Origin: Desulfosarcina alkanivorans
Lineage (GTDB): Bacteria; Desulfobacterota; Desulfobacteria; Desulfobacterales; Desulfosarcinaceae
NCBI RefSeq assembly: GCF_009688945.1
Contig: NZ_AP021874.1
Location: forward strand, 4,092,001-4,156,000
Direction: 5' to 3'
DNA: 64,000 bases
Shown here in pieces: positions 1 to 64,000 of the stretch. The notes beneath the pieces are model-generated. The model did not search any database. It was not told the origin of the DNA and saw nothing but the letters and a program-made list of their open reading frames with translations. Made by a program: the position numbers and the translations under genes. Numbering within the stretch: position 1 is the stretch's first letter; the number at the start of each line of letters is the position of its first letter.

Positions 1-1
1 T

Positions 2-1336
2 GGTCTTGCCTTGGCAAAAAAAGAGCAGTATAGATTTCAAGCAGAGATCGAAAAGGGGCATGCCCAAGATGTTTGCATTATGATATACACATCGGGTACC
101 ACCGGCCCTCCTAAAGGAGCCATGGTGAACCATCGCAACATCGAAGCGATGACCCGTGCTGCCGCGGCAGCTATGGAAATTGACGACACGGATAGCGTTG
201 TTTCCTATTTGCCCCTTTGCCATGTGGCCGAGCAGATCTTCAGTCTTTATTTGCCTCTATATTTTGGTGTCCAGGTAAATTTTGCGGAAAGCATCGCTAC
301 GATCCAAAATGATCTCAGGGAAATCGCTCCAACCGTTTTTTTGGGTGTGCCCCGCATTTGGGAGAAATTACAGAATTCCATCATTGTCAACATTCAGGAT
401 TCCAGTTGGTTGAAACAGAACATTTTTAACCTTTGTATGAAAATCGGATATGGGGTTTGCGATCGACGACTGGCCGGTAAAAAGGTAGTAATTGGCCTTG
501 CGCTGATCTGGTGGGCCTGCTATGGCTTCATCTTCAGGGCGCTGCAGAATTACGTAGGACTTCGAAATGTACGGCTGTGTTTTTCCGCAGCAGCGAAGAT
601 AAGCCCCGAAGTGCTGAGATATTTCCACGCGATTGGCATTCGCGTCAAGGAAGGTTATGGAATGACTGAGTGCACAGGGCTGTCCTTCATTCACAAGGGA
701 GACGACATCAAGCTCGGTACAGTGGGAAAGCCACTGGACTGCATCACATTCAAGCTCGCACCGGACGGGGAGTTGATGAAGCGTGGGCCTAGCATTTTTT
801 CCGGCTATTACAAAAATCCGGCGGCCACAACCGAAGCAATTGTTGATGGCTGGCTCATGACTGGAGATATCGCCGAGGTACACGAAGACGGTCATCTTGC
901 CATCGTAGACCGCAAAAAAGACATCCTTATCACTTCGGGCGGAAAGAACATCGCACCTTCTTTATTGGAAAACGAACTCAAAGTTAGCCCCTTCATCAAG
1001 GAGGCCATCATCTTGGGCGACGACCGCAAGTTTGTCTCGGCAATGATTCAGATTGATTTCGAAAACGTTGGCAAATGGGCCACGGATCATCACCTTGCCT
1101 ATACCAATTTCAAGTCGCTCTCAAAACTTCCTGAGGTCCATGACCTGATTCAAAGAGAAGTGGACGAAGTCAACGAACAGTTTGCTCGGGTGGAGAATGT
1201 GCGAAAGTTCCTGCTACTAACTAAGGAACTTGATCACGATGACGACGAACTGACCGCTACCATGAAAGTCCGTCGAGCCAACATCTACAAAAAATTTTCG
1301 GAGGAAATCCAGGCTATTTATGGGGTACAGGACTAG
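2..1336 (+). CDS. Long-chain acyl-CoA synthetase (AMP-forming), 5' end outside window
   Basis: Activates fatty acids to acyl-CoA with ATP through an acyl-adenylate. The frame is open to the left edge, so the N-terminal part is missing; about 440 residues are visible. The AMP-binding P-loop TSGTTGPPKG lies about 25 residues after the first possible start at 11. The adenylate motif YGMTECTG and the hinge region GDIAEVHEDGHLAIVDRKKD follow. The C-terminus has the insert and the TMKVRR lysine typical of the large FadD15/FAA-type synthetases rather than the short medium-chain type. It reads rightward and is followed by an IS630-type element 20-80 bases downstream. Family assignment is firm; chain-length preference is unknown. 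Confidence 0.9.
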   Translation, partial: GLALAKKEQYRFQAEIEKGHAQDVCIMIYTSGTTGPPKGAMVNHRNIEAMTRAAAAAMEIDDTDSVVSYLPLCHVAEQIFSLYLPLYFGVQVNFAESIATIQNDLREIAPTVFLGVPRIWEKLQNSIIVNIQDSSWLKQNIFNLCMKIGYGVCDRRLAGKKVVIGLALIWWACYGFIFRALQNYVGLRNVRLCFSAAAKISPEVLRYFHAIGIRVKEGYGMTECTGLSFIHKGDDIKLGTVGKPLDCITFKLAPDGELMKRGPSIFSGYYKNPAATTEAIVDGWLMTGDIAEVHEDGHLAIVDRKKDILITSGGKNIAPSLLENELKVSPFIKEAIILGDDRKFVSAMIQIDFENVGKWATDHHLAYTNFKSLSKLPEVHDLIQREVDEVNEQFARVENVRKFLLLTKELDHDDDELTATMKVRRANIYKKFSEEIQAIYGVQD

Positions 1337-1357
1337 ATGTGAAGTCAGTGCCTACCA

Positions 1358-2484
1358 TTATTATTAATACGGCAATTAAACATACCAATTTTCTCTCATT
1401 TGTGCTATAGCATCGTTTATGGAAAAGACAGATACACGAAAACTGAAACCCGAGGTGCAACAGGAACTTCGCAACCAGGCCATCAGGCTTCGTCAAGCCG
1501 GACGGACGTATAAGGAAATCGGCGCGATTGTTGGCGTTCACCACACGAATGTTTGCAAGTGGTGGAAGGCCTACGAGCAAGGTGGTCAAAAAGCGATCAA
1601 ACACAAACAGCGGGGTCGCCGCAAAGGTACTTGCCGCACACTGACGGATGATCAGGAGCGCGAGCTACAACGATTGATAAAAGATCGATGCCCCGACCAG
1701 TTGAAGCTTCCTTTTGCCTTATGGACACGCATCGCTGTCCAGCAGTTTGTGAACCAGTTGTATTCGATTCAAATTCCCATTCGAACGGTTGGGGAATATT
1801 TGAAGCGCTGGGGATTTACCCCGCCAAAGCCGCTCACCAGGGCATATGAAAGGAATCCGAAGGCCGTCCAACAATGGCTGGACGAAACGTATCCGACTAT
1901 TGCCGAGCGAGCTAAAACAGAACAGGCCGAAATTCATTGGGGCGATGAGACAGGTTTATTGAACAACGCTTACTACCATCGCAGCTACGCCTCAGCTGGT
2001 AAAACACCGGCGATACGGTTGCCAGCCAAGCGAGAAAAGATCTCCATGATATCGACCGTGACCAACCAGGGTAAAGTTCGGTTCATGGTGTATGAAAATG
2101 CCATGAATTTAAAAACGCTGATCCGATTCATGACCCGACTGATAAAAGATGCAGACCGGAAAGTGTTTTTGATACTGGACAATTTGCGCACCCATCATAG
2201 CAAACCGGTTAGGGAATGGCTTGAGGGACACAAGGATGCAATTGAAGTGTTCTTCCTGCCATCCTATTCACCTGAGCTGAACCCTGATGAATATTTAAAC
2301 CGTGATCTGAAACTCAATGTCCATAAGAACAAACCGGCGCGAACAAAATAACAGTTGAAACGAAAAACCATTGGTCACTTGCGAAAGCTTCAAAAGCTGC
2401 CCAAAAGAATCATGAAGTACTTTAAAGATCCCAACATTGCCTATGCTGCATAGTTGGTGCGTTTAGTTGCCAGAGTAATAACAT
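1358..2484 (+). mobile_element. IS630-family insertion sequence with imperfect terminal inverted repeats
   Basis: The transposase frame is bounded by two 30-base arms, 1358-1387 and 2455-2484. Reverse-complementing the right arm gives 22 of 30 matches with the left, including a shared AAAC and a CCA end on the inner side. Several TA dinucleotides lie just outside both arms, as expected for IS630 target preference, but exact outer ends and the target duplication could not be fixed. The element sits between the acyl-CoA synthetase and a crotonase gene and breaks neither. Confidence 0.7.
1419..2453 (+). pseudogene. IS630-family transposase with premature stop
   Basis: DDE transposase that would move the surrounding IS. 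The N-terminal helix-turn-helix is at residues 15-55 (motif YKEIGAIVGVHHTNVCKWW). The catalytic acidic residues are visible in HWGDETG, FLILDNLRTHHS and SPELNPDEYLNRDLK. Translation stops at TAA 2349-2351 after 310 residues. The same frame then continues without interruption for 33 codons (beginning QLKRKTIGHLRKLQ) to TAG at 2451-2453, which gives the usual family length of about 345. A single G-to-T change of GAA to TAA explains the break. The three catalytic residues precede the stop, so residual activity cannot be excluded, but the conserved tail is lost. Confidence 0.85.
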
Positions 2485-2541
2485 TTTGATCGCCGTAGCT
2501 TACCGATATAGGTTGTAAACGATCGGATTCTAAAGCATCCA

Positions 2542-3264
2542 TTGAATGATTACATGAGAAATTCTTCACAAGTCTCCTCCCTTATGAGAGAAGATGTGGC
2601 GCTGATCACACTGGATGACGGCAAAGCCAACACGCTCAGCCATGAGAGCATTGCCGCACTGCGCGAGGCGTTATCACTTGCCGAGTCCGAATCAAGGGCT
2701 GTCGTGCTCAGCGGCAGACCAGGCTTTTTTTGCGCGGGGTTCGACCTAAAGCTTGCAAGAGCCGGCCATGAAGCCATGCGCGGTTTGGTCGCCGCCGGTG
2801 CAGATATGCTGATGCAAATTTTGTCCTTTCCCCAGCCGGTACTCATGGCCTGCACAGGACACGCAATGGCCATGGGAGCGGTCATGTTGCTAAGTGCCGA
2901 TGTTTGCATTGGGGCAGAGGGGCCATTCAAGATTGGTCTTAATGAGGTTTCGATAGGCATGCCTTTACCTGCCTTTGTAGTGGAACTCGCCCGGAGCCGA
3001 CTGAGCCCGCGTCACTTCTTTGCTGCAACGTGTAATGCGCGGATCTATGACCCGATAGGCGCCGTGCAGGCCGGCTACCTGGATCGGATATGCTCACCTG
3101 AAGGTGTGGTGGACCAGACTGTCGCGGAGGCAGGGAATTTGGGTAAAATCCTTGTTCCCGAAGCTCTAAAAATTACAAAACAATATGCCCGGAGCGCTAT
3201 AATAAATTCTTTGCGAAGCACCTTGTCTCGGGGCCTGAGTTCCTTTGAATTATTTGAGGGGTAG
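2542..3264 (+). CDS. Enoyl-CoA hydratase/isomerase (crotonase) family protein
   Basis: Crotonase-fold protein acting on acyl-CoA thioesters, 240 residues. The oxyanion-hole segment FFCAGFDLK is near residue 63. The second active-site glutamate is present at about 135 (GLNEVSIGMP). The first catalytic glutamate, normally in GGGxELAL, is replaced in AMGAVMLLSADV. This resembles the short crotonase subfamily that lacks one acid, so it may be an isomerase or thioesterase-like member rather than a true hydratase. The start at 2542 has no clear ribosome binding site; ATG at 2554 is an alternative. It lies 57 bases after the IS630 right arm. Confidence 0.8.
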   Translation: MNDYMRNSSQVSSLMREDVALITLDDGKANTLSHESIAALREALSLAESESRAVVLSGRPGFFCAGFDLKLARAGHEAMRGLVAAGADMLMQILSFPQPVLMACTGHAMAMGAVMLLSADVCIGAEGPFKIGLNEVSIGMPLPAFVVELARSRLSPRHFFAATCNARIYDPIGAVQAGYLDRICSPEGVVDQTVAEAGNLGKILVPEALKITKQYARSAIINSLRSTLSRGLSSFELFEG

Positions 3265-3565
3265 TGGTGTGTTTCTCTGGCCGGATAAGGTACTCTATTC
3301 CGTTGGTATTCAATGGCAAAGAAGATTATTCACACCCAGAAAAGCAAGCTAGATCTCGACCCGCTGGATTCGTGAAACCTAGAAGGTCTCCAGAGGCTTT
3401 CTCGATGAAACCAAATTGGATCGGGACGTTCAACATCAAATTGATTTCAATTTCGAAGGCGTTTTACAATAAGTCCTGACCAAACTGAGAAATAGTACGC
3501 CGCCAACGATTATGAACTTATTTGTCTGAACTGGAAAAAAGCAAGGAACTAAATAAGGAGTGACC
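3265..3565 (+). other. Intergenic, no convincing gene
   Basis: A 71-codon open frame starting with GTG at 3264 runs to 3479 but has no recognisable family motif or ribosome binding site, and its composition is unremarkable. I see nothing else here except the AAGGAG ribosome binding site at 3555-3560 for the next gene. Confidence 0.5.
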
Positions 3566-4375
3566 ATGAAAGCCAGACTCGGATTGATCGGCCTTGGAAA
3601 GATGGGTATGGTCATGGCTGAAAATCTGCTTAAAAAAGGATATCCATTAGCTGTATTCGATTTGGACCAAAAACGGGTAAAGCGGCTTGTTAATCTTGGC
3701 GCTTCGGCAGTATCAGGCCCGGATCAAGTTGCAGAGAATTCAGATCTTTTGCTGATTATCGTTCGGACGACAGAACAGGTCCGCTACGTCCTTTTCGGAG
3801 AAAATGGTGTGGTTTCAGCCTCATCGTTACCGTCGGCAATAGCGGTGATGTCCACCATCAGCCCCGTTGACGCAAGGAAAATGGCCAAGCCATTCCAAAA
3901 TAAAGGGATCGGGTTCATCGATGCCCCGGTCAGCGGAGCCAGACTGCGGGCCGAGTCCGGCGACTTGACCATCATGGTGGGGGGAGATAGTGGCATATAC
4001 CGAAAATTTCTTCCGATATTCGAGGTGATCGGCCGCCATGTCGTGCATGTGGGGTCGGTGGGGGCAGGACAGACCGCCAAATTGGTCAACAACATGCTGT
4101 TGTTGGTCAACATGTGCGTTGCCCATGAGGCCAAAGCGCTAATCGAAGATACCGGAATGGACCATGACACAATATTTGATCTTATTCGCGTGAGTACCGG
4201 GCAGAGTTGGGTTATTGACAATTGGAATACGGTGGCTGGATGGTGGCAGCATTATTCACCGGGAACCGCGCTCGACCTTCTGTACGAGGATATCGATATC
4301 ACCCTGCAGTTGGGAGAAAAACACCAGGTTCCGTTATACCTGTCGGCATTGGCCAAACAACTATTACGTTACTGA
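3566..4375 (+). CDS. NAD-dependent beta-hydroxyacid dehydrogenase (3-hydroxyisobutyrate dehydrogenase-like)
   Basis: Oxidises a beta-hydroxyacid (3-hydroxyisobutyrate, tartronate semialdehyde or similar) to the semialdehyde with NAD(P). ATG 3566 is chosen because AAGGAG sits 5 bases upstream; the frame would also allow GTG at 3560, which overlaps that site. The Rossmann motif GLIGLGKMGMVMAENL is at residues 6-21. The substrate loop DAPVSGA and the catalytic-lysine motif GAGQTAKLVNN near residue 170 are intact. It ends at LSALAKQLLRY, roughly 20 residues short of typical family members, which may be a C-terminal truncation. Valine catabolism would fit the acyl-CoA setting, but that is inference. 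Confidence 0.85.
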   Translation: MKARLGLIGLGKMGMVMAENLLKKGYPLAVFDLDQKRVKRLVNLGASAVSGPDQVAENSDLLLIIVRTTEQVRYVLFGENGVVSASSLPSAIAVMSTISPVDARKMAKPFQNKGIGFIDAPVSGARLRAESGDLTIMVGGDSGIYRKFLPIFEVIGRHVVHVGSVGAGQTAKLVNNMLLLVNMCVAHEAKALIEDTGMDHDTIFDLIRVSTGQSWVIDNWNTVAGWWQHYSPGTALDLLYEDIDITLQLGEKHQVPLYLSALAKQLLRY

Positions 4376-4777
4376 TTTTAATACCTTGAGTTTAAGTTGG
4401 CTTTGGCTAAATCGAAAGCAGTTGGATTGCCTGACAGACGTATTGAGTGAGCGCTTAAGCAAAAATTTGAAAACGGTTAACTCATTTATGGAGAGACCTC
4501 GGCCGAAAGGCGCTTGCTATTGGTAAACCTCCCCAAATACCAACCTTTAATTATTGGCACCGCCACCCTTCGGCTGAGGTCACTCCGCCAATTTTTTTTG
4601 GGAGGCCGATTATTTGAAAAGCTACTTTATTTTAGCAAATGCGCCAAGGTCTGGTAGCTTTTTCATAGGATCAGGGCCATTCAAAATATATAGCCGACAG
4701 CCTGACACGTCTTATAAAAGACTATGATCGGAAATCCTAAGGTAATAGTTTCGAAAAGACTTTATTGATTCCGAGAG
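4376..4777. repeat. Convergent intergenic region with long inverted repeat
   Basis: The rightward and leftward gene sets meet here. Arms 4495-4510 and 4566-4581 are reverse complements at 14 of 16 bases and enclose about 55 bases. A run of eight T follows at 4592-4599. A second weaker pair, AAAAGCTAC near 4618 and GTAGCTTTTT near 4652, could form another stem. They may serve as transcription terminators for the convergent genes, or be the remains of a small repeat element. No gene is seen. Confidence 0.45.
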
Positions 4778-5446
4778 TTATTTTAATAAAATCAGGGCAT
4801 CCACTGCAACGGGTTGGTTGCCTCTTATGATTAAAGGATTAATATCAATTTCTTCTATCTTTTCGACTTCCATTCCGATTTGTCCAATGGTTATCAAAAG
4901 CTTGGCCAGCATGGTACGGTCCACAGGTTCCATTCCACGGAAGGCTTCCAGCATTTTATGCCCTTTAATTTCATCCATCATTTCAAAAGCGTCGATTTCT
5001 TCTATAGGGGCGACTCGAAAACAGACGTCCTGTAAAATCTCGGTAAAGATGCCACCCAAACCAAACATTACGCACGGTCCGAACTGGGGATCCCTTTTCA
5101 ACCCCGCCACTAGTTCTCTCTTCCCCTGAACCATTTCTTGGACAAGGACTTCACTCCCGGCCTCATTCATCAATTCGGAAATCCTATTAAAGGCAAATAG
5201 CGCTTCATCCTCGTCGTGAATGCCTACCTGCACTAAACCCTTTTCAGTCTTGTGGCCAATTTCCGCCGAGCATCCCTTGAGAACAATCGGATAACCGATC
5301 TCTTGGATAGCCTCCTTCAAGTTGTTTTCATTTGCAACCAATACCTCCTTCGTAATCGGAATATCGTATTGGGCAAGCAATTTCTTCGATTCGAATTCGG
5401 AAAGTGCCGTCCGACCCTTTTTTAACGCCTCATCAATGATTTCCAT
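4778..5446 (-). CDS. Acyl-CoA synthetase (ADP-forming), beta subunit (ATP-grasp)
   Basis: Beta subunit of an NDP-forming acyl-CoA synthetase: acyl-CoA + ADP + Pi to acid + CoA + ATP, or the reverse. The protein has 222 residues and is an ATP-grasp domain: LSEFESKKLLAQYDIPI at the start, the nucleotide-binding VLKGCSAEIGHKTEKG (about 57-72), VQEMVQGKRELVAGLKRDPQFG, and EIDINPL near residue 200. The start overlaps the end of the alpha gene by 14 bases, so the two are translationally coupled. The split alpha/beta arrangement resembles archaeal ACD enzymes. It could conserve energy at the end of an anaerobic acid oxidation (inference). Confidence 0.9.
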   Translation of the reverse strand: MEIIDEALKKGRTALSEFESKKLLAQYDIPITKEVLVANENNLKEAIQEIGYPIVLKGCSAEIGHKTEKGLVQVGIHDEDEALFAFNRISELMNEAGSEVLVQEMVQGKRELVAGLKRDPQFGPCVMFGLGGIFTEILQDVCFRVAPIEEIDAFEMMDEIKGHKMLEAFRGMEPVDRTMLAKLLITIGQIGMEVEKIEEIDINPLIIRGNQPVAVDALILLK

Positions 5447-6905
5447 TATTTCCCCCTGAAGGCCTTAATTTATACCGATTCTTGATTTTTCGATACTCCC
5501 ATAGGGCGGCCATAGCGCTCACAGCCCTTTCGGGAGTTGGGTAGACCGGGATACCGTGATCCTGTATTAAGGCCACGGCACTATCCTCACGTCCGGTAAA
5601 ACTCGCGCAAAAAATTGGTTTATTTGATTTTTTCGGAAGGTTACAGAACTCAATGCAAATCTTTTCAACCGCCTCTTCTAACAAATCCTGGGTTAATCCG
5701 TTCGTATTGCCGGTCATGGCAATTTTATCCTTGAAATGAACGGGGCCGAAAATCCCGTAGAATAGCATACCGTCAATCTCTTTAAGATTTAGAATCAAGT
5801 TTGGCAACTTCTTAAATATCAATCCCAAATCATAATTCATCGTGACATCCACAGGGTTTACGCTCGATGCCGCCGATGGTATCATAGCTTTGATTTTGTT
5901 GCGGACTTTTGAAGAAAAGATAGGGATATGTAGGCCGCTCCTTTCAGCCGCATCAGCCATTGAACTCCCTGGACCGCCCGAATTTGTTAACACTGCAAAG
6001 CTTTTTCCTTTGGGCAGAGGTTGGCTAGATAAAGCTAGACTCCAGTCAAAAAGTTCAGTCACGTCGTTGGCCCTAAGAATGCCGGCCTGTTGAAAAAGTC
6101 CTCTATACAACTTGTCCGGACTTCCCATGGAGCCCGTATGAGAAGCGTTAGCTCGAGCCCCGGCCTCTGTTCCGCCAGCAGATACCGCGATGATTGATTT
6201 CTTTGCTGTAATTTCTCTAGCAACCTTCAGAAAGTCGACCGGTCTTTTAATCCCCTCGATGTACAATGCAATGGATCGGGTTTGGTCATCCCTGCCAAGA
6301 TATTCAAGGCAGTCCACCATATCGATATCGGCCTGGTTCCCGATACTAATTGCCTGGCTAATCCCCATTCCTATTTTTTCGAAGTAGTTCAATGTTTGGG
6401 TTACGTAGCTGCCACTTTGGGATATGATTCCAACATGCCCAGGTGAATATTTTTCAGGAAACCAAGTTGTATTCAGACCGATTCGACTGTTGATAATACC
6501 AATACAATTTGGCCCAAGAAAGCGGATTCCATATTTTTGGGCAATTCTAATCAAATCCTCCTGAGCCTTTTTCCCATTTTTGCCAGTTTCACCATAACCG
6601 GCTGTTATTATGATTGCATGTTTGATTCCTGCTCTACCGCATTCATCAAGAACGGCAGGGACTGCCTTTCCAGGTATTACCAGTACAGCCAAGTCAACAG
6701 GTTTATTAAGAGAAGATATATTGGGATAAGCTTTGAGCCCTATAACTTCTTTTTCTTTTCTATGAATTGGATAAATTCTGCCTTGGTAACCACTCTTGAG
6801 AATTGTCACGAGTTGGGCAGTGCCTATCGTTGAGAGGGAGTTGGACCCCCCTAAGTAAACGATGGATTTCGGGTTCATGATTGTTTGTAACGGGTTGACG
6901 TGCAT
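5433..6905 (-). CDS. Acyl-CoA synthetase (ADP-forming), alpha subunit
   Basis: CoA-binding and phosphohistidine subunit of the ADP-forming acyl-CoA synthetase completed by the overlapping beta gene. ATG 6905 is preferred because GGAGGT (6912-6917, minus strand) lies 6 bases upstream; ATG 6926 would place that site inside the gene. The domains are the CoA-binding Rossmann fold (SIVYLGGSNSLSTIG near the N-terminus), the ligase domain with GPNCIGIINS and SQSGSYVTQTL, and the conserved histidine in ASHTGSMGSPDK that carries the phosphate. The C-terminal subdomain has LTNSGGPGSSMADA. It is followed by the beta subunit with a 14-base overlap. Confidence 0.9.
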   Translation of the reverse strand: MHVNPLQTIMNPKSIVYLGGSNSLSTIGTAQLVTILKSGYQGRIYPIHRKEKEVIGLKAYPNISSLNKPVDLAVLVIPGKAVPAVLDECGRAGIKHAIIITAGYGETGKNGKKAQEDLIRIAQKYGIRFLGPNCIGIINSRIGLNTTWFPEKYSPGHVGIISQSGSYVTQTLNYFEKIGMGISQAISIGNQADIDMVDCLEYLGRDDQTRSIALYIEGIKRPVDFLKVAREITAKKSIIAVSAGGTEAGARANASHTGSMGSPDKLYRGLFQQAGILRANDVTELFDWSLALSSQPLPKGKSFAVLTNSGGPGSSMADAAERSGLHIPIFSSKVRNKIKAMIPSAASSVNPVDVTMNYDLGLIFKKLPNLILNLKEIDGMLFYGIFGPVHFKDKIAMTGNTNGLTQDLLEEAVEKICIEFCNLPKKSNKPIFCASFTGREDSAVALIQDHGIPVYPTPERAVSAMAALWEYRKIKNRYKLRPSGGNNGNH

Positions 6906-7214
6906 GGGGTAACCTCCGGAAACCATTTAGGCGGTATTCTTTACCGGAATATGAATTTCAGTAGTGATGTTATCGGGTTGTTGAAAAACGGTACTTTCTT
7001 AAGACCTCGAATCGGCAAAATTGTATCTTCAACCGGCACACTACATTCGGCGGATAACTGCATGGTTTTGGAAAAAATCCGAGTATCAGTAAAAATGCGC
7101 TCGAGACTGCAAGCGAAAGCAGATGTCTTCATGCAGTCATATAGAATTGCCGCCACACCCCTATTGCCATTGCGACATGGAAAACCAAACAGCCACAATC
7201 GCTTTGTGAAAGCA
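6906..7214. other. Intergenic, nothing recognised
   Basis: Gap of about 310 bases between two leftward ADP-forming synthetase alpha genes. Open frames on both strands cross it but show no family motif. It may hold a promoter for the 5433-6905 gene pair; no clear -35/-10 pair was identified. Confidence 0.4.
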
Positions 7215-8603
7215 TTACACACTCTGCGATTTGTGTCTTGTTGTATAGTCCCGCAGCAGGGACAAAGCTTGAATGCTTTCCATGGGATTGTCAAAAACCG
7301 GAAAGGAATTGGCTGCTTTTAACTGCTCCAAGTGTCTCTTTTCGGTGAAAAAACTGAGCCCTATGGGTTTGTCTAACTCATTGCTGATTGAGCGAAAAAG
7401 CTCCAGAAGCTCTTTCGGGCTAGAGATTTCACTACCTATCATTTTTGCCATTTCCGGTCCGTACATGAAAGAAAGCGATAGTCCATCAATGTTATCCAGA
7501 GATAAACATTGCTTTACGGACTTTAATAAAATATCAAAGCTGTGAATATCGCCGAAATCCATTGGATTGGACATGCGTATTACCCCGCCCCTACGATACC
7601 TTTCAATTTCTTGAATCAGCTTTGACGGCAGCTCTGGGCAAACAAAACCATATGATTCACATGCGTCTCCAAGGATAACCGAAAATCCACCTGATAGCGA
7701 TATGGCTACCAAACGGTTGCCTTTAAGCGGTGGCAGGCGTAGAGCCTTTGCACAAATTACCATTTCATGCAGACTCCTCACCCGGGGGACCCCCGCTTGC
7801 TTCATGGCTCCTTCGATAACCCTATCATTGTTAGCAAGTGCTGCGGTATGTGATTTGGCCACTTTAGAAGCCGTTGGTCCCACATTAGATTTGAACAGGA
7901 TAATCGGCTTCGGTGATCTTTTCGCCAATCTTATAAATTCTTTTCCATTGTCAATACTTTCCAGATAGAGATGGATCTGTTTGGTATCCTCGTCTTCTAT
8001 CAAGTACTCGATAAGATCTAGCTCATCTACATCCAATTTGTTCCCTGTGCTAATAATTTTCGAAAACCCGATGTACTCATCTGAGAAATAATGGGCAGCT
8101 TGATTAGCGATTCCTCCACTTTGGGCGACCAAACTAATTGAACCTTTTATGAAGTTCCGCGTATTAATCGGGTTAAAAGGTGTGCAAAGACCCGATCCAG
8201 TATTTATGGTTCCCACACAGTTAGGACCAATGAATCGGATGCGATGATGCTTTGCGACGTTAATAAGGTCTTTTTCCTCCTGATTATCCGTTTCTTTATA
8301 CTCCCGGTATCCCGCGCTAGAAACAATTACGTGTCGTATGCCCTTGAAACCACACGCTTCCACTGTTTGAGCTACCAGGTGGGAAGGCACAAGTATCACA
8401 GCAAGATCAATGCCCTCAGGCAGCTTTGCGGTATCTGTTATAATTTTTTTCCCATAAATCGTTCCCGGTTTATTTCCTACAGGATAAATTTTTCCCTCGA
8501 ATCCCATTTCCAGGCAGTTGCGTATAATAGTTTTTGCCAAATTCCTCGGATTGAGGCTCACACCAAATACAGCCAATGTCGATGGATAGAAAAATTGTTT
8601 CAT
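7215..8603 (-). CDS. Second acyl-CoA synthetase (ADP-forming) alpha-type subunit, no adjacent beta
   Basis: About 462 residues, same architecture as the 5433-6905 alpha subunit. The CoA-binding domain begins near STLAVFGVSLNPRNLAKTI. The ligase domain contains GPNCVGTINTGSGL and AQSGGIANQAAHYF, and the phosphohistidine is in KSHTAALANNDR. ATG 8603 is chosen because a GAGG site lies just upstream; GTG 8609 would overlap it. There is no ATP-grasp subunit next to it, so it may share the beta subunit at 4778-5446, or work in another partnership. The two alpha proteins are clearly diverged paralogs, not a recent duplication. Confidence 0.85.
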   Translation of the reverse strand: MKQFFYPSTLAVFGVSLNPRNLAKTIIRNCLEMGFEGKIYPVGNKPGTIYGKKIITDTAKLPEGIDLAVILVPSHLVAQTVEACGFKGIRHVIVSSAGYREYKETDNQEEKDLINVAKHHRIRFIGPNCVGTINTGSGLCTPFNPINTRNFIKGSISLVAQSGGIANQAAHYFSDEYIGFSKIISTGNKLDVDELDLIEYLIEDEDTKQIHLYLESIDNGKEFIRLAKRSPKPIILFKSNVGPTASKVAKSHTAALANNDRVIEGAMKQAGVPRVRSLHEMVICAKALRLPPLKGNRLVAISLSGGFSVILGDACESYGFVCPELPSKLIQEIERYRRGGVIRMSNPMDFGDIHSFDILLKSVKQCLSLDNIDGLSLSFMYGPEMAKMIGSEISSPKELLELFRSISNELDKPIGLSFFTEKRHLEQLKAANSFPVFDNPMESIQALSLLRDYTTRHKSQSV

Positions 8604-9050
8604 CGCCACCTCAGGTTCTATTGACTACGGAGCTAAGATTGAAAGATATGGTTGCAAGGTTACCGTAACCGCACCTACAGGCATTGTGAAATAAAATAAA
8701 AAGCTTGGCATCACCTCCAAGATAACAGATTGTTGATCGAATGCATCGAAATCCACAACTCCCAAACTATATTGATTGCATTAATAGCGGTCATAACAGG
8801 CTTCCGGATTTGAAAAACGTTGGTCAAATTTGATCTCGAGTCTTGAAAAATCCTCAGTAGTGGTAAAGCCTTTCAAGGCGACTCACTATTGTTGGTTATG
8901 AGGCCTTCAAAACACAGTCGTGTGACAGATGCGGTTACAAACGGCTCACTGGAGCTTCAAAGACAATCGTATCTGATCTTTTTCACTTATTACAAGTTTA
9001 GGGATTATTATGTTAGACGACTGGCCTTCAGTCAAAAGGCTTTATACTAC
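8604..9050. other. Intergenic, nothing firm
   Basis: Gap of about 450 bases between leftward genes. A 28-codon leftward frame (8711-8625) follows a GGAGGTG that abuts its ATG, but the spacing is too short for a good ribosome site and it matches nothing known. No other gene or RNA is recognised. Confidence 0.4.
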
Positions 9051-9476
9051 TCATGTAGGTGGCATAACCAGTGCCGTGCCCTCAGCCACCAGTTCATTTT
9101 TCTGGTTGACCCAAGTCAACTTCAGGCGAACCCATCGTTTATCTTGCAGCTTTTCAGACACTTGCGCCGATGCCGTAATCGTATCACCGATATAAACCGG
9201 TGCCTTGAAGCGGCTGAATAGTTCTAAGGCCACTGTCCCTAATCCTGGCAGTTTTGTTCCCAGTACCGGCGCGATCAGGCTTTGAGACAGGGGGCCATGG
9301 GCAATGCGGGTTTTGAAACGCGTCTGCCGGGCATAAGCTTCGTTAACATGCATGGGATTAAAATCACCGCTTATGCCGGCGAATATGTATATGTCACTTT
9401 CAGTGATAGTTTTACTGAAGGAGGCTTTTTCTCCGACCTCCAACACATCATAGGATTTCCCTTTTTCATAAAACAT
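9051..9476 (-). CDS. MaoC-like (R)-specific enoyl-CoA hydratase
   Basis: Hotdog-fold hydratase adding water to a 2-enoyl-CoA to give an (R)-3-hydroxyacyl-CoA, the PhaJ type. Length is 141 residues, normal for single-domain PhaJ. The hydratase motif GISGDFNPMHVNEAYA holds the catalytic Asp38 and His43, and RIAHGPLSQSLIAPVLG follows. It lies 46 bases downstream of the acetoacetyl-CoA synthetase on the same strand, so both are probably co-transcribed. The pairing suggests handling of C4 units or polyhydroxyalkanoate precursors, though no PHA synthase is in the window. Confidence 0.88.
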   Translation of the reverse strand: MFYEKGKSYDVLEVGEKASFSKTITESDIYIFAGISGDFNPMHVNEAYARQTRFKTRIAHGPLSQSLIAPVLGTKLPGLGTVALELFSRFKAPVYIGDTITASAQVSEKLQDKRWVRLKLTWVNQKNELVAEGTALVMPPT

Positions 9477-9522
9477 GGTGATTTCCCTTTCAAGGAGGCC
9501 TGTCTGCTATCTTCGATGCCAT

Positions 9523-11475
9523 TCAGTACTTCAGTTCGGGAAGGTCTCTGAAGCACTCAAGGGAATCTGGGTTGGACAACGCTTCTCGGTTGGTTACATG
9601 CTGGTTTTCAACTACGTTCTTGACAGCCAGTTCTACCTTTTTCATATTGAGAGTATAGGGGATGTCCATGACGGCCACGATTTTGGCCGGAACATGGCGG
9701 GGCGAGGCATTGGATCGAATCACCTGTTTGATCTCATCCTTTAACGATTCGGTGAGGATACAGCCTTCCTTCATGACCACAAAAAGAACGACCCGCACAT
9801 CGTTCCCCCAGCGCTGCCCGATAACCACACTATCGGCCACTGCCTCGATAGTTTCCACCTGGCGGTAGATTTCGGCTGTTCCGATGCGCACGCCACCAGG
9901 ATTCAAAGTGGCGTCGGACCGTCCATAGAAGATAACACCGCCGGTTTCAGTGATCTGAATATAATCGCCGTGGCACCATACACCGGGGTAATCCTTGAAG
10001 TATGCTGCCCGGTATTTCGCGCCATCCGGATCATTCCAGAAAAAAATTGGCATGGAAGGGGCGGGCGCAGTGCAGACTAGTTCTCCACGTTGGTTGGTAA
10101 CGGATTGGCCGTTCTCATCATACGCCTTCACGCTCATCCCCAGGCAACGGCATTGCAATTCACCGCTGTAGACGGGCCCCATAGGACTACCCCCAGCAAA
10201 ACATCCATTTATATCCGATCCTCCTGATATGGAAGCCAGTTGGACGTCCTGTTTAATCCGGGTGTAGACATAGTCGAACTGCTCAGGTGACAAAGGGGAG
10301 CCAGTGGATAAGATCGTGCGTAAGCTCTTCAGGTCGTAGTCTATGCCCGGACAGGCACCTGTGTTTTCAAGAGCCGCCAGGTAACCTGCGCTGGTGCCAA
10401 ATACAGTGATACGCTCATCCTGAGCCATTTGCCAAAGCGCTCCGGGATCAGGGTGAAAAGGATTGCCGTCAAAAAGAACGACCGTGGCGCCAACCGCCAG
10501 TGCACAGGTGAGCCAGTTCCACATCATCCAACCGCAGGTAGTGAAGTAAAAAATGGTGTCGTCTCGGGTCAGATCGGTGTGCAGTATGTGCTCTTTAACC
10601 TGGTTAACTAAGACACCACCTGCGCTCTGCACCATGCATTTGGGGAGACCAGTGGTGCCTGAAGAGTACATAATATACAAGGGATGATCGGCCGGGAGCT
10701 GGACGAATTCGATCTCCAGTCCGTTTTCACTGGAGACGAATTCGTCGTAATGGACGGCATTGGCTATACTTTTGATATTAGAACGGTTCTTTCCGTAAGG
10801 AACCACCACCACAGTTTGGATGGAGGGAATCTGATCGACTATCCGGGACAGTCGATCCAAGCAATCGATGGACTTGCCTTTATATCGGTAACTGTCGGCA
10901 GCGATCAGCATCTTGGGCCGGATTTGTCCGAAACGGTCGAGGACCCCTTTGATGCCAAAGTCCGGTGAACAGGAGGACCAGACCGCGCCCAGGCTGACCG
11001 CAGCCAGCATGGCAATGATGGCCTCTGGCATATTGGGAATAAATCCCGTGACACGGTCTCCTGGTTTGATGCCACGGTCCTTCAGGGACCTGGCCAAGCA
11101 GGCCACGCGGTTGTAGAGCTCGGCATAGGAGATCTGATAAGAATCGGCGGTTTCGGCTTTAAACGATAATGCCATGCGATCATCCCGGTAGCGTAGCAGG
11201 TTTTCGGCAAAGTTCATCCGTGCGCCCGGAAACCAATTCGCGCCCGGCATTTTATCAAGATTGTCGACAACACGATCGTAAGGTTGGGAAGCTACAATTC
11301 CAGCAAAGTCCCACAAGGCCGCCCAAAAATCAGGGATATGATCGACCGACCACTTGTACAATTGATCGTAGTGACCCAGATCAGTATCGAGTTTTTGGTT
11401 GATGAATTGCATGAATCGAATCATGTTGCTGTTGTTAACCCGTTCTTGGGATGGATACCATTTAATCTCATTCAT
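9523..11475 (-). CDS. aacS: Acetoacetyl-CoA synthetase (acetoacetate--CoA ligase)
   Basis: Converts acetoacetate, ATP and CoA to acetoacetyl-CoA. At 650 residues it matches the family length. N-terminal features WVPSQER-like (here WYPSQERV) and FPGARMNFAENLL are diagnostic of this branch. The P-loop is MYSSGTTGLPKCMVQ, followed by GGSDINGCFAGGSP and the adenylate-binding GRSDATLNPGGVRIGTAEIY. The C-terminal catalytic-lysine region reads IPYTLNMKKVEL, where most relatives have SGKK; the lysine is kept. An AAGGA site lies 6 bases before ATG 11475. It would re-use acetoacetate released by the HMG-CoA-lyase-like enzymes of the neighbouring block (inference). Confidence 0.92.
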   Translation of the reverse strand: MNEIKWYPSQERVNNSNMIRFMQFINQKLDTDLGHYDQLYKWSVDHIPDFWAALWDFAGIVASQPYDRVVDNLDKMPGANWFPGARMNFAENLLRYRDDRMALSFKAETADSYQISYAELYNRVACLARSLKDRGIKPGDRVTGFIPNMPEAIIAMLAAVSLGAVWSSCSPDFGIKGVLDRFGQIRPKMLIAADSYRYKGKSIDCLDRLSRIVDQIPSIQTVVVVPYGKNRSNIKSIANAVHYDEFVSSENGLEIEFVQLPADHPLYIMYSSGTTGLPKCMVQSAGGVLVNQVKEHILHTDLTRDDTIFYFTTCGWMMWNWLTCALAVGATVVLFDGNPFHPDPGALWQMAQDERITVFGTSAGYLAALENTGACPGIDYDLKSLRTILSTGSPLSPEQFDYVYTRIKQDVQLASISGGSDINGCFAGGSPMGPVYSGELQCRCLGMSVKAYDENGQSVTNQRGELVCTAPAPSMPIFFWNDPDGAKYRAAYFKDYPGVWCHGDYIQITETGGVIFYGRSDATLNPGGVRIGTAEIYRQVETIEAVADSVVIGQRWGNDVRVVLFVVMKEGCILTESLKDEIKQVIRSNASPRHVPAKIVAVMDIPYTLNMKKVELAVKNVVENQHVTNREALSNPDSLECFRDLPELKY

Positions 11476-11556
11476 AGTAATTCCTTCATTGCTAAGGAAA
11501 TAGATAACAACTACTACTTTTTACTTTAGCTATTTTTGAAATACGCTTTGGGATAG

Positions 11557-12891
11557 TTAGTTTACTAAAACACCGGCAAACCATGTAATCGTGGTTGGGA
11601 AAACAAGGCATATTAGCAACCCTAAGCAGATCATCAAGCAAAACGGAATGCTTCCGGCCCAGATTTTTTCGGTGGTTACCTCCGGTGGAGCACATCCTTT
11701 CAGATAAATCAGGGAATATCCGAACGGCGGGGTCAAAAACGAACTCTGCAACATGATAGCGCACATTACTACAAACCAAAGTTTGTCGAACCCAGCAGCT
11801 TCAGCGATAGGTATAAAAATGGGAAAGGTAATCATGACGATGCCGATCCAATCGATAAACATTCCCATTATAAAAGTAATCAGCAGCATGATGCCCAAGG
11901 CCCCCCATTTATTTCCCATGCCAATGGTTTGGATAAGATCGGCCACTACATCCCCGCACCCGGAGCCTACGAAAACTCCGGTAAAACAGGTTGCACCTAC
12001 CGCAACCATTAACACCATAGAGGTAGTTTGAGTGGTATTGAGGACAACACTGAACAAAACTTGCCTATTAAATCGCTTATAAATAATTACGAGAATTAGA
12101 GATAGGGCCGCTCCCATACCAGCGGCTTCGGTGGGTGTGGCAATGCCAGCAAAAATGGAGCCTAAAACCCCGACGATTAGTATCAATGGAGGAACCAACG
12201 ATTTAACCACCTTGAATAATATTTCAGAGGATGTCACCTTGGACCGCTCTTCAGCGGAAAGGGCTGGTCCAAGATTCGGATTGATCCAGCACATGACAAT
12301 GACATATAGCATGTAAAGGCCTCCCAAGATCAATCCGGGAACAATGGCCCCCGCAAACAGCTTACCCACGGATATAGATGTCTCATTGGCCATTACAATC
12401 AGCATAATGCTAGGGGGAATAAGGATACCTAGAGTACCGCCTGAGCATATGACGCCGGAGCTTATTCGCATATCGTACCCGTATCGGTTCATAATCGGCA
12501 GGGCCAAAACACCCATTGTAACAACCGATGCACCAACAATTCCGGTACAAGCAGCAAACAGGACAGAAACAACAATTACAGCAATGGCAATTCCTCCCTT
12601 GAGTGATCCCATAACGTATCGCAATGCATCGAACAGGCCGTCGGACACTTTGGATTGTCCTAACATTTGGGCCATAAAAATGAACAAGGGGACTGCGATG
12701 AGCACATAGTTGTTCATCATACTGAAGATCCTGCTCATAAACATGTTCAAGGAGTCCGGTCCCCAGGAAATTAGCCCGAAAATTACCGATAATCCCCCAA
12801 GCACAAATGCTAAGCTATGTCCCAAAAACAGGCCTATTGCCAGGGAGGTGAACATCAGAACAGTTAGCAGTTGTGGGCTGATATCAATCAT
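11557..12891 (-). CDS. dctM: TRAP transporter large permease (DctM)
   Basis: Membrane subunit of a tripartite ATP-independent periplasmic transporter; it couples sodium flow to carboxylate uptake across the inner membrane. The 444-residue protein is highly hydrophobic with about a dozen membrane segments. Characteristic motifs include VPLFIFMAQMLGQS, SVVTMGVLALPIMNRYGYD, SGGTLGILIPPSIMLIV and GIATPTEAAGMGAAL. AAGGAG lies 7 bases before the ATG at 12891. The first 8 bases overlap the end of the small permease gene, so translation is coupled. Confidence 0.95.
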   Translation of the reverse strand: MIDISPQLLTVLMFTSLAIGLFLGHSLAFVLGGLSVIFGLISWGPDSLNMFMSRIFSMMNNYVLIAVPLFIFMAQMLGQSKVSDGLFDALRYVMGSLKGGIAIAVIVVSVLFAACTGIVGASVVTMGVLALPIMNRYGYDMRISSGVICSGGTLGILIPPSIMLIVMANETSISVGKLFAGAIVPGLILGGLYMLYVIVMCWINPNLGPALSAEERSKVTSSEILFKVVKSLVPPLILIVGVLGSIFAGIATPTEAAGMGAALSLILVIIYKRFNRQVLFSVVLNTTQTTSMVLMVAVGATCFTGVFVGSGCGDVVADLIQTIGMGNKWGALGIMLLITFIMGMFIDWIGIVMITFPIFIPIAEAAGFDKLWFVVMCAIMLQSSFLTPPFGYSLIYLKGCAPPEVTTEKIWAGSIPFCLMICLGLLICLVFPTTITWFAGVLVN

Positions 12892-13405
12892 GAAAGTCTC
12901 CTTTGGATGGATTAAGTATCAGCACGCGCCTGGTCACATTCGCAACACCTTGTAATATTAGCAGCAGGAATGAAAGAGGGATAACCGTTTTGATTGGGTA
13001 CAGGGGCGGGGCGAAGACACTCCAGCTTGTTTCCCTGGTGGACCATGATATCTGTGCATAATCAATTCCCTTCCACAGCATGACAATGGTAAAAGGGAAA
13101 AAAAAGATTAGGTAGCAAAAGATATCAAGCAGGGCTTTTCTTTTTTTAGAAAGCCTTGACCGGAAGATATCAACAGAAACATGTCCATCTTGCATTAGGG
13201 TGAACGCGGAGGCAATCATGAAGTTAAGCCCGAATAGATGCGTACACGTTTCAAAATTCCAGATGGTTGGCGAATTGAAAAACCGCCGTAAGACCACTTC
13301 TAAAACCGTAAGCACCATCAGCAGCAAGGCAATCCAACTGAAGGTTTTTCCGAACCAGGCATTAATCTTCTCAATGACGGTTACATAGGTGTCCAAAGAT
13401 TTCAT
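12884..13405 (-). CDS. dctQ: TRAP transporter small permease (DctQ)
   Basis: Small four-helix membrane subunit of the TRAP transporter, 173 residues. It has the typical FSWIALLLMVLTVLEVVLRR first helix and an NFETCTHLFGLNFMIASAF segment, then the DGHVSVDIFRSRLSKK loop. It is encoded between the binding protein and the large permease and overlaps dctM by 8 bases. A hairpin lies between its gene and dctP, which may give the binding protein more transcript than the membrane subunits. Confidence 0.92.
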   Translation of the reverse strand: MKSLDTYVTVIEKINAWFGKTFSWIALLLMVLTVLEVVLRRFFNSPTIWNFETCTHLFGLNFMIASAFTLMQDGHVSVDIFRSRLSKKRKALLDIFCYLIFFFPFTIVMLWKGIDYAQISWSTRETSWSVFAPPLYPIKTVIPLSFLLLILQGVANVTRRVLILNPSKGDFHD

Positions 13406-13473
13406 CCCATTTCTCTCTGGCCAATAGGGTTTAATTATAGACGATATGTGCCAATTTTTAGAACCCGCCGTTG

Positions 13474-13520
13474 ATCCACTGCCGCTTAAACAGTTAGGAA
13501 TGCATTTGAGGGCAGTGGAT
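13474..13520 (-). terminator. Intercistronic hairpin between dctP and dctQ
   Basis: Perfect 10-base inverted repeat, 13474-13483 (ATCCACTGCC) and 13511-13520 (GGCAGTGGAT), with a 27-base loop. There is no T-run, so it is more likely a processing or attenuation structure that favours dctP mRNA than a full terminator. Confidence 0.45.
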
Positions 13521-13561
13521 GAACGAACAAGACTATGCCTTTAATTCCATTTTGGTGAAAC

Positions 13562-14671
13562 CTATTGTGTGGCTGCTCGGCGCAACTTTTCCATATCCGG
13601 CAGAATGATCTGCCTGCTTAGCAGCCCCAGTTCCTTGTCACGAGTATTTGTAAGGACATTCATGGCGCTGAACATTGAATAAACTACTTTGGCGAATGTT
13701 GGATTTTTTTCAGCCTCTTCTACAATATGGTAGTAGGACAATTTTTGTATTTCCTCCATGACTGCTTCATCCAAATAATTAACTGTAACCCCTTTATCCA
13801 TGAATTTTTTTGCATAAAGACTACCCTCGTAATTGTAATGGGCAATCCCCCAAGCCATCGTGGCTGTTGCGGCCACTTTGAATTTTTGCTGGATATGCGG
13901 AGGTAGTTGGTCCCATGCCTTACGGTTGACCATCAGTCCCATAGGAGATGCCGGCTGGTGCCACCCTGGAGAGTTCCATACGGAGGTAACTTCCTGGAAG
14001 CCAAGGCTCCAATCATTGTCGGGAGTGCTGAACTCTGCAGCATCAATAACGCCTTTCTCCAATGCCTGATATATTTCTTGGCCTGCTAACATGACTTGCG
14101 ATGCACCCAAATCTTTAAGAATTTTCCCCTGGAACAGCCCGGACATCCTAATTTTTGCTCCTTTGAAATCTTCTCGTTTTGTAAAGCTCCTTTTGCCACG
14201 GAGACCAGACTCCGGAGGGAGCACCGTATGGAAAAAGTAGAGCAAGCCATGTTTTTCGAAAACATCCATGGCAACCTTGTCCCCGCCACCTTTGATGATC
14301 CAAGTCATCAAATCCATTTGCCCTGGACCACATGGGAGCGCTCCCAGCGCACCGAATGCTGTATCTTTACCAGCCCAATAACCCGGCCAGTCGAACCCGA
14401 TTTTTACGACCCCACTTTGAACTGCTCCAAAGACTTCGAAAGATGATACAATCTGGGGGGCTGGGTATAGTTTGACTTCCAGCTCACCTTTGCACAACTC
14501 GTTGAGTGTCTTGACAAAGTACTGGTCAGCCTTAATCAAGGTGATGGCCGGCGTCCATACCGTGGCTGCTTTCCATTTAATTAGCTTTGCAACGACAGGA
14601 GTGCCTGGAGCAAAAATTACAGCGATTAGAACAACGATAACCGAAACAGTTTTTAATGTTCTCTTTGTCAT
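13562..14671 (-). CDS. dctP: TRAP transporter solute-binding protein (DctP family)
   Basis: Periplasmic binding protein that delivers a carboxylate to DctQM. ATG 14671 is preferred over GTG 14674: an AGGA site lies 8 bases before it. A signal peptide is visible at residues 1-28 (basic MTKRTLKTVS, then a hydrophobic core and a VVAK-type end). The domain keeps the conserved arginine in GAKIRMSGLFQGKILKDLGA, the usual carboxylate ligand, and the VIDAAEFSTPDNDW strand. Substrate is unknown. Because the downstream genes are acetoacetyl-CoA synthetase and MaoC, and the upstream ones are acyl-CoA ligases, an organic acid such as a branched or keto acid is likely (inference). Confidence 0.93.
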   Translation of the reverse strand: MTKRTLKTVSVIVVLIAVIFAPGTPVVAKLIKWKAATVWTPAITLIKADQYFVKTLNELCKGELEVKLYPAPQIVSSFEVFGAVQSGVVKIGFDWPGYWAGKDTAFGALGALPCGPGQMDLMTWIIKGGGDKVAMDVFEKHGLLYFFHTVLPPESGLRGKRSFTKREDFKGAKIRMSGLFQGKILKDLGASQVMLAGQEIYQALEKGVIDAAEFSTPDNDWSLGFQEVTSVWNSPGWHQPASPMGLMVNRKAWDQLPPHIQQKFKVAATATMAWGIAHYNYEGSLYAKKFMDKGVTVNYLDEAVMEEIQKLSYYHIVEEAEKNPTFAKVVYSMFSAMNVLTNTRDKELGLLSRQIILPDMEKLRRAATQ

Positions 14672-14731
14672 CACAGTTTCCTTTCGTTGTGAGCAATTAG
14701 CTTTCTTGATTCTGCTGCCCGAAAATCTATA

Positions 14732-14753
14732 AGAGGCCCATAGATATGCCTCT
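14732..14753 (-). terminator. Possible terminator hairpin after the 14817-16439 ligase
   Basis: Inverted repeat AGAGGC (14732-14737) / GCCTCT (14748-14753) lies between the ligase stop and dctP. On the leftward strand the stem is followed by an AT-rich stretch but only a short T-run, so the call is moderate. Confidence 0.4.
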
Positions 14754-14816
14754 CTTTAAATTGGATTAGTGTACCTCCTCATATAAAATTGAAGTGTAAG
14801 GTGATGTATCTTGATG

Positions 14817-16439
14817 TTAACAAACTATTTTTTCTTTCAATGCGATTTTGTTAATCTTACCTGATCCCAGTAGAGGCCATTCACCACTGCTGATGAAATA
14901 AACTTTTTTAGGAGTCTTGAATTTACTTATTTTCCCTTTACAGAAGTCGAACACATCCTGTTGTACCATCCTGTGCTCTGGCTCAATTTCGATTATGGCA
15001 GTAACTGCTTCACCCCATTTTTCATGGGGAACGCCTATTACTTGGACGCTTCTAACACCGGGCATACTCTCAAGGAAAATTTCTACTTCTCTTTCAGACA
15101 CATTTTCCCCCCCCGTTTTAATCATCATTTTATAACGACCACGGTAGCTGATGTTTCCGCCAAGGTCTTTACATCCGTAATCTCCCGAGTGGAAAAAACC
15201 GTCACTGTCAATTGCTTTACGTGTTTCTTCCTCATCTTTATAATACCCTTGAAACCTGCTCCACCCTCGCAAGCAAATCTCACCATTTTCTTCGGGTCCA
15301 ACCTGATCACCTGTATATGGATTAATTATCTTTACCTCAATGCCTGGCCAAGGTTTACCATTCGTATGTTTACGGATATAATCGTCGACTTCGTCGAAAC
15401 TCATACTGACACCGGTACCCTCACTGAACCCGTAGTGATGGGCGATGACCTTTGCACCAGGAAACACATTTCGACATTTTTCGTACCATTCCGGCCCGGC
15501 GGCCAACAGTATGTTGCCTACCGATCCCAGATCGCAGTCGTTGAAGTTAGGGTCATTTGCAAGCGCATTGAAATGCGCTTCGAAACCACAGAAAAAGTTG
15601 ATTTTTTGAGAATTTATTATTTCAAGAACTTCAGGAGCTACGAATTCGTTGACATGCAGTTCGTATCCGCCGGTCAGAGCACCGAGGGGAAAGTAGACGC
15701 ATCCGGCAATATGGTAGAAGGGGAAGTTGCATAGCAATTTACTGCGGGGCGTCATGTTGAATGTTTTAGGAATCAAGTTTAGGCCTATGCCGAGCAGGCT
15801 GGTGTGGTTGTGCATCGCACCTTTGGGAAAGGCGGTGCTTCCGGAAGTGAAAAGGATATTGCAAATGTCTTCCGGCGCGCCCATTGCAATCATGTCGTTG
15901 ATTTTTTTTCCATTACAGCTGCGGCCAGATTCCATAATATTTATAAAATCATGGCAAAAAAGATAACGCTTACCTGAAGGGCTCAGACAGACGATTCGCT
16001 CAAGACTGGGGATAATTTTCGAGGATATGGAGTCTTGGACACCGCCCGTGATATACGGATCGAGCTCGGTCAACAATCCAACATAATCTCCGGATTTCAA
16101 TTTGTCTGTCATTATCAGCGTCTGGATGTCGCCCTGTCGTAGAATATATTTGAGCTCCTCAGTACGAAAATTTATGTTGATGGGTACGATCACGGCACCA
16201 ATGATATGCAGGGCGTATTTAGTCAGGATCCATTCAGGAGCATTGCCGAACAGTGTCCCCACGCGGTCACCTTTTTTAACCCCTATTTCACATAATCCGG
16301 CGGCCAGCATAGCCGACTCTTGGTATAATTGGCCGTATGTCCACTTTTTGCCCTTAAAAACGAGGGCCGTATCATCTCCGTATTGCTGCACCGCGGTTTG
16401 CAATTGTTTTGCAATTGTCACTTTTTCCCAGTTCGGCAT
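14817..16439 (-). CDS. AMP-dependent acyl-CoA synthetase/ligase
   Basis: Short- to medium-chain type acyl-CoA ligase, 540 residues from ATG 16439, which has an AAGGAG site; the open frame extends further but without a ribosome site. The P-loop is a variant, FTSGSTAFPKGAMHNH at about 197-212. YGFSEGTGVSM, GRYKMMIKTGGENVSEREVE and the catalytic lysine in LLGSGKINKIALK are present. It begins two bases after the neighbouring ligase stop, so the two ligases at 14817 and 16442 are co-transcribed with block A. Substrate cannot be read from the sequence. Confidence 0.9.
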   Translation of the reverse strand: MPNWEKVTIAKQLQTAVQQYGDDTALVFKGKKWTYGQLYQESAMLAAGLCEIGVKKGDRVGTLFGNAPEWILTKYALHIIGAVIVPININFRTEELKYILRQGDIQTLIMTDKLKSGDYVGLLTELDPYITGGVQDSISSKIIPSLERIVCLSPSGKRYLFCHDFINIMESGRSCNGKKINDMIAMGAPEDICNILFTSGSTAFPKGAMHNHTSLLGIGLNLIPKTFNMTPRSKLLCNFPFYHIAGCVYFPLGALTGGYELHVNEFVAPEVLEIINSQKINFFCGFEAHFNALANDPNFNDCDLGSVGNILLAAGPEWYEKCRNVFPGAKVIAHHYGFSEGTGVSMSFDEVDDYIRKHTNGKPWPGIEVKIINPYTGDQVGPEENGEICLRGWSRFQGYYKDEEETRKAIDSDGFFHSGDYGCKDLGGNISYRGRYKMMIKTGGENVSEREVEIFLESMPGVRSVQVIGVPHEKWGEAVTAIIEIEPEHRMVQQDVFDFCKGKISKFKTPKKVYFISSGEWPLLGSGKINKIALKEKIVC

Positions 16440-16441
16440 GA

Positions 16442-18049
16442 TTATCTCCTTTTTTCCCGGTGCAGCTTCATATGCCGAGTGCGGTCCCAAGAATGGGCGA
16501 TCAGGTCTTCGACTTCCGATTTGAGTACATTTTTTTGAATTTTCTGGGTGGCTGTTTTGGGTAAGCTATCGCGAAATTCGATAAAGCGAGGTATTTTGTA
16601 ATAAGCTAATCGTTGTTCGCACCATTGGATTAGATGTTCCGGTGGCAAGGAAACCCCCTCGCATGGGACTACATAGGCCTTAACCTCTTCGATTCGAATA
16701 GAGTCGGGTACCGCTATGACGGCGGCATCCAGAACATCAGGGTGGTCAGATAGGACCGATTCCACTTCGGATGCAGAAATGTTTTCTCCGCTCCTGCGAA
16801 TCATATCCTTTTTCCGGTCGACAAAATGATAATATCCATCTTCATCACGGTAGCAATAGTCGCCTGTATGAAACCATCCATTGCGCCAAACTTCTGCAGT
16901 GGCATCCTGATCTTTCAGATACCCGGACATGAATCCTTTACGGCGGAATATCTCGTCGGAAGAGCGGGTCAGCAATTCACCGACAGTTCCATCGGGGACT
17001 GAACGATCATTGTCGTCAACAATGCGCGCCTCTACTTCCGGCAGGAGTTTCCCAAAGGCTGCGGTTCCAGGCTTCCGCTCCTTCAGCCTCCGTCCAGTCA
17101 GGAAAAGTCCACCACCACCACCTTCTGTGGAGCCGTATACCTCTAGTAAAGCAACGTTAAACCGCTTTTCGAACTTTTCTTGGATATCTTTGGGCACGCC
17201 AGCCCCGATCCCGTAAACGGTTTTACCACCATAATCATATTCACTTTCAGCTAGCCCCATTAACATTGCCGGAATAACTCCTAGGTAGTGAAAGAATGTG
17301 ACTTGATGCTTCCGAATATCCTGCCACCATGTCGACGGATGAAAGCGGTCGACGAGCACAACTGACGCACCGGCGGTAAGGGCACCCATTATAGTCAGGG
17401 TTTGTGCGTTCATATGGAAAAGAGGCAAGGGAGTCAGGATTACATCCTTATCCCCGACCATATGTTCACGGACATACATGGCACCTAAGTTCAGGTAATA
17501 GTATTGATTGACCAAGCACCCTTTGGGCCGTCCAGTTGTTCCGGACGTATAGAGAACGGCGGCCTCATCATCACAACTGATGGTCGGCGTTTCTTGCGGA
17601 GCTTGACCATGTCTGAGCAGGTCCGAAAAAAGCACACAGCCTGGGGGAGCGGATGGTGTATCTAAGACGATCATCGATTGTATGCCGGGGCAGTCCTTAC
17701 GGGCTAAATCGACTATGTCGAAATGAGCTGAATCGGTGATCGCCATGACCGATTCTGAGTGATCGAGTAAGTACTGGGTTTCATAGACGGTAAAGTCGAC
17801 ATTGATCGGGACCATGCTTGCGCCGATTTTGTTTAAGCCGAACCAGAGATGAAGATATTCAGGCCTGTTCATCAACATGACGGCCACCCGATCTCCTTTT
17901 TTCAACCCTAGCCGGAGGAAGGCACCCGCCAAATTGTCTGAGACTTCATCCATTTGCCTAAAAGAAATTGTTCGGTTTTTGAAATAAAGAAATGTTCGGT
18001 TGCCAAATTTTTCAGCTGCCCTTTGAATAAGTTCTGCTGTTGATTCCAT
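16442..18049 (-). CDS. AMP-dependent acyl-CoA synthetase (CaiC-like branch)
   Basis: Acid--CoA ligase, 535 residues. ATG 18049 has GGAGG four bases upstream; an upstream TTG at 18061 overlaps that site and was rejected. The P-loop VLYTSGTTGRPKG is near residue 168, followed by YGSTEGGGGGLFLTG and VDRKKDMIRRSGENISASEVE. The C-terminal catalytic segment is LPKTATQKIQK, with Gln in place of the usual Gly before Lys, as in some crotonobetaine/carnitine-CoA ligases. Gene order points to activation of a branched or unsaturated acid entering the block A carboxylase route (inference). Confidence 0.9.
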   Translation of the reverse strand: MESTAELIQRAAEKFGNRTFLYFKNRTISFRQMDEVSDNLAGAFLRLGLKKGDRVAVMLMNRPEYLHLWFGLNKIGASMVPINVDFTVYETQYLLDHSESVMAITDSAHFDIVDLARKDCPGIQSMIVLDTPSAPPGCVLFSDLLRHGQAPQETPTISCDDEAAVLYTSGTTGRPKGCLVNQYYYLNLGAMYVREHMVGDKDVILTPLPLFHMNAQTLTIMGALTAGASVVLVDRFHPSTWWQDIRKHQVTFFHYLGVIPAMLMGLAESEYDYGGKTVYGIGAGVPKDIQEKFEKRFNVALLEVYGSTEGGGGGLFLTGRRLKERKPGTAAFGKLLPEVEARIVDDNDRSVPDGTVGELLTRSSDEIFRRKGFMSGYLKDQDATAEVWRNGWFHTGDYCYRDEDGYYHFVDRKKDMIRRSGENISASEVESVLSDHPDVLDAAVIAVPDSIRIEEVKAYVVPCEGVSLPPEHLIQWCEQRLAYYKIPRFIEFRDSLPKTATQKIQKNVLKSEVEDLIAHSWDRTRHMKLHREKRR

Positions 18050-18104
18050 ATTTCCTCCCAATGCTGCCTCTTTTCCGGAAATTATTTATGGGAATCAATA
18101 CCGT

Positions 18105-18320
18105 CTAATTAATGATGACTAGTACTTGGTTCATGGCGACGTTATCATTTTTTGCCACGAGGACATCAGCAACGGTCCCGTCTGCTGGCGCACGCAACGG
18201 ATTTTCCATTTTCATTGACTCGATGATCACAGCATCCTGTCCGGCTAAAACGCTATCGCCTTTGTTCACCAAAACGTCGACAACGATTCCAGGCATTGGG
18301 GATATGATTTCGCTTTTCAT
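18105..18320 (-). CDS. Biotin carboxyl carrier protein (single domain)
   Basis: A 71-residue biotinyl domain, complete by itself. The biotin-accepting lysine is in IIESMKMENPLRAP at about 38-39. The hairpin glycine-rich turns SPMPGIVVDVL and APADGTVADVL flank it symmetrically. AAGGAG is 9 bases before the ATG. It serves an acyl-CoA carboxylase whose carboxyltransferase gene (20475-22094) is two genes upstream in the same block. No biotin carboxylase gene is in block A; one is present at 62454-63938. A decarboxylase partner of the Na+-pump type is an alternative but less likely. Confidence 0.9.
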   Translation of the reverse strand: MKSEIISPMPGIVVDVLVNKGDSVLAGQDAVIIESMKMENPLRAPADGTVADVLVAKNDNVAMNQVLVIIN

Positions 18321-18450
18321 TTCAGCAAGCTCCTTCTCTACGTTTGTCTCGAGCGTTATTTAAGCAACATTTTGCACACGAAATACGGGCTATGAATGCG
18401 GCGTTGCCAAAGCGGCTTTGCGCTGAAATTTTTCTGTTTGCGTTTTGGCA

Positions 18451-19605
18451 TCAGGGCGTCTTTCCAGTGAGTATTGGGTCAAGATCCACATTTTCCGGCC
18501 AGTTTTTCGGAAAAGATTGTCCGGGCGCTTCCCCCCGGTGCGCTTTTTTTTCCGCAAGGCCTTTACGTTTGTATTCTTCCCTTGGTTGTTTGGGGATTCT
18601 CCCGTTCAAAATGGACTCGGATCTCAGACGCCTGCCAATCGTTTTTTCCCATTTATTGCCAAGAGCCAAAACCCGTTCTATATCTATACCAGTCTCCACC
18701 TTCATTTCATCCATCATGACTAGCATGTCTTCTAGGCTGACAAGTCCGACGATATTCGGATCTCGGTAATAGTATTCCCCTGTTCCTCTGACGGGCACAC
18801 CATCCAGGAAATTGGCGGGTTGTCCGCCGATGCCACCCATGACGCCTTCGTGGATCTCCACACCAGCAGCCATGGCGGCCAGGACATTGGCCAGCCCCCA
18901 ACCCCGTGTGACGTGAAAGTGGGCTACGTGCAGGTCGCGGTTGGGAATCTCATCCAGAACCATGGAAAAATATCGGTAGACTTGATCCGGCGGAGCTGAT
19001 CCGTCGTGGTCGGCGTGTTCGATGTCGTCGGCGCCGATACTAAGCCAGCGTTTGGTGAACTCCAGAGCGTCTTCGAAACGCGTGGGACCTGAAATCGGAC
19101 TGCCCCAGATCGTGCTTACTGTTCCGAAAACCCGAATGCCGACATCATGGCACTTTTCAATGCAACGGCTGGCTTCTTGCCAGTATTCCGGTAGAGTCGT
19201 ACCGGAATTGGCATAATGATGCTCTTCATCTGTGGACACCATCATTCCGATCCGATCCGGTCCCCAACCTTCCTTTCGACCGGCTATGGCCCGATCCACA
19301 CCGGTTTCCCTGATAGCTACACCTGTCAGTTCAATATCGTCGAAATTAATTCCTTTTCTCGACAGTCGCCGGCTGTCGCGGACCCGTTTGAACAATTCTT
19401 CAGCATCCCTGAACTGAGGCAAAAAAGCTGGGTTAGCGAAATTGGTAATCTCGAGCCGCTTGAATCCAGCCAGTATAGCTTCTTCAACATAAAATACTTT
19501 TGCCTCAGTAGGGATAAAATGCTCCTCATGCTGCAGCCCTTCTCGAATGGAAATATCGCCGACACGAACTGTTTTAGGGTAGCTCAGTTCAAATGGATTG
19601 CTCAT
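18451..19605 (-). CDS. HMG-CoA-lyase-like DRE-TIM metallolyase, copy A
   Basis: TIM-barrel pyruvate-carboxyltransferase/HMGL family protein, 384 residues. A strong site GGAGG lies 6 bases before ATG 19605. Metal and catalytic elements visible are GDISIREGLQ at 16-25 and the HFH pair in LHVAHFHVTRGWGLAN. Two changes set it apart from true HMG-CoA lyases: the RDGLQ motif is REGLQ, and the catalytic-cysine loop GGCP is GGQP (GGIGGQPANFLDG). Cleavage of HMG-CoA is therefore not assured; a related aldol-type lyase or condensation is possible. Its neighbours (carboxyltransferase, crotonase) otherwise fit a leucine-type pathway. It is nearly identical to copy B (37613-38761) except for the last 25 or so residues. 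Confidence 0.8.
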   Translation of the reverse strand: MSNPFELSYPKTVRVGDISIREGLQHEEHFIPTEAKVFYVEEAILAGFKRLEITNFANPAFLPQFRDAEELFKRVRDSRRLSRKGINFDDIELTGVAIRETGVDRAIAGRKEGWGPDRIGMMVSTDEEHHYANSGTTLPEYWQEASRCIEKCHDVGIRVFGTVSTIWGSPISGPTRFEDALEFTKRWLSIGADDIEHADHDGSAPPDQVYRYFSMVLDEIPNRDLHVAHFHVTRGWGLANVLAAMAAGVEIHEGVMGGIGGQPANFLDGVPVRGTGEYYYRDPNIVGLVSLEDMLVMMDEMKVETGIDIERVLALGNKWEKTIGRRLRSESILNGRIPKQPREEYKRKGLAEKKAHRGEAPGQSFPKNWPENVDLDPILTGKTP

Positions 19606-19675
19606 TCAGTTCCTCCTTTTCGATTCCTTGTTTGGCAATTGATGTATCCTAACGCCAACAGCTATTTCCCAGTGA
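18513..19675. repeat. Near-identical 1.16 kb direct repeat, copy A
   Basis: This stretch matches 37669-38831 with only about two single-base differences that I can see (in the CTTGGTTGTT and TTGGCGGGTT contexts). It covers most of the lyase gene, its ribosome site and the short gap upstream. The match ends abruptly on the left inside the 3' end of the gene, where the tails remain similar but diverged, and on the right at the sequence CCAGTGA (19669-19675). Confidence 0.92.
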
Positions 19676-20459
19676 AAACAGGCTTGCGTTTTTCTGCAAA
19701 GGCATCCAGTGCTTCCAGCCTGTCCTGGGTTGGGATGGTAATTTCATATGCTTTGGATTCAAGAGGCAGGGCAACACCGAGGCTGCACTGCGAACCATAG
19801 TTCAGTGCGAATTTAGCTTGCTGGACCGCCACCGGGCCGTTATCTGCAATCTCCTTTGCAAGGGCCTGCGCGGCTTTCATCAGTTTATCGGATTCAGCTA
19901 CCTGGTTGACCAAACCAATCTCCAATGCAGTGCGAGCGTCTATTCTCCGGGCGGTATAGATCAGTTCTTTTGCCTTGGCCAAACCAACGATCCTGGGCAA
20001 TCGCTGGGTGCCGCCACCGCCTGGGATAATGGCCAGACGGGTTTCGGTTAACCCCATCATGGCATCTGCAGCGGCAATTCTCAGATCACACGCAAGGGCA
20101 AGTTCAGAGCCACCGCCGAATGCATACCCATTTATTGCGGCGATCACCGGTACCCGGGCGTTCTCAACTGCTGCCATAGTGCCGCGAACCGTAGTGATAA
20201 AGCGCCGCACCTGATCATCGCTAAAACTGCGTCTTTCTTTGAGGTCTGCTCCGGCTGAAAACGATGCTTTTTTGCCTGCAAGTGGCGGGGCACCAGTTAT
20301 TATTATTACCCTTATAGACAAATCGAAATTACTTTCCTCGACGACCTGCTTGAGCGTAGTAATCATCTCCATGTTCATGCAATTCATAGCACCGGGACGG
20401 TTCATAGTCAGAATAAGCATCCCATTCGATTTCATTTCTTGTAATATGGTATCGGACAT
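19662..20459 (-). CDS. Enoyl-CoA hydratase (methylglutaconyl-CoA hydratase-like)
   Basis: Crotonase hydrating a 2-enoyl-CoA, 265 residues. Both catalytic acids are present: Glu119 in GGGSELALACDLR and Glu139 in GLTETRLAIIPGGGGTQRLP. The oxyanion segment is FSAGADLKERR. This pattern is close to AUH/methylglutaconyl-CoA hydratases. AGGAG lies 8 bases before ATG 20459. It is placed between a carboxyltransferase and an HMGL-like lyase, the order expected for 3-methylcrotonyl-CoA or related branched-acid breakdown. Exact substrate is inference. Confidence 0.88.
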   Translation of the reverse strand: MSDTILQEMKSNGMLILTMNRPGAMNCMNMEMITTLKQVVEESNFDLSIRVIIITGAPPLAGKKASFSAGADLKERRSFSDDQVRRFITTVRGTMAAVENARVPVIAAINGYAFGGGSELALACDLRIAAADAMMGLTETRLAIIPGGGGTQRLPRIVGLAKAKELIYTARRIDARTALEIGLVNQVAESDKLMKAAQALAKEIADNGPVAVQQAKFALNYGSQCSLGVALPLESKAYEITIPTQDRLEALDAFAEKRKPVFTGK

Positions 20460-20474
20460 CTGCCTTTCTCCTTA

Positions 20475-22094
20475 TTAAAATTTAAAATTTCCGAAACTCG
20501 ATTGTTGGATTGGTTTCAGCAACGAAACTTCAAAAGCCGTTGCCAGTGCATCCCTGCACATGTTGAGTGGTAAAGTGCCGTCATGGTACATGCGAGCTTC
20601 AGTGTAAAAGGGGTGTGCCTCACGAGAGTATTTATCAATCATTTCTTGCTCAAATTTCTGGAACTCTTTCTCATCTTTATTCTGACCACGTTTTTTAGTA
20701 TTGGCTCGCTCAAGAGTAGTTAAAATGTGACCTGCCGTTCTACCTGACATCACCGAGGTGCGCCCACGCATGGTATTGAATATAAAATTGGGATCATAAG
20801 CGCGGCCGCACATCCCGTAGTTGGCAGCCCCGTGGTCTGGCCCGATGACCCATTGAATTTTTGGAACATTGGCGCAAGCCCCAGCCCTGACCATATTGGA
20901 GCCGTATTTACCGATGCCGGCATACTCTTCTTCAGTACCCACCATGTATCCCGGAGAATTCTGAATATAAAGGATTGGTAATTTTTGAGTGCAGCAACGA
21001 ACGATCCATTCGGCAGCCTTGCGAGCAGATTCGACAAAGATAACTCCTATGCTGTTACTGGCAACGACTCCTATGCTCAGACCTTTGAGACGTATTTTAC
21101 CGCAAACGATATTATCACCCCGACCGGGGCAATAATTGCGTTTATATTCGCTGAACGCCGAATCATCAGCGATTGCTGCTATTACCTGCCTGACGTCAAT
21201 ACTTCGGTAAGGATCTGAGGGAAGTACTTTGTACAAGTGGTCATCAGGTACCCGGGGCAGGCGCTCAGGCTGGCGGTCTGCATATATTTTTTGAGGGGGG
21301 TCATGTGATAAAAGCTCACGAAGCTTTTCAATCCCTTCGTCTTGTGAGGTAACAAAATGATCGGCGCCACCTGAAATACTAGTGTGTATTTTTGCGCCGC
21401 CTAAGTCTTGCATAGTTACTTCTTCCCCGATTGCGGATTTGACCATTGGAGGCCCGCCAAGGAATGAATAGGCCAGCTTATCAATCATGATGGATTCGCA
21501 TGCAAGGTATACCGTATAGGCGCCGCCGGCAGTGTTGCCTCCTGTGCTTAAGGTATATTGTTTTAGGCCCTTGGCGGACATCCGGCTCATGTTGTAAAAA
21601 AACCGTCCGAACTGGTCACGGCCGGGAAATACGCGGTCTTGCATAGGCAAGAATCCACCCGCCGAGTCACCGATATAAATAGTGGGAATACCGCATCGAT
21701 CGGCAATATCCTGAGCCCGCAGATGCTTTTTACAATTGATGGGGTAATATGCACCGGCCTTGACACGGCTGTCATTGGCAATGATCATTGCCCAGTTACC
21801 GTGAATCTTACCAAGTCCGGTCGCTAAACCGGCCGAAGGGACATCTTTAGTGGTTTCATAGTCAAGGCCGAATCCGGCACCCCGGCTTAGCTCAAAAAAA
21901 TCTGTTCCAGTGTCGATTAGCTGTTGGATTAACTCACGCACAGGTTTTTTCCCCTGATGTTTAAGTCTCTCGATCTGCTTTTGACCGCCAGGGTTGTATG
22001 CTTTGTCCCAAAGGGCATGAATTTGCTTTTCTTCATTTTTCCAGTGAGCACGGTTGTTTTCAGTAATCTGTGCCTTTTTTAGGTCATCGGTCAT
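20475..22094 (-). CDS. Acyl-CoA carboxylase, carboxyltransferase (beta) subunit
   Basis: Transfers CO2 from carboxybiotin to an acyl-CoA, probably 3-methylcrotonyl-CoA or a related 3-methyl-enoyl-CoA. ATG 22094 is chosen because GGAGG stands 8 bases upstream; ATG 22109 precedes that site. The protein has 539 residues with two crotonase-like halves. N half: GDSAGGFLPMQDRVFPGRDQ and STGGNTAGGAYTVYLACE. C half: NSPGYMVGTEEEYAGIGKYG and SGRTAGHILT. It is downstream of the TetR/Com-like pair, with a terminator between, so it probably has its own promoter or depends on read-through. The biotin carrier is at 18105. A short relic of its 5' end lies at 38832-38879. Confidence 0.9.
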   Translation of the reverse strand: MTDDLKKAQITENNRAHWKNEEKQIHALWDKAYNPGGQKQIERLKHQGKKPVRELIQQLIDTGTDFFELSRGAGFGLDYETTKDVPSAGLATGLGKIHGNWAMIIANDSRVKAGAYYPINCKKHLRAQDIADRCGIPTIYIGDSAGGFLPMQDRVFPGRDQFGRFFYNMSRMSAKGLKQYTLSTGGNTAGGAYTVYLACESIMIDKLAYSFLGGPPMVKSAIGEEVTMQDLGGAKIHTSISGGADHFVTSQDEGIEKLRELLSHDPPQKIYADRQPERLPRVPDDHLYKVLPSDPYRSIDVRQVIAAIADDSAFSEYKRNYCPGRGDNIVCGKIRLKGLSIGVVASNSIGVIFVESARKAAEWIVRCCTQKLPILYIQNSPGYMVGTEEEYAGIGKYGSNMVRAGACANVPKIQWVIGPDHGAANYGMCGRAYDPNFIFNTMRGRTSVMSGRTAGHILTTLERANTKKRGQNKDEKEFQKFEQEMIDKYSREAHPFYTEARMYHDGTLPLNMCRDALATAFEVSLLKPIQQSSFGNFKF

Positions 22095-22167
22095 GATTGA
22101 ATCCTCCATAGTTTGTTCGGGGGTTCATTTGCCTCTCTTTTCGCGACTTTGTCTCACGCCGGTTATA

Positions 22168-22211
22168 ATAAAAAAAGCCGATTGCGAGGATATATTTTCC
22201 TCGAACCGGCT
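22168..22211 (-). terminator. Rho-independent terminator after the Com-like gene, copy A (degenerate)
   Basis: Leftward hairpin 22176-22211 followed by a T-tract (the A-run 22171-22176 on the given strand). The left arm AGCCGATTGCGAGGA is intact, but the right arm has lost pairing bases compared with copy B, where the 15-base stem is perfect. Termination may be leaky here, which would let the regulator transcript reach the carboxyltransferase gene. Confidence 0.75.
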
Positions 22212-22282
22212 ATCTTCGTAGCTCTGAGTAAACGTGGCGCTCTATGACGCTCGAATTATGCGTGCCTTCAGGCTTTTCAGGT

Positions 22283-22450
22283 TTATTTATGAATGGTAAT
22301 AATTTTTTTACATTTAGGGCAACGAGTTTCTATTTCTACCACATTACCACGCATCAAAAGCCTGTTACAAACAGGACAACGGTATTCCTTCTTATCACAT
22401 GTTTTCAGGTCATTTTTCACCTCAGCAGTATCCGATTTTGATTTTATCAT
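22283..22450 (-). CDS. Com-like zinc-ribbon small protein, copy A
   Basis: A 55-residue protein with two CxxC knuckles: YRCPVCNRLLMRGNVVEI (Cys25, Cys28) and TRCPKCKKIITIHK (Cys44, Cys47). Spacing and the central LLxxG are typical of the Mu-like Com family (RNA/DNA-binding zinc ribbon). Mu Com activates translation of mom mRNA; here there is no prophage or mom-like gene. It starts 39 bases after the double-TetR gene stop on the same strand and is followed by a terminator, so the two form an operon. There is no strong ribosome site. Copy B (39067-39234) differs by three silent changes and one Lys-to-Asn at the last residue, which supports selection on the protein. Confidence 0.85.
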   Translation of the reverse strand: MIKSKSDTAEVKNDLKTCDKKEYRCPVCNRLLMRGNVVEIETRCPKCKKIITIHK

Positions 22451-22489
22451 GATTTTTTAGGGCTGTCTTTTTACGCCAGCGGCCTCTTT

Positions 22490-23644
22490 TCATGAATTTT
22501 CTTTTAGTGCATCGATAAATAGGCTAGCAATTTCGTTTCTAACCTTTATAAGGTCGTAGTTCCGTTTAAAAATAATCCAAGGAATTAATATATGATCTAT
22601 TGATCCAAAAAGTAACGCCCGGCAAACGGTTGGTCTGAGTTCACTTATAAACACCCCGCTGTTTTGGCCATCCCGGATTATCCCTTGAATAATTGAGAAA
22701 ATTTTTTCCAAAATTTTGTTACTTTCTGAATAGTAGAATTTCTTATTTGGACGCAACATCAGCACCAATATTCTTGAATAATCATGATCTTCATTGTAAA
22801 AGTTGAATAAAGAATAGATCATTTTTCTGAGTTCGATTTCTGGCGAATTTCCGCTAAGTTCGTCCAGCAATTGACCTAATTTTTCCTCCGGGATATTAAT
22901 CAGTAAATTTTCTTTATTTTGATAATAATCGTAAATAGTCCCTTCTGATACGCCAGCTTGACGAGCGATTTCCATTACATTGGTATCTTTATACCCATAG
23001 CTTGCAAACAGTTTACTGGCGCAACAAATGATCTGTCGACGTTTCCGTTCCTTTTTGTTCGCGGGAGAAATAATGGTCTTTTTTCTTGTGATTGCATTGT
23101 TTATCAAATCAAACAGATGTTCAGCTACCTCAAGGGGACTGGTACCATTTTTCAAGGTCCAGTTTATTGCAACATGATCAACGGTACCAAGGATCATATC
23201 GCGTACGATGCGAGGTGGAATTGATTTACGAAAACTACCCTCGGCGACGCCTTGTTCAATGATAGTGGTAAAAATACCACTATACTGCTTTAATTTTTTA
23301 TAGGCGCTGGACTTGTAAAATTCTGGATAAGATCGCGACTCGAGGATAATCTGAATTTCCTTGCGACTGGCCGAATAAAACTTGCAGTGACACCAAACTG
23401 CCTTGCGAAGTTTGTTGATCGCACCAAGAATTCCCTCAAGGTGGTCTTTTATCCCCTCTATGCTTTCAATGAGAAACTCTTCAATAATTGCAAAAAGTAT
23501 CTCTTCTTTACTATTAAAACATGTATAAATTCCAGAGGGGGCAATTTGTGCTTCTTTTGCGATCTCAGAAATCGTTGCACCCTCGAACCCTTTCTCAGCC
23601 AAAACCCTTGTGGCTGAAGCAAGAACTATAGCTCGTTTGCTCAC
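22490..23644 (-). CDS. Tandem (double) TetR/AcrR family regulator
   Basis: A 384-residue protein made of two complete TetR units joined in one chain. Unit 1 (about 1-185) has a helix-turn-helix at 23-43 (ISEIAKEAQIAPSGIYTCF) and a ligand domain ending GTVDHVAINW. Unit 2 (about 198-384) has a second helix-turn-helix at 221-241 (VMEIARQAGVSEGTIYDYY) and a ligand domain with the parallel GSIDHILIPW. Normal TetR proteins have about 200 residues and dimerise; this one could form a covalent pseudo-dimer. The start is GTG 23644 with TAAGG 5 bases upstream. Its promoter carries palindromes fitting auto-repression. It probably senses an acyl-CoA from block A (inference). Confidence 0.9.
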   Translation of the reverse strand: MSKRAIVLASATRVLAEKGFEGATISEIAKEAQIAPSGIYTCFNSKEEILFAIIEEFLIESIEGIKDHLEGILGAINKLRKAVWCHCKFYSASRKEIQIILESRSYPEFYKSSAYKKLKQYSGIFTTIIEQGVAEGSFRKSIPPRIVRDMILGTVDHVAINWTLKNGTSPLEVAEHLFDLINNAITRKKTIISPANKKERKRRQIICCASKLFASYGYKDTNVMEIARQAGVSEGTIYDYYQNKENLLINIPEEKLGQLLDELSGNSPEIELRKMIYSLFNFYNEDHDYSRILVLMLRPNKKFYYSESNKILEKIFSIIQGIIRDGQNSGVFISELRPTVCRALLFGSIDHILIPWIIFKRNYDLIKVRNEIASLFIDALKENS

Positions 23645-23670
23645 TATGGCCTTACCCCATAACTATGAAT

Positions 23671-23732
23671 ATTGATCAATGTAAATTTAGAAATGATTTG
23701 TATTCATATTAACTTGACCTATCTTTGTCAAG
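23671..23732 (-). promoter_or_regulatory. Promoter and operator candidates for the double-TetR/Com-like operon
   Basis: On the leftward strand, -35 TTGACA (23726-23731) and -10 TATGAA (23703-23708) are separated by 17 bases. A palindrome CTTGAC-N8-GTCAAG (23713-23732) overlaps the -35 box, and ATTGATCAAT (23671-23680) lies just after the expected start of transcription. Both are plausible self-operator sites. The promoter is conserved in copy B. Confidence 0.7.
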
Positions 23733-23871
23733 CAGATTATATAAATAGCCAACTAACATAAAAAACTAAGAAAAATAAAGCTAATAATGTATAGAAAAGA
23801 GCAACAATGTTCAATATACAGCCATTACCTCCAGCAAAGCTTGAATTTCCCCCGAAATAGTGGACACTGAG

Positions 23872-24735
23872 TTAAGCAGCAAGAGGGAATGTTTCGTATT
23901 CTTGAGGCGTTGCATAATCAGGCACAGAGTGACGCCTTTTTCGGTTGTAGAAGATTTCGATATAGTAAAACAGGCTGGTGGTCGCTTATGAGCGGCTGAG
24001 GTACCGGTGATGATTCACCCATTCGGTTTTCAGCAGATGGAAGAAGCTCTCCGCAACCGCGTTATCATAACAGCTGCCCTTGCGGCTCATGCCGCAGGTC
24101 ATCATATTTTTAGTGAGCATTTTCTGGTAATCACCGGCGGCATACTGGCTGCCCCGGTCTGAGTGATGCATCAATCCCGATGCGGGGCTTTTAAGGTCCA
24201 GCGCCATCTGTAGCGCATCGATGGATAGTTGACGGGTCATCCGAGAAGAGGCAGATCAGCCGACAACCTTGCGGTTGAACAAGTCGATTACCACAGCCAG
24301 ATACAACCACCCTTCCTGGATATGGATGTAGGTGATATCACCGACTCAGGTTCGGTCCGGAGCGTCCACGGTAAACTCCTGGCTCAACAGGTTGGGTGCC
24401 ACCGGCAGGTTATGCCGGGAGTTGGTGGTCGCTTTGAATTTCTTTTGGGTACGAGTCCGGATACCGGCTTCACGCATAATCCGGGCAACGCGGTTTTGGC
24501 CGCAACGGATGCCCTCATCGGTAAGATCCCGGTGAATTTTCGGTGATCCGCAGATTCCGTGACTGGCGATATGGAGGACGCGTATTTTGTCCTCTAAGGC
24601 TCGGTTTTCAATTCTTCGAGGGCTCTCCGGTCATGTCAGCCAGGCGTAAAACCCAGAGGGGGAGACATTAAGCAACGCGCACATACGGCCTACCTTGAAC
24701 GCCTCCCGGTGATCAGCAATGAATTGGAATTTCAT
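23872..24735 (-). pseudogene. IS3-family transposase OrfB with four in-frame stops
   Basis: One continuous frame of 288 codons from ATG 24735 to TAA 23872, interrupted at codons 35 (TGA, 24631-24633), 130 (TGA, 24346-24348), 160 (TGA, 24256-24258) and 250 (TAA, 23986-23988). The DDE triad is otherwise recognisable: GDITYIHIQEGW, HHSDRGSQYAAGDYQ and NAVAESFFHLLKTEW. Two of the TGA codons replace conserved tryptophans (DRT-W-VGDIT and VVG-W-S), consistent with TGG to TGA changes. The frame length is undisturbed, so decay was by point mutation. Confidence 0.9.
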
Positions 24736-25031
24736 TTCTGATCCTCCGCAAAGTAGGCCAGCGCTTTTTTTAAGATATCGCGCTCTTCTTTTACCCGCTC
24801 CAGTTCTTTTTTAGAGTGCGAAGCTCCTGGTCGCCAGGCTTTTGCCGACCTTTGCCGGGAAAGGCGTTTTGAGGATCATCCGCCAACTGTTGCTTCCAGC
24901 GGCGCAGGACACTGTATTCAATGCCCAAATTTCTGGATGCTTCGGCAATGCTGTATCCCTTTTCTGTGATCAGCGCCACGGCTTCCTTTTTAAATTCCCG
25001 GCTGTAGCTCTTTCGTTTCTTCTTTGACCAT
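24732..25031 (-). pseudogene. IS3-family OrfA with two compensating frameshifts
   Basis: Helix-turn-helix protein of the IS3 element. ATG 25031 follows an excellent AAGGAGGT site, and the stop TGA 24732-24734 overlaps the orfB start in the same frame. The conserved middle (KSYSREFKKEAVALITEKGY, then RRWKQQLADD) is in another frame. One extra base near the start and one missing base in the A-run before KKELERVKEERDIL would restore a 99-residue protein. The A-run could also resemble a programmed slip site, but it lies in the zipper region, so mutation is more likely. Confidence 0.75.
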
Positions 25032-25110
25032 TGAACACCTCCTTCTGCCCATATACCTTGGGCTCTTCGAGGTGTCCACCAAATCGGGTAAAATGCATTA
25101 TAACGCAGGA

Positions 25111-25887
25111 TCATTTTTGATTTCCCTCGTATAAGGGCATATTGTCGATCAGCCTAACTCCGCCGCAGTGAATCGCCGCGCAACGGCGGCCTTTAAAATC
25201 CTGGACATAGTCAACCTCAAACCCATCGGCTTCTAGCAAACGGGCCACCTCCTCGGCCGGCGCTTGAGCAGCCAATATTTTCGGAAACCTGGCCGCCTTC
25301 TCACGATGCCTTTTAGACAGGTGGAGATTGCGCGAACTTATGGCCAGGCGGTCTATATCGCGAACCGTGGGACAACCAACAATGATCAAGGGCATGAAAA
25401 AAGCTTCCACCATGCCTTTGACCAACTGGAGTTGCTGCCAGTCCTTCTCACCGAAATAAGCCCGTTGCGGTCGGACTAGGTTCAATAACTTCATGACCAC
25501 GCTAAGCACTCCATCAAAATGACCGGGGCGGTGGGTGCCACACAACAGCGGGCTGACTTCGTTTTCGGAAACGCGATAACGATAATCGTCAGGATATAGT
25601 TCGCTGTAGTCGGGGAAGAAAATTGCATCCACCCCTTCAGCTTCACACAGTTTCCGGTCCGCTTCAAAGGTGTTCGGATAGTTGGCCAGATCATTCTCAT
25701 CATTGAATTGGGTGGGGTTAACGAACAGACTGATGGTACAAATATCATTGTCCTGTCGACAGCGGGTGATTAATGACTGGTGTCCCGCATGAAGCGCCCC
25801 CATGGTAGGCACCAGCCCCACATTTTGTGTTGAAGGAATCACGTTGCGCCAGTTCTGCCAGGAGCTGATACTGGTAAAGATCTCCAT
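25111..25887 (-). CDS. panC: Pantothenate synthetase
   Basis: Joins pantoate and beta-alanine with ATP to make pantothenate, the CoA precursor; cytoplasmic. The protein has 258 residues, slightly under the usual 280. VPTMGALHAGHQSLI carries the HIGH-type ATP motif, and LFVNPTQFN, FGEKDWQQLQLV and the KMSKS-equivalent region PTVRDIDRLAISSRN follow. The last is somewhat altered from the usual PTVREPDGLAMSSRN. The C-terminus VRLIDNMPL is intact, so the IS3 element 22 bases downstream did not truncate it. No panB or panD is adjacent. Confidence 0.93.
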   Translation of the reverse strand: MEIFTSISSWQNWRNVIPSTQNVGLVPTMGALHAGHQSLITRCRQDNDICTISLFVNPTQFNDENDLANYPNTFEADRKLCEAEGVDAIFFPDYSELYPDDYRYRVSENEVSPLLCGTHRPGHFDGVLSVVMKLLNLVRPQRAYFGEKDWQQLQLVKGMVEAFFMPLIIVGCPTVRDIDRLAISSRNLHLSKRHREKAARFPKILAAQAPAEEVARLLEADGFEVDYVQDFKGRRCAAIHCGGVRLIDNMPLYEGNQK

Positions 25888-26099
25888 AGTTATCCTACGC
25901 GTCTATGATTGTAATAATTCAGCGAGTTATGATTCATATGACGAAATCGTATGCTTGGACATTCAACTGCCATGTGGTATCTCAATTTCCTGTAGGGCAA
26001 TATTGAATCAGCCCGACAACAGGGTTTTAAGCGGCTTAATCACTATACAAACACTGCGTCCTTGCACACTTCACAACTTTCGAATGTCAGACGACAGAG

Positions 26100-26210
26100 C
26101 TAAACAACAAAGATAGCTTCCTTATCGGCAACCATTGGCGTCAATGTCAGCGTGATCAGCTCGGTAAATCCTTTGTGTCCCCCGGCTTCCAACCCCTCCG
26201 TTATCAAATA
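26100..26210 (-). pseudogene. Relic of a nitronate monooxygenase/2-nitropropane dioxygenase-type gene
   Basis: A 36-codon leftward stretch between two stops encodes YLITEGLEAGGHKGF and continues to a TAG at 26100-26102. GxEAGGHxG is the flavin-phosphate motif of nitronate monooxygenase/FabK-like enzymes. Nothing before or after matches the rest of the family, so this is a fragment. The remainder of 25888-26482 holds no gene that I can support. Confidence 0.5.
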
Positions 26211-26482
26211 TTATAAAGAATAGCCGTGTTAGTGAAGGTCATCCAGAAAAATAGACATTAGGTTCAAATAGCCATTGCAGATGTTCAGGTAGTAAAGGTA
26301 TGGATTCTAAAAAAATGCTAAAAAAGGAAATCCGGAACCTCCATGTGAATAACCATAACACTCAATGAGTCTGGTTGCCTCTTCATTATCCAAGTTTACA
26401 AATGACTCCATATGGTCCTCCTCCAAAAACATCTTCACCCGGGTCCATGTATGGGTTCAATGCACACTGATAAATTGAACTT

Positions 26483-28465
26483 TCAACAATTCTGATTTTT
26501 TCTTTTTTCTCGAATCGAATTATTTTTTTCAATACCCAAACGGCTAATTTTTTGAGACAATTCGGATACAACAAACGGTTTCTGGATAAATCCGTTGCAG
26601 CCCCTCTTGATGATCTCTCGCGCCTGGCCATCGATAGCGTACCCGCTGGACAGGATCACCCTGATATCCGGCAGAATCTCACGGATATGATCGAATACGT
26701 CTCCCCCGCCCATGCCTGGCATGACCATGTCCAGAAGGACCAAATCTATTTTTGAGCCCATCTGTTGAAGCGTTTCGATGGCCTGTTGACCGCTATTGGC
26801 TGTTGCCACTCGATATCCCAGCCGCTCCAGAATTTGCTGCCCAACCTCCAGAATCATATCCTCATCGTCGACTAACAGAATTGTACCCGTACCGGTGATA
26901 ATTTCTTCCTTCTCAGACACGTGTTTAACCACTGGTTTATCCAGTGCCGGCAGATAGACCGTGAATGTCGTGCCCTGCCCAACTTCACTGTAAACAGTGA
27001 TCGTTCCACAATGATTTTTAACAATGCCAAAAGCCGAGGCCAGCCCCAGCCCCGTTCCCCGGTTTCTTTCCTTGGTCGTAAAGAACGGATCGAAGATACG
27101 AGACAGATTTTCTGTATCGATGCCGATACCGGTATCGATCACCTTTATGCGGGCGTAGGTTCCCGGTTCCAGTCGGTAGGCAGTACAAAATTCCTCGTCC
27201 AGGGTGATGACTCGGGTATTCAGGTGCAACGTTCCGCCTCCGGGCATCGCCTGCCAGGCGTTTACGAACAGATTGATCAACACCTGCTCGATCTGTCGGC
27301 TGTCCGCCTCCACCACGATATCGCCGTCATGGAACTCAATATGGATGGCGATCTCTTTTTTTGTGCGACCGAACATCGTGGCCGTGGTTTGTAACATGTC
27401 ATTAATATCGATCGGTTTGACCTCGTACTTGCCGCCCCGGGTATAGCCCAGTAGCTGGTCGGTCAACCCCCTGGCGCTGCATATATAGTCGTCGATGGCG
27501 TTCAGATGTTCTGCAAGGGGGTGGGCATCTCCCAGATCCATGGATACCAATGTGCATCGGCCCTGGATGCCCATCAAAAGGTTGTTGAAGTCGTGGGCAA
27601 TACCCCCTGCTAACGTGCCGAGGGCTTCCATCCGCTGGGCAATGTGAAGTTGGGTCTGCAGTCGTTTCTTTTCGTGGATGTCGCGGATAACCCCGTGGGT
27701 GCCAACGAACCGTTTCTTGCCATCGGGTGGGACCGATTCATATATCCCAATGGATTTGACTTCGACATTCAAAAAGCGATCTGGACCGAATTTCTTTTCT
27801 GACGCCTGCAAACGCAGTTCAAGTTCGGTAGTGGTTCGATTGCCCGAACGGCCCTCGTTAAATAACCAGTGCACTTTCTTTCGATCAGCTTTCGCCACGA
27901 ACGTCGCATAGTGCTTGCCGATGAGTTCCTCGGGAGCGTATCCTAATAGCTGTTCAACGCTCTCACTTAAAAAGGTAAACTTGCCGTCGGTGTCCAGCGT
28001 GTAGATGATGTCGGGGATGTTCTCAACCAGGGACCGATACATAGCTTCGGACAATTTCAACTCTTGGTCGATGATATCCTTTTCCTGGCGAAGCAGTCGC
28101 TGGGTCAGTGCATTCTCAACCGTTTTGAGCAGTTCATCGGGTTCAAAAGGTTTGCGAATATAGTTATAGGCGCCGCAACGCAATGCCAACAGGGCCGAAT
28201 CGAGATCGGTATCGCCGGCGATGAAAATAACCGGGGTGTCGGGGTGTTGAATCTTGATGTGGCTTAGGATCTCATGCCCTCGTATATCCTGCAAATGAAC
28301 GTCCAGGATGACCAGGTCGAATTGGGTTGTTTTCAAAGAAACCAGGGCGTCTTTGCCACAGTTCGCCGATGAGACCTCGTAGGTCCTGCTTTTAAGCAGC
28401 GCCTCCAGGCTGTTACACATCCGTGGATCGTCAGCGACGATCAGGATTTCTAAGGATCTGGTCAT
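26483..28465 (-). CDS. Hybrid sensor histidine kinase (REC-PAS-HisKA-HATPase-REC)
   Basis: Cytoplasmic two-component hybrid kinase, 660 residues, no membrane segment. Receiver 1 occupies 1-120 with phospho-acceptor Asp55 (LVILDVHLQD) and Lys105. A PAS domain spans about 140-265 (SLVENIPDIIYTLDTDGKFT). The H-box is GGIAHDFNN with His291. The ATPase domain has NLFVNAWQAMPGGG, DTGIGID and GTGLGLASAFG. Receiver 2 begins at 528 with phospho-acceptor Asp579 (LVLLDMVMPGMGG). The first two aspartates of receiver 1 read VADDP. No clear ribosome site precedes ATG 28465. No cognate response regulator with an output domain is adjacent. Confidence 0.93.
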   Translation of the reverse strand: MTRSLEILIVADDPRMCNSLEALLKSRTYEVSSANCGKDALVSLKTTQFDLVILDVHLQDIRGHEILSHIKIQHPDTPVIFIAGDTDLDSALLALRCGAYNYIRKPFEPDELLKTVENALTQRLLRQEKDIIDQELKLSEAMYRSLVENIPDIIYTLDTDGKFTFLSESVEQLLGYAPEELIGKHYATFVAKADRKKVHWLFNEGRSGNRTTTELELRLQASEKKFGPDRFLNVEVKSIGIYESVPPDGKKRFVGTHGVIRDIHEKKRLQTQLHIAQRMEALGTLAGGIAHDFNNLLMGIQGRCTLVSMDLGDAHPLAEHLNAIDDYICSARGLTDQLLGYTRGGKYEVKPIDINDMLQTTATMFGRTKKEIAIHIEFHDGDIVVEADSRQIEQVLINLFVNAWQAMPGGGTLHLNTRVITLDEEFCTAYRLEPGTYARIKVIDTGIGIDTENLSRIFDPFFTTKERNRGTGLGLASAFGIVKNHCGTITVYSEVGQGTTFTVYLPALDKPVVKHVSEKEEIITGTGTILLVDDEDMILEVGQQILERLGYRVATANSGQQAIETLQQMGSKIDLVLLDMVMPGMGGGDVFDHIREILPDIRVILSSGYAIDGQAREIIKRGCNGFIQKPFVVSELSQKISRLGIEKNNSIREKRKNQNC

Positions 28466-28502
28466 TAGTCGGACAATCAGCGTTTTTCGTTTGTAACCAA
28501 TA

Positions 28503-28708
28503 TTATTGATTATTTAGCGCGTCTATCAGTTCGGATAAGTGATTCAACTTCGCGTTAAGATTATTTCTGCCGGATTGATAAAGGCTCTCCATAATCTCCT
28601 GACGGGTTTGATTATCCGGAGCATTGGAAATAATCGTTCGATCTCATCCTGTAGTTCTTTCAGTTGTGAATTGTGCTGAATGAGTTCCTTTAAATCGTCA
28701 TGGACCAA
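28503..28708 (-). pseudogene. Frameshifted small coiled-coil ORF upstream of the sensor kinase
   Basis: Leftward, a possible TTG start at 28708 opens HDDLKELIQHNSQLKELQDE. After a one-base slip near 28640 the reading continues as APDNQTRQEIMESLYQSGR and ends with LSELIDALNNQ at TAA 28503. Both parts look like one short amphipathic helical protein, which suggests a recent frameshift. I do not recognise the family. It lies 37 bases upstream of the kinase gene on the same strand. Confidence 0.4.
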
Positions 28709-28840
28709 CTAAATCGTCATGTACCAACGTTGACGATAAAACAGGTAGAGGACTGGGCGCACCATCTCACCGCTTTAATAAGATGGCTTTGCGCCCAGTC
28801 CTGCGCGGGAAGTGGAGGTGCCAGGTAGGCCTGTCCCGCG
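28687..28840. repeat. Nested inverted repeats and a short tandem repeat
   Basis: A long hairpin is formed by GGACTGGGCGCA (28750-28761) and TGCGCCCAGTCC (28790-28801), perfect over 12 bases, with inner arms CCATCT (28762-28767) and AGATGG (28781-28786). A second stem CGCGGGA/TCCCGCG follows (28804-28810, 28834-28840). Just before lies a degenerate tandem repeat of about 19 bases containing TCATGACGATTTA-like units. It is more GC-rich than the surrounding DNA. It may be a structured RNA, a repeat element or a remnant of a mobile-element end; I cannot assign it. Confidence 0.6.
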
Positions 28841-28924
28841 ACGAGCTTGGATTATCTATTTCACATCAATCTGCCAGATTACCACCTATCACAACAATCA
28901 TGATGAACCCTATTTTTAAACTCA

Positions 28925-29563
28925 TCAATGTTGCGGTGCTTGCAGCCCCCTGATGAAGATCTCAAAGGCCAACTCAAATTTGGCACGAACAAGATCGTCT
29001 TTAGCATTGATGACCTTATTGATCTCTTCTCGTAAAACGACCCCGGAAAACAAACCCCAAAGAATGTCGGCCAAGGCGTTGGGATGATGGGCGGCAAAGG
29101 CCTCTTCATTCAGGCTGGTACTTAAAACTCCTATTATTCTACCCAGAATTTTTCTGGCCAGCTCCGTAATCTCCGTTAAAAGTTCATAGGAGATATGCTG
29201 CAAGGTTTCGATAGATTGTAGTTTGAACATGTTGATAAGCACCAATGGATCGAAGTCGTATGTGCCCAAAAAACAGTTTTTCAGGTTTTCCAACCTTTCC
29301 ACAGCAGATGCGCCCACCTCTTCGTTGGTGTGCTCCATCCGGATCAATAGGTACTGAAGGGTCCTCACAGGTAATGACGCTAACAGTTCCTCCTTGCTAT
29401 CAAAATACATATAAAGAGTCCCTGGACTCAATTCGGCTTCTTTGGCGATGTTACCCATGGTCGTATTTCCATATCCATTTTCAACTAGTACGCGCCTGGC
29501 TGCGATCAAAATCTGCTGGCGGCGCCTTTCTCTCTCTCGCTCTCTGCGCTGTGAGGTTCCCAT
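28925..29563 (-). CDS. TetR/AcrR family transcriptional regulator
   Basis: DNA-binding repressor of usual size, 212 residues. The helix-turn-helix is at about 38-58 (MGNIAKEAELSPGTLYMYF) after a very basic N-terminus (RRERERERRRQQILIAA). The C-terminal ligand domain is less conserved, as is normal for the family. Neighbouring genes are the hybrid kinase downstream and a SatP-type transporter upstream, both on the same strand but separated by large gaps, so the target cannot be inferred. It is a single-unit TetR, unlike the double one at 22490. Confidence 0.88.
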   Translation of the reverse strand: MGTSQRRERERERRRQQILIAARRVLVENGYGNTTMGNIAKEAELSPGTLYMYFDSKEELLASLPVRTLQYLLIRMEHTNEEVGASAVERLENLKNCFLGTYDFDPLVLINMFKLQSIETLQHISYELLTEITELARKILGRIIGVLSTSLNEEAFAAHHPNALADILWGLFSGVVLREEINKVINAKDDLVRAKFELAFEIFIRGLQAPQH

Positions 29564-30019
29564 GGCTTCTCAATTATCTCGCTCAGTTGATGCTTCGGCC
29601 TGGTTGCGATCGTCCAATAGTAGTAACACAGGCTGCCAGGGTCAATTATCGTTTCGGGAATTTGGACGTATGTCCTGATATTGACATGGTCGCCCGAATT
29701 AACCATCCGTGCGGCCGGACCATACATTTGGGTCATCCCGATCCGCGAGCGCAGGTATCACATACGCTTCCAGCCGGGCACAATTCTCCACGTCAACCAT
29801 CAGGCAACAGCACGAGAATTTATTTTATCCTGAAGGCGGCTACCCAATTACAAAAGCTTCATGCCCAGGCGGCTGGTGACAGATAACCAAACCTTTCCTG
29901 TCGCAGTTGTCGCTTGTAGAGGTAATGGCCACATCCATGCAAAAACATACTATAGCATATTTTTGGATAGTATCCTTGTTATCGTCTTTAGATCAGAGCG
30001 TATATATTCTTTTCAGTTT
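29564..30019. other. Intergenic, nothing firm
   Basis: About 455 bases between leftward genes. Open frames on both strands cross the first half but show no known motif. No RNA gene, clear promoter or repeat was recognised. Confidence 0.4.
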
Positions 30020-30622
30020 TCAATCAACGACGACAATAGCTTTCCCGGTGGGTAGTATTGCTTTTTTGAAGACGGTATTTAACACAGTGGCCGCGGCCAG
30101 ATATAGCCCGAGAACACCCAGTATGAGCAGGCAATACGCAGCTATGGGCGCCGCGAAGGACGGATTAACAGCCTTGAATTTCATTAATGTAAGGAACCAA
30201 AGGGCAATGTCCGCAAAAATAAGTGCGGCCAAAAACACAGGAGAACCGACAAGATACGCTGGCGTTATTACAGTTAGAATGATTGACAGGCAAAGCCAAG
30301 CATAAGGATCGCACGTTGCGCTCCAGTGAATATCGTTCGCATGGCAGATAAATTCTGCTGCGTTGAGAAGTCCTGTTACAAACATGAAAAATGCCCCAAA
30401 TAAAAGCATAACGTTGCCACCCGTTATATTTCCCTCCTTCAACTCAATAACTCCAGCTGTAAACTGTGCTACAAAACCACCGAGCAACCAGATGGCAACT
30501 GCCAGATGGGAATCGGCACCTATTCTCCCTGTCAAGAGGCCAAAGAAAATGAAGCAGGCAATTGATAGTGCCGTTAGCGCTTGCGGACTCGGATTGGCGA
30601 AACCATGTTCTTGTTGGGACAT
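30020..30622 (-). CDS. Acetate/succinate transporter (SatP/GPR1-FUN34-YaaH family)
   Basis: Inner-membrane transporter for acetate or succinate, 200 residues from ATG 30622. AAAGGAG lies just upstream; the open frame reaches 30691 but without a ribosome site. The family signature is present as FANPSPQALTALSIACFIFF near the N-terminus, and six hydrophobic segments can be counted. The stretch EFICHANDIHWSATCDPYAW is a loop. It may release or take up acetate produced by beta-oxidation. It appears to be a single-gene unit. Confidence 0.88.
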   Translation of the reverse strand: MSQQEHGFANPSPQALTALSIACFIFFGLLTGRIGADSHLAVAIWLLGGFVAQFTAGVIELKEGNITGGNVMLLFGAFFMFVTGLLNAAEFICHANDIHWSATCDPYAWLCLSIILTVITPAYLVGSPVFLAALIFADIALWFLTLMKFKAVNPSFAAPIAAYCLLILGVLGLYLAAATVLNTVFKKAILPTGKAIVVVD

Positions 30623-30902
30623 TTTTTCTCTCCTTTTATAGGATTTTAAGTTACTGCTGAACAACACATTGGTTAATCGTACTTCTTTCATTTGCTTTAG
30701 TCGGATAGTCGAGACCTAATACTCAGTGGATCAGTTTGATAGGCTCTACCAGACTATAAAAATAGAGCTCCTATTAAAAGAGCGTGTTTCATGAGTGGAT
30801 ACCGGGGGAACAACGCTTTCAAAAAAGCTCAATGCCGTCGGTCACTGCCAATTCCCTCGACTGTATCACCCTGGTTTAGGGATTAGTAACTTCGTAAACT
30901 TG

Positions 30903-31826
30903 CTAGAAGTCGACACGATTAAGCCCCCTTAAATGCAGGATTTGGCGCGCCTCGTCAGGCGTAGCAGTTTCAAGCCCAAATTCTTTAGATATACGTACTA
31001 TTTTTTCAACCTGCTCGGCATTGCTTTTAGCCATGACACCTTTTTCAAGATATAAGTTATCTTCCAAACCCACCCTCGAATGCCCGCCCATAAGCATTGC
31101 GGCCGTACATAACCTAAATTGATTTTTCCCCGCAGCGCAAACCGACCATTCAAAATCACCGATGAGATCAGTGGCGGTCTTTTTTAAAAAAACAAGATTT
31201 TCGATGGTTGCCGGTATTCCACCAAGAATTCCCATGACAAACTGAAGGTATACGGGTTTTTTGATCAACCCTTTCTGTATCAAGAAAGCTAAGTTATTGA
31301 TCATTCCTATATCATAGATCTCAAACTCGGGCTTCGTACCCAACTCGTTAAAGATGCTGTTAAATTCACGTAGTGTTTTAAATGTATTTGGAAAAATAAA
31401 ATCTTCGGTCATAGATAGGTAACCGCGCTCCCATTCATATTTAAAACTTTTCAGATTGTCCAAGGCATGAAAGAGTGCAAAATTTATTGATCCGGCGTTC
31501 AAAGATGCGAGTTCCGGGCGAAAGGTTTTAACGCCAACCACTCGCTCATCTGTCGTTTGGCCTAAACCACCACCTGTCGTGATGCAAACTACCAGATCCG
31601 TTTCAGCCTTAATTTTCGTTAAAACTTCACGGTAAAGGGATTGATCCGAAGAGGGCCGTCCATCTTCGGGATCCCTTACGTGAATGTGGACGATTGCAGC
31701 GCCGGCGCCATGGGATCGAATGGCCTCTTCGGCGATTTCATCCGGTGTTATCGGTAAGTATGCTGACATCGAAGGGGTGTGAATACTACCGGTAATCGCA
31801 GCGGTAATGATCACTCTATTCATCAT
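30903..31826 (-). CDS. Beta-keto acid cleavage enzyme (BKACE, DUF849)
   Basis: Zinc enzyme that reacts a beta-keto acid with acetyl-CoA, giving acetoacetate and a shortened acyl-CoA (or the reverse). The protein has 307 residues. The metal ligands His47 and His49 are visible in AAIVHIHVRDPEDGRPS, and the acid near 228 in GDFEWSVCAAG. The motif GGHSRVGLEDNLYLEKGVMA near the C-terminus is diagnostic. A weak AGGA site precedes ATG 31826. It sits 9 bases after the CCG iron-sulfur gene in the block B operon. It could link branched keto-acid cleavage to acetoacetate, which AacS would activate (inference). Confidence 0.9.
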   Translation of the reverse strand: MMNRVIITAAITGSIHTPSMSAYLPITPDEIAEEAIRSHGAGAAIVHIHVRDPEDGRPSSDQSLYREVLTKIKAETDLVVCITTGGGLGQTTDERVVGVKTFRPELASLNAGSINFALFHALDNLKSFKYEWERGYLSMTEDFIFPNTFKTLREFNSIFNELGTKPEFEIYDIGMINNLAFLIQKGLIKKPVYLQFVMGILGGIPATIENLVFLKKTATDLIGDFEWSVCAAGKNQFRLCTAAMLMGGHSRVGLEDNLYLEKGVMAKSNAEQVEKIVRISKEFGLETATPDEARQILHLRGLNRVDF

Positions 31827-31835
31827 TTCATCCTT

Positions 31836-32837
31836 TTAGTTAAATGCGTTTACTTTTATTTCACCCAGCGCCATTCGGGCTAAGTCGCCTATAAACAGAA
31901 CGGGCAATCGGTTCCTATGTGCAGCAGGTGAAAGAGCATGCATACACATTGGACAAAGGCAGACAAGGGCCTGCGCACCTGCATTTATGGCGTCTTTGAC
32001 ATTTTCTTCTTGATGGGGCGTCGGATCCCCCATGCCGAGTATTTTCTTAACGCCTGCACAACACATGGCATTTTCCCTATCATATTTTCGGTCCACCCGT
32101 TCTGCGCCCACAAGATCCAAGAGTTCGTCAATAAAGTTTTCCTTTTCCGGCGTGTATCTAGAGGCGCATGGCCGCTGATAAGCGATTTTAACATTCAACG
32201 ACTTAAGGCTATGGTGCTTTGGTTTAAGTCTCCGCAAAAGGTGCTCGGCCAGATGGACCGGACGAAATGGCACATCGAGACCGTATTCGGGTGCGAAGTG
32301 GGATAACATCGTGTAACAATCATCATGAAAACAGACTACCTCTTTAGGATTGTTTCGCGCCAGATTCTGAATCAACCTCTTAACGTGCTTTTCCTGGATG
32401 GATGCCCCTCCGATATGACTGAATAGGACCCAGCAGAAATAGGGATTGCCGCTTACCTGAGGCATGTCGTACAATGCGCCTTTGATCAATTCGGGATCGG
32501 TTTCCTTGAACACGCACAAGGATAGAATGCTATCGGCATTGAAGGCCGCAACCTCGTCATCGTTCGAGGAGAACCGGCGTTCGACAGCCTTAAGTTTCTC
32601 TTTTGGAAAAAGGGTATAGTATTTTTCCTGCAAGGATGCTATCAAGTCGAAAGGATAGGCTTGCTCCGGGCAAATTTCGTTACAGGCAAAACAAGTAATA
32701 CAATTTTTTAATACGGACGAGTATTCTTTTTTAATCAATTTTTTGACTATCCCGATAGCCTCTTCACCATCGACTTCCATCCAAGGACATTGGCTTAGAC
32801 ATTTACCGCAGCGGTTGCATAAATCTTCTCTAAACAT
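31836..32837 (-). CDS. (Fe-S)-binding HdrD/CCG-domain oxidoreductase
   Basis: Iron-sulfur electron-transfer protein, 333 residues. Two 4Fe-4S clusters are bound by CNRCGKCLSQCPW (7-19) and CITCFACNEICPEQAYP. The C-terminal half has CCG-type cysteine motifs as in heterodisulfide reductase subunit D: FHDDCYTML, then YQRPCASRY, MCCAGVKKILGMG and CLCPMCMHAL. No membrane helices or signal are seen. It may pass electrons from the acyl-CoA dehydrogenase of the same block to the quinone pool or to a sulfate-reduction partner (inference). It is followed closely by the BKACE gene. Confidence 0.85.
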   Translation of the reverse strand: MFREDLCNRCGKCLSQCPWMEVDGEEAIGIVKKLIKKEYSSVLKNCITCFACNEICPEQAYPFDLIASLQEKYYTLFPKEKLKAVERRFSSNDDEVAAFNADSILSLCVFKETDPELIKGALYDMPQVSGNPYFCWVLFSHIGGASIQEKHVKRLIQNLARNNPKEVVCFHDDCYTMLSHFAPEYGLDVPFRPVHLAEHLLRRLKPKHHSLKSLNVKIAYQRPCASRYTPEKENFIDELLDLVGAERVDRKYDRENAMCCAGVKKILGMGDPTPHQEENVKDAINAGAQALVCLCPMCMHALSPAAHRNRLPVLFIGDLARMALGEIKVNAFN

Positions 32838-32900
32838 GTATGTATTATCTTTCAGCTATTCTATCGGTTTTGATTATGCCTTGATATGAGTATATTGACC

Positions 32901-34493
32901 TCACACCTTTTCGTATAATGTCGCGTAACTTTGTCTGATTTTATATTTTTCGAGTTTACCTGTAGTCGTTTTCGGTAAGTCGCCAACCATCACTACTTTC
33001 TTGGGTATTTCGAAACCACCCAAATTTTCTCTGCAGAGTGAAAGAATTGCATCTTCCGTCAAATCGGAACCTTTAACGGGCACGACAAAGGCTGTTATGG
33101 CCTCAATCCATTTTTCGTGAGGCAGGCCGACAACTGCCACGGCTTCCACCGCAGGATGGTTCAAAATTACCCTTTCAACTTTGATGGAGGGTACATTCTC
33201 CCCACCGGTTTTTATCATATCCTTCTTTCTATCGACAAAAACCAGCAGCCCGTCATCGTCGAAATAGCCCAAGTCGCCTGAATGATGCCATGCAAACGCT
33301 TTGCTGTCTTTTGTAGCGCTTTCGTTTTTTAGATACATTTCCATTACACCGGGACCACGCCATACAATTTCTCCTACACCCCCCTGTGGTAGGATATTGC
33401 CTGCATCGTCCATGATTGCGGTATCAACCGTCAATGCGGATTCGCCCCAATAATTGCCCTCTTTTTTCAATTGCCATTCAGAACGAAATGTATTTGTCGA
33501 AGGAAAGCATTCGGTCTGGCCAGTGCAAAGCATAAAATCAGCATCGAATAATTTAATTGAATCTTCTAACGTTCTACGATCCATCGGCGTCATTGCATAA
33601 ATACATTTGCGGACGGAGGCAAATTTCGTTTGGCCCGAATCTGGGCAGTCGAGCATTGCACGATACATTGCAGGCAGACAAAAAAGAACCTGTATCTTCT
33701 CTCGCTCTATAGCTTGCAATACAGCGGCGGCGTCAAACGAGCGGAAGACGACAACCTTTCCTCCCAAGTGAAATGCCGATGTGTTAAAGGTCTGCTGGGC
33801 GCAATGAAATACAGGTAAAGTGGAAAGAAGGACCGTATTCCTTTGCCAATCGAGTTCGATCGGATTGGTCAAGGATAGGATAAATACAGAAAGGTGTGAA
33901 ATCATCACCCCTTTAGGATCAGCTGTTGTCCCGCTGGTATAAAGAATTTCAAAAATGTCTCGATCTTGGATTATGACGTCTTGAACTTCTTCATCGGATT
34001 GTCCCTCCATAAGCTTATTGAAATCCTGGAAGGGAGCGGTGATAGAATCGCCGAAGATCGAAAAAGAAATAAGAGTTTTCAATGCGGGCACCAATTGTTT
34101 GACATCCAGAACCAAAGAACAGAGATCGGAGTCACAAATCAATACATTGGCTTCGGCATGATTGATAATATAGGCAATTCCTTCCGGGCTTAAACCGGGA
34201 TTAATAGGCAATGCAACAAATCCCCCCTTGGCACAACCGTAAAGACAGATCAGGTACTCGATCGAATTGGGCCCCAAGAGCGCAATGCGGTCGCCCTTTT
34301 TTATTCCCAACGATCGGGCCATATAAACGAAGTTATTAATTTTCTTGTTGAATTCGCAATAGCTTATTTCGATATTTGTATCACCTCTTGTCTCAACCAC
34401 GGCAATGTTGTCTGGCGATGTCGCGGCTCTTCGTCTGAATATATCCCCTAAGGCTACCCTTTGAACCAAATTTTTCGAAAGTTCAGTTTTCAT
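32901..34493 (-). CDS. AMP-dependent acyl-CoA synthetase, block B (first type)
   Basis: Acid--CoA ligase, 530 residues from ATG 34493, which has GGAG about 8 bases upstream; an upstream ATG lacks a site. The P-loop ILYTSGTTADPKGVMISH and the distinctive TGQTECFPSTNTFRSEWQ, where most ligases have YGxTE, are visible. VDRKKDMIKTGGENVPSIKVE and LPKTTTGKLEKYKIR complete the C-domain. It is a close paralog of 52624-54213, sharing the FRRRA N-terminus and the same TGQTE variant. Substrate is unknown; the operon includes an isovaleryl-CoA-dehydrogenase-like gene. Confidence 0.9.
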   Translation of the reverse strand: MKTELSKNLVQRVALGDIFRRRAATSPDNIAVVETRGDTNIEISYCEFNKKINNFVYMARSLGIKKGDRIALLGPNSIEYLICLYGCAKGGFVALPINPGLSPEGIAYIINHAEANVLICDSDLCSLVLDVKQLVPALKTLISFSIFGDSITAPFQDFNKLMEGQSDEEVQDVIIQDRDIFEILYTSGTTADPKGVMISHLSVFILSLTNPIELDWQRNTVLLSTLPVFHCAQQTFNTSAFHLGGKVVVFRSFDAAAVLQAIEREKIQVLFCLPAMYRAMLDCPDSGQTKFASVRKCIYAMTPMDRRTLEDSIKLFDADFMLCTGQTECFPSTNTFRSEWQLKKEGNYWGESALTVDTAIMDDAGNILPQGGVGEIVWRGPGVMEMYLKNESATKDSKAFAWHHSGDLGYFDDDGLLVFVDRKKDMIKTGGENVPSIKVERVILNHPAVEAVAVVGLPHEKWIEAITAFVVPVKGSDLTEDAILSLCRENLGGFEIPKKVVMVGDLPKTTTGKLEKYKIRQSYATLYEKV

Positions 34494-34572
34494 CTGTTTC
34501 GCTCCAGTTTTCATTGTCTTCATTTGAAAACCGCTTGCGCGATAGACGCAGACGGTGCCGAATCATCCTTTT

Positions 34573-36222
34573 TTATAAGGCTTCTCTTAGTTCTCTCCGC
34601 ATTATCTTGCCGACTGCATTTTTCGGGATTTCATCGACAATTACGATTTTTTTGGGCACTTTGAAGGTCGCCATCCTCTCCTTGCAAAAGGCAAAAATAT
34701 CCTCCAGACTCACATCGTTCTTCGATTCTTCCATGACGCTGATAAATGCTGTGACCACCTCACCTTTGTATTCATCTTTTACGCCTATGACTGCAGCTTC
34801 CTTAACGGTGGAATGCGCCATGAGAACACTTTCGACTTCTGCGGGCGCTACGTTGTAGCCCGAAGTCACTATCAAGTCCTTATATCGATCAACGAAATAA
34901 ACATATCCGTCCTCATCAATATAGCCAGCATCGCCAGTTTTCAGCCACCCGTCTTCAAGAAAGGTATCCTTTGTCTGCTCCGGTTTATTCCAGTAGCCCT
35001 TGGCAACCCCCTCTCCGTTGAACATAATCTCACCTACAGTGCCGACCGAAACGATCTCGAGGTTTGAATCAACAACTTTCACTTTACAATTGAACGGCCC
35101 TCCAATTGCGCCGGGTCTATACTTGTTAGGCATGCTCAAAACTCCGGATCCTTGGCACATACTCTCCGTCATGCCATATCCGTCAAGCAGCCTTTTGCCA
35201 GTAATTTCCTCCCATCTGAGTCTTACCGGGTCGGGTTGGGGCGCACCGCAGGAAAGCGTAGTTTTCAGATCGGGATAGGTTCCATTCTCGAACCCCGGAG
35301 TATTCATGAGCCCGACGAAGAAAGTAGGTGGTGCAAAAATGGTGGTGATTTTGTATTTGTTAATCAACTCAATACAAATTTGTGGTTCGAAAAGAGGAAC
35401 GTGTACCACCGTGCCGCCGACAAAAAGCATCGGCAATTGTACGAGGCAGTATCCGGAGCAGTGAAACATCGGCATAATTTGCAGATTTACATCGTTTTCG
35501 GTAAACCCGTAGATATCCACTGTAGGCGACGTGCATGCCCAAAGATTCCGGTGCGCTTCCATGACCCCCTTTGAGACACCCGTCGTCCCGGCCGTGTAAA
35601 GCAGCAACGCCAAATCATTTTCAGTATCGATTTCAGCATAATCGTTTAATGCCTGTCCTTCCTCCAACAGGCTGACGAGGCTTAAACATCCATCTGGCAG
35701 CGCCTCTTTCGAAGAATGGAACAATGCCGGTATTTGGTCGTCATTTTCCGTAAAATCGGATAGTTTTGATAGTACTACGGTCTCTATGGCTGTATCTTGT
35801 CTGGCGGCTTCAATGGTATTGTGAAAAACGTCCAGAGCGATTATTACCCTTGCCTCCGAATCTTTGAGTTGATAACGCAACTCTCTATGTTTATACATGA
35901 CGTTACAGGGAACCATCACGGCGCCAATTTTCAAAACTGCAAACAAGGCGATTGAATGCTGGATAGAATTGGGCATCATTGTCGCGACACGGTCCCCTTT
36001 ACCAATATGGAATCGTTTCGATAATTGCCATGCCAACCGGTCAGATAACTGATCGAGTTCATGATAGGTCACTTCTTTTCCACAGCATACGAGGGCAACT
36101 TTATCCGGGTACGCTTTGGCGCTTTCGGTAAGGATGGTGTATGCTGGTACATTTGGTAAGGGTTTCGGGGGGTAGACGCCGAAATTAGGTTCAAATTTAA
36201 TAATTGACTTGTCCATTTTCAT
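34573..36222 (-). CDS. AMP-dependent acyl-CoA synthetase, block B (second type)
   Basis: Acid--CoA ligase, 549 residues. ATG 36222 has AAGGAG 7 bases upstream. The P-loop carries an alanine variant, LLYTAGTTGVSKGVMEAH, followed by YGMTESMCQGSGVLS, the hinge VDRYKDLIVTSGYNVAPAEVE and the catalytic lysine in IPKNAVGKIMRREL. The same TAGTTG and SGYNxAP variants occur in 55481-57250, so these two form another paralog pair. It sits between the isovaleryl-CoA-dehydrogenase-like gene and the first-type ligase. Confidence 0.9.
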   Translation of the reverse strand: MKMDKSIIKFEPNFGVYPPKPLPNVPAYTILTESAKAYPDKVALVCCGKEVTYHELDQLSDRLAWQLSKRFHIGKGDRVATMMPNSIQHSIALFAVLKIGAVMVPCNVMYKHRELRYQLKDSEARVIIALDVFHNTIEAARQDTAIETVVLSKLSDFTENDDQIPALFHSSKEALPDGCLSLVSLLEEGQALNDYAEIDTENDLALLLYTAGTTGVSKGVMEAHRNLWACTSPTVDIYGFTENDVNLQIMPMFHCSGYCLVQLPMLFVGGTVVHVPLFEPQICIELINKYKITTIFAPPTFFVGLMNTPGFENGTYPDLKTTLSCGAPQPDPVRLRWEEITGKRLLDGYGMTESMCQGSGVLSMPNKYRPGAIGGPFNCKVKVVDSNLEIVSVGTVGEIMFNGEGVAKGYWNKPEQTKDTFLEDGWLKTGDAGYIDEDGYVYFVDRYKDLIVTSGYNVAPAEVESVLMAHSTVKEAAVIGVKDEYKGEVVTAFISVMEESKNDVSLEDIFAFCKERMATFKVPKKIVIVDEIPKNAVGKIMRRELREAL

Positions 36223-36369
36223 CACCCTTCTCCTTTTCGATTATGTTTTGTGTGCAATGCTATACAGGCTCTTGATAACAAACCATTTTAGGAGTTATGA
36301 AATTCGGACTGAGCTTATTAAATGCGCACCGATGCTTTTATCGGTGCTGTTTTGTCGTTGTCTTATGTC

Positions 36370-37542
36370 TTAGTATCCCAATCCTCGCTTAATTAGTTCA
36401 TTGGCAATAAGAATTCGTCTGATTTCCGAGGTTCCCGCACCGATCTCGTAAAGCTTTGCATCCCGGTAAAAACGATTAATTGGGAAATCCATAGTATATC
36501 CATAACCACCATGAATCTGAAGGGATTGGTCTACTGCTTTCGTTACGGTTTCGGCAGTAAAGAGGATGGCGGCTGCAGCGATTTTGTGAACTACCGTACC
36601 TTTTCCTCCATTATCAGTGTTTCCGGCTAAAACAGCGGCCCGGTATATCAAATATCTAGATGCTTCCAATTGGGTATACATATCAGCCAGTTTGGCTTTG
36701 ACTAGCTGGAAATTACAGATTTTTTCACCAAACTGCCGGCGTTGCTTCGAATACTTCAGGGCAAGTTCCAGAGCGGCCTCACCGATTCCCAAGGCCATCC
36801 CGGCTACAACAACCCTTTCGACATCCAGGCCGCGCATCATCACTTTTATTCCCTGATTCACCTCCCCGAGAACATTTTCGGCAGGAACTCGGCAGTTATT
36901 AAAAACAAGCTCTCCCGTAGGAGAGCCACGATGGCCGATTTTTTCGATGTTTTTTGAAACACTAAAACCCTCGAACCCTTTCTCAACGATAAACGCAGTG
37001 ATCCCTTTAGCACCCTTTTCAGGTTCCGTTTTCGCGTAAACCAAAGCTATATCGGCAACCGGCGCATTGGTTATGAATGTCTTACTTCCGTTGAGAAAAT
37101 AATCATCGCCTGTTTTTTCAGCGGTTGTTTGGATGCCAACAGCATCCGATCCCGCTTCCGGTTCTGTTAGTCCCAGGCAACCGACAATTTCTCCCGAACA
37201 AATGCTGGGCAAATATTGTCTTTTTTGTTCCTCATTACCATTTTTCTCAAGATTGTGGGCACACAAGTTAATATTTGCCCCGACGGACAATGCCACGGAT
37301 GGAGATATGCGCCCCATTTGCTCCATGACTAATACTGTTGTGAGAACATCGTATCCACTACCGCCATATTCTTCTGCAACATTAACTCCCAATATTTCGG
37401 CTTTTCCGAGTTTCTTCCACAAATCTTCGGGAAAATAATCATTTTTATCGATTTCATCGGCAATTGGTTCGACTTCTTTAAGCATGAATTCTCTAACGCT
37501 TTTTTGTATTCTTTTCTGCTCGTTACTTACCTCTAAATCCAT
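36370..37542 (-). CDS. Acyl-CoA dehydrogenase, isovaleryl-CoA dehydrogenase type
   Basis: FAD enzyme oxidising a branched acyl-CoA to the 2-enoyl-CoA, passing electrons to ETF. The protein has 390 residues. The catalytic glutamate is in the isovaleryl-CoA-dehydrogenase position (Glu242 in RGLDVERVVVA). The medium-chain-type position is not acidic (YEIGAGTSEIRRILI), exactly as in IVD. FAD-binding LTEPEAGSDAVGIQT and IHGGYGYTMDFPINRFYRDA are present. The lyase gene copy B precedes it in the operon. Isovaleryl-CoA from leucine or isovalerate is the natural candidate substrate (inference from active site and neighbours). Confidence 0.9.
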   Translation of the reverse strand: MDLEVSNEQKRIQKSVREFMLKEVEPIADEIDKNDYFPEDLWKKLGKAEILGVNVAEEYGGSGYDVLTTVLVMEQMGRISPSVALSVGANINLCAHNLEKNGNEEQKRQYLPSICSGEIVGCLGLTEPEAGSDAVGIQTTAEKTGDDYFLNGSKTFITNAPVADIALVYAKTEPEKGAKGITAFIVEKGFEGFSVSKNIEKIGHRGSPTGELVFNNCRVPAENVLGEVNQGIKVMMRGLDVERVVVAGMALGIGEAALELALKYSKQRRQFGEKICNFQLVKAKLADMYTQLEASRYLIYRAAVLAGNTDNGGKGTVVHKIAAAAILFTAETVTKAVDQSLQIHGGYGYTMDFPINRFYRDAKLYEIGAGTSEIRRILIANELIKRGLGY

Positions 37543-37612
37543 ATATTTCCCCTTTGTATACTGGTATATTTAAAAATTTAGGATCTCGGCTGGGAAATCG
37601 ATATAATCAGTT

Positions 37613-38761
37613 CTAAAGGCCGGTAATGGATGTACTCAACTCACATATTTCCGGCCAATCTAAAGGAAAACATTGTCCGGGCGCTTCCCCCCGGTGCGCT
37701 TTTTTTTCCGCAAGGCCTTTACGTTTGTATTCTTCCCTTGGCTGTTTGGGGATTCTCCCGTTCAAAATGGACTCGGATCTCAGACGCCTGCCAATCGTTT
37801 TTTCCCATTTATTGCCAAGAGCCAAAACCCGTTCTATATCTATACCAGTCTCCACCTTCATTTCATCCATCATGACTAGCATGTCTTCTAGGCTGACAAG
37901 TCCGACGATATTCGGATCTCGGTAATAGTATTCCCCTGTTCCTCTGACGGGCACACCATCCAGGAAATTGGCAGGTTGTCCGCCGATGCCACCCATGACG
38001 CCTTCGTGGATCTCCACACCAGCAGCCATGGCGGCCAGGACATTGGCCAGCCCCCAACCCCGTGTGACGTGAAAGTGGGCTACGTGCAGGTCGCGGTTGG
38101 GAATCTCATCCAGAACCATGGAAAAATATCGGTAGACTTGATCCGGCGGAGCTGATCCGTCGTGGTCGGCGTGTTCGATGTCGTCGGCGCCGATACTAAG
38201 CCAGCGTTTGGTGAACTCCAGAGCGTCTTCGAAACGCGTGGGACCTGAAATCGGACTGCCCCAGATCGTGCTTACTGTTCCGAAAACCCGAATGCCGACA
38301 TCATGGCACTTTTCAATGCAACGGCTGGCTTCTTGCCAGTATTCCGGTAGAGTCGTACCGGAATTGGCATAATGATGCTCTTCATCTGTGGACACCATCA
38401 TTCCGATCCGATCCGGTCCCCAACCTTCCTTTCGACCGGCTATGGCCCGATCCACACCGGTTTCCCTGATAGCTACACCTGTCAGTTCAATATCGTCGAA
38501 ATTAATTCCTTTTCTCGACAGTCGCCGGCTGTCGCGGACCCGTTTGAACAATTCTTCAGCATCCCTGAACTGAGGCAAAAAAGCTGGGTTAGCGAAATTG
38601 GTAATCTCGAGCCGCTTGAATCCAGCCAGTATAGCTTCTTCAACATAAAATACTTTTGCCTCAGTAGGGATAAAATGCTCCTCATGCTGCAGCCCTTCTC
38701 GAATGGAAATATCGCCGACACGAACTGTTTTAGGGTAGCTCAGTTCAAATGGATTGCTCAT
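37613..38761 (-). CDS. HMG-CoA-lyase-like DRE-TIM metallolyase, copy B
   Basis: Same enzyme as 18451-19605: residues 1 to about 357 (through GEAPGQ) are identical by eye, including the altered REGLQ and GGQP motifs that replace RDGLQ and the catalytic-cysteine GGCP. Only the C-terminal tail differs (CFPLDWPEICELSTSITGL against SFPKNWPENVDLDPILTGK), and these tails are still alignable. The shared ribosome site GGAGG lies 6 bases before ATG 38761. It is followed by the isovaleryl-CoA-dehydrogenase-like gene. Total 382 residues. Function as in copy A; a role in a leucine-type route remains inference because of the changed residues. Confidence 0.8.
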   Translation of the reverse strand: MSNPFELSYPKTVRVGDISIREGLQHEEHFIPTEAKVFYVEEAILAGFKRLEITNFANPAFLPQFRDAEELFKRVRDSRRLSRKGINFDDIELTGVAIRETGVDRAIAGRKEGWGPDRIGMMVSTDEEHHYANSGTTLPEYWQEASRCIEKCHDVGIRVFGTVSTIWGSPISGPTRFEDALEFTKRWLSIGADDIEHADHDGSAPPDQVYRYFSMVLDEIPNRDLHVAHFHVTRGWGLANVLAAMAAGVEIHEGVMGGIGGQPANFLDGVPVRGTGEYYYRDPNIVGLVSLEDMLVMMDEMKVETGIDIERVLALGNKWEKTIGRRLRSESILNGRIPKQPREEYKRKGLAEKKAHRGEAPGQCFPLDWPEICELSTSITGL

Positions 38762-38831
38762 TCAGTTCCTCCTTTTCGATTCCTTGTTTGGCAATTGATG
38801 TATCCTAACGCCAACAGCTATTTCCCAGTAA
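37669..38831. repeat. Near-identical 1.16 kb direct repeat, copy B
   Basis: Matches 18513-19675 almost base for base. At the right end it changes at CCAGTAA (38825-38831) straight into a diverged copy of 22048 onwards, so about 2.37 kb present in block A is missing here. To the right of this point identity with block A is visibly lower, and small deletions appear. Confidence 0.92.
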
Positions 38832-38879
38832 ACACGGTTGTTTTCTGCAATCTGTGCCTTTTTTGGGATCATCGGTCAC
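38832..38879 (-). pseudogene. Relic of the carboxyltransferase 5' end
   Basis: About 16 codons matching the start of the 20475-22094 carboxyltransferase. The start codon is now GTG (38877-38879), and one added base early in the frame shifts the reading. The GGAGG ribosome site is still visible upstream. The rest of the gene and the adjacent crotonase are absent, removed by a deletion between CCAGTGA repeats. Confidence 0.8.
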
Positions 38880-38952
38880 GATTGAATCCTCCATAGCTTG
38901 TTCGAGGATTCATTTTCCTCTTCTTTGGCGCTTTTGTCTCACGCCGGATATA

Positions 38953-38995
38953 ATAAAAAAAGCCGATTGCGAGGATATACTCCTCGCAATCGGCT
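38953..38995 (-). terminator. Rho-independent terminator after the Com-like gene, copy B
   Basis: Perfect 15-base stem: AGCCGATTGCGAGGA (38961-38975) and its reverse complement (38981-38995) with a 5-base loop, followed leftward by a T-run (A-run 38955-38961 on the given strand). It would end the regulator/Com-like transcript before the lyase gene. Confidence 0.9.
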
Positions 38996-39066
38996 ATCTT
39001 CGTAGCTCTGAGCAAACGTGGCGCTCTATGACGCTCGAATTATGCGTACCTTCAGGCTTTTCAGGC

Positions 39067-39234
39067 TTAATTATGAATGGTAATTATTTTTTTACATTTA
39101 GGGCAACGAGTTTCTATTTCTACCACATTACCACGCATCAAAAGCCTGTTACAAACAGGACAACGGTATTCCTTTTTATCACATGTTTTCAGGTCATTTT
39201 TCACCTCAGCGGTATCCGATTTTGATTTTATCAT
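39067..39234 (-). CDS. Com-like zinc-ribbon small protein, copy B
   Basis: A 55-residue twin of the 22283-22450 protein with the same two CxxC knuckles (YRCPVCN and TRCPKCK). Compared with copy A there are three silent changes (codons 8, 21 and 50) and one amino-acid change at the final residue (Lys to Asn). Start, length and stop are kept. The upstream double-TetR gene is dead here, yet the promoter and the downstream terminator are preserved. This suggests that the Com-like protein alone is being maintained and may act by itself, perhaps as an RNA- or DNA-binding factor for nearby mRNAs (inference). Confidence 0.82.
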   Translation of the reverse strand: MIKSKSDTAEVKNDLKTCDKKEYRCPVCNRLLMRGNVVEIETRCPKCKKIITIHN

Positions 39235-39273
39235 GATTTTTTAGGGCTGTCTTTTTACGCCAGCGGCCTCTTT

Positions 39274-39738
39274 TCATGAATTTTCTTTTAGTGCATTGAT
39301 TGATAGGCTATAAATTTCGTTTCCAACCTTAATAAGGTCGTAGTTCAGTTCATTGCTACATGATCAACGGTGCCAAGGATCCTATCGCGTAAGATGCGAG
39401 GTGGAATTGTAAAATTATGGTTAAGATCGCGACTCGAGGATAATCTGGATCTCCTTGCGACTGGCTGAAAGAAACTTGCAATGGCACCAAACTGCCTTGC
39501 AAAGCTTGTTGATCGCAACAAGAATTCCCTCAAGGGGATCTTCTACCCCCTCTATGCTTTCCATGAGAAACGCTTCAATAATTGCTAAAAGGATCTCTTC
39601 TTTACTATTAAAACATGTATAAATTTCAGAGGGGGCAATTTGTGCTTTTATTGCAATCTCAGAAATTGTTGCACCCTCGAACCCTTTTTCATCCAGCCCC
39701 CTTGGGGTTGACGCAAGAATTAAAGCTTACTTGCCCGC
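39274..39738 (-). pseudogene. Degraded copy of the double-TetR regulator
   Basis: Aligns with 22490-23644 in block A. The GTG start is now GCG (39736-39738), and codon 4 is a TAA. The first helix-turn-helix region is still readable (ISEIAIKAQIAPSEIYTCF), with Gly changed to Glu. Two deletions are visible: about 600 bases corresponding to roughly residues 162-361, which removes the whole second TetR unit, and about 93 bases near residues 110-141. The end of the gene and the gap to the Com-like gene remain. It cannot make a functional regulator. Confidence 0.9.
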
Positions 39739-39796
39739 TATGGCCTTATCTCACAGGTATGAATATCGATCAATGAAAATTAAGAAATGATTTTTA

Positions 39797-39826
39797 TTCA
39801 TATAAACTTGATTTGTCTTTGTCAAG
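39797..39826 (-). promoter_or_regulatory. Conserved promoter of the Com-like operon, copy B
   Basis: -35 TTGACA (39820-39825) and -10 TATGAA (39797-39802), spacing 17, as in copy A. The palindrome over the -35 is damaged in one half (CTTGAC against ATCAAG). The homology to block A ends near 39905; between there and 40099 I see no gene or site. Confidence 0.65.
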
Positions 39827-40099
39827 CAGATTATAAAATTTTCCAACTAACATAAAAAACAGGGAAAAATAAAACTAAAACTGTATAAATTAGGACAACA
39901 TAATTCACTATACCACTATAGGCAGGTATCAACGAGCCAATTTCAAAACCATTGCGAAATACGTTCAGCGTCTAATCGTGGGCCACCTGCCCGCACAAAG
40001 CTTTTTAACTTGGTTTCCGATAAGCGGCCAGGCATGTTATGAGTTTCTGTTTAGAGGATTAATCATGGGGCCGCCATTGGACACGCGATGGATATATTT

Positions 40100-41098
40100 T
40101 CAGGAGTGAAAGATTGCTAATGCTTGCCGGTGGTATGCTTCTTCCAGATCCGCTACATGCTCAAGCTCTTTTTCAACCTCTGTGAAATCCGGCTTCACCT
40201 TTTCGGACACGTTTTTAAGGCATAAGGCGAGCGCTTGCCAGGCAAAACCCAGCTCAGCCATCTGCTGGGCCAATCCAGCCGAAGTAATTTCAGGCACGAG
40301 GATTGCCGCTTCGGATAAAAAATCGGCAAACAGAAATCGAAAGCCGCCACCGCCAGTGCCCCGTTTTTCAATGATCTGATACAGGAACCGGGCAGTCCAT
40401 TGCCAGTCTTCGAAATGCGACCAATTGGAAATCTCGGCCTGCCATAGGCGCAGCCCGCTGATGCCCCCGGTAATGCCGTCGATAGCATCGAAACCGTTGA
40501 GCATGGACAGGCTATTACCGGCAATCGCCTTTTTTATTTGTTCAGGGAGGTTATCGGGCAGACAGATCTTTGCAGGTGAAAACATGTGTCCGCTGATGGT
40601 CATAAAATCGGATTGATAGAATCTTGCCTTTCGCATGTTTTCAGAAGGAACCGTCAGCAGGCCGGTGCGTTCGGTATCGGTTACCAAAAAGACGTCACGG
40701 TCCGGATCATATCCCCAGGCGGTAATCACATGCCCCGGATAATGTGTGTTTGAACCGTAATACGGCAGATAAAAAAGATCTGTACGTAGAATCACCGGCA
40801 CACCGAGAGCCAGCCGGTCTTTCAACCCTTGCTCACTTGCTTCAGGTGTATCGAAGGTTTCCCATTGAAACGGATGGCCAATGCCATTGAAGAACTGTTC
40901 CTCGAAATCAATGGCCCGCACATGAACGATTCGGCTTGGCGACATTTCAGGACAATAGATAAACCATACGGCGAGGCCCTGTCCGAGCCCGAAGCACATG
41001 GCTTCGCTCCAATCGATTTCGTGATAATTAACCAAATTGCGGATGCCGGTGCTGGCACAATGGCGTCCCGGATGATGGTGAACGTCAAGTAAAATCAT
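40100..41098 (-). CDS. BtrH N-terminal domain/DUF4872-type protein
   Basis: A 332-residue protein resembling the butirosin-biosynthesis BtrH family, a papain/C39-like fold used for acyl transfer or peptidase-like chemistry. The N-terminal signature is HHPGRHCASTGIRNLVNYH with candidate nucleophile Cys14, followed by SEAMCFGLGQGLAVWF. A histidine segment THYPGHVITAWGYD and VFLVTDTERTG complete the domain. The C-terminal helical part fits DUF4872. An AAGGA lies about 11 bases before ATG 41098. It has no operon partner. In this setting an acyl-CoA or acyl-carrier substrate is possible, but that is inference. Confidence 0.75.
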   Translation of the reverse strand: MILLDVHHHPGRHCASTGIRNLVNYHEIDWSEAMCFGLGQGLAVWFIYCPEMSPSRIVHVRAIDFEEQFFNGIGHPFQWETFDTPEASEQGLKDRLALGVPVILRTDLFYLPYYGSNTHYPGHVITAWGYDPDRDVFLVTDTERTGLLTVPSENMRKARFYQSDFMTISGHMFSPAKICLPDNLPEQIKKAIAGNSLSMLNGFDAIDGITGGISGLRLWQAEISNWSHFEDWQWTARFLYQIIEKRGTGGGGFRFLFADFLSEAAILVPEITSAGLAQQMAELGFAWQALALCLKNVSEKVKPDFTEVEKELEHVADLEEAYHRQALAIFHS

Positions 41099-41545
41099 TG
41101 CTAAGCATATCCTTTTTGAACCTGACTAACTTTTTAGTATGGCTCTAATGGACCGATAATATTTGCCGGCTTTTCTGGAGCGTTTTTTATGGATAGGTGC
41201 TGATCAACAGGCTTTCCTATCATGCTGTGAGGTGCCTTTTCGTCGGTTCTGAACAGTCTTGTCTCACCCAGTCTATGGCTTGGGTGACTTGAAAGGAGGC
41301 TGCAAAGAATTGGGCCGACACGGTACCACCGGTATATTTCAGCATGTAATTTTTCATGACGTGCCCACCCAATCCTTGCAACCAGCCAATGGTCGCTGTG
41401 AAGGAGGTACATCCGGCTTGAGATCAATGGATCGTCAATGATCTCCTGCCGGATATTCGTGAATATGTTCGACTACATCAAGCTTGATGGAAGATCCAAT
41501 TACCTGTACTTACATCATTTTTTTCTCTTTCGCATCATTTGCGGC
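41099..41545. other. Intergenic, no supported gene
   Basis: About 450 bases. A 97-codon leftward frame (41427-41134) and a 60-codon rightward frame (41259-41441) overlap each other, have no ribosome sites and match no family. Possibly degraded coding DNA; nothing can be named. Confidence 0.4.
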
Positions 41546-43210
41546 TTATGAATACATCCGCTTGTATTGTTTCCGGATAGCCTTCTTATCCATTTTTCCC
41601 ACACTGGTTTTGGGAATCTCATCGACAAACAAAACCTCATCTGGCAACTGCCATTTAGCGAATGTTTTGGATAAATGGTTCTTTATGTCATCGGCAGTTG
41701 TGCGGTTTTCCTCCCCCTCTCTCAATATCACCAGGGCAAGCGGCCGTTCTTCCCATTTGGGGTGAGTAATGCCCACAACTGCCGCTTCCCGAACCGATGA
41801 GTATGACATGATTTCGTTTTCCATATCAACGGAACTGATCCATTCTCCACCACTCTTGATGACATCCTTGAGGCGATCAGTGATTTTTAGGTAGCCGTTT
41901 TCGTCAAGAGTGCCTACATCGCCGCTCCGCCAATAGCCGTCCATGGTAAACTGGGCTTCCGACCCGGGGGCATCGTGGTATTTTGCGGTAATCCAGGGAC
42001 CACGGATCAGCACTTCGCCAGGTGTTTTGCCGTCTTTGGGAAGTTCCTTGCCCCCTGCGTCCACAACTTTTAAATCCAATCCTACTACGATTAAACCCTG
42101 CTTCTTCTTCAGCTCCCATTTCTGATCTTCGTTCAACTCTTTTTCCACGTAAGGCATGATCCGGTTAACCGTTACCAGGGGTGTAGTTTCCGTGGCGCCG
42201 TAGGCGTGGATGATTTCCACCCCGGTGAGATCCCAGAATCCTTTCATCATGGACGCAGGTGGTTCGGTTGCTCCGGAAAGGAAACGGGCTCCTCTGAGGT
42301 CCGGCTTTTCGTCCAGCCCTCGGATGTAATCCAGGAGTGGCATAAAAATGGCCGGGGCACCTGCGCTCAAGGTGGTTTTTTGATCAACAATCAATTTGCT
42401 CAGGCCCTCCAAGGAATCCAGCGTATACATACCGGGAAACACCAGCCGTGCCCCCACCATAGTGGCTGCTTGGCTCAGCCCCCACCCCAAGGCGTGAAAC
42501 ATGGGCACAATCTGGCAATAGGTGTCCTTTGGGGATATCTCCGTGCTCATGCCGATAGTGCAGGAGTGCAAATAGACGTCACGATGGGAATAGTAGACGC
42601 CCTTTGGTTTGCCAGTGGTACCCGTAGTATAGCATGCGGCGTAAGCGGATGTTTCATCCATATGAGGCCACTCGAAATCTTGTGAGCCTTCAGCAATAAC
42701 ATCCTCATAGGAGTATGTGTTTTCCAACGTGGTCTCCACGTCAGCCAACTTCTTACCCGGCATGGTAATAATGATATAGCCTTTAATATTTTTGCACAAA
42801 GGAGCGACTGCGTGGGCAATGGGCAACAAAGTCTCATCTACGATAATGAAGTTAGCACCGCTATGGTCGATGACATAGGCCAGGTCAGGAGGCGTTAACC
42901 GCAGATTAAGCAGCAACATAACCGCACCCATACCGGGCAAGCCGAAATAAATTTCGTAGTTTTCATGGCTGTTCCACGCCAGGACACCAACCCGGTCTCC
43001 CACCTGGACGCCGATTTCCTTTAAACTGGTGGCCAATTTTTTCATGCGATTGTATGCTTCGGCATAGGTGTAGTAGAACATGCTTCCGTCTATCCGGCGA
43101 CTGGCAATCTCCTGAGGTCCGAAATTACGGGCCGCGTGTTTTATGATGCTCGTGACATTAAGCTGGTATTTATCCTGACTTGTTGCGGGAAAACCTTTTG
43201 TGATTTCCAT
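41546..43210 (-). CDS. Fatty-acyl-CoA synthase (AMP-forming, long/medium-chain type)
   Basis: Acid--CoA ligase, 554 residues from ATG 43210, which follows AAGGAG with 5-base spacing; the upstream frame extension to 43291 lacks a site. The P-loop is CYTTGTTGKPKGVYYSH, then YGATETTPLVTVN and LKDVIKSGGEWISSVDMEN. The SGGEW form of the hinge is typical of the FadD/alkK-DmdB branch. The catalytic lysine is in IPKTSVGKMDKKAIRK. It is first in map order of three leftward ligase genes plus a CoA-transferase (41546-47977). Confidence 0.9.
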   Translation of the reverse strand: MEITKGFPATSQDKYQLNVTSIIKHAARNFGPQEIASRRIDGSMFYYTYAEAYNRMKKLATSLKEIGVQVGDRVGVLAWNSHENYEIYFGLPGMGAVMLLLNLRLTPPDLAYVIDHSGANFIIVDETLLPIAHAVAPLCKNIKGYIIITMPGKKLADVETTLENTYSYEDVIAEGSQDFEWPHMDETSAYAACYTTGTTGKPKGVYYSHRDVYLHSCTIGMSTEISPKDTYCQIVPMFHALGWGLSQAATMVGARLVFPGMYTLDSLEGLSKLIVDQKTTLSAGAPAIFMPLLDYIRGLDEKPDLRGARFLSGATEPPASMMKGFWDLTGVEIIHAYGATETTPLVTVNRIMPYVEKELNEDQKWELKKKQGLIVVGLDLKVVDAGGKELPKDGKTPGEVLIRGPWITAKYHDAPGSEAQFTMDGYWRSGDVGTLDENGYLKITDRLKDVIKSGGEWISSVDMENEIMSYSSVREAAVVGITHPKWEERPLALVILREGEENRTTADDIKNHLSKTFAKWQLPDEVLFVDEIPKTSVGKMDKKAIRKQYKRMYS

Positions 43211-43339
43211 GGGGGCTCCTTTTTTGGGTAGAATACAGCTCAAAGGGTGATTAAAGTTAGACTGGCTAAACGATAACGCCAATATTGGCATTTCGTGATT
43301 CCTATCCGACGGTGTTCGGTAATCACCATCTGACGTTGC

Positions 43340-44887
43340 CTAATTCCCATACTGCTCCCGGAGCTTGAACTTCATTACCTTTCCGGCGGCATTTCGCGGT
43401 AGGCTTTCAATAAATGCCACAGATCTCGGCTTTTTATAGGAAGCCAGCTTTTTCTTGCAGTGGGAAACGATCTCATCCTCGCCGATACGCTCTCCTTGCT
43501 TGGCGACGACGATCGCTTTCACGGCTTCTCCCCACTGTTCATCAGGGACCCCAATAATCGCCACCTCCAATACTTTTGGATGGGTATAAAGAACCTCTTC
43601 GACTTCAGCGGCATAGATGTTTTCCCCTCCACTAATGATCATGTCTTTAGCTCTGTCTACAACGTATATATATCCTTCTTCATCTTCCCTCACCAGGTCA
43701 CCGCTGTGAAACCAACCTCCGTCCATGGCCTCTTTGGTTTCTTTCGGCTTTTTATAGTACTCCAGCATTGTTGTCGGGCCTCGATAAACGATTTCGCCGA
43801 CATGGCCTACTTCAACATCCTTCCCATCGATGTCGACAATCCTAGCCTCAACATTGATGATCCTCTGGCCAACCGAGCCCGGCTTTCTGATTGCATCTTT
43901 GTGTTTTAGCATGGTTGTACAGGGACTCATTTCAGTTTGCCCGAATACATCATATATTGACATATCTGGGAACCTTCCCATAATTTTCTTTTTTACCTCT
44001 ACAGGCAAAATGGCTGCCCCCGACACCCCTATTGTAAGCGAGGTGTAGTCGTAGTTGCCAATGTCCGGGCTTTGAAGTAAAAATATCCACATGGCGGGAA
44101 CAAGGAAGATGAAACTAATCTTTTCTTCCTCTAATGTCTTGGGTATCTCCTGAGGATCGAATTGCTCGACGATAATCGTTGTTCCTCCTCTCATAACAAT
44201 GGTTAAAAACAGGCCCAATGCGGCTGCGTGAAATAGCGGGGGCACGCATAACCAGCGAGGCTCATTAGTAAAATTTATTTCGGCAAGCAGGTTAAGAGCG
44301 TCCATCATAAGGTTTTTATGGGTTAAGACCGCCCCCTTGGGCTTGCCCGTGGTGCCGGACGTATAGACGATAAAGGCCGGATCGTCATCGTTAACGACAA
44401 TAGATGGCTCCTCTTCTTTTTGTTTCCGTAGAAAGTCTTCATAATCAATGATGCCATCATTTTGATTTTGACCGACTCCGATATATTGTTCAACCATCGA
44501 CAACTCGTTACTGATGGATCCGATCGTTTCCTCAAATGCTTTTCCGAAAACAACGATCTTCGAGTCAGACTGGTTGATCTGATAAACGAGTTCTGCCCCG
44601 GCAAGGCGAAAGTTGAGAGGCACTACGATAGCACCGATCTTTGTGATGGCAAAGTAGCATTCCACCAGTTCAACGGCGTTAAAAAATAGAACCGCGACTT
44701 TGTCTCCCCGGCTGATACCGAGTTTGATCAATCCGTTGGCCAAACGATTTACACGCTTGTTGGCCTCATTATACGTGTAGCGTCTTTCACCAAAAATAAA
44801 TGCCTCTCTGCTTGGCGATTTTCTCGTATTTCTTTTGATTAACTCCCCAATCGTCAACTGCCGTGATTGTTCCAACCTTCCGCCCAT
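43340..44887 (-). CDS. AMP-dependent acyl-CoA synthetase
   Basis: Acid--CoA ligase, 515 residues, ATG 44887 with AAAGGAG 7 bases upstream. Motifs are canonical: IVYTSGTTGKPKGAVLTH, FGQTEMSPCTTM, VDRAKDMIISGGENIYAAEVE and LPRNAAGKVMKFKLRE. It most resembles general long/medium-chain ligases of the FadD13/Fcs type. It lies between two other ligase genes on the same strand with gaps of about 100-130 bases, so separate promoters are possible. Substrate unknown. Confidence 0.9.
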   Translation of the reverse strand: MGGRLEQSRQLTIGELIKRNTRKSPSREAFIFGERRYTYNEANKRVNRLANGLIKLGISRGDKVAVLFFNAVELVECYFAITKIGAIVVPLNFRLAGAELVYQINQSDSKIVVFGKAFEETIGSISNELSMVEQYIGVGQNQNDGIIDYEDFLRKQKEEEPSIVVNDDDPAFIVYTSGTTGKPKGAVLTHKNLMMDALNLLAEINFTNEPRWLCVPPLFHAAALGLFLTIVMRGGTTIIVEQFDPQEIPKTLEEEKISFIFLVPAMWIFLLQSPDIGNYDYTSLTIGVSGAAILPVEVKKKIMGRFPDMSIYDVFGQTEMSPCTTMLKHKDAIRKPGSVGQRIINVEARIVDIDGKDVEVGHVGEIVYRGPTTMLEYYKKPKETKEAMDGGWFHSGDLVREDEEGYIYVVDRAKDMIISGGENIYAAEVEEVLYTHPKVLEVAIIGVPDEQWGEAVKAIVVAKQGERIGEDEIVSHCKKKLASYKKPRSVAFIESLPRNAAGKVMKFKLREQYGN

Positions 44888-44985
44888 GACCTATCTCCTT
44901 TGACTTACGGTTAGTATCGTGCACTTCGATATACAGGTTCTCTGGGAACAAGGAACTGCCCCTTTCTCAATAGGCCAACTTTTCT

Positions 44986-46650
44986 TTATGCTAAGTCTTT
45001 CTGCATTCTGGACAGGAGATCTTTGCGCAGTTGCTTTTTCAGTATCTTGCCCACCGGATTGCGCGGTATTTGTTCCAAATACTCCAGGCGCTCGGGATGC
45101 TTGTATCTAGCCACTCCTTTCTCATTCAAAAGGCAAACCAGTTCATCAAATGTTACAGTCTGGCCCGGAACTGGTACAACATAGGCACACATCCTTTCCC
45201 CCAATTTTTCATCCGGCATTCCAACAACGGCGGCCTCCTGAACCTTGGGGTGAGATAGCAAGTAATTCTCAACTTCCTGTGAACTGATATTATAGCCGCC
45301 CCGGATTATGATGTCCTTGGCTCGCTCGAAAAAAGAAATGCAGTCGCCCTCACGAATCTGAAACAGGTCTCCGGTACGGAAAAAACCGTCTTTCGTAAAG
45401 CTCCTTTGGGTTACTGTCGGATTCTTGTAATATTCAGCAATCACACCGGGACCCTTGTATACCAACTCGCCAACCTTACCTACTTCGGTAAGTTCTTCAC
45501 CGCTATCATCCAGGATTTTAACTTCCACAACTTTACTGGCGGAAGAACTCCAGATTGACCCGGGTTTGCCCCACTGGGGGAAATGATCCACCCTACAATC
45601 CATTTCAGGAATATCCTCAATCCCGGACACGATGCCGGTACCCTCGTTCTGTCCCCAAATATTTCCGATTTCGATATCCCAACGTCTTTTAAATTCCTGC
45701 AGGGTATATAGCGATGGCGGCGCCGACCCCAGTGTAATGGTGCGAAATGATGTCAAATCAAATTGATCCACATTGGGGTGTTTGACCAACATGTTGGCAA
45801 GCGCCGGTACCAGTAACGTATAATTAGGTTTTTCTTCCATGAGCTGCTTCATGAAAACCTGCGGATCAAAAGGATGATGCAGCAACAAGGTCCCACCAAG
45901 AATTGTCCATGGTATGTAGACCGTTCCTATGGAGGCCATATTGACCAAGGGCCCAGCGGTAAGCATTACATCTCCGGAGCGCATGCCTGCAACGTCTTGC
46001 ACCTTTGCCATGCCGGCCCAGTTGTTGTGACTCAAAGGGCACCCTTTAGGATTGGCTTCAGTCCCGGATGTCCAACAGATAGTGAAAATGTCGTTGGGGT
46101 CCACGGTAACCGAATCCAAGGTCTGCTTTATCTGCCCAAGGCTCAGTGCCCGAATATCTTCCAAGCTAAAGACCTTTTCAATATGCGGATGCTTTTTCTG
46201 TAAGGACTTCGCCTGGGCCATGTGATCGAAGTTGTTGAATTGCTTGATGGTGATCAGAACCCGGGCCTTGGTGAGACCGGCGATATAGCTCATTTCCGAT
46301 TCCCGCCACAGAACGGGCAGCGGTGAAATCAAAGCGCCGGCTCGGGAAACGGCCTGATAGAGCATGGCAAGCTCCCAACAATTTGGCAATTGAACCAAAA
46401 CCACATCATCCTTTTCGATGCCTTCGGCAACAAGCGCTTCTGCAACTGCATCTGCAGCACGGTCTAAATCCCGGTAAGTTAGGCGCTCTGCTGGAAGTCC
46501 TACAAGTTTTTCTTTGTTGGGAGGATCGATCACACAGACCCGCTCCGGATCCTTTTTTACATGACTCTTGAAGTAGTCAATAAGAGTCTTGTCGCCCCAA
46601 GCCCCCATTTGTGTAAATTTCTTAATCGATGAAGATGATGCAAGAATCAT
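44986..46650 (-). CDS. AMP-dependent acyl-CoA synthetase (atypical P-loop)
   Basis: Acid--CoA ligase, 554 residues, ATG 46650 with GGAGG 4 bases upstream. The P-loop is unusual, ICWTSGTEANPKGCPLSH, and the adenylate motif is WGQNEGTGIVSG in place of YGxTE. These variants occur in cyclohexane-carboxylate/medium-chain-type ligases. FERAKDIIIRGGYNISSQEVE and the catalytic lysine in IPRNPVGKILKKQLRK are intact, so the enzyme should be active. A CaiB/BaiF CoA-transferase gene precedes it in transcription direction, 172 bases away. Confidence 0.88.
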   Translation of the reverse strand: MILASSSSIKKFTQMGAWGDKTLIDYFKSHVKKDPERVCVIDPPNKEKLVGLPAERLTYRDLDRAADAVAEALVAEGIEKDDVVLVQLPNCWELAMLYQAVSRAGALISPLPVLWRESEMSYIAGLTKARVLITIKQFNNFDHMAQAKSLQKKHPHIEKVFSLEDIRALSLGQIKQTLDSVTVDPNDIFTICWTSGTEANPKGCPLSHNNWAGMAKVQDVAGMRSGDVMLTAGPLVNMASIGTVYIPWTILGGTLLLHHPFDPQVFMKQLMEEKPNYTLLVPALANMLVKHPNVDQFDLTSFRTITLGSAPPSLYTLQEFKRRWDIEIGNIWGQNEGTGIVSGIEDIPEMDCRVDHFPQWGKPGSIWSSSASKVVEVKILDDSGEELTEVGKVGELVYKGPGVIAEYYKNPTVTQRSFTKDGFFRTGDLFQIREGDCISFFERAKDIIIRGGYNISSQEVENYLLSHPKVQEAAVVGMPDEKLGERMCAYVVPVPGQTVTFDELVCLLNEKGVARYKHPERLEYLEQIPRNPVGKILKKQLRKDLLSRMQKDLA

Positions 46651-46822
46651 TTTGCCTCCTTATTGTTTAACAATGTTATTTCCCTTGTTGTCGTTTCATG
46701 TGGCTGTTCCTGAGACCAAATTCGCTTCCCGCTTCAACCTATCTGCTAAGGCCTCCATCCACCTCAAGGATGCTGTTAAAATGGTAATTTGCTCAAATCT
46801 ATCCCTGTCATAAACCAACGGA

Positions 46823-47977
46823 CTATATGATGCCTTTACGAACAAACTCCTTAATCTCCCCTTTTGAATATCCGATTATAGACAATACGGATTCGTTGTG
46901 TTGGCCAAGATCCGGTGCTGGAGAATAATCAGGATGAGGAGAGCCAGAAAGGTTGAATGGAGGCAAAGGGTGTGGTTTTTCTACTCCATCATCCACCCAC
47001 AAAAGTCGTGATTTTACCAATTTGGACATTATAGCCTCTTCGGTGGATAGAATCGGCGTAACGCATGCTTCGACATGCTCAAATAAATCGCTCCATTCAG
47101 ATAATGTGCGCGTTCTTATAATTTTGGAAACTTCATCTATTGCCGACCTTCCATCGTATTGTCTATATATCAGGTCTTCTCGTCCGACTGTAATGCAGAA
47201 ATTTTTCCAAAACTTGAACTCTACGGCGCCCAGTGCCATGTGACGATTGTCCTGCGTTCTGTAAACATGATAAAATGGCTGAGTACCCCATAAAACGCTG
47301 TCTGCTGTGTTAGGGTCTACCCTTGTGTCAAGAAAATTGCATTGCCCTAGTAAATTCAGAGAGAATATTCCGTCAAACAAAGAAACATCAATATACTGGC
47401 CGACCCCTGTATTCTCCCGCTGCACAATAGCCGCCAGTATTCCAGCAAGCCCCAACAGACTCCCACCTCCCAGATCTGCAAACAGTATATTTGGTACCTG
47501 TGGTGATGCATCAGTCGCGAATGTAGAATGAAACGATCCGGCTAATGCCTGATAGTTCAGATCATGACCAGCTTTATGACAATATGGCCCGCTCTGGCCA
47601 AATCCGGAAAGCGATACATAGATGATTCGGGGATTAATACTTTTAACCGCATCGTAGCCTAAACCGAGTTTATCCATAACACCTGGACGAAACCCTTCCA
47701 CAAAAACATCGCAATGACTAACAAGGCGATGAGAGATTTCTCTGGCAGTTGTATGTTTAAGATTTAAGGTGATGCTCTTTTTGTAGCTATTGACAAGACC
47801 GAACAGACGAAAAGGATGATCGGGGTCTGATTCGAAAACTCTCGCGGGATCGCAGCTTTGTGGGTTTTCAACCTTCAGCACATCTGCACCCAAGGCGGCT
47901 AGTAGCCAAGTCAGATAAGGCCCCGGTAGATTAGTGGTCAGATCCATTACCTTTAGGCCTGACAACGCTTGTCGCAT
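46823..47977 (-). CDS. CaiB/BaiF family (class III) CoA-transferase
   Basis: Moves CoA between acids without ATP. From ATG 47977, with GGAG 6 bases upstream, it has 384 residues; ATG 47989 is a weaker alternative. VMDLTTNLPGPYLTWLLAALG at the N-terminus, the VENPQSCDPAR segment and FVEGFRPGVMDKLGLGYD are family hallmarks. The catalytic aspartate is in ILFADLGGGSLLG at about 165-170. It may hand CoA from an end product to a fresh substrate, saving ATP. It fits the neighbouring ligases but could also be an acyl-CoA racemase-type member. Confidence 0.9.
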   Translation of the reverse strand: MRQALSGLKVMDLTTNLPGPYLTWLLAALGADVLKVENPQSCDPARVFESDPDHPFRLFGLVNSYKKSITLNLKHTTAREISHRLVSHCDVFVEGFRPGVMDKLGLGYDAVKSINPRIIYVSLSGFGQSGPYCHKAGHDLNYQALAGSFHSTFATDASPQVPNILFADLGGGSLLGLAGILAAIVQRENTGVGQYIDVSLFDGIFSLNLLGQCNFLDTRVDPNTADSVLWGTQPFYHVYRTQDNRHMALGAVEFKFWKNFCITVGREDLIYRQYDGRSAIDEVSKIIRTRTLSEWSDLFEHVEACVTPILSTEEAIMSKLVKSRLLWVDDGVEKPHPLPPFNLSGSPHPDYSPAPDLGQHNESVLSIIGYSKGEIKEFVRKGII

Positions 47978-48196
47978 AGGTTTCTCCATATTTCGACTAC
48001 AGCCTTAACGAATTAATTGCTTTAAAAATCGGAGCGAACTGCGTGTGGTATTTTCGTATAGGCTTTATAAAACGGATTAATTCGATTGATATTGCTAACC
48101 AGCCACAGTGTTTAATAATTTGCCTGAGAATAGGTATTGGTATGTTGTTGTTTCCAAACGATTCCGCCCAAGGATAGAATTCGTTTTCTATGTAGG

Positions 48197-49267
48197 CTAT
48201 TTTACCAGCAGGTCACTATTCTCAGGCCCACGGCCGTCCAAGAGCGAGCAGACGGCCAAATCTTTGCCGAAAAATCGATCCACTCGCAAGGCCCCCTTGG
48301 TATCATCAAGGATCCATCCTGCCGGAAGTCCAGACGGGGCTCGGACCAGTTTTCCCTTGGCGACGACCGCGAGCCGATCTCCTTTTTTTAGACCAGAATC
48401 CTTGCCGGCGTTAACGTACCATACATGGTTTTCATGATAAAAAACCCTGCAGAACCAGGGAATGATAGCACTCCGATATACCGCCTGTTCAAAGGCTACA
48501 CTGACGATGTTATCCATAAAGTGCACAACATCGACCTTTGTCAAAAGTTGGTTGGTTATCTCCAAAGATGGATAGCGATGCGGAATAGCGGTGTCTATCA
48601 GATGAATGCGGGCTATCCCGTGGCCAGGAAATTTTTTCGGCAATTGGATAGTTTCCACCCGGACCAGCATTCGCACGCCAGGGTAAATCGATACAACCTG
48701 CGATAGTCCGACCAAGTCCTTTGGCAAGGGTTCCTTGTGCCGGGGTATCGCCTCTCTGATTTCGACGGGTGGAACCGGTACGATGTGAAATCTCATCGAA
48801 ACGGTTGTCATCGCATCAATCAGCACTTCTGCCGCACCAGCTGGCACCCGATCCCGATCGAACAGTACACCGACCTTGATCTTCATTCTCTGCTTAACAG
48901 GAGCCAAAGCCAAGGTCGAGGAAGTCGGCATCGAGTCCTCTTTACCTACGGCAGTCCGCCGTTCAATCTTGGCATCATGCCCTCCCAGTTCAGTTCGTTG
49001 TTTCTCCAACCTTTCACCATCGGCAGAACCGTCCTCCTTTTCGTGCAACGCCATCTGGTTTCTTTCTCTAAAAAAGTCTCCAGATAATAAAGCGGGTTGA
49101 TCCACGGTCATTTGTCGTACCTGGGCATTTGAGTACGGATGGTCGGCCGATGTTTCGTTACTAATGATGTCGGGTGCGCTGGCGCAAGCAACAATCATCG
49201 TCGATGTTGTCAAAAAACATGCTAAGACACGATTCTTCCACGCTGTGAGAAAAAAGTTCATGGGCAT
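48197..49267 (-). CDS. Outer-membrane lipoprotein with FlgT-C-like domain
   Basis: A 356-residue exported lipoprotein. A lipobox MIVAC places the lipidated cysteine at residue 28 after a hydrophobic signal. A variable, charged linker follows (about 35-130). The C-terminal part, VWYVNAGKDSGLKKGDRLA to the end, has the 'NAGxxxGLKxGD' pattern seen in FlgT C-domain-type lipoproteins. The middle domain (KVGVLFDRDRV onward) could be a CsgG/FlgT-N-like nucleotide-free fold; I cannot be sure. It is downstream of the beta-barrel gene with a hairpin between, so the two may act together at the outer membrane. Confidence 0.7.
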   Translation of the reverse strand: MPMNFFLTAWKNRVLACFLTTSTMIVACASAPDIISNETSADHPYSNAQVRQMTVDQPALLSGDFFRERNQMALHEKEDGSADGERLEKQRTELGGHDAKIERRTAVGKEDSMPTSSTLALAPVKQRMKIKVGVLFDRDRVPAGAAEVLIDAMTTVSMRFHIVPVPPVEIREAIPRHKEPLPKDLVGLSQVVSIYPGVRMLVRVETIQLPKKFPGHGIARIHLIDTAIPHRYPSLEITNQLLTKVDVVHFMDNIVSVAFEQAVYRSAIIPWFCRVFYHENHVWYVNAGKDSGLKKGDRLAVVAKGKLVRAPSGLPAGWILDDTKGALRVDRFFGKDLAVCSLLDGRGPENSDLLVK

Positions 49268-49274
49268 CGTCTCT

Positions 49275-49312
49275 CCAAAGAGGCTCCCAGTCGGGCTGGA
49301 AGCCTCTCTTTA
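49275..49312 (-). terminator. Hairpin between barrel protein and lipoprotein genes
   Basis: Stem 49279-49290 (AGAGGCTCCCAG) with 49296-49307, 11 of 12 pairs plus a wobble, loop of 5 bases. The T-run is short in both directions, so it may attenuate rather than stop the transcript, giving less lipoprotein than barrel mRNA. Confidence 0.6.
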
Positions 49313-49332
49313 GCCTTTTCGCAAGAATTGGC

Positions 49333-51024
49333 TTAGAAATTAATGATTAACTCGGCCGCTAGTCGATAAGCCGTTTCATCGCTTTTTGCGCCTAACGCAG
49401 CAGTAACATCTTCCAGCCCGCTTCCAGGGAAAAACATAGAGAATTGACCCTTTACGAAGGAGTGTTTAGAGGTTGCCAAGGTGAGTTCGTTGTCCCATTC
49501 AGTTCCAATGTAGCCGGAGTCAACAGCTGTGTAGCCTAGAGCAGGGTTCACCATATTGGCAACTGTAATTTCCTCGTTCCATCTAAAGTAATTGACATTG
49601 GTTTTATAGATCAGATATGGTTTCGGAGCGACCTTAATCCCGGCGCTGACCATAGTCATTCCGGGGTTATCACCGCGGCCACTGCCGGCTCCTGCAAAAT
49701 TCTGTAGCCCTCCTGTAAAAACCGGGGTGCCGTTACCATAAAGCTCAGGAACATAGCCGTATAGAATGGACCCAAGGACAAAGTTGGTATCCCCGATGAT
49801 GGTATTCTCACCGCCCCAGCGCCCTGAATATCGCTGTGCATTGAGGTTACCGTTGTAACCACCAAGTTCGTCATCATTGGGATCATCGTCGCCCGAGGTA
49901 TAAACAATCCCCAAATGAGGCTTAAACGAAAAATCGGTAAAAACCCCTTTAAATTCAAAGGAGATATCTGCTGCAAATGCAAAGGCATTGATATCGTAAT
50001 CCTCAGCCAGACCCAATGCTCCTAGCCCTGTATCATCAGCCGAGCCAAACTGGTAGACACCCTCAAGGAACAGTTCCGCCAGGCCAAAGTTGCCGATGTA
50101 CAACCCACCGATATGATGTGAGTCGACATCCGGCACGCCACCTGAGATTCCCAGAAGCGGAGCAGCAGGGGAACTTTGGGTCAAATAGTCCAGAAAATCC
50201 CTGGTTTGTACATTGCGGATACGGTCGTATGAATAAAAGCCGACAACTTTATGGTTCTTAATGGGTGTCCATTGGAGCTTACCGGCATAGAGGTCTCGAT
50301 CTGCGTTCTTGGAGCCTTCAAAGTCTGTGGGACTTAATTGAAAATCATTTTCATGTAGTTTGAAGTAACCCAGGTTGTAACTGATGGTTTCATTTTTACC
50401 TGTTAGCCAGAAGCCGGGGCTATCATCCCCATATACCAGGCCAGCACCGTCCATGGCATCGAGATGCCAGATGTCAAAACCGGCGTGCAGACGCATGTTC
50501 CAGGGCAGTGCGTATGATATGTTAAGCCGTTCAAGCCCGAAATCGCTGCTGTCTTCATCACGCCCACCCCGTTCATCTACCGTAACCGTATCCCACACCT
50601 TGTCGAACTCCAGGGCAGCGTAAAAACTCCAGGTGCGGTCCTTTGGCAAGGCGTTGAAATGGATCTTGTTTTCATTGCGAATGTAATTGTCTTTTACCAT
50701 TCCTGATTCATTGGAATGAATCCGAAAAAACTCGCTTCCAAGACTGCCGCCCAAGAATCCATTGGGGGCCGCATTACTCATCCCAAAATCGTAATCAGTC
50801 TCGGATGTGGGAATAACCCTCACCGTGGCTCCGAAACTCATCAGGATGTCTTTTGCGGTGTTTACCTGTATGCTACCAGGTCCAACGATTGTCTCCTTGG
50901 TAATGTCATCCGCAAGGTTTATACCTTCTCCCGTACTTTCTGATTCTGCGGCCACAACATTTGAAACGATACCAAGCCAGAGGCTTAAAAGAACACAAGC
51001 CATTCTCCTTAACCTGCTTTTCAT
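49333..51024 (-). CDS. Outer-membrane beta-barrel (porin-like) protein
   Basis: A 563-residue exported protein with a basic/hydrophobic signal peptide (MKSRLRRMACVLLSLWLGIV, cleavage near VVAAES). The body alternates short amphipathic strands with Gly/Asp/Asn-rich turns, such as GDDDPNDDELGGYNG, and ends with the Phe-terminal barrel signature AAELIINF. AGGAGG lies 4 bases before ATG 51024. No named family is recognised; alginate-export or hydrocarbon-porin type barrels are possible. It could admit hydrophobic acids to the periplasm for the TRAP system (inference). Confidence 0.75.
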   Translation of the reverse strand: MKSRLRRMACVLLSLWLGIVSNVVAAESESTGEGINLADDITKETIVGPGSIQVNTAKDILMSFGATVRVIPTSETDYDFGMSNAAPNGFLGGSLGSEFFRIHSNESGMVKDNYIRNENKIHFNALPKDRTWSFYAALEFDKVWDTVTVDERGGRDEDSSDFGLERLNISYALPWNMRLHAGFDIWHLDAMDGAGLVYGDDSPGFWLTGKNETISYNLGYFKLHENDFQLSPTDFEGSKNADRDLYAGKLQWTPIKNHKVVGFYSYDRIRNVQTRDFLDYLTQSSPAAPLLGISGGVPDVDSHHIGGLYIGNFGLAELFLEGVYQFGSADDTGLGALGLAEDYDINAFAFAADISFEFKGVFTDFSFKPHLGIVYTSGDDDPNDDELGGYNGNLNAQRYSGRWGGENTIIGDTNFVLGSILYGYVPELYGNGTPVFTGGLQNFAGAGSGRGDNPGMTMVSAGIKVAPKPYLIYKTNVNYFRWNEEITVANMVNPALGYTAVDSGYIGTEWDNELTLATSKHSFVKGQFSMFFPGSGLEDVTAALGAKSDETAYRLAAELIINF

Positions 51025-51454
51025 AACTCCTCCTCTATCGATAATGGTTTACAGTAAAGCATCATGTATGGCCAACTTGAGAGCAATACATGAGCTGCCA
51101 AAACACCCAGATTTGGTTGAATAAGTTGAACGATTCCATTTCAGGGAGAAAGGTGTTTGCCAAGGCAAGAATTCATCTGATTGGATTTAACCGCAATCCA
51201 ATATCGATCACCCTTTGGTCAATTTTATATTTAAAAAGAAGTAGACTTATCCGCTAACGGCAGTTTGCCAATTCAACTGAAATCACGCATGATCTATTGC
51301 AACTAAATGTAAAAAGATTGCGATTTTAGGCTGGTTATGTTGTCCAAATAGGCTTAAAGCATCCTAGCCCTGTCAGTAACCTGAAAAGAGAGATCTGCCG
51401 GACATTGTCTGCGAAACGAAAACCATCATGACTGGCTACCGTTCAGAATACAGG
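51025..51454. other. Intergenic, presumed promoter region
   Basis: About 430 AT-rich bases before the barrel gene. No open frame of note and no clear sigma-54 or sigma-70 pair with proper spacing was found. It probably holds the barrel gene promoter. Confidence 0.4.
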
Positions 51455-52426
51455 CTACTTTGCCAGATAAAAGGTTGTCGGGATGATTTCTTTACTTCGA
51501 ACGATCCTTTTTGTCTCTTCAAGGAACCGTAGGTGTGAAATCGCCTCCCCGGTAGCAAACCAACGCTGCGTTACCGGAAACTCATTCCAGGTCTCGCAGC
51601 GAATATCCCAACTCATCTGTGACGCCACTTCATAGGCGTTTTTAGGACCGCTTCTCAAAATATCACAAATCTCCGTCATGCGATCTTCATGGTGTTGCAT
51701 GAGTTCGTCAATACGACGCCGATGATCACTGAACCGGCGGCGGTGTCCGGGAAGTACTAAGGCTACGTCCAACTTGCCCACCCGTTTCAGGCTGGCCAAA
51801 TATTCTTTTAGCGGGTTCTGGTCGTCAGCCCAACACTGGATATTCGGCGTAATGTCGATTAGCAGGTGGTCACCGGCGATAAGGATTTTTCGAGACGGCT
51901 CATAGAGGCACATGTGTCCTTTGGTGTGGCCGGGAGTTATGATACAGATGAACCGGTATGCGCCGATTTCAAAAATATCACCATCGTTAATAATGTTGAG
52001 TTTAGGAACCCATTTGGATCCGTGTTTGTGACCAGGGTGGTTCTCCAGCGCCGAGTGTAGTTCCGCCTTCGGAAATCCATTTCGTTCTGCATAGGCGATC
52101 ATTTGGCCGAAGCCGTTCCACGATTCGATCAGTTCGCTATCCGGGCGGTTGAAGTAGATCCGGCTATTCCGGCTCGCCAGGCGTCCGACCAAACCGAAAT
52201 GGTCCGCATGCAGATGAGTAATGAAAAAATCAGTGTGGTTGAGATCGACGTCCAGCTTCGCTAGACCGGTCCGCATCGTTTCAAGGCACTCTCGATGGTT
52301 GAGGCCTGTATCAACGACCAGAGATCTTCCCCCCCCTTTGACCACATAGGAATTCAAATACTTAAGCGGGCTTTTAGGAAGCGGCACCTGGATGCAGTAA
52401 AAATCGGGAAACAATTGTTCAGTCAT
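51455..52426 (-). CDS. Metallo-beta-lactamase-fold hydrolase
   Basis: Zinc hydrolase, 323 residues. The metal motif THLHADH (His71, His73, Asp75, His76), GHTKGHMCLY, AGDHLL and LPGHRRRF supply the usual ligands. The long C-terminal extension RRRIDELMQHHEDRM with a DNA-binding-like helical part is typical of the beta-lactamase 2-domain subfamily (LACTB2/MBLAC-like). It may hydrolyse a thioester such as an acyl-CoA or glutathione conjugate; this is inference. It lies 197 bases downstream of the 52624 ligase in transcription order. Confidence 0.88.
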   Translation of the reverse strand: MTEQLFPDFYCIQVPLPKSPLKYLNSYVVKGGGRSLVVDTGLNHRECLETMRTGLAKLDVDLNHTDFFITHLHADHFGLVGRLASRNSRIYFNRPDSELIESWNGFGQMIAYAERNGFPKAELHSALENHPGHKHGSKWVPKLNIINDGDIFEIGAYRFICIITPGHTKGHMCLYEPSRKILIAGDHLLIDITPNIQCWADDQNPLKEYLASLKRVGKLDVALVLPGHRRRFSDHRRRIDELMQHHEDRMTEICDILRSGPKNAYEVASQMSWDIRCETWNEFPVTQRWFATGEAISHLRFLEETKRIVRSKEIIPTTFYLAK

Positions 52427-52623
52427 GCCACCTTATCTTCTATATATGCCGGGGCTTATTGATTTTTCGGTTCAAGGAAAAGCATTGTATCGTATACGAC
52501 GTCTGTCATGTCCTTGAAATCGAAACCCTGCCGTCTTCGACCCACTTTTTTCGGCTGCAAGGCAATCCTGATTGCCGTCCTTCTCAGGGGCAGCCCTGTC
52601 TCACTGTTTAGGCAGGTCTTTAA

Positions 52624-54213
52624 TTAGCTTTGGTAGACTTCTGTATTGTTCTCTCTCAATATGTTCTTCCTGATTTTCCCTGTTGAAGTCAGAGGCATCT
52701 CGTCGATAAATACGACACGTTTGGGGATTTCGAATTTGCCGAGTTCGCGCTTGCAGAGGTCAATCACATCCTGCTCGTCGAGATCGGCATTTTCTTGCTT
52801 CACGACAAAGGCGGTTACCGCCTCCGTCCAGTGGGGATGCGGCAATCCTACCACTGCTGCCGACATTATTCTATGATCCGAAAGCAGCGCCCTTTCAACC
52901 TTTATGGAGGGTACATTTTCACCGCCAGTCTTAATCATATCTTTTTTCCGATCCACGAAAACGAGAAGATTATCTTCATCAAAATATCCTAGATCGCCCG
53001 AGTGGTGCCATCCGAAAGCCCGGCTTTCCACAGTCGCCTCTTCATTTTTAAGGTAGCAATTCATAACCGCCGGACCGCGCCAGACGATTTCGCCGGTTTC
53101 CCCTTGCGGCAGCAGGTCCCCCCCGGAATCCATGATGGCCGTGTCCAAGGTCAATGCCGATTCCCCCCAGTAGTTGCCCATTTTTTTAAGCTGCCATTCA
53201 GACCTGAATGTATTGGTGGAAGGGAAAAACTCGGTCTGCCCAGTTCCGAGAAGAAAATCAGCTCCAAACGTTTCAATCGCTTCCTCCAAAGTGCGGCGAT
53301 CCATCGGCGTCATTGCGTAAACACCTGTTTTTAAGGAACTCAGATCTACCGATTTTATCTTGGGGTGATCGAGCATAGCCCGATACATCGCCGGCAGGCA
53401 TAACATCATTTGAATCCGCTCTCGTTCGATCGCATCGAGAAGAAGCCCAGGATCGAACGCACGAAAGATTACCACCTTGCCTCCAAGGTGTAAGGCGCTC
53501 AGAGCAAATGTTTGTTGGGCACAGTGAAACATGGGCAAGACCGTGCAAGTGACGGTGTTCAGCCCCATATTCATTTCGATGGGGTTTGTCAGGGACATGA
53601 TAAAAGTGGAAAGATGCGCTACCATCACTCCCTTAGGCAGGGATGTCGTACCGCTGGTATACAAAATCTCAAAGACATCCCGGTCTCGGATGATCACGTC
53701 TTCTACCTCATCAGGGGAGCCTTGAGAAATGAACTCTTCGAAATCGATGTAGGGCGAGCGAACCGTCTGCCCGGTCGCTGATATTCCGACCAACAATTCA
53801 AGATTCGGCAGATCCTTCCGGATCGCATCGGAAATGGCCACGAGTTGGTCGTCCACCACCAGTGCTTTTACCTCCGCATGATCCAAAATGTAGGCCACAT
53901 CCTTGGGACTCAAGCCTGGATTAATGGGCACGACGGTTATACCGGCCTTGGCGCACCCGTAAAGTGAGATAAAATATTCGGTACTGTTCAGTCCAAGAAG
54001 TCCGACGCGATCCCCTTGACGAATTTCAGCATTTCTTAGTGCGCGAGCGAATTGATTCAGCTTTTGATTCAATTCTCCATAGGAAAGCCGAATTTCCTTG
54101 CCGTCACGGTTTTCTACCAGGGCTATTTTTTCTTTCGAAGTTGACGCCCGGCGGCGGAATATATCTCCTACTACCGCTCTTTCTATCAAGTTGTTGTTTA
54201 GCTCTTGAGTCAT
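52624..54213 (-). CDS. AMP-dependent acyl-CoA synthetase, paralog of 32901-34493
   Basis: Acid--CoA ligase, 529 residues. ATG 54213 follows GGAGG by 5 bases. Features shared with its paralog are the FRRRAST N-terminus, the P-loop ILYTSGTTSLPKGVMVAH, the unusual TGQTEFFPSTNTFRSEWQ and VDRKKDMIKTGGENVPSIKVE. The catalytic lysine is in MPLTSTGKIRKNILRE. It follows the 54234-55385 acyl-CoA dehydrogenase with a 20-base gap, clearly the same operon. It probably activates the acid oxidised by that dehydrogenase. Confidence 0.9.
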   Translation of the reverse strand: MTQELNNNLIERAVVGDIFRRRASTSKEKIALVENRDGKEIRLSYGELNQKLNQFARALRNAEIRQGDRVGLLGLNSTEYFISLYGCAKAGITVVPINPGLSPKDVAYILDHAEVKALVVDDQLVAISDAIRKDLPNLELLVGISATGQTVRSPYIDFEEFISQGSPDEVEDVIIRDRDVFEILYTSGTTSLPKGVMVAHLSTFIMSLTNPIEMNMGLNTVTCTVLPMFHCAQQTFALSALHLGGKVVIFRAFDPGLLLDAIERERIQMMLCLPAMYRAMLDHPKIKSVDLSSLKTGVYAMTPMDRRTLEEAIETFGADFLLGTGQTEFFPSTNTFRSEWQLKKMGNYWGESALTLDTAIMDSGGDLLPQGETGEIVWRGPAVMNCYLKNEEATVESRAFGWHHSGDLGYFDEDNLLVFVDRKKDMIKTGGENVPSIKVERALLSDHRIMSAAVVGLPHPHWTEAVTAFVVKQENADLDEQDVIDLCKRELGKFEIPKRVVFIDEMPLTSTGKIRKNILRENNTEVYQS

Positions 54214-54233
54214 CTGGGCCTCCTTTGTGGTGG

Positions 54234-55385
54234 TCAAAATCCTTCGAGTTTACCCAAGGCGTCACATAATACTTCACTTGCGCCGCCGCCAATAGAATAC
54301 AGCCGAGCATCCCGAAAAGCCCTCGAAATCCACATTTCGTTCATAAAGCCCATACCGCCGTACATCTGCAAGCAACCGTATGCCACTTTGTTGAACAATT
54401 CCCCACCGATGACCTTACCCTGGGAAATTTCACGGGTGGCATCCAGGCCCACGGATTTCATGCGTACAATGTGGTAGGTTAGCTGCCGAAGGCACTCGAT
54501 CTCGCCAAGCCAATTCACCAAACGGTGGCGTAATACCTGCTTCTTTATTAAAGGCTCACCGAAGACGATCCGTTTCTTTAAGTAGGCTACCGTTTCGCGG
54601 ATCAGTTCCTCCGCACAGGCATAGCACAACGGCAGCGTCGAGAATCGCTCGTGTTGGAACTGCTTCATTTGGTAGATGAACCCCTCGCCTTCCTGGCCGA
54701 TGAGGTTCCGTGCCGGAAGACGCAGATTGTCAAAATACAACTCGGCCGTATCGCTGCTGCGCATGCCAAGCTTGTCCAGTTTCCTGCTTACTTTGAATCC
54801 TGGCAGATCCGTCGGCACGACAAACAGGCTGAAAGAGTGGTAGCCGGGATCCTCGCTGGTACGAGCCAGGAGGGTCAGAAAGTCAGCCTGGGTTCCATTG
54901 GTAATATAGGTCTTGGACCCGTTGAGAACATAATCATCGCCGTCTTTCTTGGCGTAAGTCCTCAGGGCCGCCACGTCGGAACCGGCATCTGGCTCGGTAA
55001 CGGCAATCGCCCCCACCATTTCACCTTTGATAGCGGCTCGCAAATAGGTCTCTTTAAGATACTCGCTGCCGAACTCGGCGATGGCCGGGGTGGCCATGTG
55101 GGTTTGCACGGCAATGGCCATCGGAATACCGCCGCAACGGATACGGCCGCATTCTTCCAGCATGATGACGTCATACCAGTAATCCAGCCCCTCGCCTCCG
55201 TATTTCGGATCATAGCGGATTCCTAGAAACCCCAGCGCTCCCATCTCCTTAAACAGATCGTGCAGGGGTGCGATACCATCTTCTTCCCATTCTTCGACAA
55301 AGGGATTTAGGCGTTTATTGACAAAGTCCCTGATCGACTTGCGAACCTGCTCGTGTTCCTTGTTGAAATAGATAGTATGGCTCAT
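54234..55385 (-). CDS. Acyl-CoA dehydrogenase
   Basis: FAD acyl-CoA dehydrogenase, 383 residues from ATG 55385 (AGGAG about 11 bases upstream); the frame extends to 55463 without a site. FAD/substrate motifs are VTEPDAGSDVAALRT, YVLNGSKTYITNGTQAD and MYGGMGFMNEMWISRAFRDA. The catalytic glutamate is probably in FQHERFSTLP, the isovaleryl/long-chain position, because the other position reads SIGGGASEV. It is co-transcribed with the ligase at 52624. Preferred chain is unknown; branched substrates fit the AtuD-like setting. Confidence 0.9.
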   Translation of the reverse strand: MSHTIYFNKEHEQVRKSIRDFVNKRLNPFVEEWEEDGIAPLHDLFKEMGALGFLGIRYDPKYGGEGLDYWYDVIMLEECGRIRCGGIPMAIAVQTHMATPAIAEFGSEYLKETYLRAAIKGEMVGAIAVTEPDAGSDVAALRTYAKKDGDDYVLNGSKTYITNGTQADFLTLLARTSEDPGYHSFSLFVVPTDLPGFKVSRKLDKLGMRSSDTAELYFDNLRLPARNLIGQEGEGFIYQMKQFQHERFSTLPLCYACAEELIRETVAYLKKRIVFGEPLIKKQVLRHRLVNWLGEIECLRQLTYHIVRMKSVGLDATREISQGKVIGGELFNKVAYGCLQMYGGMGFMNEMWISRAFRDARLYSIGGGASEVLCDALGKLEGF

Positions 55386-55480
55386 AGCCTGGTGTCTCCT
55401 GTGAATGACTTCATGACCGGTATCGAAAAACCTGATGGGCTCTGGTTTGGAACAAGCACACAAAAGAAACAGGGGACTCG

Positions 55481-57250
55481 TCAGTCCCGCAATTTGCGGC
55501 GTAGAATCTTGCCGACCGCGTTTTTGGGCAACCCCTCCATGAAAACAATCTGGCGCGGTACTTTGAACGTGGCCAGGTGGGTCTTGCAGTGGTCGATGAG
55601 CTCCTGCTCGGTTACTTTGCCCTTGTGTTCCGGCTTCAGCGCCACCACGGCTTTGACGGTCTCGCCGCGGTATTCATGAGGCACACCCACCACGGCAGCT
55701 TCGGCCACGGACGGGTGTCGGTAGATTACATCTTCAACTTCGACAGGCGCGATGTTGTATCCCGAAGCCACGATCAAGTCCTTGATACGGTCCACAAAAT
55801 GGACAAAATCCTCATCGTCGATAAATCCGCTGTCCCCGGTGCGGAACCATCCATCCGGAAGAAAAGCCTCGGTAGTCTGTTCGGGTTTGTTCAGGTACCC
55901 GCGGGCGACCTGCAGGCCACGATAATAGATCTCACCCTGGACATTCCTGTTCACAATGGTGCCGCTACTATCGGCGACTTTGACCTCGGCAAAAATGGGC
56001 ACCCCGAGGGCATCCGACTTAGCTTTTCGGCCGGGGATTGAAAGCACTCCGCCGCTGTTGGTTTCGGTCATCCCCCATCCGTTTACCAACTCCACGCCAG
56101 TGGTTTTGGACCACTGGTCCTGAACCGCCACGGGAACAGGTGCGCCACAACCGATGGTCAGCCTCAGGCAGTCAATATCGCTGTTTTTCAACAGTTCGGC
56201 GCAGGACATCAATGCAATGAAAAATGTAGGCGGCGCGAAAATAACATTGACCCGATACTGCTCGACCACACGAATTGCATCCTTGACATCGAACATGGGG
56301 ATGGGAATCACCGTCCCCCCTTGATAAATGGTCGGCAACAGGTGCAGCAAATACCCACCGGTATGAAACATGGGCATAATCGAAAAATTCACCTCCCGAC
56401 CGATCCAGCCCCGCAGTCCGTGGGTGTGGGTCAACGAATTGAATACCAGATTGAAATGAGTTTCGATGACCCCCTTGCTTTTGCCTGTTGTACCAGCGGT
56501 GTATAACAATAAGGCGGTGTCCGTTATGGGGTCGCATGTGGCGTTTTCGGTCAGAGGCGCTTGTTTTTCCAGATTTTCAAAAAAATCCATTGTGTTGGGG
56601 ATGGACGGCTTGGGAATATCCCACAAAGGTTTCACGGCACTGGAAACGATCGCCTCTGGGGCTGCGAAATCCTTAATATTTGTCACGATGACCTTTTCGA
56701 TGACCCCCTCTTGATGCAATGCCTTGGCCTTATCGTAGAAAAGATCAAGGATAAACAGGCATTTCGCCCGGGAATCCTCGACCTGATAGGCGACCTCATC
56801 GGGCTGGTACATGACATTGATCGGGCAGTGGATCGCTCCGATCTGCCAGGCACCATACATGGCGACAATGTGCTGAAGGGAGTTGGGAAGGAGGGTGGCG
56901 ATCACATCCCCTTTTTGCATGCCGATCTTTGTAAGCAGAGACGCATATTGACCCACTAGTTTATCCAGTTCCCGATAGGTGATCGCCCTATCGAAAAAGA
57001 TGACCGCTACATCTTCCGGGCAGCGGTTGACGGATTCCTTGAACAGGTCAAAAATCGACATGCCTGGAATGGCCGGAAGATCCTCGGAAAACCAGGACGG
57101 ATGGCTGATAACATACGCATCTTCCGGTTTGTACTGCAGGCCTTCCGCGATCCATTTCTTGGGATAACCGATCCTCTGGTAGCATTCGTGAAATGCATCG
57201 TCAAAAAACTCAGGCCCCATCTCTTTTCTCGCTCCCATGATCTTATCCAT
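55481..57250 (-). CDS. AMP-dependent acyl-CoA synthetase, paralog of 34573-36222
   Basis: Acid--CoA ligase, 589 residues, ATG 57250 with AAGGAGG about 6 bases upstream. The N-terminus is extended compared with its relative (GPEFFDDAFHECYQRIGYPK). The P-loop LLYTAGTTGKSKGVIETH has the same Ala variant as the 34573 gene. WGMTETNSGGVLS, VDRIKDLIVASGYNIAPVEVED and LPKNAVGKILRRKLRD follow. It sits between two acyl-CoA dehydrogenase genes in the atu-like cluster. Confidence 0.9.
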   Translation of the reverse strand: MDKIMGARKEMGPEFFDDAFHECYQRIGYPKKWIAEGLQYKPEDAYVISHPSWFSEDLPAIPGMSIFDLFKESVNRCPEDVAVIFFDRAITYRELDKLVGQYASLLTKIGMQKGDVIATLLPNSLQHIVAMYGAWQIGAIHCPINVMYQPDEVAYQVEDSRAKCLFILDLFYDKAKALHQEGVIEKVIVTNIKDFAAPEAIVSSAVKPLWDIPKPSIPNTMDFFENLEKQAPLTENATCDPITDTALLLYTAGTTGKSKGVIETHFNLVFNSLTHTHGLRGWIGREVNFSIMPMFHTGGYLLHLLPTIYQGGTVIPIPMFDVKDAIRVVEQYRVNVIFAPPTFFIALMSCAELLKNSDIDCLRLTIGCGAPVPVAVQDQWSKTTGVELVNGWGMTETNSGGVLSIPGRKAKSDALGVPIFAEVKVADSSGTIVNRNVQGEIYYRGLQVARGYLNKPEQTTEAFLPDGWFRTGDSGFIDDEDFVHFVDRIKDLIVASGYNIAPVEVEDVIYRHPSVAEAAVVGVPHEYRGETVKAVVALKPEHKGKVTEQELIDHCKTHLATFKVPRQIVFMEGLPKNAVGKILRRKLRD

Positions 57251-57302
57251 GAAAACCCTCCTTAGCTTTTTGAGAAACAATGATTGAATCCAGTCGATGC
57301 CT

Positions 57303-58460
57303 TCACAATAACTTGGATATTATTTCCTTCATGATTTCCGTAGTCCCGCCGCCGATGGACAAAATACGATTATCCCGGTATAGGCGTTCCACAAGGTGTC
57401 CCCGCATATACCCGTAACCACCAAATAGCTGCACCGCATCGTAAGTAACCCGGTCGCTGACGCCACACGCAAAATTCTTGGCCATTGAAATCTCTTTAAC
57501 CTGATTCAAACCTGTATTCATCTTCGAGGCCACCCGGTATGTGAATTCTCGACTGACCTCGACCAGCGTGGCCATATCCACCAATTTATGGCGGGTCACC
57601 TGGAAAGCCTGAAGCGGTTTGCCAAATGCCATGCGTTCTTTTGTATAGTTGGCCGCTTCTTCCAGCGCCAGTTGGGCGGTGATGTTGGCCATGACGCTTA
57701 ACTGCAACCGCTCCATCTGAAAATTTTCCATGATCGTATAAAAACCACCGTTTTCCTCCCCGATCAGATTCTCCGCCGGTACGCGGCAGTTATCGAAAAA
57801 GATCTCGGCCGTGTCCGATGCCCACCAACCGGTTTTTTTCAACCCTTGGCTTACGGAATATCCGGGGGTTTCCTTTTCGATAACGAGAAAACTTATCCCA
57901 TGTGCTCCGGGTTTTCCGGTACGCACTGCACAGGTGAGTTGATCGGCCCTGATACCGCTGGTAATGAAGGTTTTAGAACCGTTAACGATATAGCAGCCAC
58001 CGTCCTTTATTGCAGTCGTCTGCAGATTGGCCACATCCGATCCCCCCGAAGGTTCGGTGATGCCCAGTGCTGCAATGCGTCTGCCTTCAAGTACGGGCCT
58101 TACGAAACGCTCCTTTTGTTCTGCGGTTCCTTTCTTGACGATAGGCGGTAGAGCAATGTTCAACGACCCGATACCGGCGGCGAACCCGCCGGATCCGGAC
58201 CGCATCATCTCCTCGCACATGACGATCATGTCGAAGACATCACCACCACTGCCCCCCATTTCTTCCGGATAGCTAATTCCCAGAAAACCGAGATCGCCAA
58301 ACAGAGTATACAAGGCCTTGGGGAACTCACCGGCTTCCTCCCACTCATCGATAAAAGGCAGTACTTCCTTTTTTATCACATCCCTTATGGCCTTGCGGGT
58401 GAGTTCCTGCTCTTTGGTGAAATAGTTCAGTTCTTTGGTTTTCGGACTGTTCTTCTTCAT
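57303..58460 (-). CDS. Acyl-CoA dehydrogenase
   Basis: FAD acyl-CoA dehydrogenase, 385 residues. ATG 58460 has GGAGG 4 bases upstream; ATG 58475 precedes the site. Motifs: GITEPSGGSDVANLQTT, YIVNGSKTFITSGIRADQ and LFGGYGYMRGHLVERLYRDN. The catalytic glutamate is likely in FQMERLQLSV, with SIGGGTTEI at the other position, so it is of the isovaleryl/long-chain type like the other two in the window. It is upstream of the 55481 ligase with a 50-base gap. It is a plausible citronellyl-CoA (AtuD-like) dehydrogenase given AtuA nearby. Confidence 0.9.
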   Translation of the reverse strand: MKKNSPKTKELNYFTKEQELTRKAIRDVIKKEVLPFIDEWEEAGEFPKALYTLFGDLGFLGISYPEEMGGSGGDVFDMIVMCEEMMRSGSGGFAAGIGSLNIALPPIVKKGTAEQKERFVRPVLEGRRIAALGITEPSGGSDVANLQTTAIKDGGCYIVNGSKTFITSGIRADQLTCAVRTGKPGAHGISFLVIEKETPGYSVSQGLKKTGWWASDTAEIFFDNCRVPAENLIGEENGGFYTIMENFQMERLQLSVMANITAQLALEEAANYTKERMAFGKPLQAFQVTRHKLVDMATLVEVSREFTYRVASKMNTGLNQVKEISMAKNFACGVSDRVTYDAVQLFGGYGYMRGHLVERLYRDNRILSIGGGTTEIMKEIISKLL

Positions 58461-58510
58461 AAAACCTCCATCCAATTTGCCGATCTGGCTTTAGGGAACC
58501 AGAACCGGTC

Positions 58511-59302
58511 TCAACGGAAAGTACCTGCCGGCGGTCCGTTGTCCGGTGGACCGGCAAAGGCCTGGGCGTTTAGCATCCACTGCCGCGCCGTCCTCCCGTC
58601 GCAGACAAGGGCTGTGTCGTCAACATGACGCCGCTGGGTCACCACCAGACAGAATTCTTCGGCCGAGCCGGTGATGGTTTCGACGGCGGTTTCATCGCCC
58701 CAGGTCCATAGATTGCCGGAAGGTGCGGTCAGGGTCACGAAAACCGGGGTGTCCGGTACGATCATGCCGCGATTCGAGAAACTCCACCCGAACGTAGTAA
58801 CACCCAGATGGGCAACATGCTTCAGGCCGGGACTGACCGGCCGCTTCTTCTTCAACACATCGTAGATATCCTGCCCATGGGCCCATGTTTCCATGAGACG
58901 GGCAGAGGCGAAAGACGATGCACTCATGGGAGGACCATACCAGGAAAGACGATCATGGGGATCGAGACGGAGCAAGGCCTCTATGAGCTTTCTGCGCTCT
59001 TCCCGCCACCATTGAAGCAGCTGTTCAATAACCATGGCCCTGCCCTTGGCGAGAGAGACTTCTATAAAGTCGGCCATCTCTTTGATTTTCTGCTGAATTT
59101 CAACCAAATGCTGGTCAAAGCTTGCAGGGTCTGCGGCCGACAATCGGGCCGTATAGTCAAAGTATGCCAAATGGCAGATCTCATCCTTGACCGTCCACCC
59201 GTCGCACAAAGTAACTGCCGCCCAGTCATCCGGCTTTAAACTGGAGACCAACGTATCCAACGTGTTTTGCTCCCAAGTAAGATCACTGCAGATCTGATTC
59301 AC
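58511..59302 (-). CDS. TIGR03084-like (DinB/maleylpyruvate-isomerase-fold) protein
   Basis: A 263-residue putative metal-binding protein. The four-helix DinB-like N-terminus carries the metal site DGWTVKDEICHLAYFD and, later, METWAHGQDIYDVL. The C-terminal half is a small SCP2-like domain (TLTAPSGNLWTWGDE to the end). This family often sits beside AtuA/DUF1446 and acyl-CoA carboxylase genes. The GTG start 59302 overlaps the AtuA stop by four bases (GTGA) and has GGAGG upstream, so the genes are coupled. Its reaction is unknown. Confidence 0.8.
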   Translation of the reverse strand: MNQICSDLTWEQNTLDTLVSSLKPDDWAAVTLCDGWTVKDEICHLAYFDYTARLSAADPASFDQHLVEIQQKIKEMADFIEVSLAKGRAMVIEQLLQWWREERRKLIEALLRLDPHDRLSWYGPPMSASSFASARLMETWAHGQDIYDVLKKKRPVSPGLKHVAHLGVTTFGWSFSNRGMIVPDTPVFVTLTAPSGNLWTWGDETAVETITGSAEEFCLVVTQRRHVDDTALVCDGRTARQWMLNAQAFAGPPDNGPPAGTFR

Positions 59303-61098
59303 CGGTCCTCCGTATCCTTCGAATTATTTAGTAGAATGGACTCGGGCATTTCTACTTCTTTGACTCGCAGATATTCTCCTAGAGTTTTGGCTTGGGGATC
59401 GCTGCGTACCGATGCGGCGACACCATCCCCAAGCAGACCTCGAATATAAAAGTTGATGGCCAGTAGATTGGGCAGTTCATAGCGATCGATGGAGTAGGAG
59501 CCACAGTCCGGAAGCAGTTGCACCAGTTTTTCCACTGTTAAAAAGTGACGTAAAAAACCATACGCTTCCGGGGTTTTGGCCCAGACGCCGAGATTGGCGT
59601 TACCGCCTTTGTCTCCGGAACGGGTGGCAAACGCCCGACCCAGGGGCGCACGGATAAAAGGTCCGCCGGGCAATGTTCCAGATTCGTTGATGGTGGCTAA
59701 ATCAGGTTCCGTGTCATGATTTCCCGGCGCGGCGGTTACGTCGATGGAGATATCGTCGATAAATACATTCTGTCGGATGTGTCGAGCCGACACCAATGCC
59801 GGCCAATGGACTACCGCTCGTGCTCCCTTCGAAGGCGGAGCAATGACATTAAAACCAGGAATACTGGATAGGGCGAGTTCCACCACTTTGGAGGAAAATA
59901 GTCTGCCTACTTTTGACTCATCAGGGTCTATAACGGTGATGCGCAAAAATGCGCACGCCTCGTCGTTCGAGGCCGGATCCAGCTTGTCGGATCGAATCAG
60001 CTGTACATCCACCGTCTGGAACTGTTCGTCTCCCCCCAGGTTTTCGAACAGACCTTCTTTAACGATCTCGGCCTTCTCATCGATATCAAGTCCGGTCAGA
60101 ACCACGGTCATGGAATTTTTATACCCGCCCAGGGTATTGATGCAGACCTTGGCGGTGTCGGTGGGAGGCTCGCCCCGTGTGCGTCCGCCCCGAACCCGGT
60201 CCGGCCCTATCTGATCCAGCGATAAAGTATCGAAGCGAGCCACCACATCCGGTGTCAGGTATCGCGGCGATGCGATTTCATAAAGCAGCTGGGCGCTTAC
60301 CGTCCCCACGGAAACCAACCCGCCCGTATTTGGATGTTTGGTGATGACGAAACTGCCGTCTTCGAAAATTTCTGCAATCGGAAACCCCATATTCGAATAG
60401 GAAGGCACCTCTTTAATGAAGGAATAGTTGCCGCCCGTTGCTTGGGTGCCGCACTCAATGATGTGGCCGGCCGCGTATGCCCCTGCCAAGCGGTCCCAGT
60501 CGGTGCGTTCCCATCCGAAATGCCAGGCGCTCGGTCCCGCCACAAGGGCCGCATCGGCCACCCGTCCGCAGACCACAATATCCGCCCCCCGACCCAGCGC
60601 TTCCGCGATGCCCCAACCCCCAAGGTAGACATTGGCGGTGATGGGCATCGCACCCGAGTCCGCCAGGTCGATGCCTTTGTCGATGTGGGTAAAGGTCTCC
60701 CCCGCTCTCATTAGCTCTTTAATGCGTGGGAGCAAGTCGTCACCTTCGATATATGCAATTTTGGGTGCCAGACCGAGTCTGTCGGCAAGAAGCCGCAGTT
60801 CCCGGGCCAAACCTCGGGGATTCAGTCCGCCTGCGTTGGTCACGACTCGGATCTTTTTGTCCAGGCATTCGCCTATGACGCTTTCCATCTGCTTGAGAAA
60901 TGTGGGTACGTAGCCTGCTTCTGGGGACTTGACCTTTTTCCGAAACAAAATGGCCATGGTGAGTTCGGCCAGATAGTCTCCAGTGAGAACATCGACTGGA
61001 CCGCCTTGAATCATCTCCTTGGCCGCCGAGAGCCGATCACCGAAAAAGCCACTGCAGTTGGCAATGATGATCTTGTCGCTTTTTTGATGGCTGTTCAT
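59299..61098 (-). CDS. Acyclic terpene utilisation AtuA family protein (DUF1446)
   Basis: Needed in Pseudomonas for growth on citronellol/geraniol; believed to act on 3-hydroxy-carboxyacyl-CoA intermediates. ATG 61098 is chosen: AGGAG lies 4 bases upstream and it overlaps the next gene's stop as ATGA. The open frame runs 82 codons further without support. The protein has 599 residues. DUF1446 motifs: CSGFFGDRLSAAKEMIQGGP, VVTNAGGLNPRGLARELR, VCGRVADAALVAGPSAW. The C-terminal AtuA-like part has RSGDKGGNANLGVWA. Neighbours suggest a branched or terpenoid acid. Confidence 0.9.
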   Translation of the reverse strand: MNSHQKSDKIIIANCSGFFGDRLSAAKEMIQGGPVDVLTGDYLAELTMAILFRKKVKSPEAGYVPTFLKQMESVIGECLDKKIRVVTNAGGLNPRGLARELRLLADRLGLAPKIAYIEGDDLLPRIKELMRAGETFTHIDKGIDLADSGAMPITANVYLGGWGIAEALGRGADIVVCGRVADAALVAGPSAWHFGWERTDWDRLAGAYAAGHIIECGTQATGGNYSFIKEVPSYSNMGFPIAEIFEDGSFVITKHPNTGGLVSVGTVSAQLLYEIASPRYLTPDVVARFDTLSLDQIGPDRVRGGRTRGEPPTDTAKVCINTLGGYKNSMTVVLTGLDIDEKAEIVKEGLFENLGGDEQFQTVDVQLIRSDKLDPASNDEACAFLRITVIDPDESKVGRLFSSKVVELALSSIPGFNVIAPPSKGARAVVHWPALVSARHIRQNVFIDDISIDVTAAPGNHDTEPDLATINESGTLPGGPFIRAPLGRAFATRSGDKGGNANLGVWAKTPEAYGFLRHFLTVEKLVQLLPDCGSYSIDRYELPNLLAINFYIRGLLGDGVAASVRSDPQAKTLGEYLRVKEVEMPESILLNNSKDTEDR

Positions 61099-61706
61099 TT
61101 TTCTCCTGCGCCGGTTTGTTGTGCGTCCGGATTCGGCACGATACCAGGTCCGCCGGAAGATTCCCTTTTTCTGCATACTGAGAGTTCCACCGCTTCCAAC
61201 CCGGAATCCAGATATCGCTTGGCCAGGTCCACATACAGCTGTTTGCCGAAAGACCAGATCTTCCGATCCTTGTCGGAAACCTGTCGCTTCACGGTTGCAG
61301 GATTGCCAACAGCGACCGAATTGGCGGGGATCTTCTGGCCCCATTTCACGAGGGATCCTTCCGCAACGATGGCACCTTCACCGATTTCGCTGAAAATACT
61401 AAGGACCGTCCCCATACCGATCACAGCGCCATTATCCACAAAATTACCATGTAAAATCGCACCATGACCCAAAGTAACCCGTTTTCCGATCCGGTTAAGA
61501 TGATCCGGGGGCGCATGGATGATCACGCCCTCTTCCACGGCCGTGCCGTCGCCGATTTCAATACGGCCGTAATCGCCGCGTAGGATGGCTTTAGGGCCTA
61601 TGTAGCAGTTGTTTCCAATGGTGACGTTTCCGATAACGGTGGCCAACTCGCTGACATAGGTATCAATTCCAACGATCGGCTGTTTCCCCTCGAACTTATA
61701 GAGCAT
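61095..61706 (-). CDS. Gamma-class carbonic anhydrase family (PaaY/CaiE-like) protein
   Basis: Left-handed beta-helix protein, 203 residues. The hexapeptide repeats run from IGNVTIGNNCYIGPKAILRG onward. The three zinc histidines are in place: His64 (VIIHAPP), His81 and His86 (LGHGAILHG). PaaY-like members hydrolyse inhibitory thioesters formed during CoA-dependent catabolism, and others hydrate CO2; supplying bicarbonate for the carboxylase next door would also fit. The stop overlaps the AtuA start by four bases (ATGA). The C-terminal 30 residues (RESSGGPGIVPNPDAQQ) are unusual and probably disordered. Confidence 0.88.
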   Translation of the reverse strand: MLYKFEGKQPIVGIDTYVSELATVIGNVTIGNNCYIGPKAILRGDYGRIEIGDGTAVEEGVIIHAPPDHLNRIGKRVTLGHGAILHGNFVDNGAVIGMGTVLSIFSEIGEGAIVAEGSLVKWGQKIPANSVAVGNPATVKRQVSDKDRKIWSFGKQLYVDLAKRYLDSGLEAVELSVCRKRESSGGPGIVPNPDAQQTGAGEK

Positions 61707-61711
61707 CGTGG

Positions 61712-61771
61712 TTATTTTCCTTTGAATACCGGTGAGCGTTCTTCCAAGAAGGCGCTGATTCCTTCCCGATG
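61712..61771 (-). pseudogene. Relic of an enoyl-CoA hydratase 3' end
   Basis: Twenty codons reading HREGISAFLEERSPVFKGK and a stop (TAA 61712-61714). This is the family C-terminus (compare REGxxAFLEKRKPxFxGK). A TGA precedes it within three codons, and nothing else of the gene is found. The place, between biotin carrier and carbonic-anhydrase genes, is where an AtuE-like hydratase would be expected, so a deletion probably removed it. Confidence 0.8.
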
Positions 61772-61833
61772 TTTATTTCAGGGTAAAAACAAACGCGACT
61801 CCTCCCGTCGACGCAGTCCCACTCCCCTGTCTT

Positions 61834-62361
61834 TCAAGCCTCTGTCTGCGTCTCTTCGACAGTCGAGGGATCGATGTCCACCAATATCTGTTTGGGACTG
61901 ACTTTTTCTCCCTCGGCCACATTGATTCGAGCAACGACGCCATCGAAGGGCGCCGACAGCGTGGTGTCCATTTTCATGGCGGACACCACGATCACACCCT
62001 GCCCCTTTCCGACGGCGTCTCCTTCGGCAACCAAAATTTTCGTCACCACCGCCGGCATCGGCGGCGTTATTGCCTGGTCGCCGTTCTTTGGACCGCCTCT
62101 GGTCCGGTGGGCAAGCGGTGTGTTGTTTTCTATAAACAGCCACGTGTGGCCATCCACCATCACCGCTTTTCCCTCTTCCGTATTGGCCACAAAGGCCATT
62201 TTCTGCCGCCCATCGATGGTCATGGGGATCATGTGATCCGAAATCCGACCGTAAGCCACGTCTGCCCTGTTGCCGTCGATGGTGGCCGTAAATCGGCCGT
62301 CCTCACCGGCATCCACCTGTAGGGGAATGGTTTCTTCTTGGCATTTCAGTTTGTATTCCAA
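61834..62361 (-). CDS. Biotin carboxyl carrier protein (alpha C-terminal part)
   Basis: Carries biotin for an acyl-CoA carboxylase, about 175 residues. The biotinyl domain is C-terminal with SAMKMDTTLSAPFDG (lysine biotinylated) after a PPMPAVVTKILVAEGD turn. The N-terminal half (FTATIDGNRADVAYGRISDH, DGRQKMAFVA) is the BT-like/linker region of split methylcrotonyl- or geranyl-CoA carboxylase alpha chains. The start is uncertain: TTG 62361 has AGGAG about 9 bases upstream, while ATG 62403 would add an unconserved 14 residues. It follows the biotin carboxylase gene, so the alpha subunit is split in two. Confidence 0.85.
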   Translation of the reverse strand: MEYKLKCQEETIPLQVDAGEDGRFTATIDGNRADVAYGRISDHMIPMTIDGRQKMAFVANTEEGKAVMVDGHTWLFIENNTPLAHRTRGGPKNGDQAITPPMPAVVTKILVAEGDAVGKGQGVIVVSAMKMDTTLSAPFDGVVARINVAEGEKVSPKQILVDIDPSTVEETQTEA

Positions 62362-62453
62362 TGGTCTATTCTCCTGCCGGCTGTGATGCAGCCGACCGCA
62401 CATATAGGTACAAGTGCGTTAATGCGGCCCTAAAACAACGATGTTATCCGCCC

Positions 62454-63938
62454 TCAGAGGCGCCAGGCCCTCAACGTTTGCCAGGGCCCGGGATGGTCGA
62501 CCGCCGCCGTGCCCGCGGCCAATTTCCGCTTTTGCGTCATTGCGTCCGCCGCGTAAGCGATGGCGGCAAGATGCAGCGTGTCACGATCCGGTGACCACTC
62601 TGGAAAATGGGTGTCGATAAAATCGGTATAGGTCTCCCCCTCCCTGAAATGGTTGGAGGAAAGGATATCGATCAAAAAAGCGATAGGTGTTTTGACGCCC
62701 AACACCGCATAGGACCGAAGCGCACAGATCATCCGTCGAATGGCCGCATCGCGGGTTTCGGCATGGACCACCAGTTTGGATAAGATGGGATCGTACTCAA
62801 CGGGAACCTCGAAACCGGAATATACACCGCAATCATTTCGGATGCCCGGTCCAGTGGGCTCTCTTAAAAAAACGATCCGTCCCGGGGACGGCATGAAATT
62901 TCGTTGCGGATCTTCGGCATAAATACGGCACTCGATGGCATGTCCCGTGCCGGAAAGATCCTCCTGGGTCAGGGAAAGTCCCTTGCCTGATGCGATATCG
63001 ATCTGGTGACGCACCAGATCCATGCCGGTGATCATCTCCGTGATGGGATGTTCCACCTGCAGGCGCGTATTCACCTCCAGAAAGTAAAAATTGCCTTCCC
63101 GGTCGACGATAAATTCCACCGTACCCGCATTCACATAGCCCGCAGCCCGGGCCGCCGCCACTGCCGCTTGGCCCATCTCCGACCGCAACCGGGCATCCAC
63201 TGCCGGACTGGGGGTCTCCTCGATGATCTTTTGGTGCCGCCGCTGAATGGAACACTCTCGCTCGAAAAGGTGGACCACATTGCCATGGCTGTCGGCCAGG
63301 ATCTGAATCTCAACATGGCGGGATTTTGCCAGATATTTCTCCATATAGATGGCACCGTTTCCGAAAGCGGCCTCCGCTTCACGCGATGCCGATAGGCACG
63401 CTTCGGCAAGATCGTTCGGATCTTCCACAATGCGCATGCCCTTGCCGCCGCCGCCAGCCGAGGCCTTGATCAGCACAGGATAGCCGATCTGTTCGGCGTG
63501 CGCGGCCAATTTCACCATGTCTCCCGCTTCTTCGGTCGTGCCGGGTATTAAGGGCACGCCACCGTTGATCATGATTTGCCGCGCCGTGATTTTATCCCCC
63601 AGGTCACGGATCACCTGGGCCGGAGGACCGATGAAAACGATGCCCTCCTTTTCGCAGCGCTCTGCAAACATGGCATTTTCAGCTAAAAACCCGTAGCCGG
63701 GGTGAACGGCTTCCGCTCCTGTTTGTTTAATGACGGCGATCATACGATCGATGTTCAGGTAGCTCTCCGACGGTTCGGATGCGCCGATCCAAACCGCCTC
63801 GTCCGCTTCAAATACGTGCTGTGCCCGAGTGTCGACGTCCGAATAAACGGCCACGGTGCCGATTCCCATCTCCCGGCAGGTGCGCATGATCCGAACTGCG
63901 ATTTCTCCACGATTGGCAATCAGAATCTTCTTAAACAT
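62454..63938 (-). CDS. Acyl-CoA carboxylase, biotin carboxylase subunit
   Basis: Carboxylates biotin with ATP and bicarbonate. It has 494 residues from ATG 63938 (AGGA 6 bases upstream); the frame extends to 63983 without support. Domains: biotin carboxylase N (KKILIANRGEIAVRIMRTCR), ATP-grasp (KASAGGGGKGMRIVED, RECSIQRRHQKIIEETPSP, GTVEFIVD) and the C-domain (AIECRIYAEDPQRNFMPSPG). With the separate carrier at 61834 it makes a two-piece alpha subunit. It is the only biotin carboxylase in the window, so it may also serve the block A carboxyltransferase. A cognate carboxyltransferase may lie just beyond the right edge. Confidence 0.93.
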   Translation of the reverse strand: MFKKILIANRGEIAVRIMRTCREMGIGTVAVYSDVDTRAQHVFEADEAVWIGASEPSESYLNIDRMIAVIKQTGAEAVHPGYGFLAENAMFAERCEKEGIVFIGPPAQVIRDLGDKITARQIMINGGVPLIPGTTEEAGDMVKLAAHAEQIGYPVLIKASAGGGGKGMRIVEDPNDLAEACLSASREAEAAFGNGAIYMEKYLAKSRHVEIQILADSHGNVVHLFERECSIQRRHQKIIEETPSPAVDARLRSEMGQAAVAAARAAGYVNAGTVEFIVDREGNFYFLEVNTRLQVEHPITEMITGMDLVRHQIDIASGKGLSLTQEDLSGTGHAIECRIYAEDPQRNFMPSPGRIVFLREPTGPGIRNDCGVYSGFEVPVEYDPILSKLVVHAETRDAAIRRMICALRSYAVLGVKTPIAFLIDILSSNHFREGETYTDFIDTHFPEWSPDRDTLHLAAIAYAADAMTQKRKLAAGTAAVDHPGPWQTLRAWRL

Positions 63939-64000
63939 TGCGTTTCCTGATGTTAGTTCTTGTCTGGACAATCCTGTTTCCATCCGGCTACATTCTGAAA

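Follow-up and report, generated by a model that had tools for sequence, protein, structure and literature searches.

A phage-type com cassette flanked by a tandem TetR gene and an acyl-CoA operon: a candidate antitermination switch

In RAT/LicT-BglG antitermination, an RNA-binding protein recognizes a hairpin, and this target and the 5' side of an intrinsic terminator overlap. The com-mom module of phage Mu is a system of translational activation in which a small zinc-finger protein, Com, binds an RNA hairpin that has a C-G closing pair and, in a six-residue loop, a two-part core made up of GAG(N)2CC and CC(N)2-3GAG (PMC6483171). Com genes are also found beside non-phage genes: in Pseudomonas they adjoin bacteriocin, glycosyl hydrolase and levansucrase genes (PMC6240691, PMC3899960), and the role of com genes outside phages has been posed as an open question (PMC6240691). 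A search of mainly open-access literature found nothing on com together with TetR, and the term 'tandem TetR' gave unrelated papers only.

Here we describe a com gene in a 64,000-nt stretch of Desulfosarcina alkanivorans DNA (the window), where it lies between a tandem TetR gene and a set of catabolic genes (Table 1). The original prediction described a tandem TetR gene followed after 39 nt by a 55-residue protein with two CxxC motifs and then by a terminator. All of this was confirmed: the gap between tetR and com is 39 nt, the Com cysteines follow the pattern CxxC-x15-CxxC, and a terminator is present, which was absent from the listing of a generic terminator scan. A second com copy, and the two Com-type hairpins that follow each com copy, had escaped the first reading. 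The carboxyltransferase gene probably starts at its second ATG (22094), which has GGAGG ahead of it.

Table 1. Features of the two com loci and the downstream genes, in window positions.
Feature	Position	Strand	Remarks
Tandem (covalent double) TetR regulator, 384 aa	22490..23644	(-)	two TetR_N and two TetR C-terminal domains
Com-family zinc ribbon, 55 aa	22283..22450	(-)	PF10122 above cut-off
Com hairpin 1, GA[GCGU]C-AUA-GA[GCGC]C	22236..22252	(-)	fits SELEX bipartite motif of PMC6483171
Com hairpin 2, GA[GCUA]C-GAA-GA[UAGC]C	22208..22224	(-)	fits Com target form
Intrinsic terminator	22170..22211	(-)	14-bp stem, one bulge, then T7; 5' foot 22208-22211 common to hairpin 2
Acyl-CoA carboxyltransferase, first gene past terminator	20475..22109	(-)	PF01039
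Enoyl-CoA hydratase	19662..20459	(-)	PF00378
HMG-CoA-lyase-like enzyme	18451..19605	(-)	PF00682
Broken remains of second TetR	39275..39740	(-)	pieces of 113 and 21 residues alone align, 78-81% identical
Second com copy	39067..39234	(-)	54/55 residues identical
Com hairpin 1, second copy	39020..39036	(-)	
Com hairpin 2, second copy	38992..39008	(-)	
Terminator of second copy	38955..38995	(-)	perfect 15-bp stem

Membership of the small protein in the Com family, as originally proposed, is well supported by sequence comparison. It scored 24.5 bits against the Zn_ribbon_Com profile PF10122, a small margin over the curated cut-off of 22.9, and the PHROG com families matched it at about 1e-6. The same profile was matched by 22/22 aligned Com homologues, in which C25, C28, L31, L32, G35, C44, P45 and C47 are invariant, i.e., the four zinc cysteines and an LL..G core. 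Residues 21-55 were modeled as a beta zinc ribbon (pLDDT about 90), and the chain ends 8 residues past the last cysteine, with no C-terminal disordered tail of the Mu type. Foldseek comparison of the model with the PDB gave nothing significant, the best match being the ZitP zinc finger (E 0.6). In the domain search, zinc-ribbon families alone matched and no BglG/LicT-type RNA-binding domain was found. RNA binding by the window Com is presumed. PF10122 has only two matches in the 7.32-Mb genome, both inside the window. Close relatives of the window Com were absent from phage records, and one weak match was found on an E. coli plasmid, which also has a Com site. Genomes of family f35 (L051-L074) encode up to seven small zinc-ribbon proteins each, of the type YxCPHCxxFLxKGNVxxLxMxCxHCQK; having neither Com hairpins nor TetR, these apparent relatives were set aside.

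The tandem TetR gene begins with GTG, and the two halves of its product are 29% identical (E 6e-22, half-versus-half alignment). The FadR equivalog model NF053878 of NCBIfam gave 222.8 versus 200 bits, a score summed over the two tandem units; the structure model was moderate (pLDDT 77) and played no part in the argument. Orthologues are present in at least 11 other genomes of the sampled sets. More distant tandem-TetR genes (L089-L106) are common in the same order, near acyl-CoA and related genes, so the covalent double TetR itself is not rare there. A FadR-type operator upstream of TetR was dropped, as a single FadR-like half-match was found in the window only and none was common to the orthologues, and a frame of 23 codons that overlaps the TetR stop in the window (ATGA) was set aside since it was not found in G230. 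An IS3-family-like transposase remnant (23986-25114) separates the TetR promoter region from a pantoate ligase gene (25111-25887), the end of which meets the insertion.

Both hairpins behind com fit the form GA-[N4]-C-N2..4-GA-[N4']-C, with a U-G closing pair in hairpin 1, and the mom leader fragment quoted in PMC6483171 fits it too. The window holds exactly two such hairpin pairs, one behind each com, and two single sites lie scattered over the opposite strand; shuffled windows had a mean of 1.1 single sites and 0 pairs within 40 nt in 100 shuffles. In the whole 7.3-Mb genome, GAGCTA-N2..8-GATAGCC occurs at two places only, both after com. Rfam gave no match on the com strand of the region and one chance match on the opposite strand (14.8 bits versus 70). 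As predicted Com targets, the hairpins are well supported, and because canonical Com hairpins adjoin the com gene, there is strong support for control at the RNA level. Hairpin 2 and the terminator are mutually exclusive, since AGCC is common to hairpin 2 and the foot of the terminator stem.

The original prediction saw a two-level switch in the pairing of a TetR repressor with a possible RNA-binding activator. The Com hairpins back its RNA level, but the overlap with the terminator points to attenuation and not to a copied Mu translational switch. Attenuation is the simplest reading. TetR would repress the tetR-com transcript until a ligand, presumably of the acyl-CoA type as in the family, frees it. 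The transcript would carry com, the two Com-target hairpins and the terminator overlapping the second hairpin. Without Com, the terminator would form and the transcript would end behind com; the Com protein that this transcript encodes would bind the hairpins and hold UAGC in hairpin 2, which would open the base of the terminator stem beside the U-tract, and polymerase would continue into the carboxyltransferase, hydratase and lyase genes. TetR would then govern initiation and Com the passage through the terminator. We give an even chance to this overall reading, in which a cassette of phage ancestry between the tandem TetR gene and the acyl-CoA operon forms a second, RNA-level gate through antitermination by Com; antitermination is deduced from the anatomy of the locus, and ligand control is presumed from the TetR family. 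Several findings count against antitermination. Compared with the terminator, hairpin 2 on its own is less favorable by 6-10 kcal/mol, a cost that Com would have to pay, and when hairpin 2 is forced, the upper part of the terminator stem forms all the same. The hairpin 2 stems show no covariation of their own because GCUA/UAGC is invariant. We know of no earlier case of a Com-family protein controlling transcription termination, or of host catabolism governed by a phage RNA switch that is itself under a TetR repressor; if the proposed reading is true, this locus would be the first of either kind known to us.

The target rule was applied to viral contigs that had no role in its derivation. The finger pattern missed 30/80 viral loci, which were left out, and 48 distinct com loci were scored. 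A site was present within 300 nt after the finger in 36 of these 48, in most cases at +18 and with a further site often at +40, compared with 0 sites in the same viral stretches reversed and 9 in the remaining 115 kb on the same strand. When viral frames were taken without requiring complementarity, 48/58 were fully paired versus 14.9 expected from shuffles. An alignment of 21 sequences had double changes in all four stem pairs (covariation 0.69 versus 0.27 in shuffles); some of its rows were picked by complementarity, so the pairing test is the cleaner one. This gives a general com-target rule for phages, simple, searchable and with strong covariation across viral com loci, and by being searchable it makes the question on non-phage com (PMC6240691) directly testable. 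In most viral com loci (L113-L192), the com tail contains, or is closely followed by, one or two Com hairpins. The viral hairpins close just before the start codon of the next gene, a T-run follows the sites in only 1/34 loci, and the genes behind them include DNA-methyltransferase-like and Mom-like frames, as judged by eye from motifs.

Sharing both the Com family and the target sites with phage loci, where the sites directly precede the next start codon, the window could be read in the Mu manner: Com would bind the hairpins on read-through mRNA and promote translation of the carboxyltransferase, the terminator being merely leaky. We consider this unlikely, since in the window, unlike in the phage loci, a strong terminator and a distance of about 100 nt or more separate the hairpins from the start codon. 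The position that defines the Mu type, a hairpin directly before the next ribosome site, is thus not occupied here. Most likely, Com was recruited from translational activation, as in com-mom, to antitermination under TetR control.

The order com, hairpin(s), overlapping terminator and acyl-CoA gene was found in five genomes (six chromosomal loci, drawn from sampled genome sets, so that counts are not frequencies). In G000, G230, G727 and G137, which represent four families of one order, the orthologous tandem TetR directly precedes com; the recurring TetR neighbourhood looked for in the original prediction is therefore real. Acyl-CoA or biotin-carboxylase-type genes come next in these four. 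The G230 locus is the same as L006, from a groundwater Deltaproteobacteria MAG, and in G137 the TetR stop and the com start overlap as ATGA. The fifth genome, G697 (of the family of G727), has the same com and RNA element ahead of an acyl-CoA dehydrogenase gene; its contig extends 1.2 kb upstream of com and has no TetR there. Com is optional, being absent from 8/12 orthologous tandem-TetR operons found. Operons with and without com are sisters in the TetR tree (G000/G021, G727/G755), whose well-supported branches require com to have been gained or lost three times or more, so com, hairpins and terminator behave as an optional cassette. The six chromosomal loci may descend from one spreading cassette, and their counts are therefore not independent.

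Aligned downstream of com, the loci have GAGCGYC-N3-GAGCGCC and then GAGCUAY-N2..4-GAUAGCC running into the terminator. G137 is without hairpin 1, which counts against the model. Every operon with com carries hairpin(s) and terminator, in 7/7 modules (two of them in tandem in G137) 4-5 bases belong to both hairpin 2 and the terminator foot, and no hairpin was found between TetR and the first catabolic gene in the orthologous operons lacking com. A covariance model built from the chromosomal elements, the E-values of which are rough, retrieved an additional com gene from G169, where its surroundings are prophage-like. At this locus, L196 (G169:C499), hairpin 1 is accompanied by another hairpin, GAGCTTTTGCAAAAGCC, which overlaps a terminator; the locus may link phage com with the chromosomal cassette. 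Matches of the RNA model in G234 and G229 were taken as look-alikes, with no com in the stretch read.

The spacing behind the terminator bears on a further explanation, that Com binds only the 3' end of its own mRNA, for autogenous control or 3'-end protection, and that the catabolic operon has its own promoter. The strong terminator (-23 and -32 kcal/mol) closing the tetR-com unit would suit this, as would the 60-75 nt from terminator to carboxyltransferase gene in the window, which could hold a promoter and so also count against antitermination. In G727, however, the next gene begins at most 39 nt beyond the U-tract, which leaves little space for another promoter, and no terminator was noticed between TetR and the catabolic genes in sister operons lacking com, a rough negative in that the scan also missed the G230 and G727 terminators. 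Slightly less credit is due to this explanation than to Mu-like translational control.

The window also carries a partial duplicate of the cluster, in which com and the RNA element are intact and TetR is reduced to fragments. The second com copy differs from the first by four base changes, three of them silent. Identity between the copies is 95-98% over the stretch of about 300 bp with com, and the flanks of the matches are mostly at 72-95%. Over the HMGL-like gene, a 1.08-kb stretch (18546-19626; copy within 37642-38850) is nearly 100% identical; with the clusters otherwise differing by 2-28%, this looks like recent gene conversion. That com and its RNA element are remnants of a phage fragment once inserted here and no longer have any role is improbable: the optional com, the broken TetR beside the second copy and a stop in P. 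syringae com that left levansucrase unchanged (PMC3899960) would agree with it, but among Com proteins only 45-57% identical, finger, hairpin sequences and terminator overlap have been retained despite divergence of the intervening DNA, and 3/4 changes between the window copies are silent.

Putative antitermination by Com under TetR control shares parts with four described systems. With phage Mu com-mom it has in common a PF10122 zinc-finger protein and a target hairpin of the form GA-stem-C-N2..3-GA-stem-C just downstream of com, with the next gene controlled. In contrast to Mu, the hairpins belong to the 3'UTR, where what follows them is a terminator overlapping hairpin 2 instead of a ribosome site; Com is tailless, and a host TetR gene stands upstream and catabolic genes downstream. 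Uptake of com beside non-phage genes is already known from Pseudomonas, but neither a TetR gene nor a terminator element is described at those loci (PMC6240691, PMC3899960). The domain types TetR_C_4 and TetR_C_24 and the catabolic neighbourhood recall the TetR/FadR (YsiA) fatty-acid regulators, whereas the window protein is two TetR units in one chain, with the Com cassette in addition. Unlike the proteins of RAT/LicT-BglG antitermination, to which it is unrelated, Com has no PTS-regulated domain, and control would be exerted through the level of Com and TetR; as in those systems, a protein-binding hairpin, with binding putative here, and a terminator are mutually exclusive.
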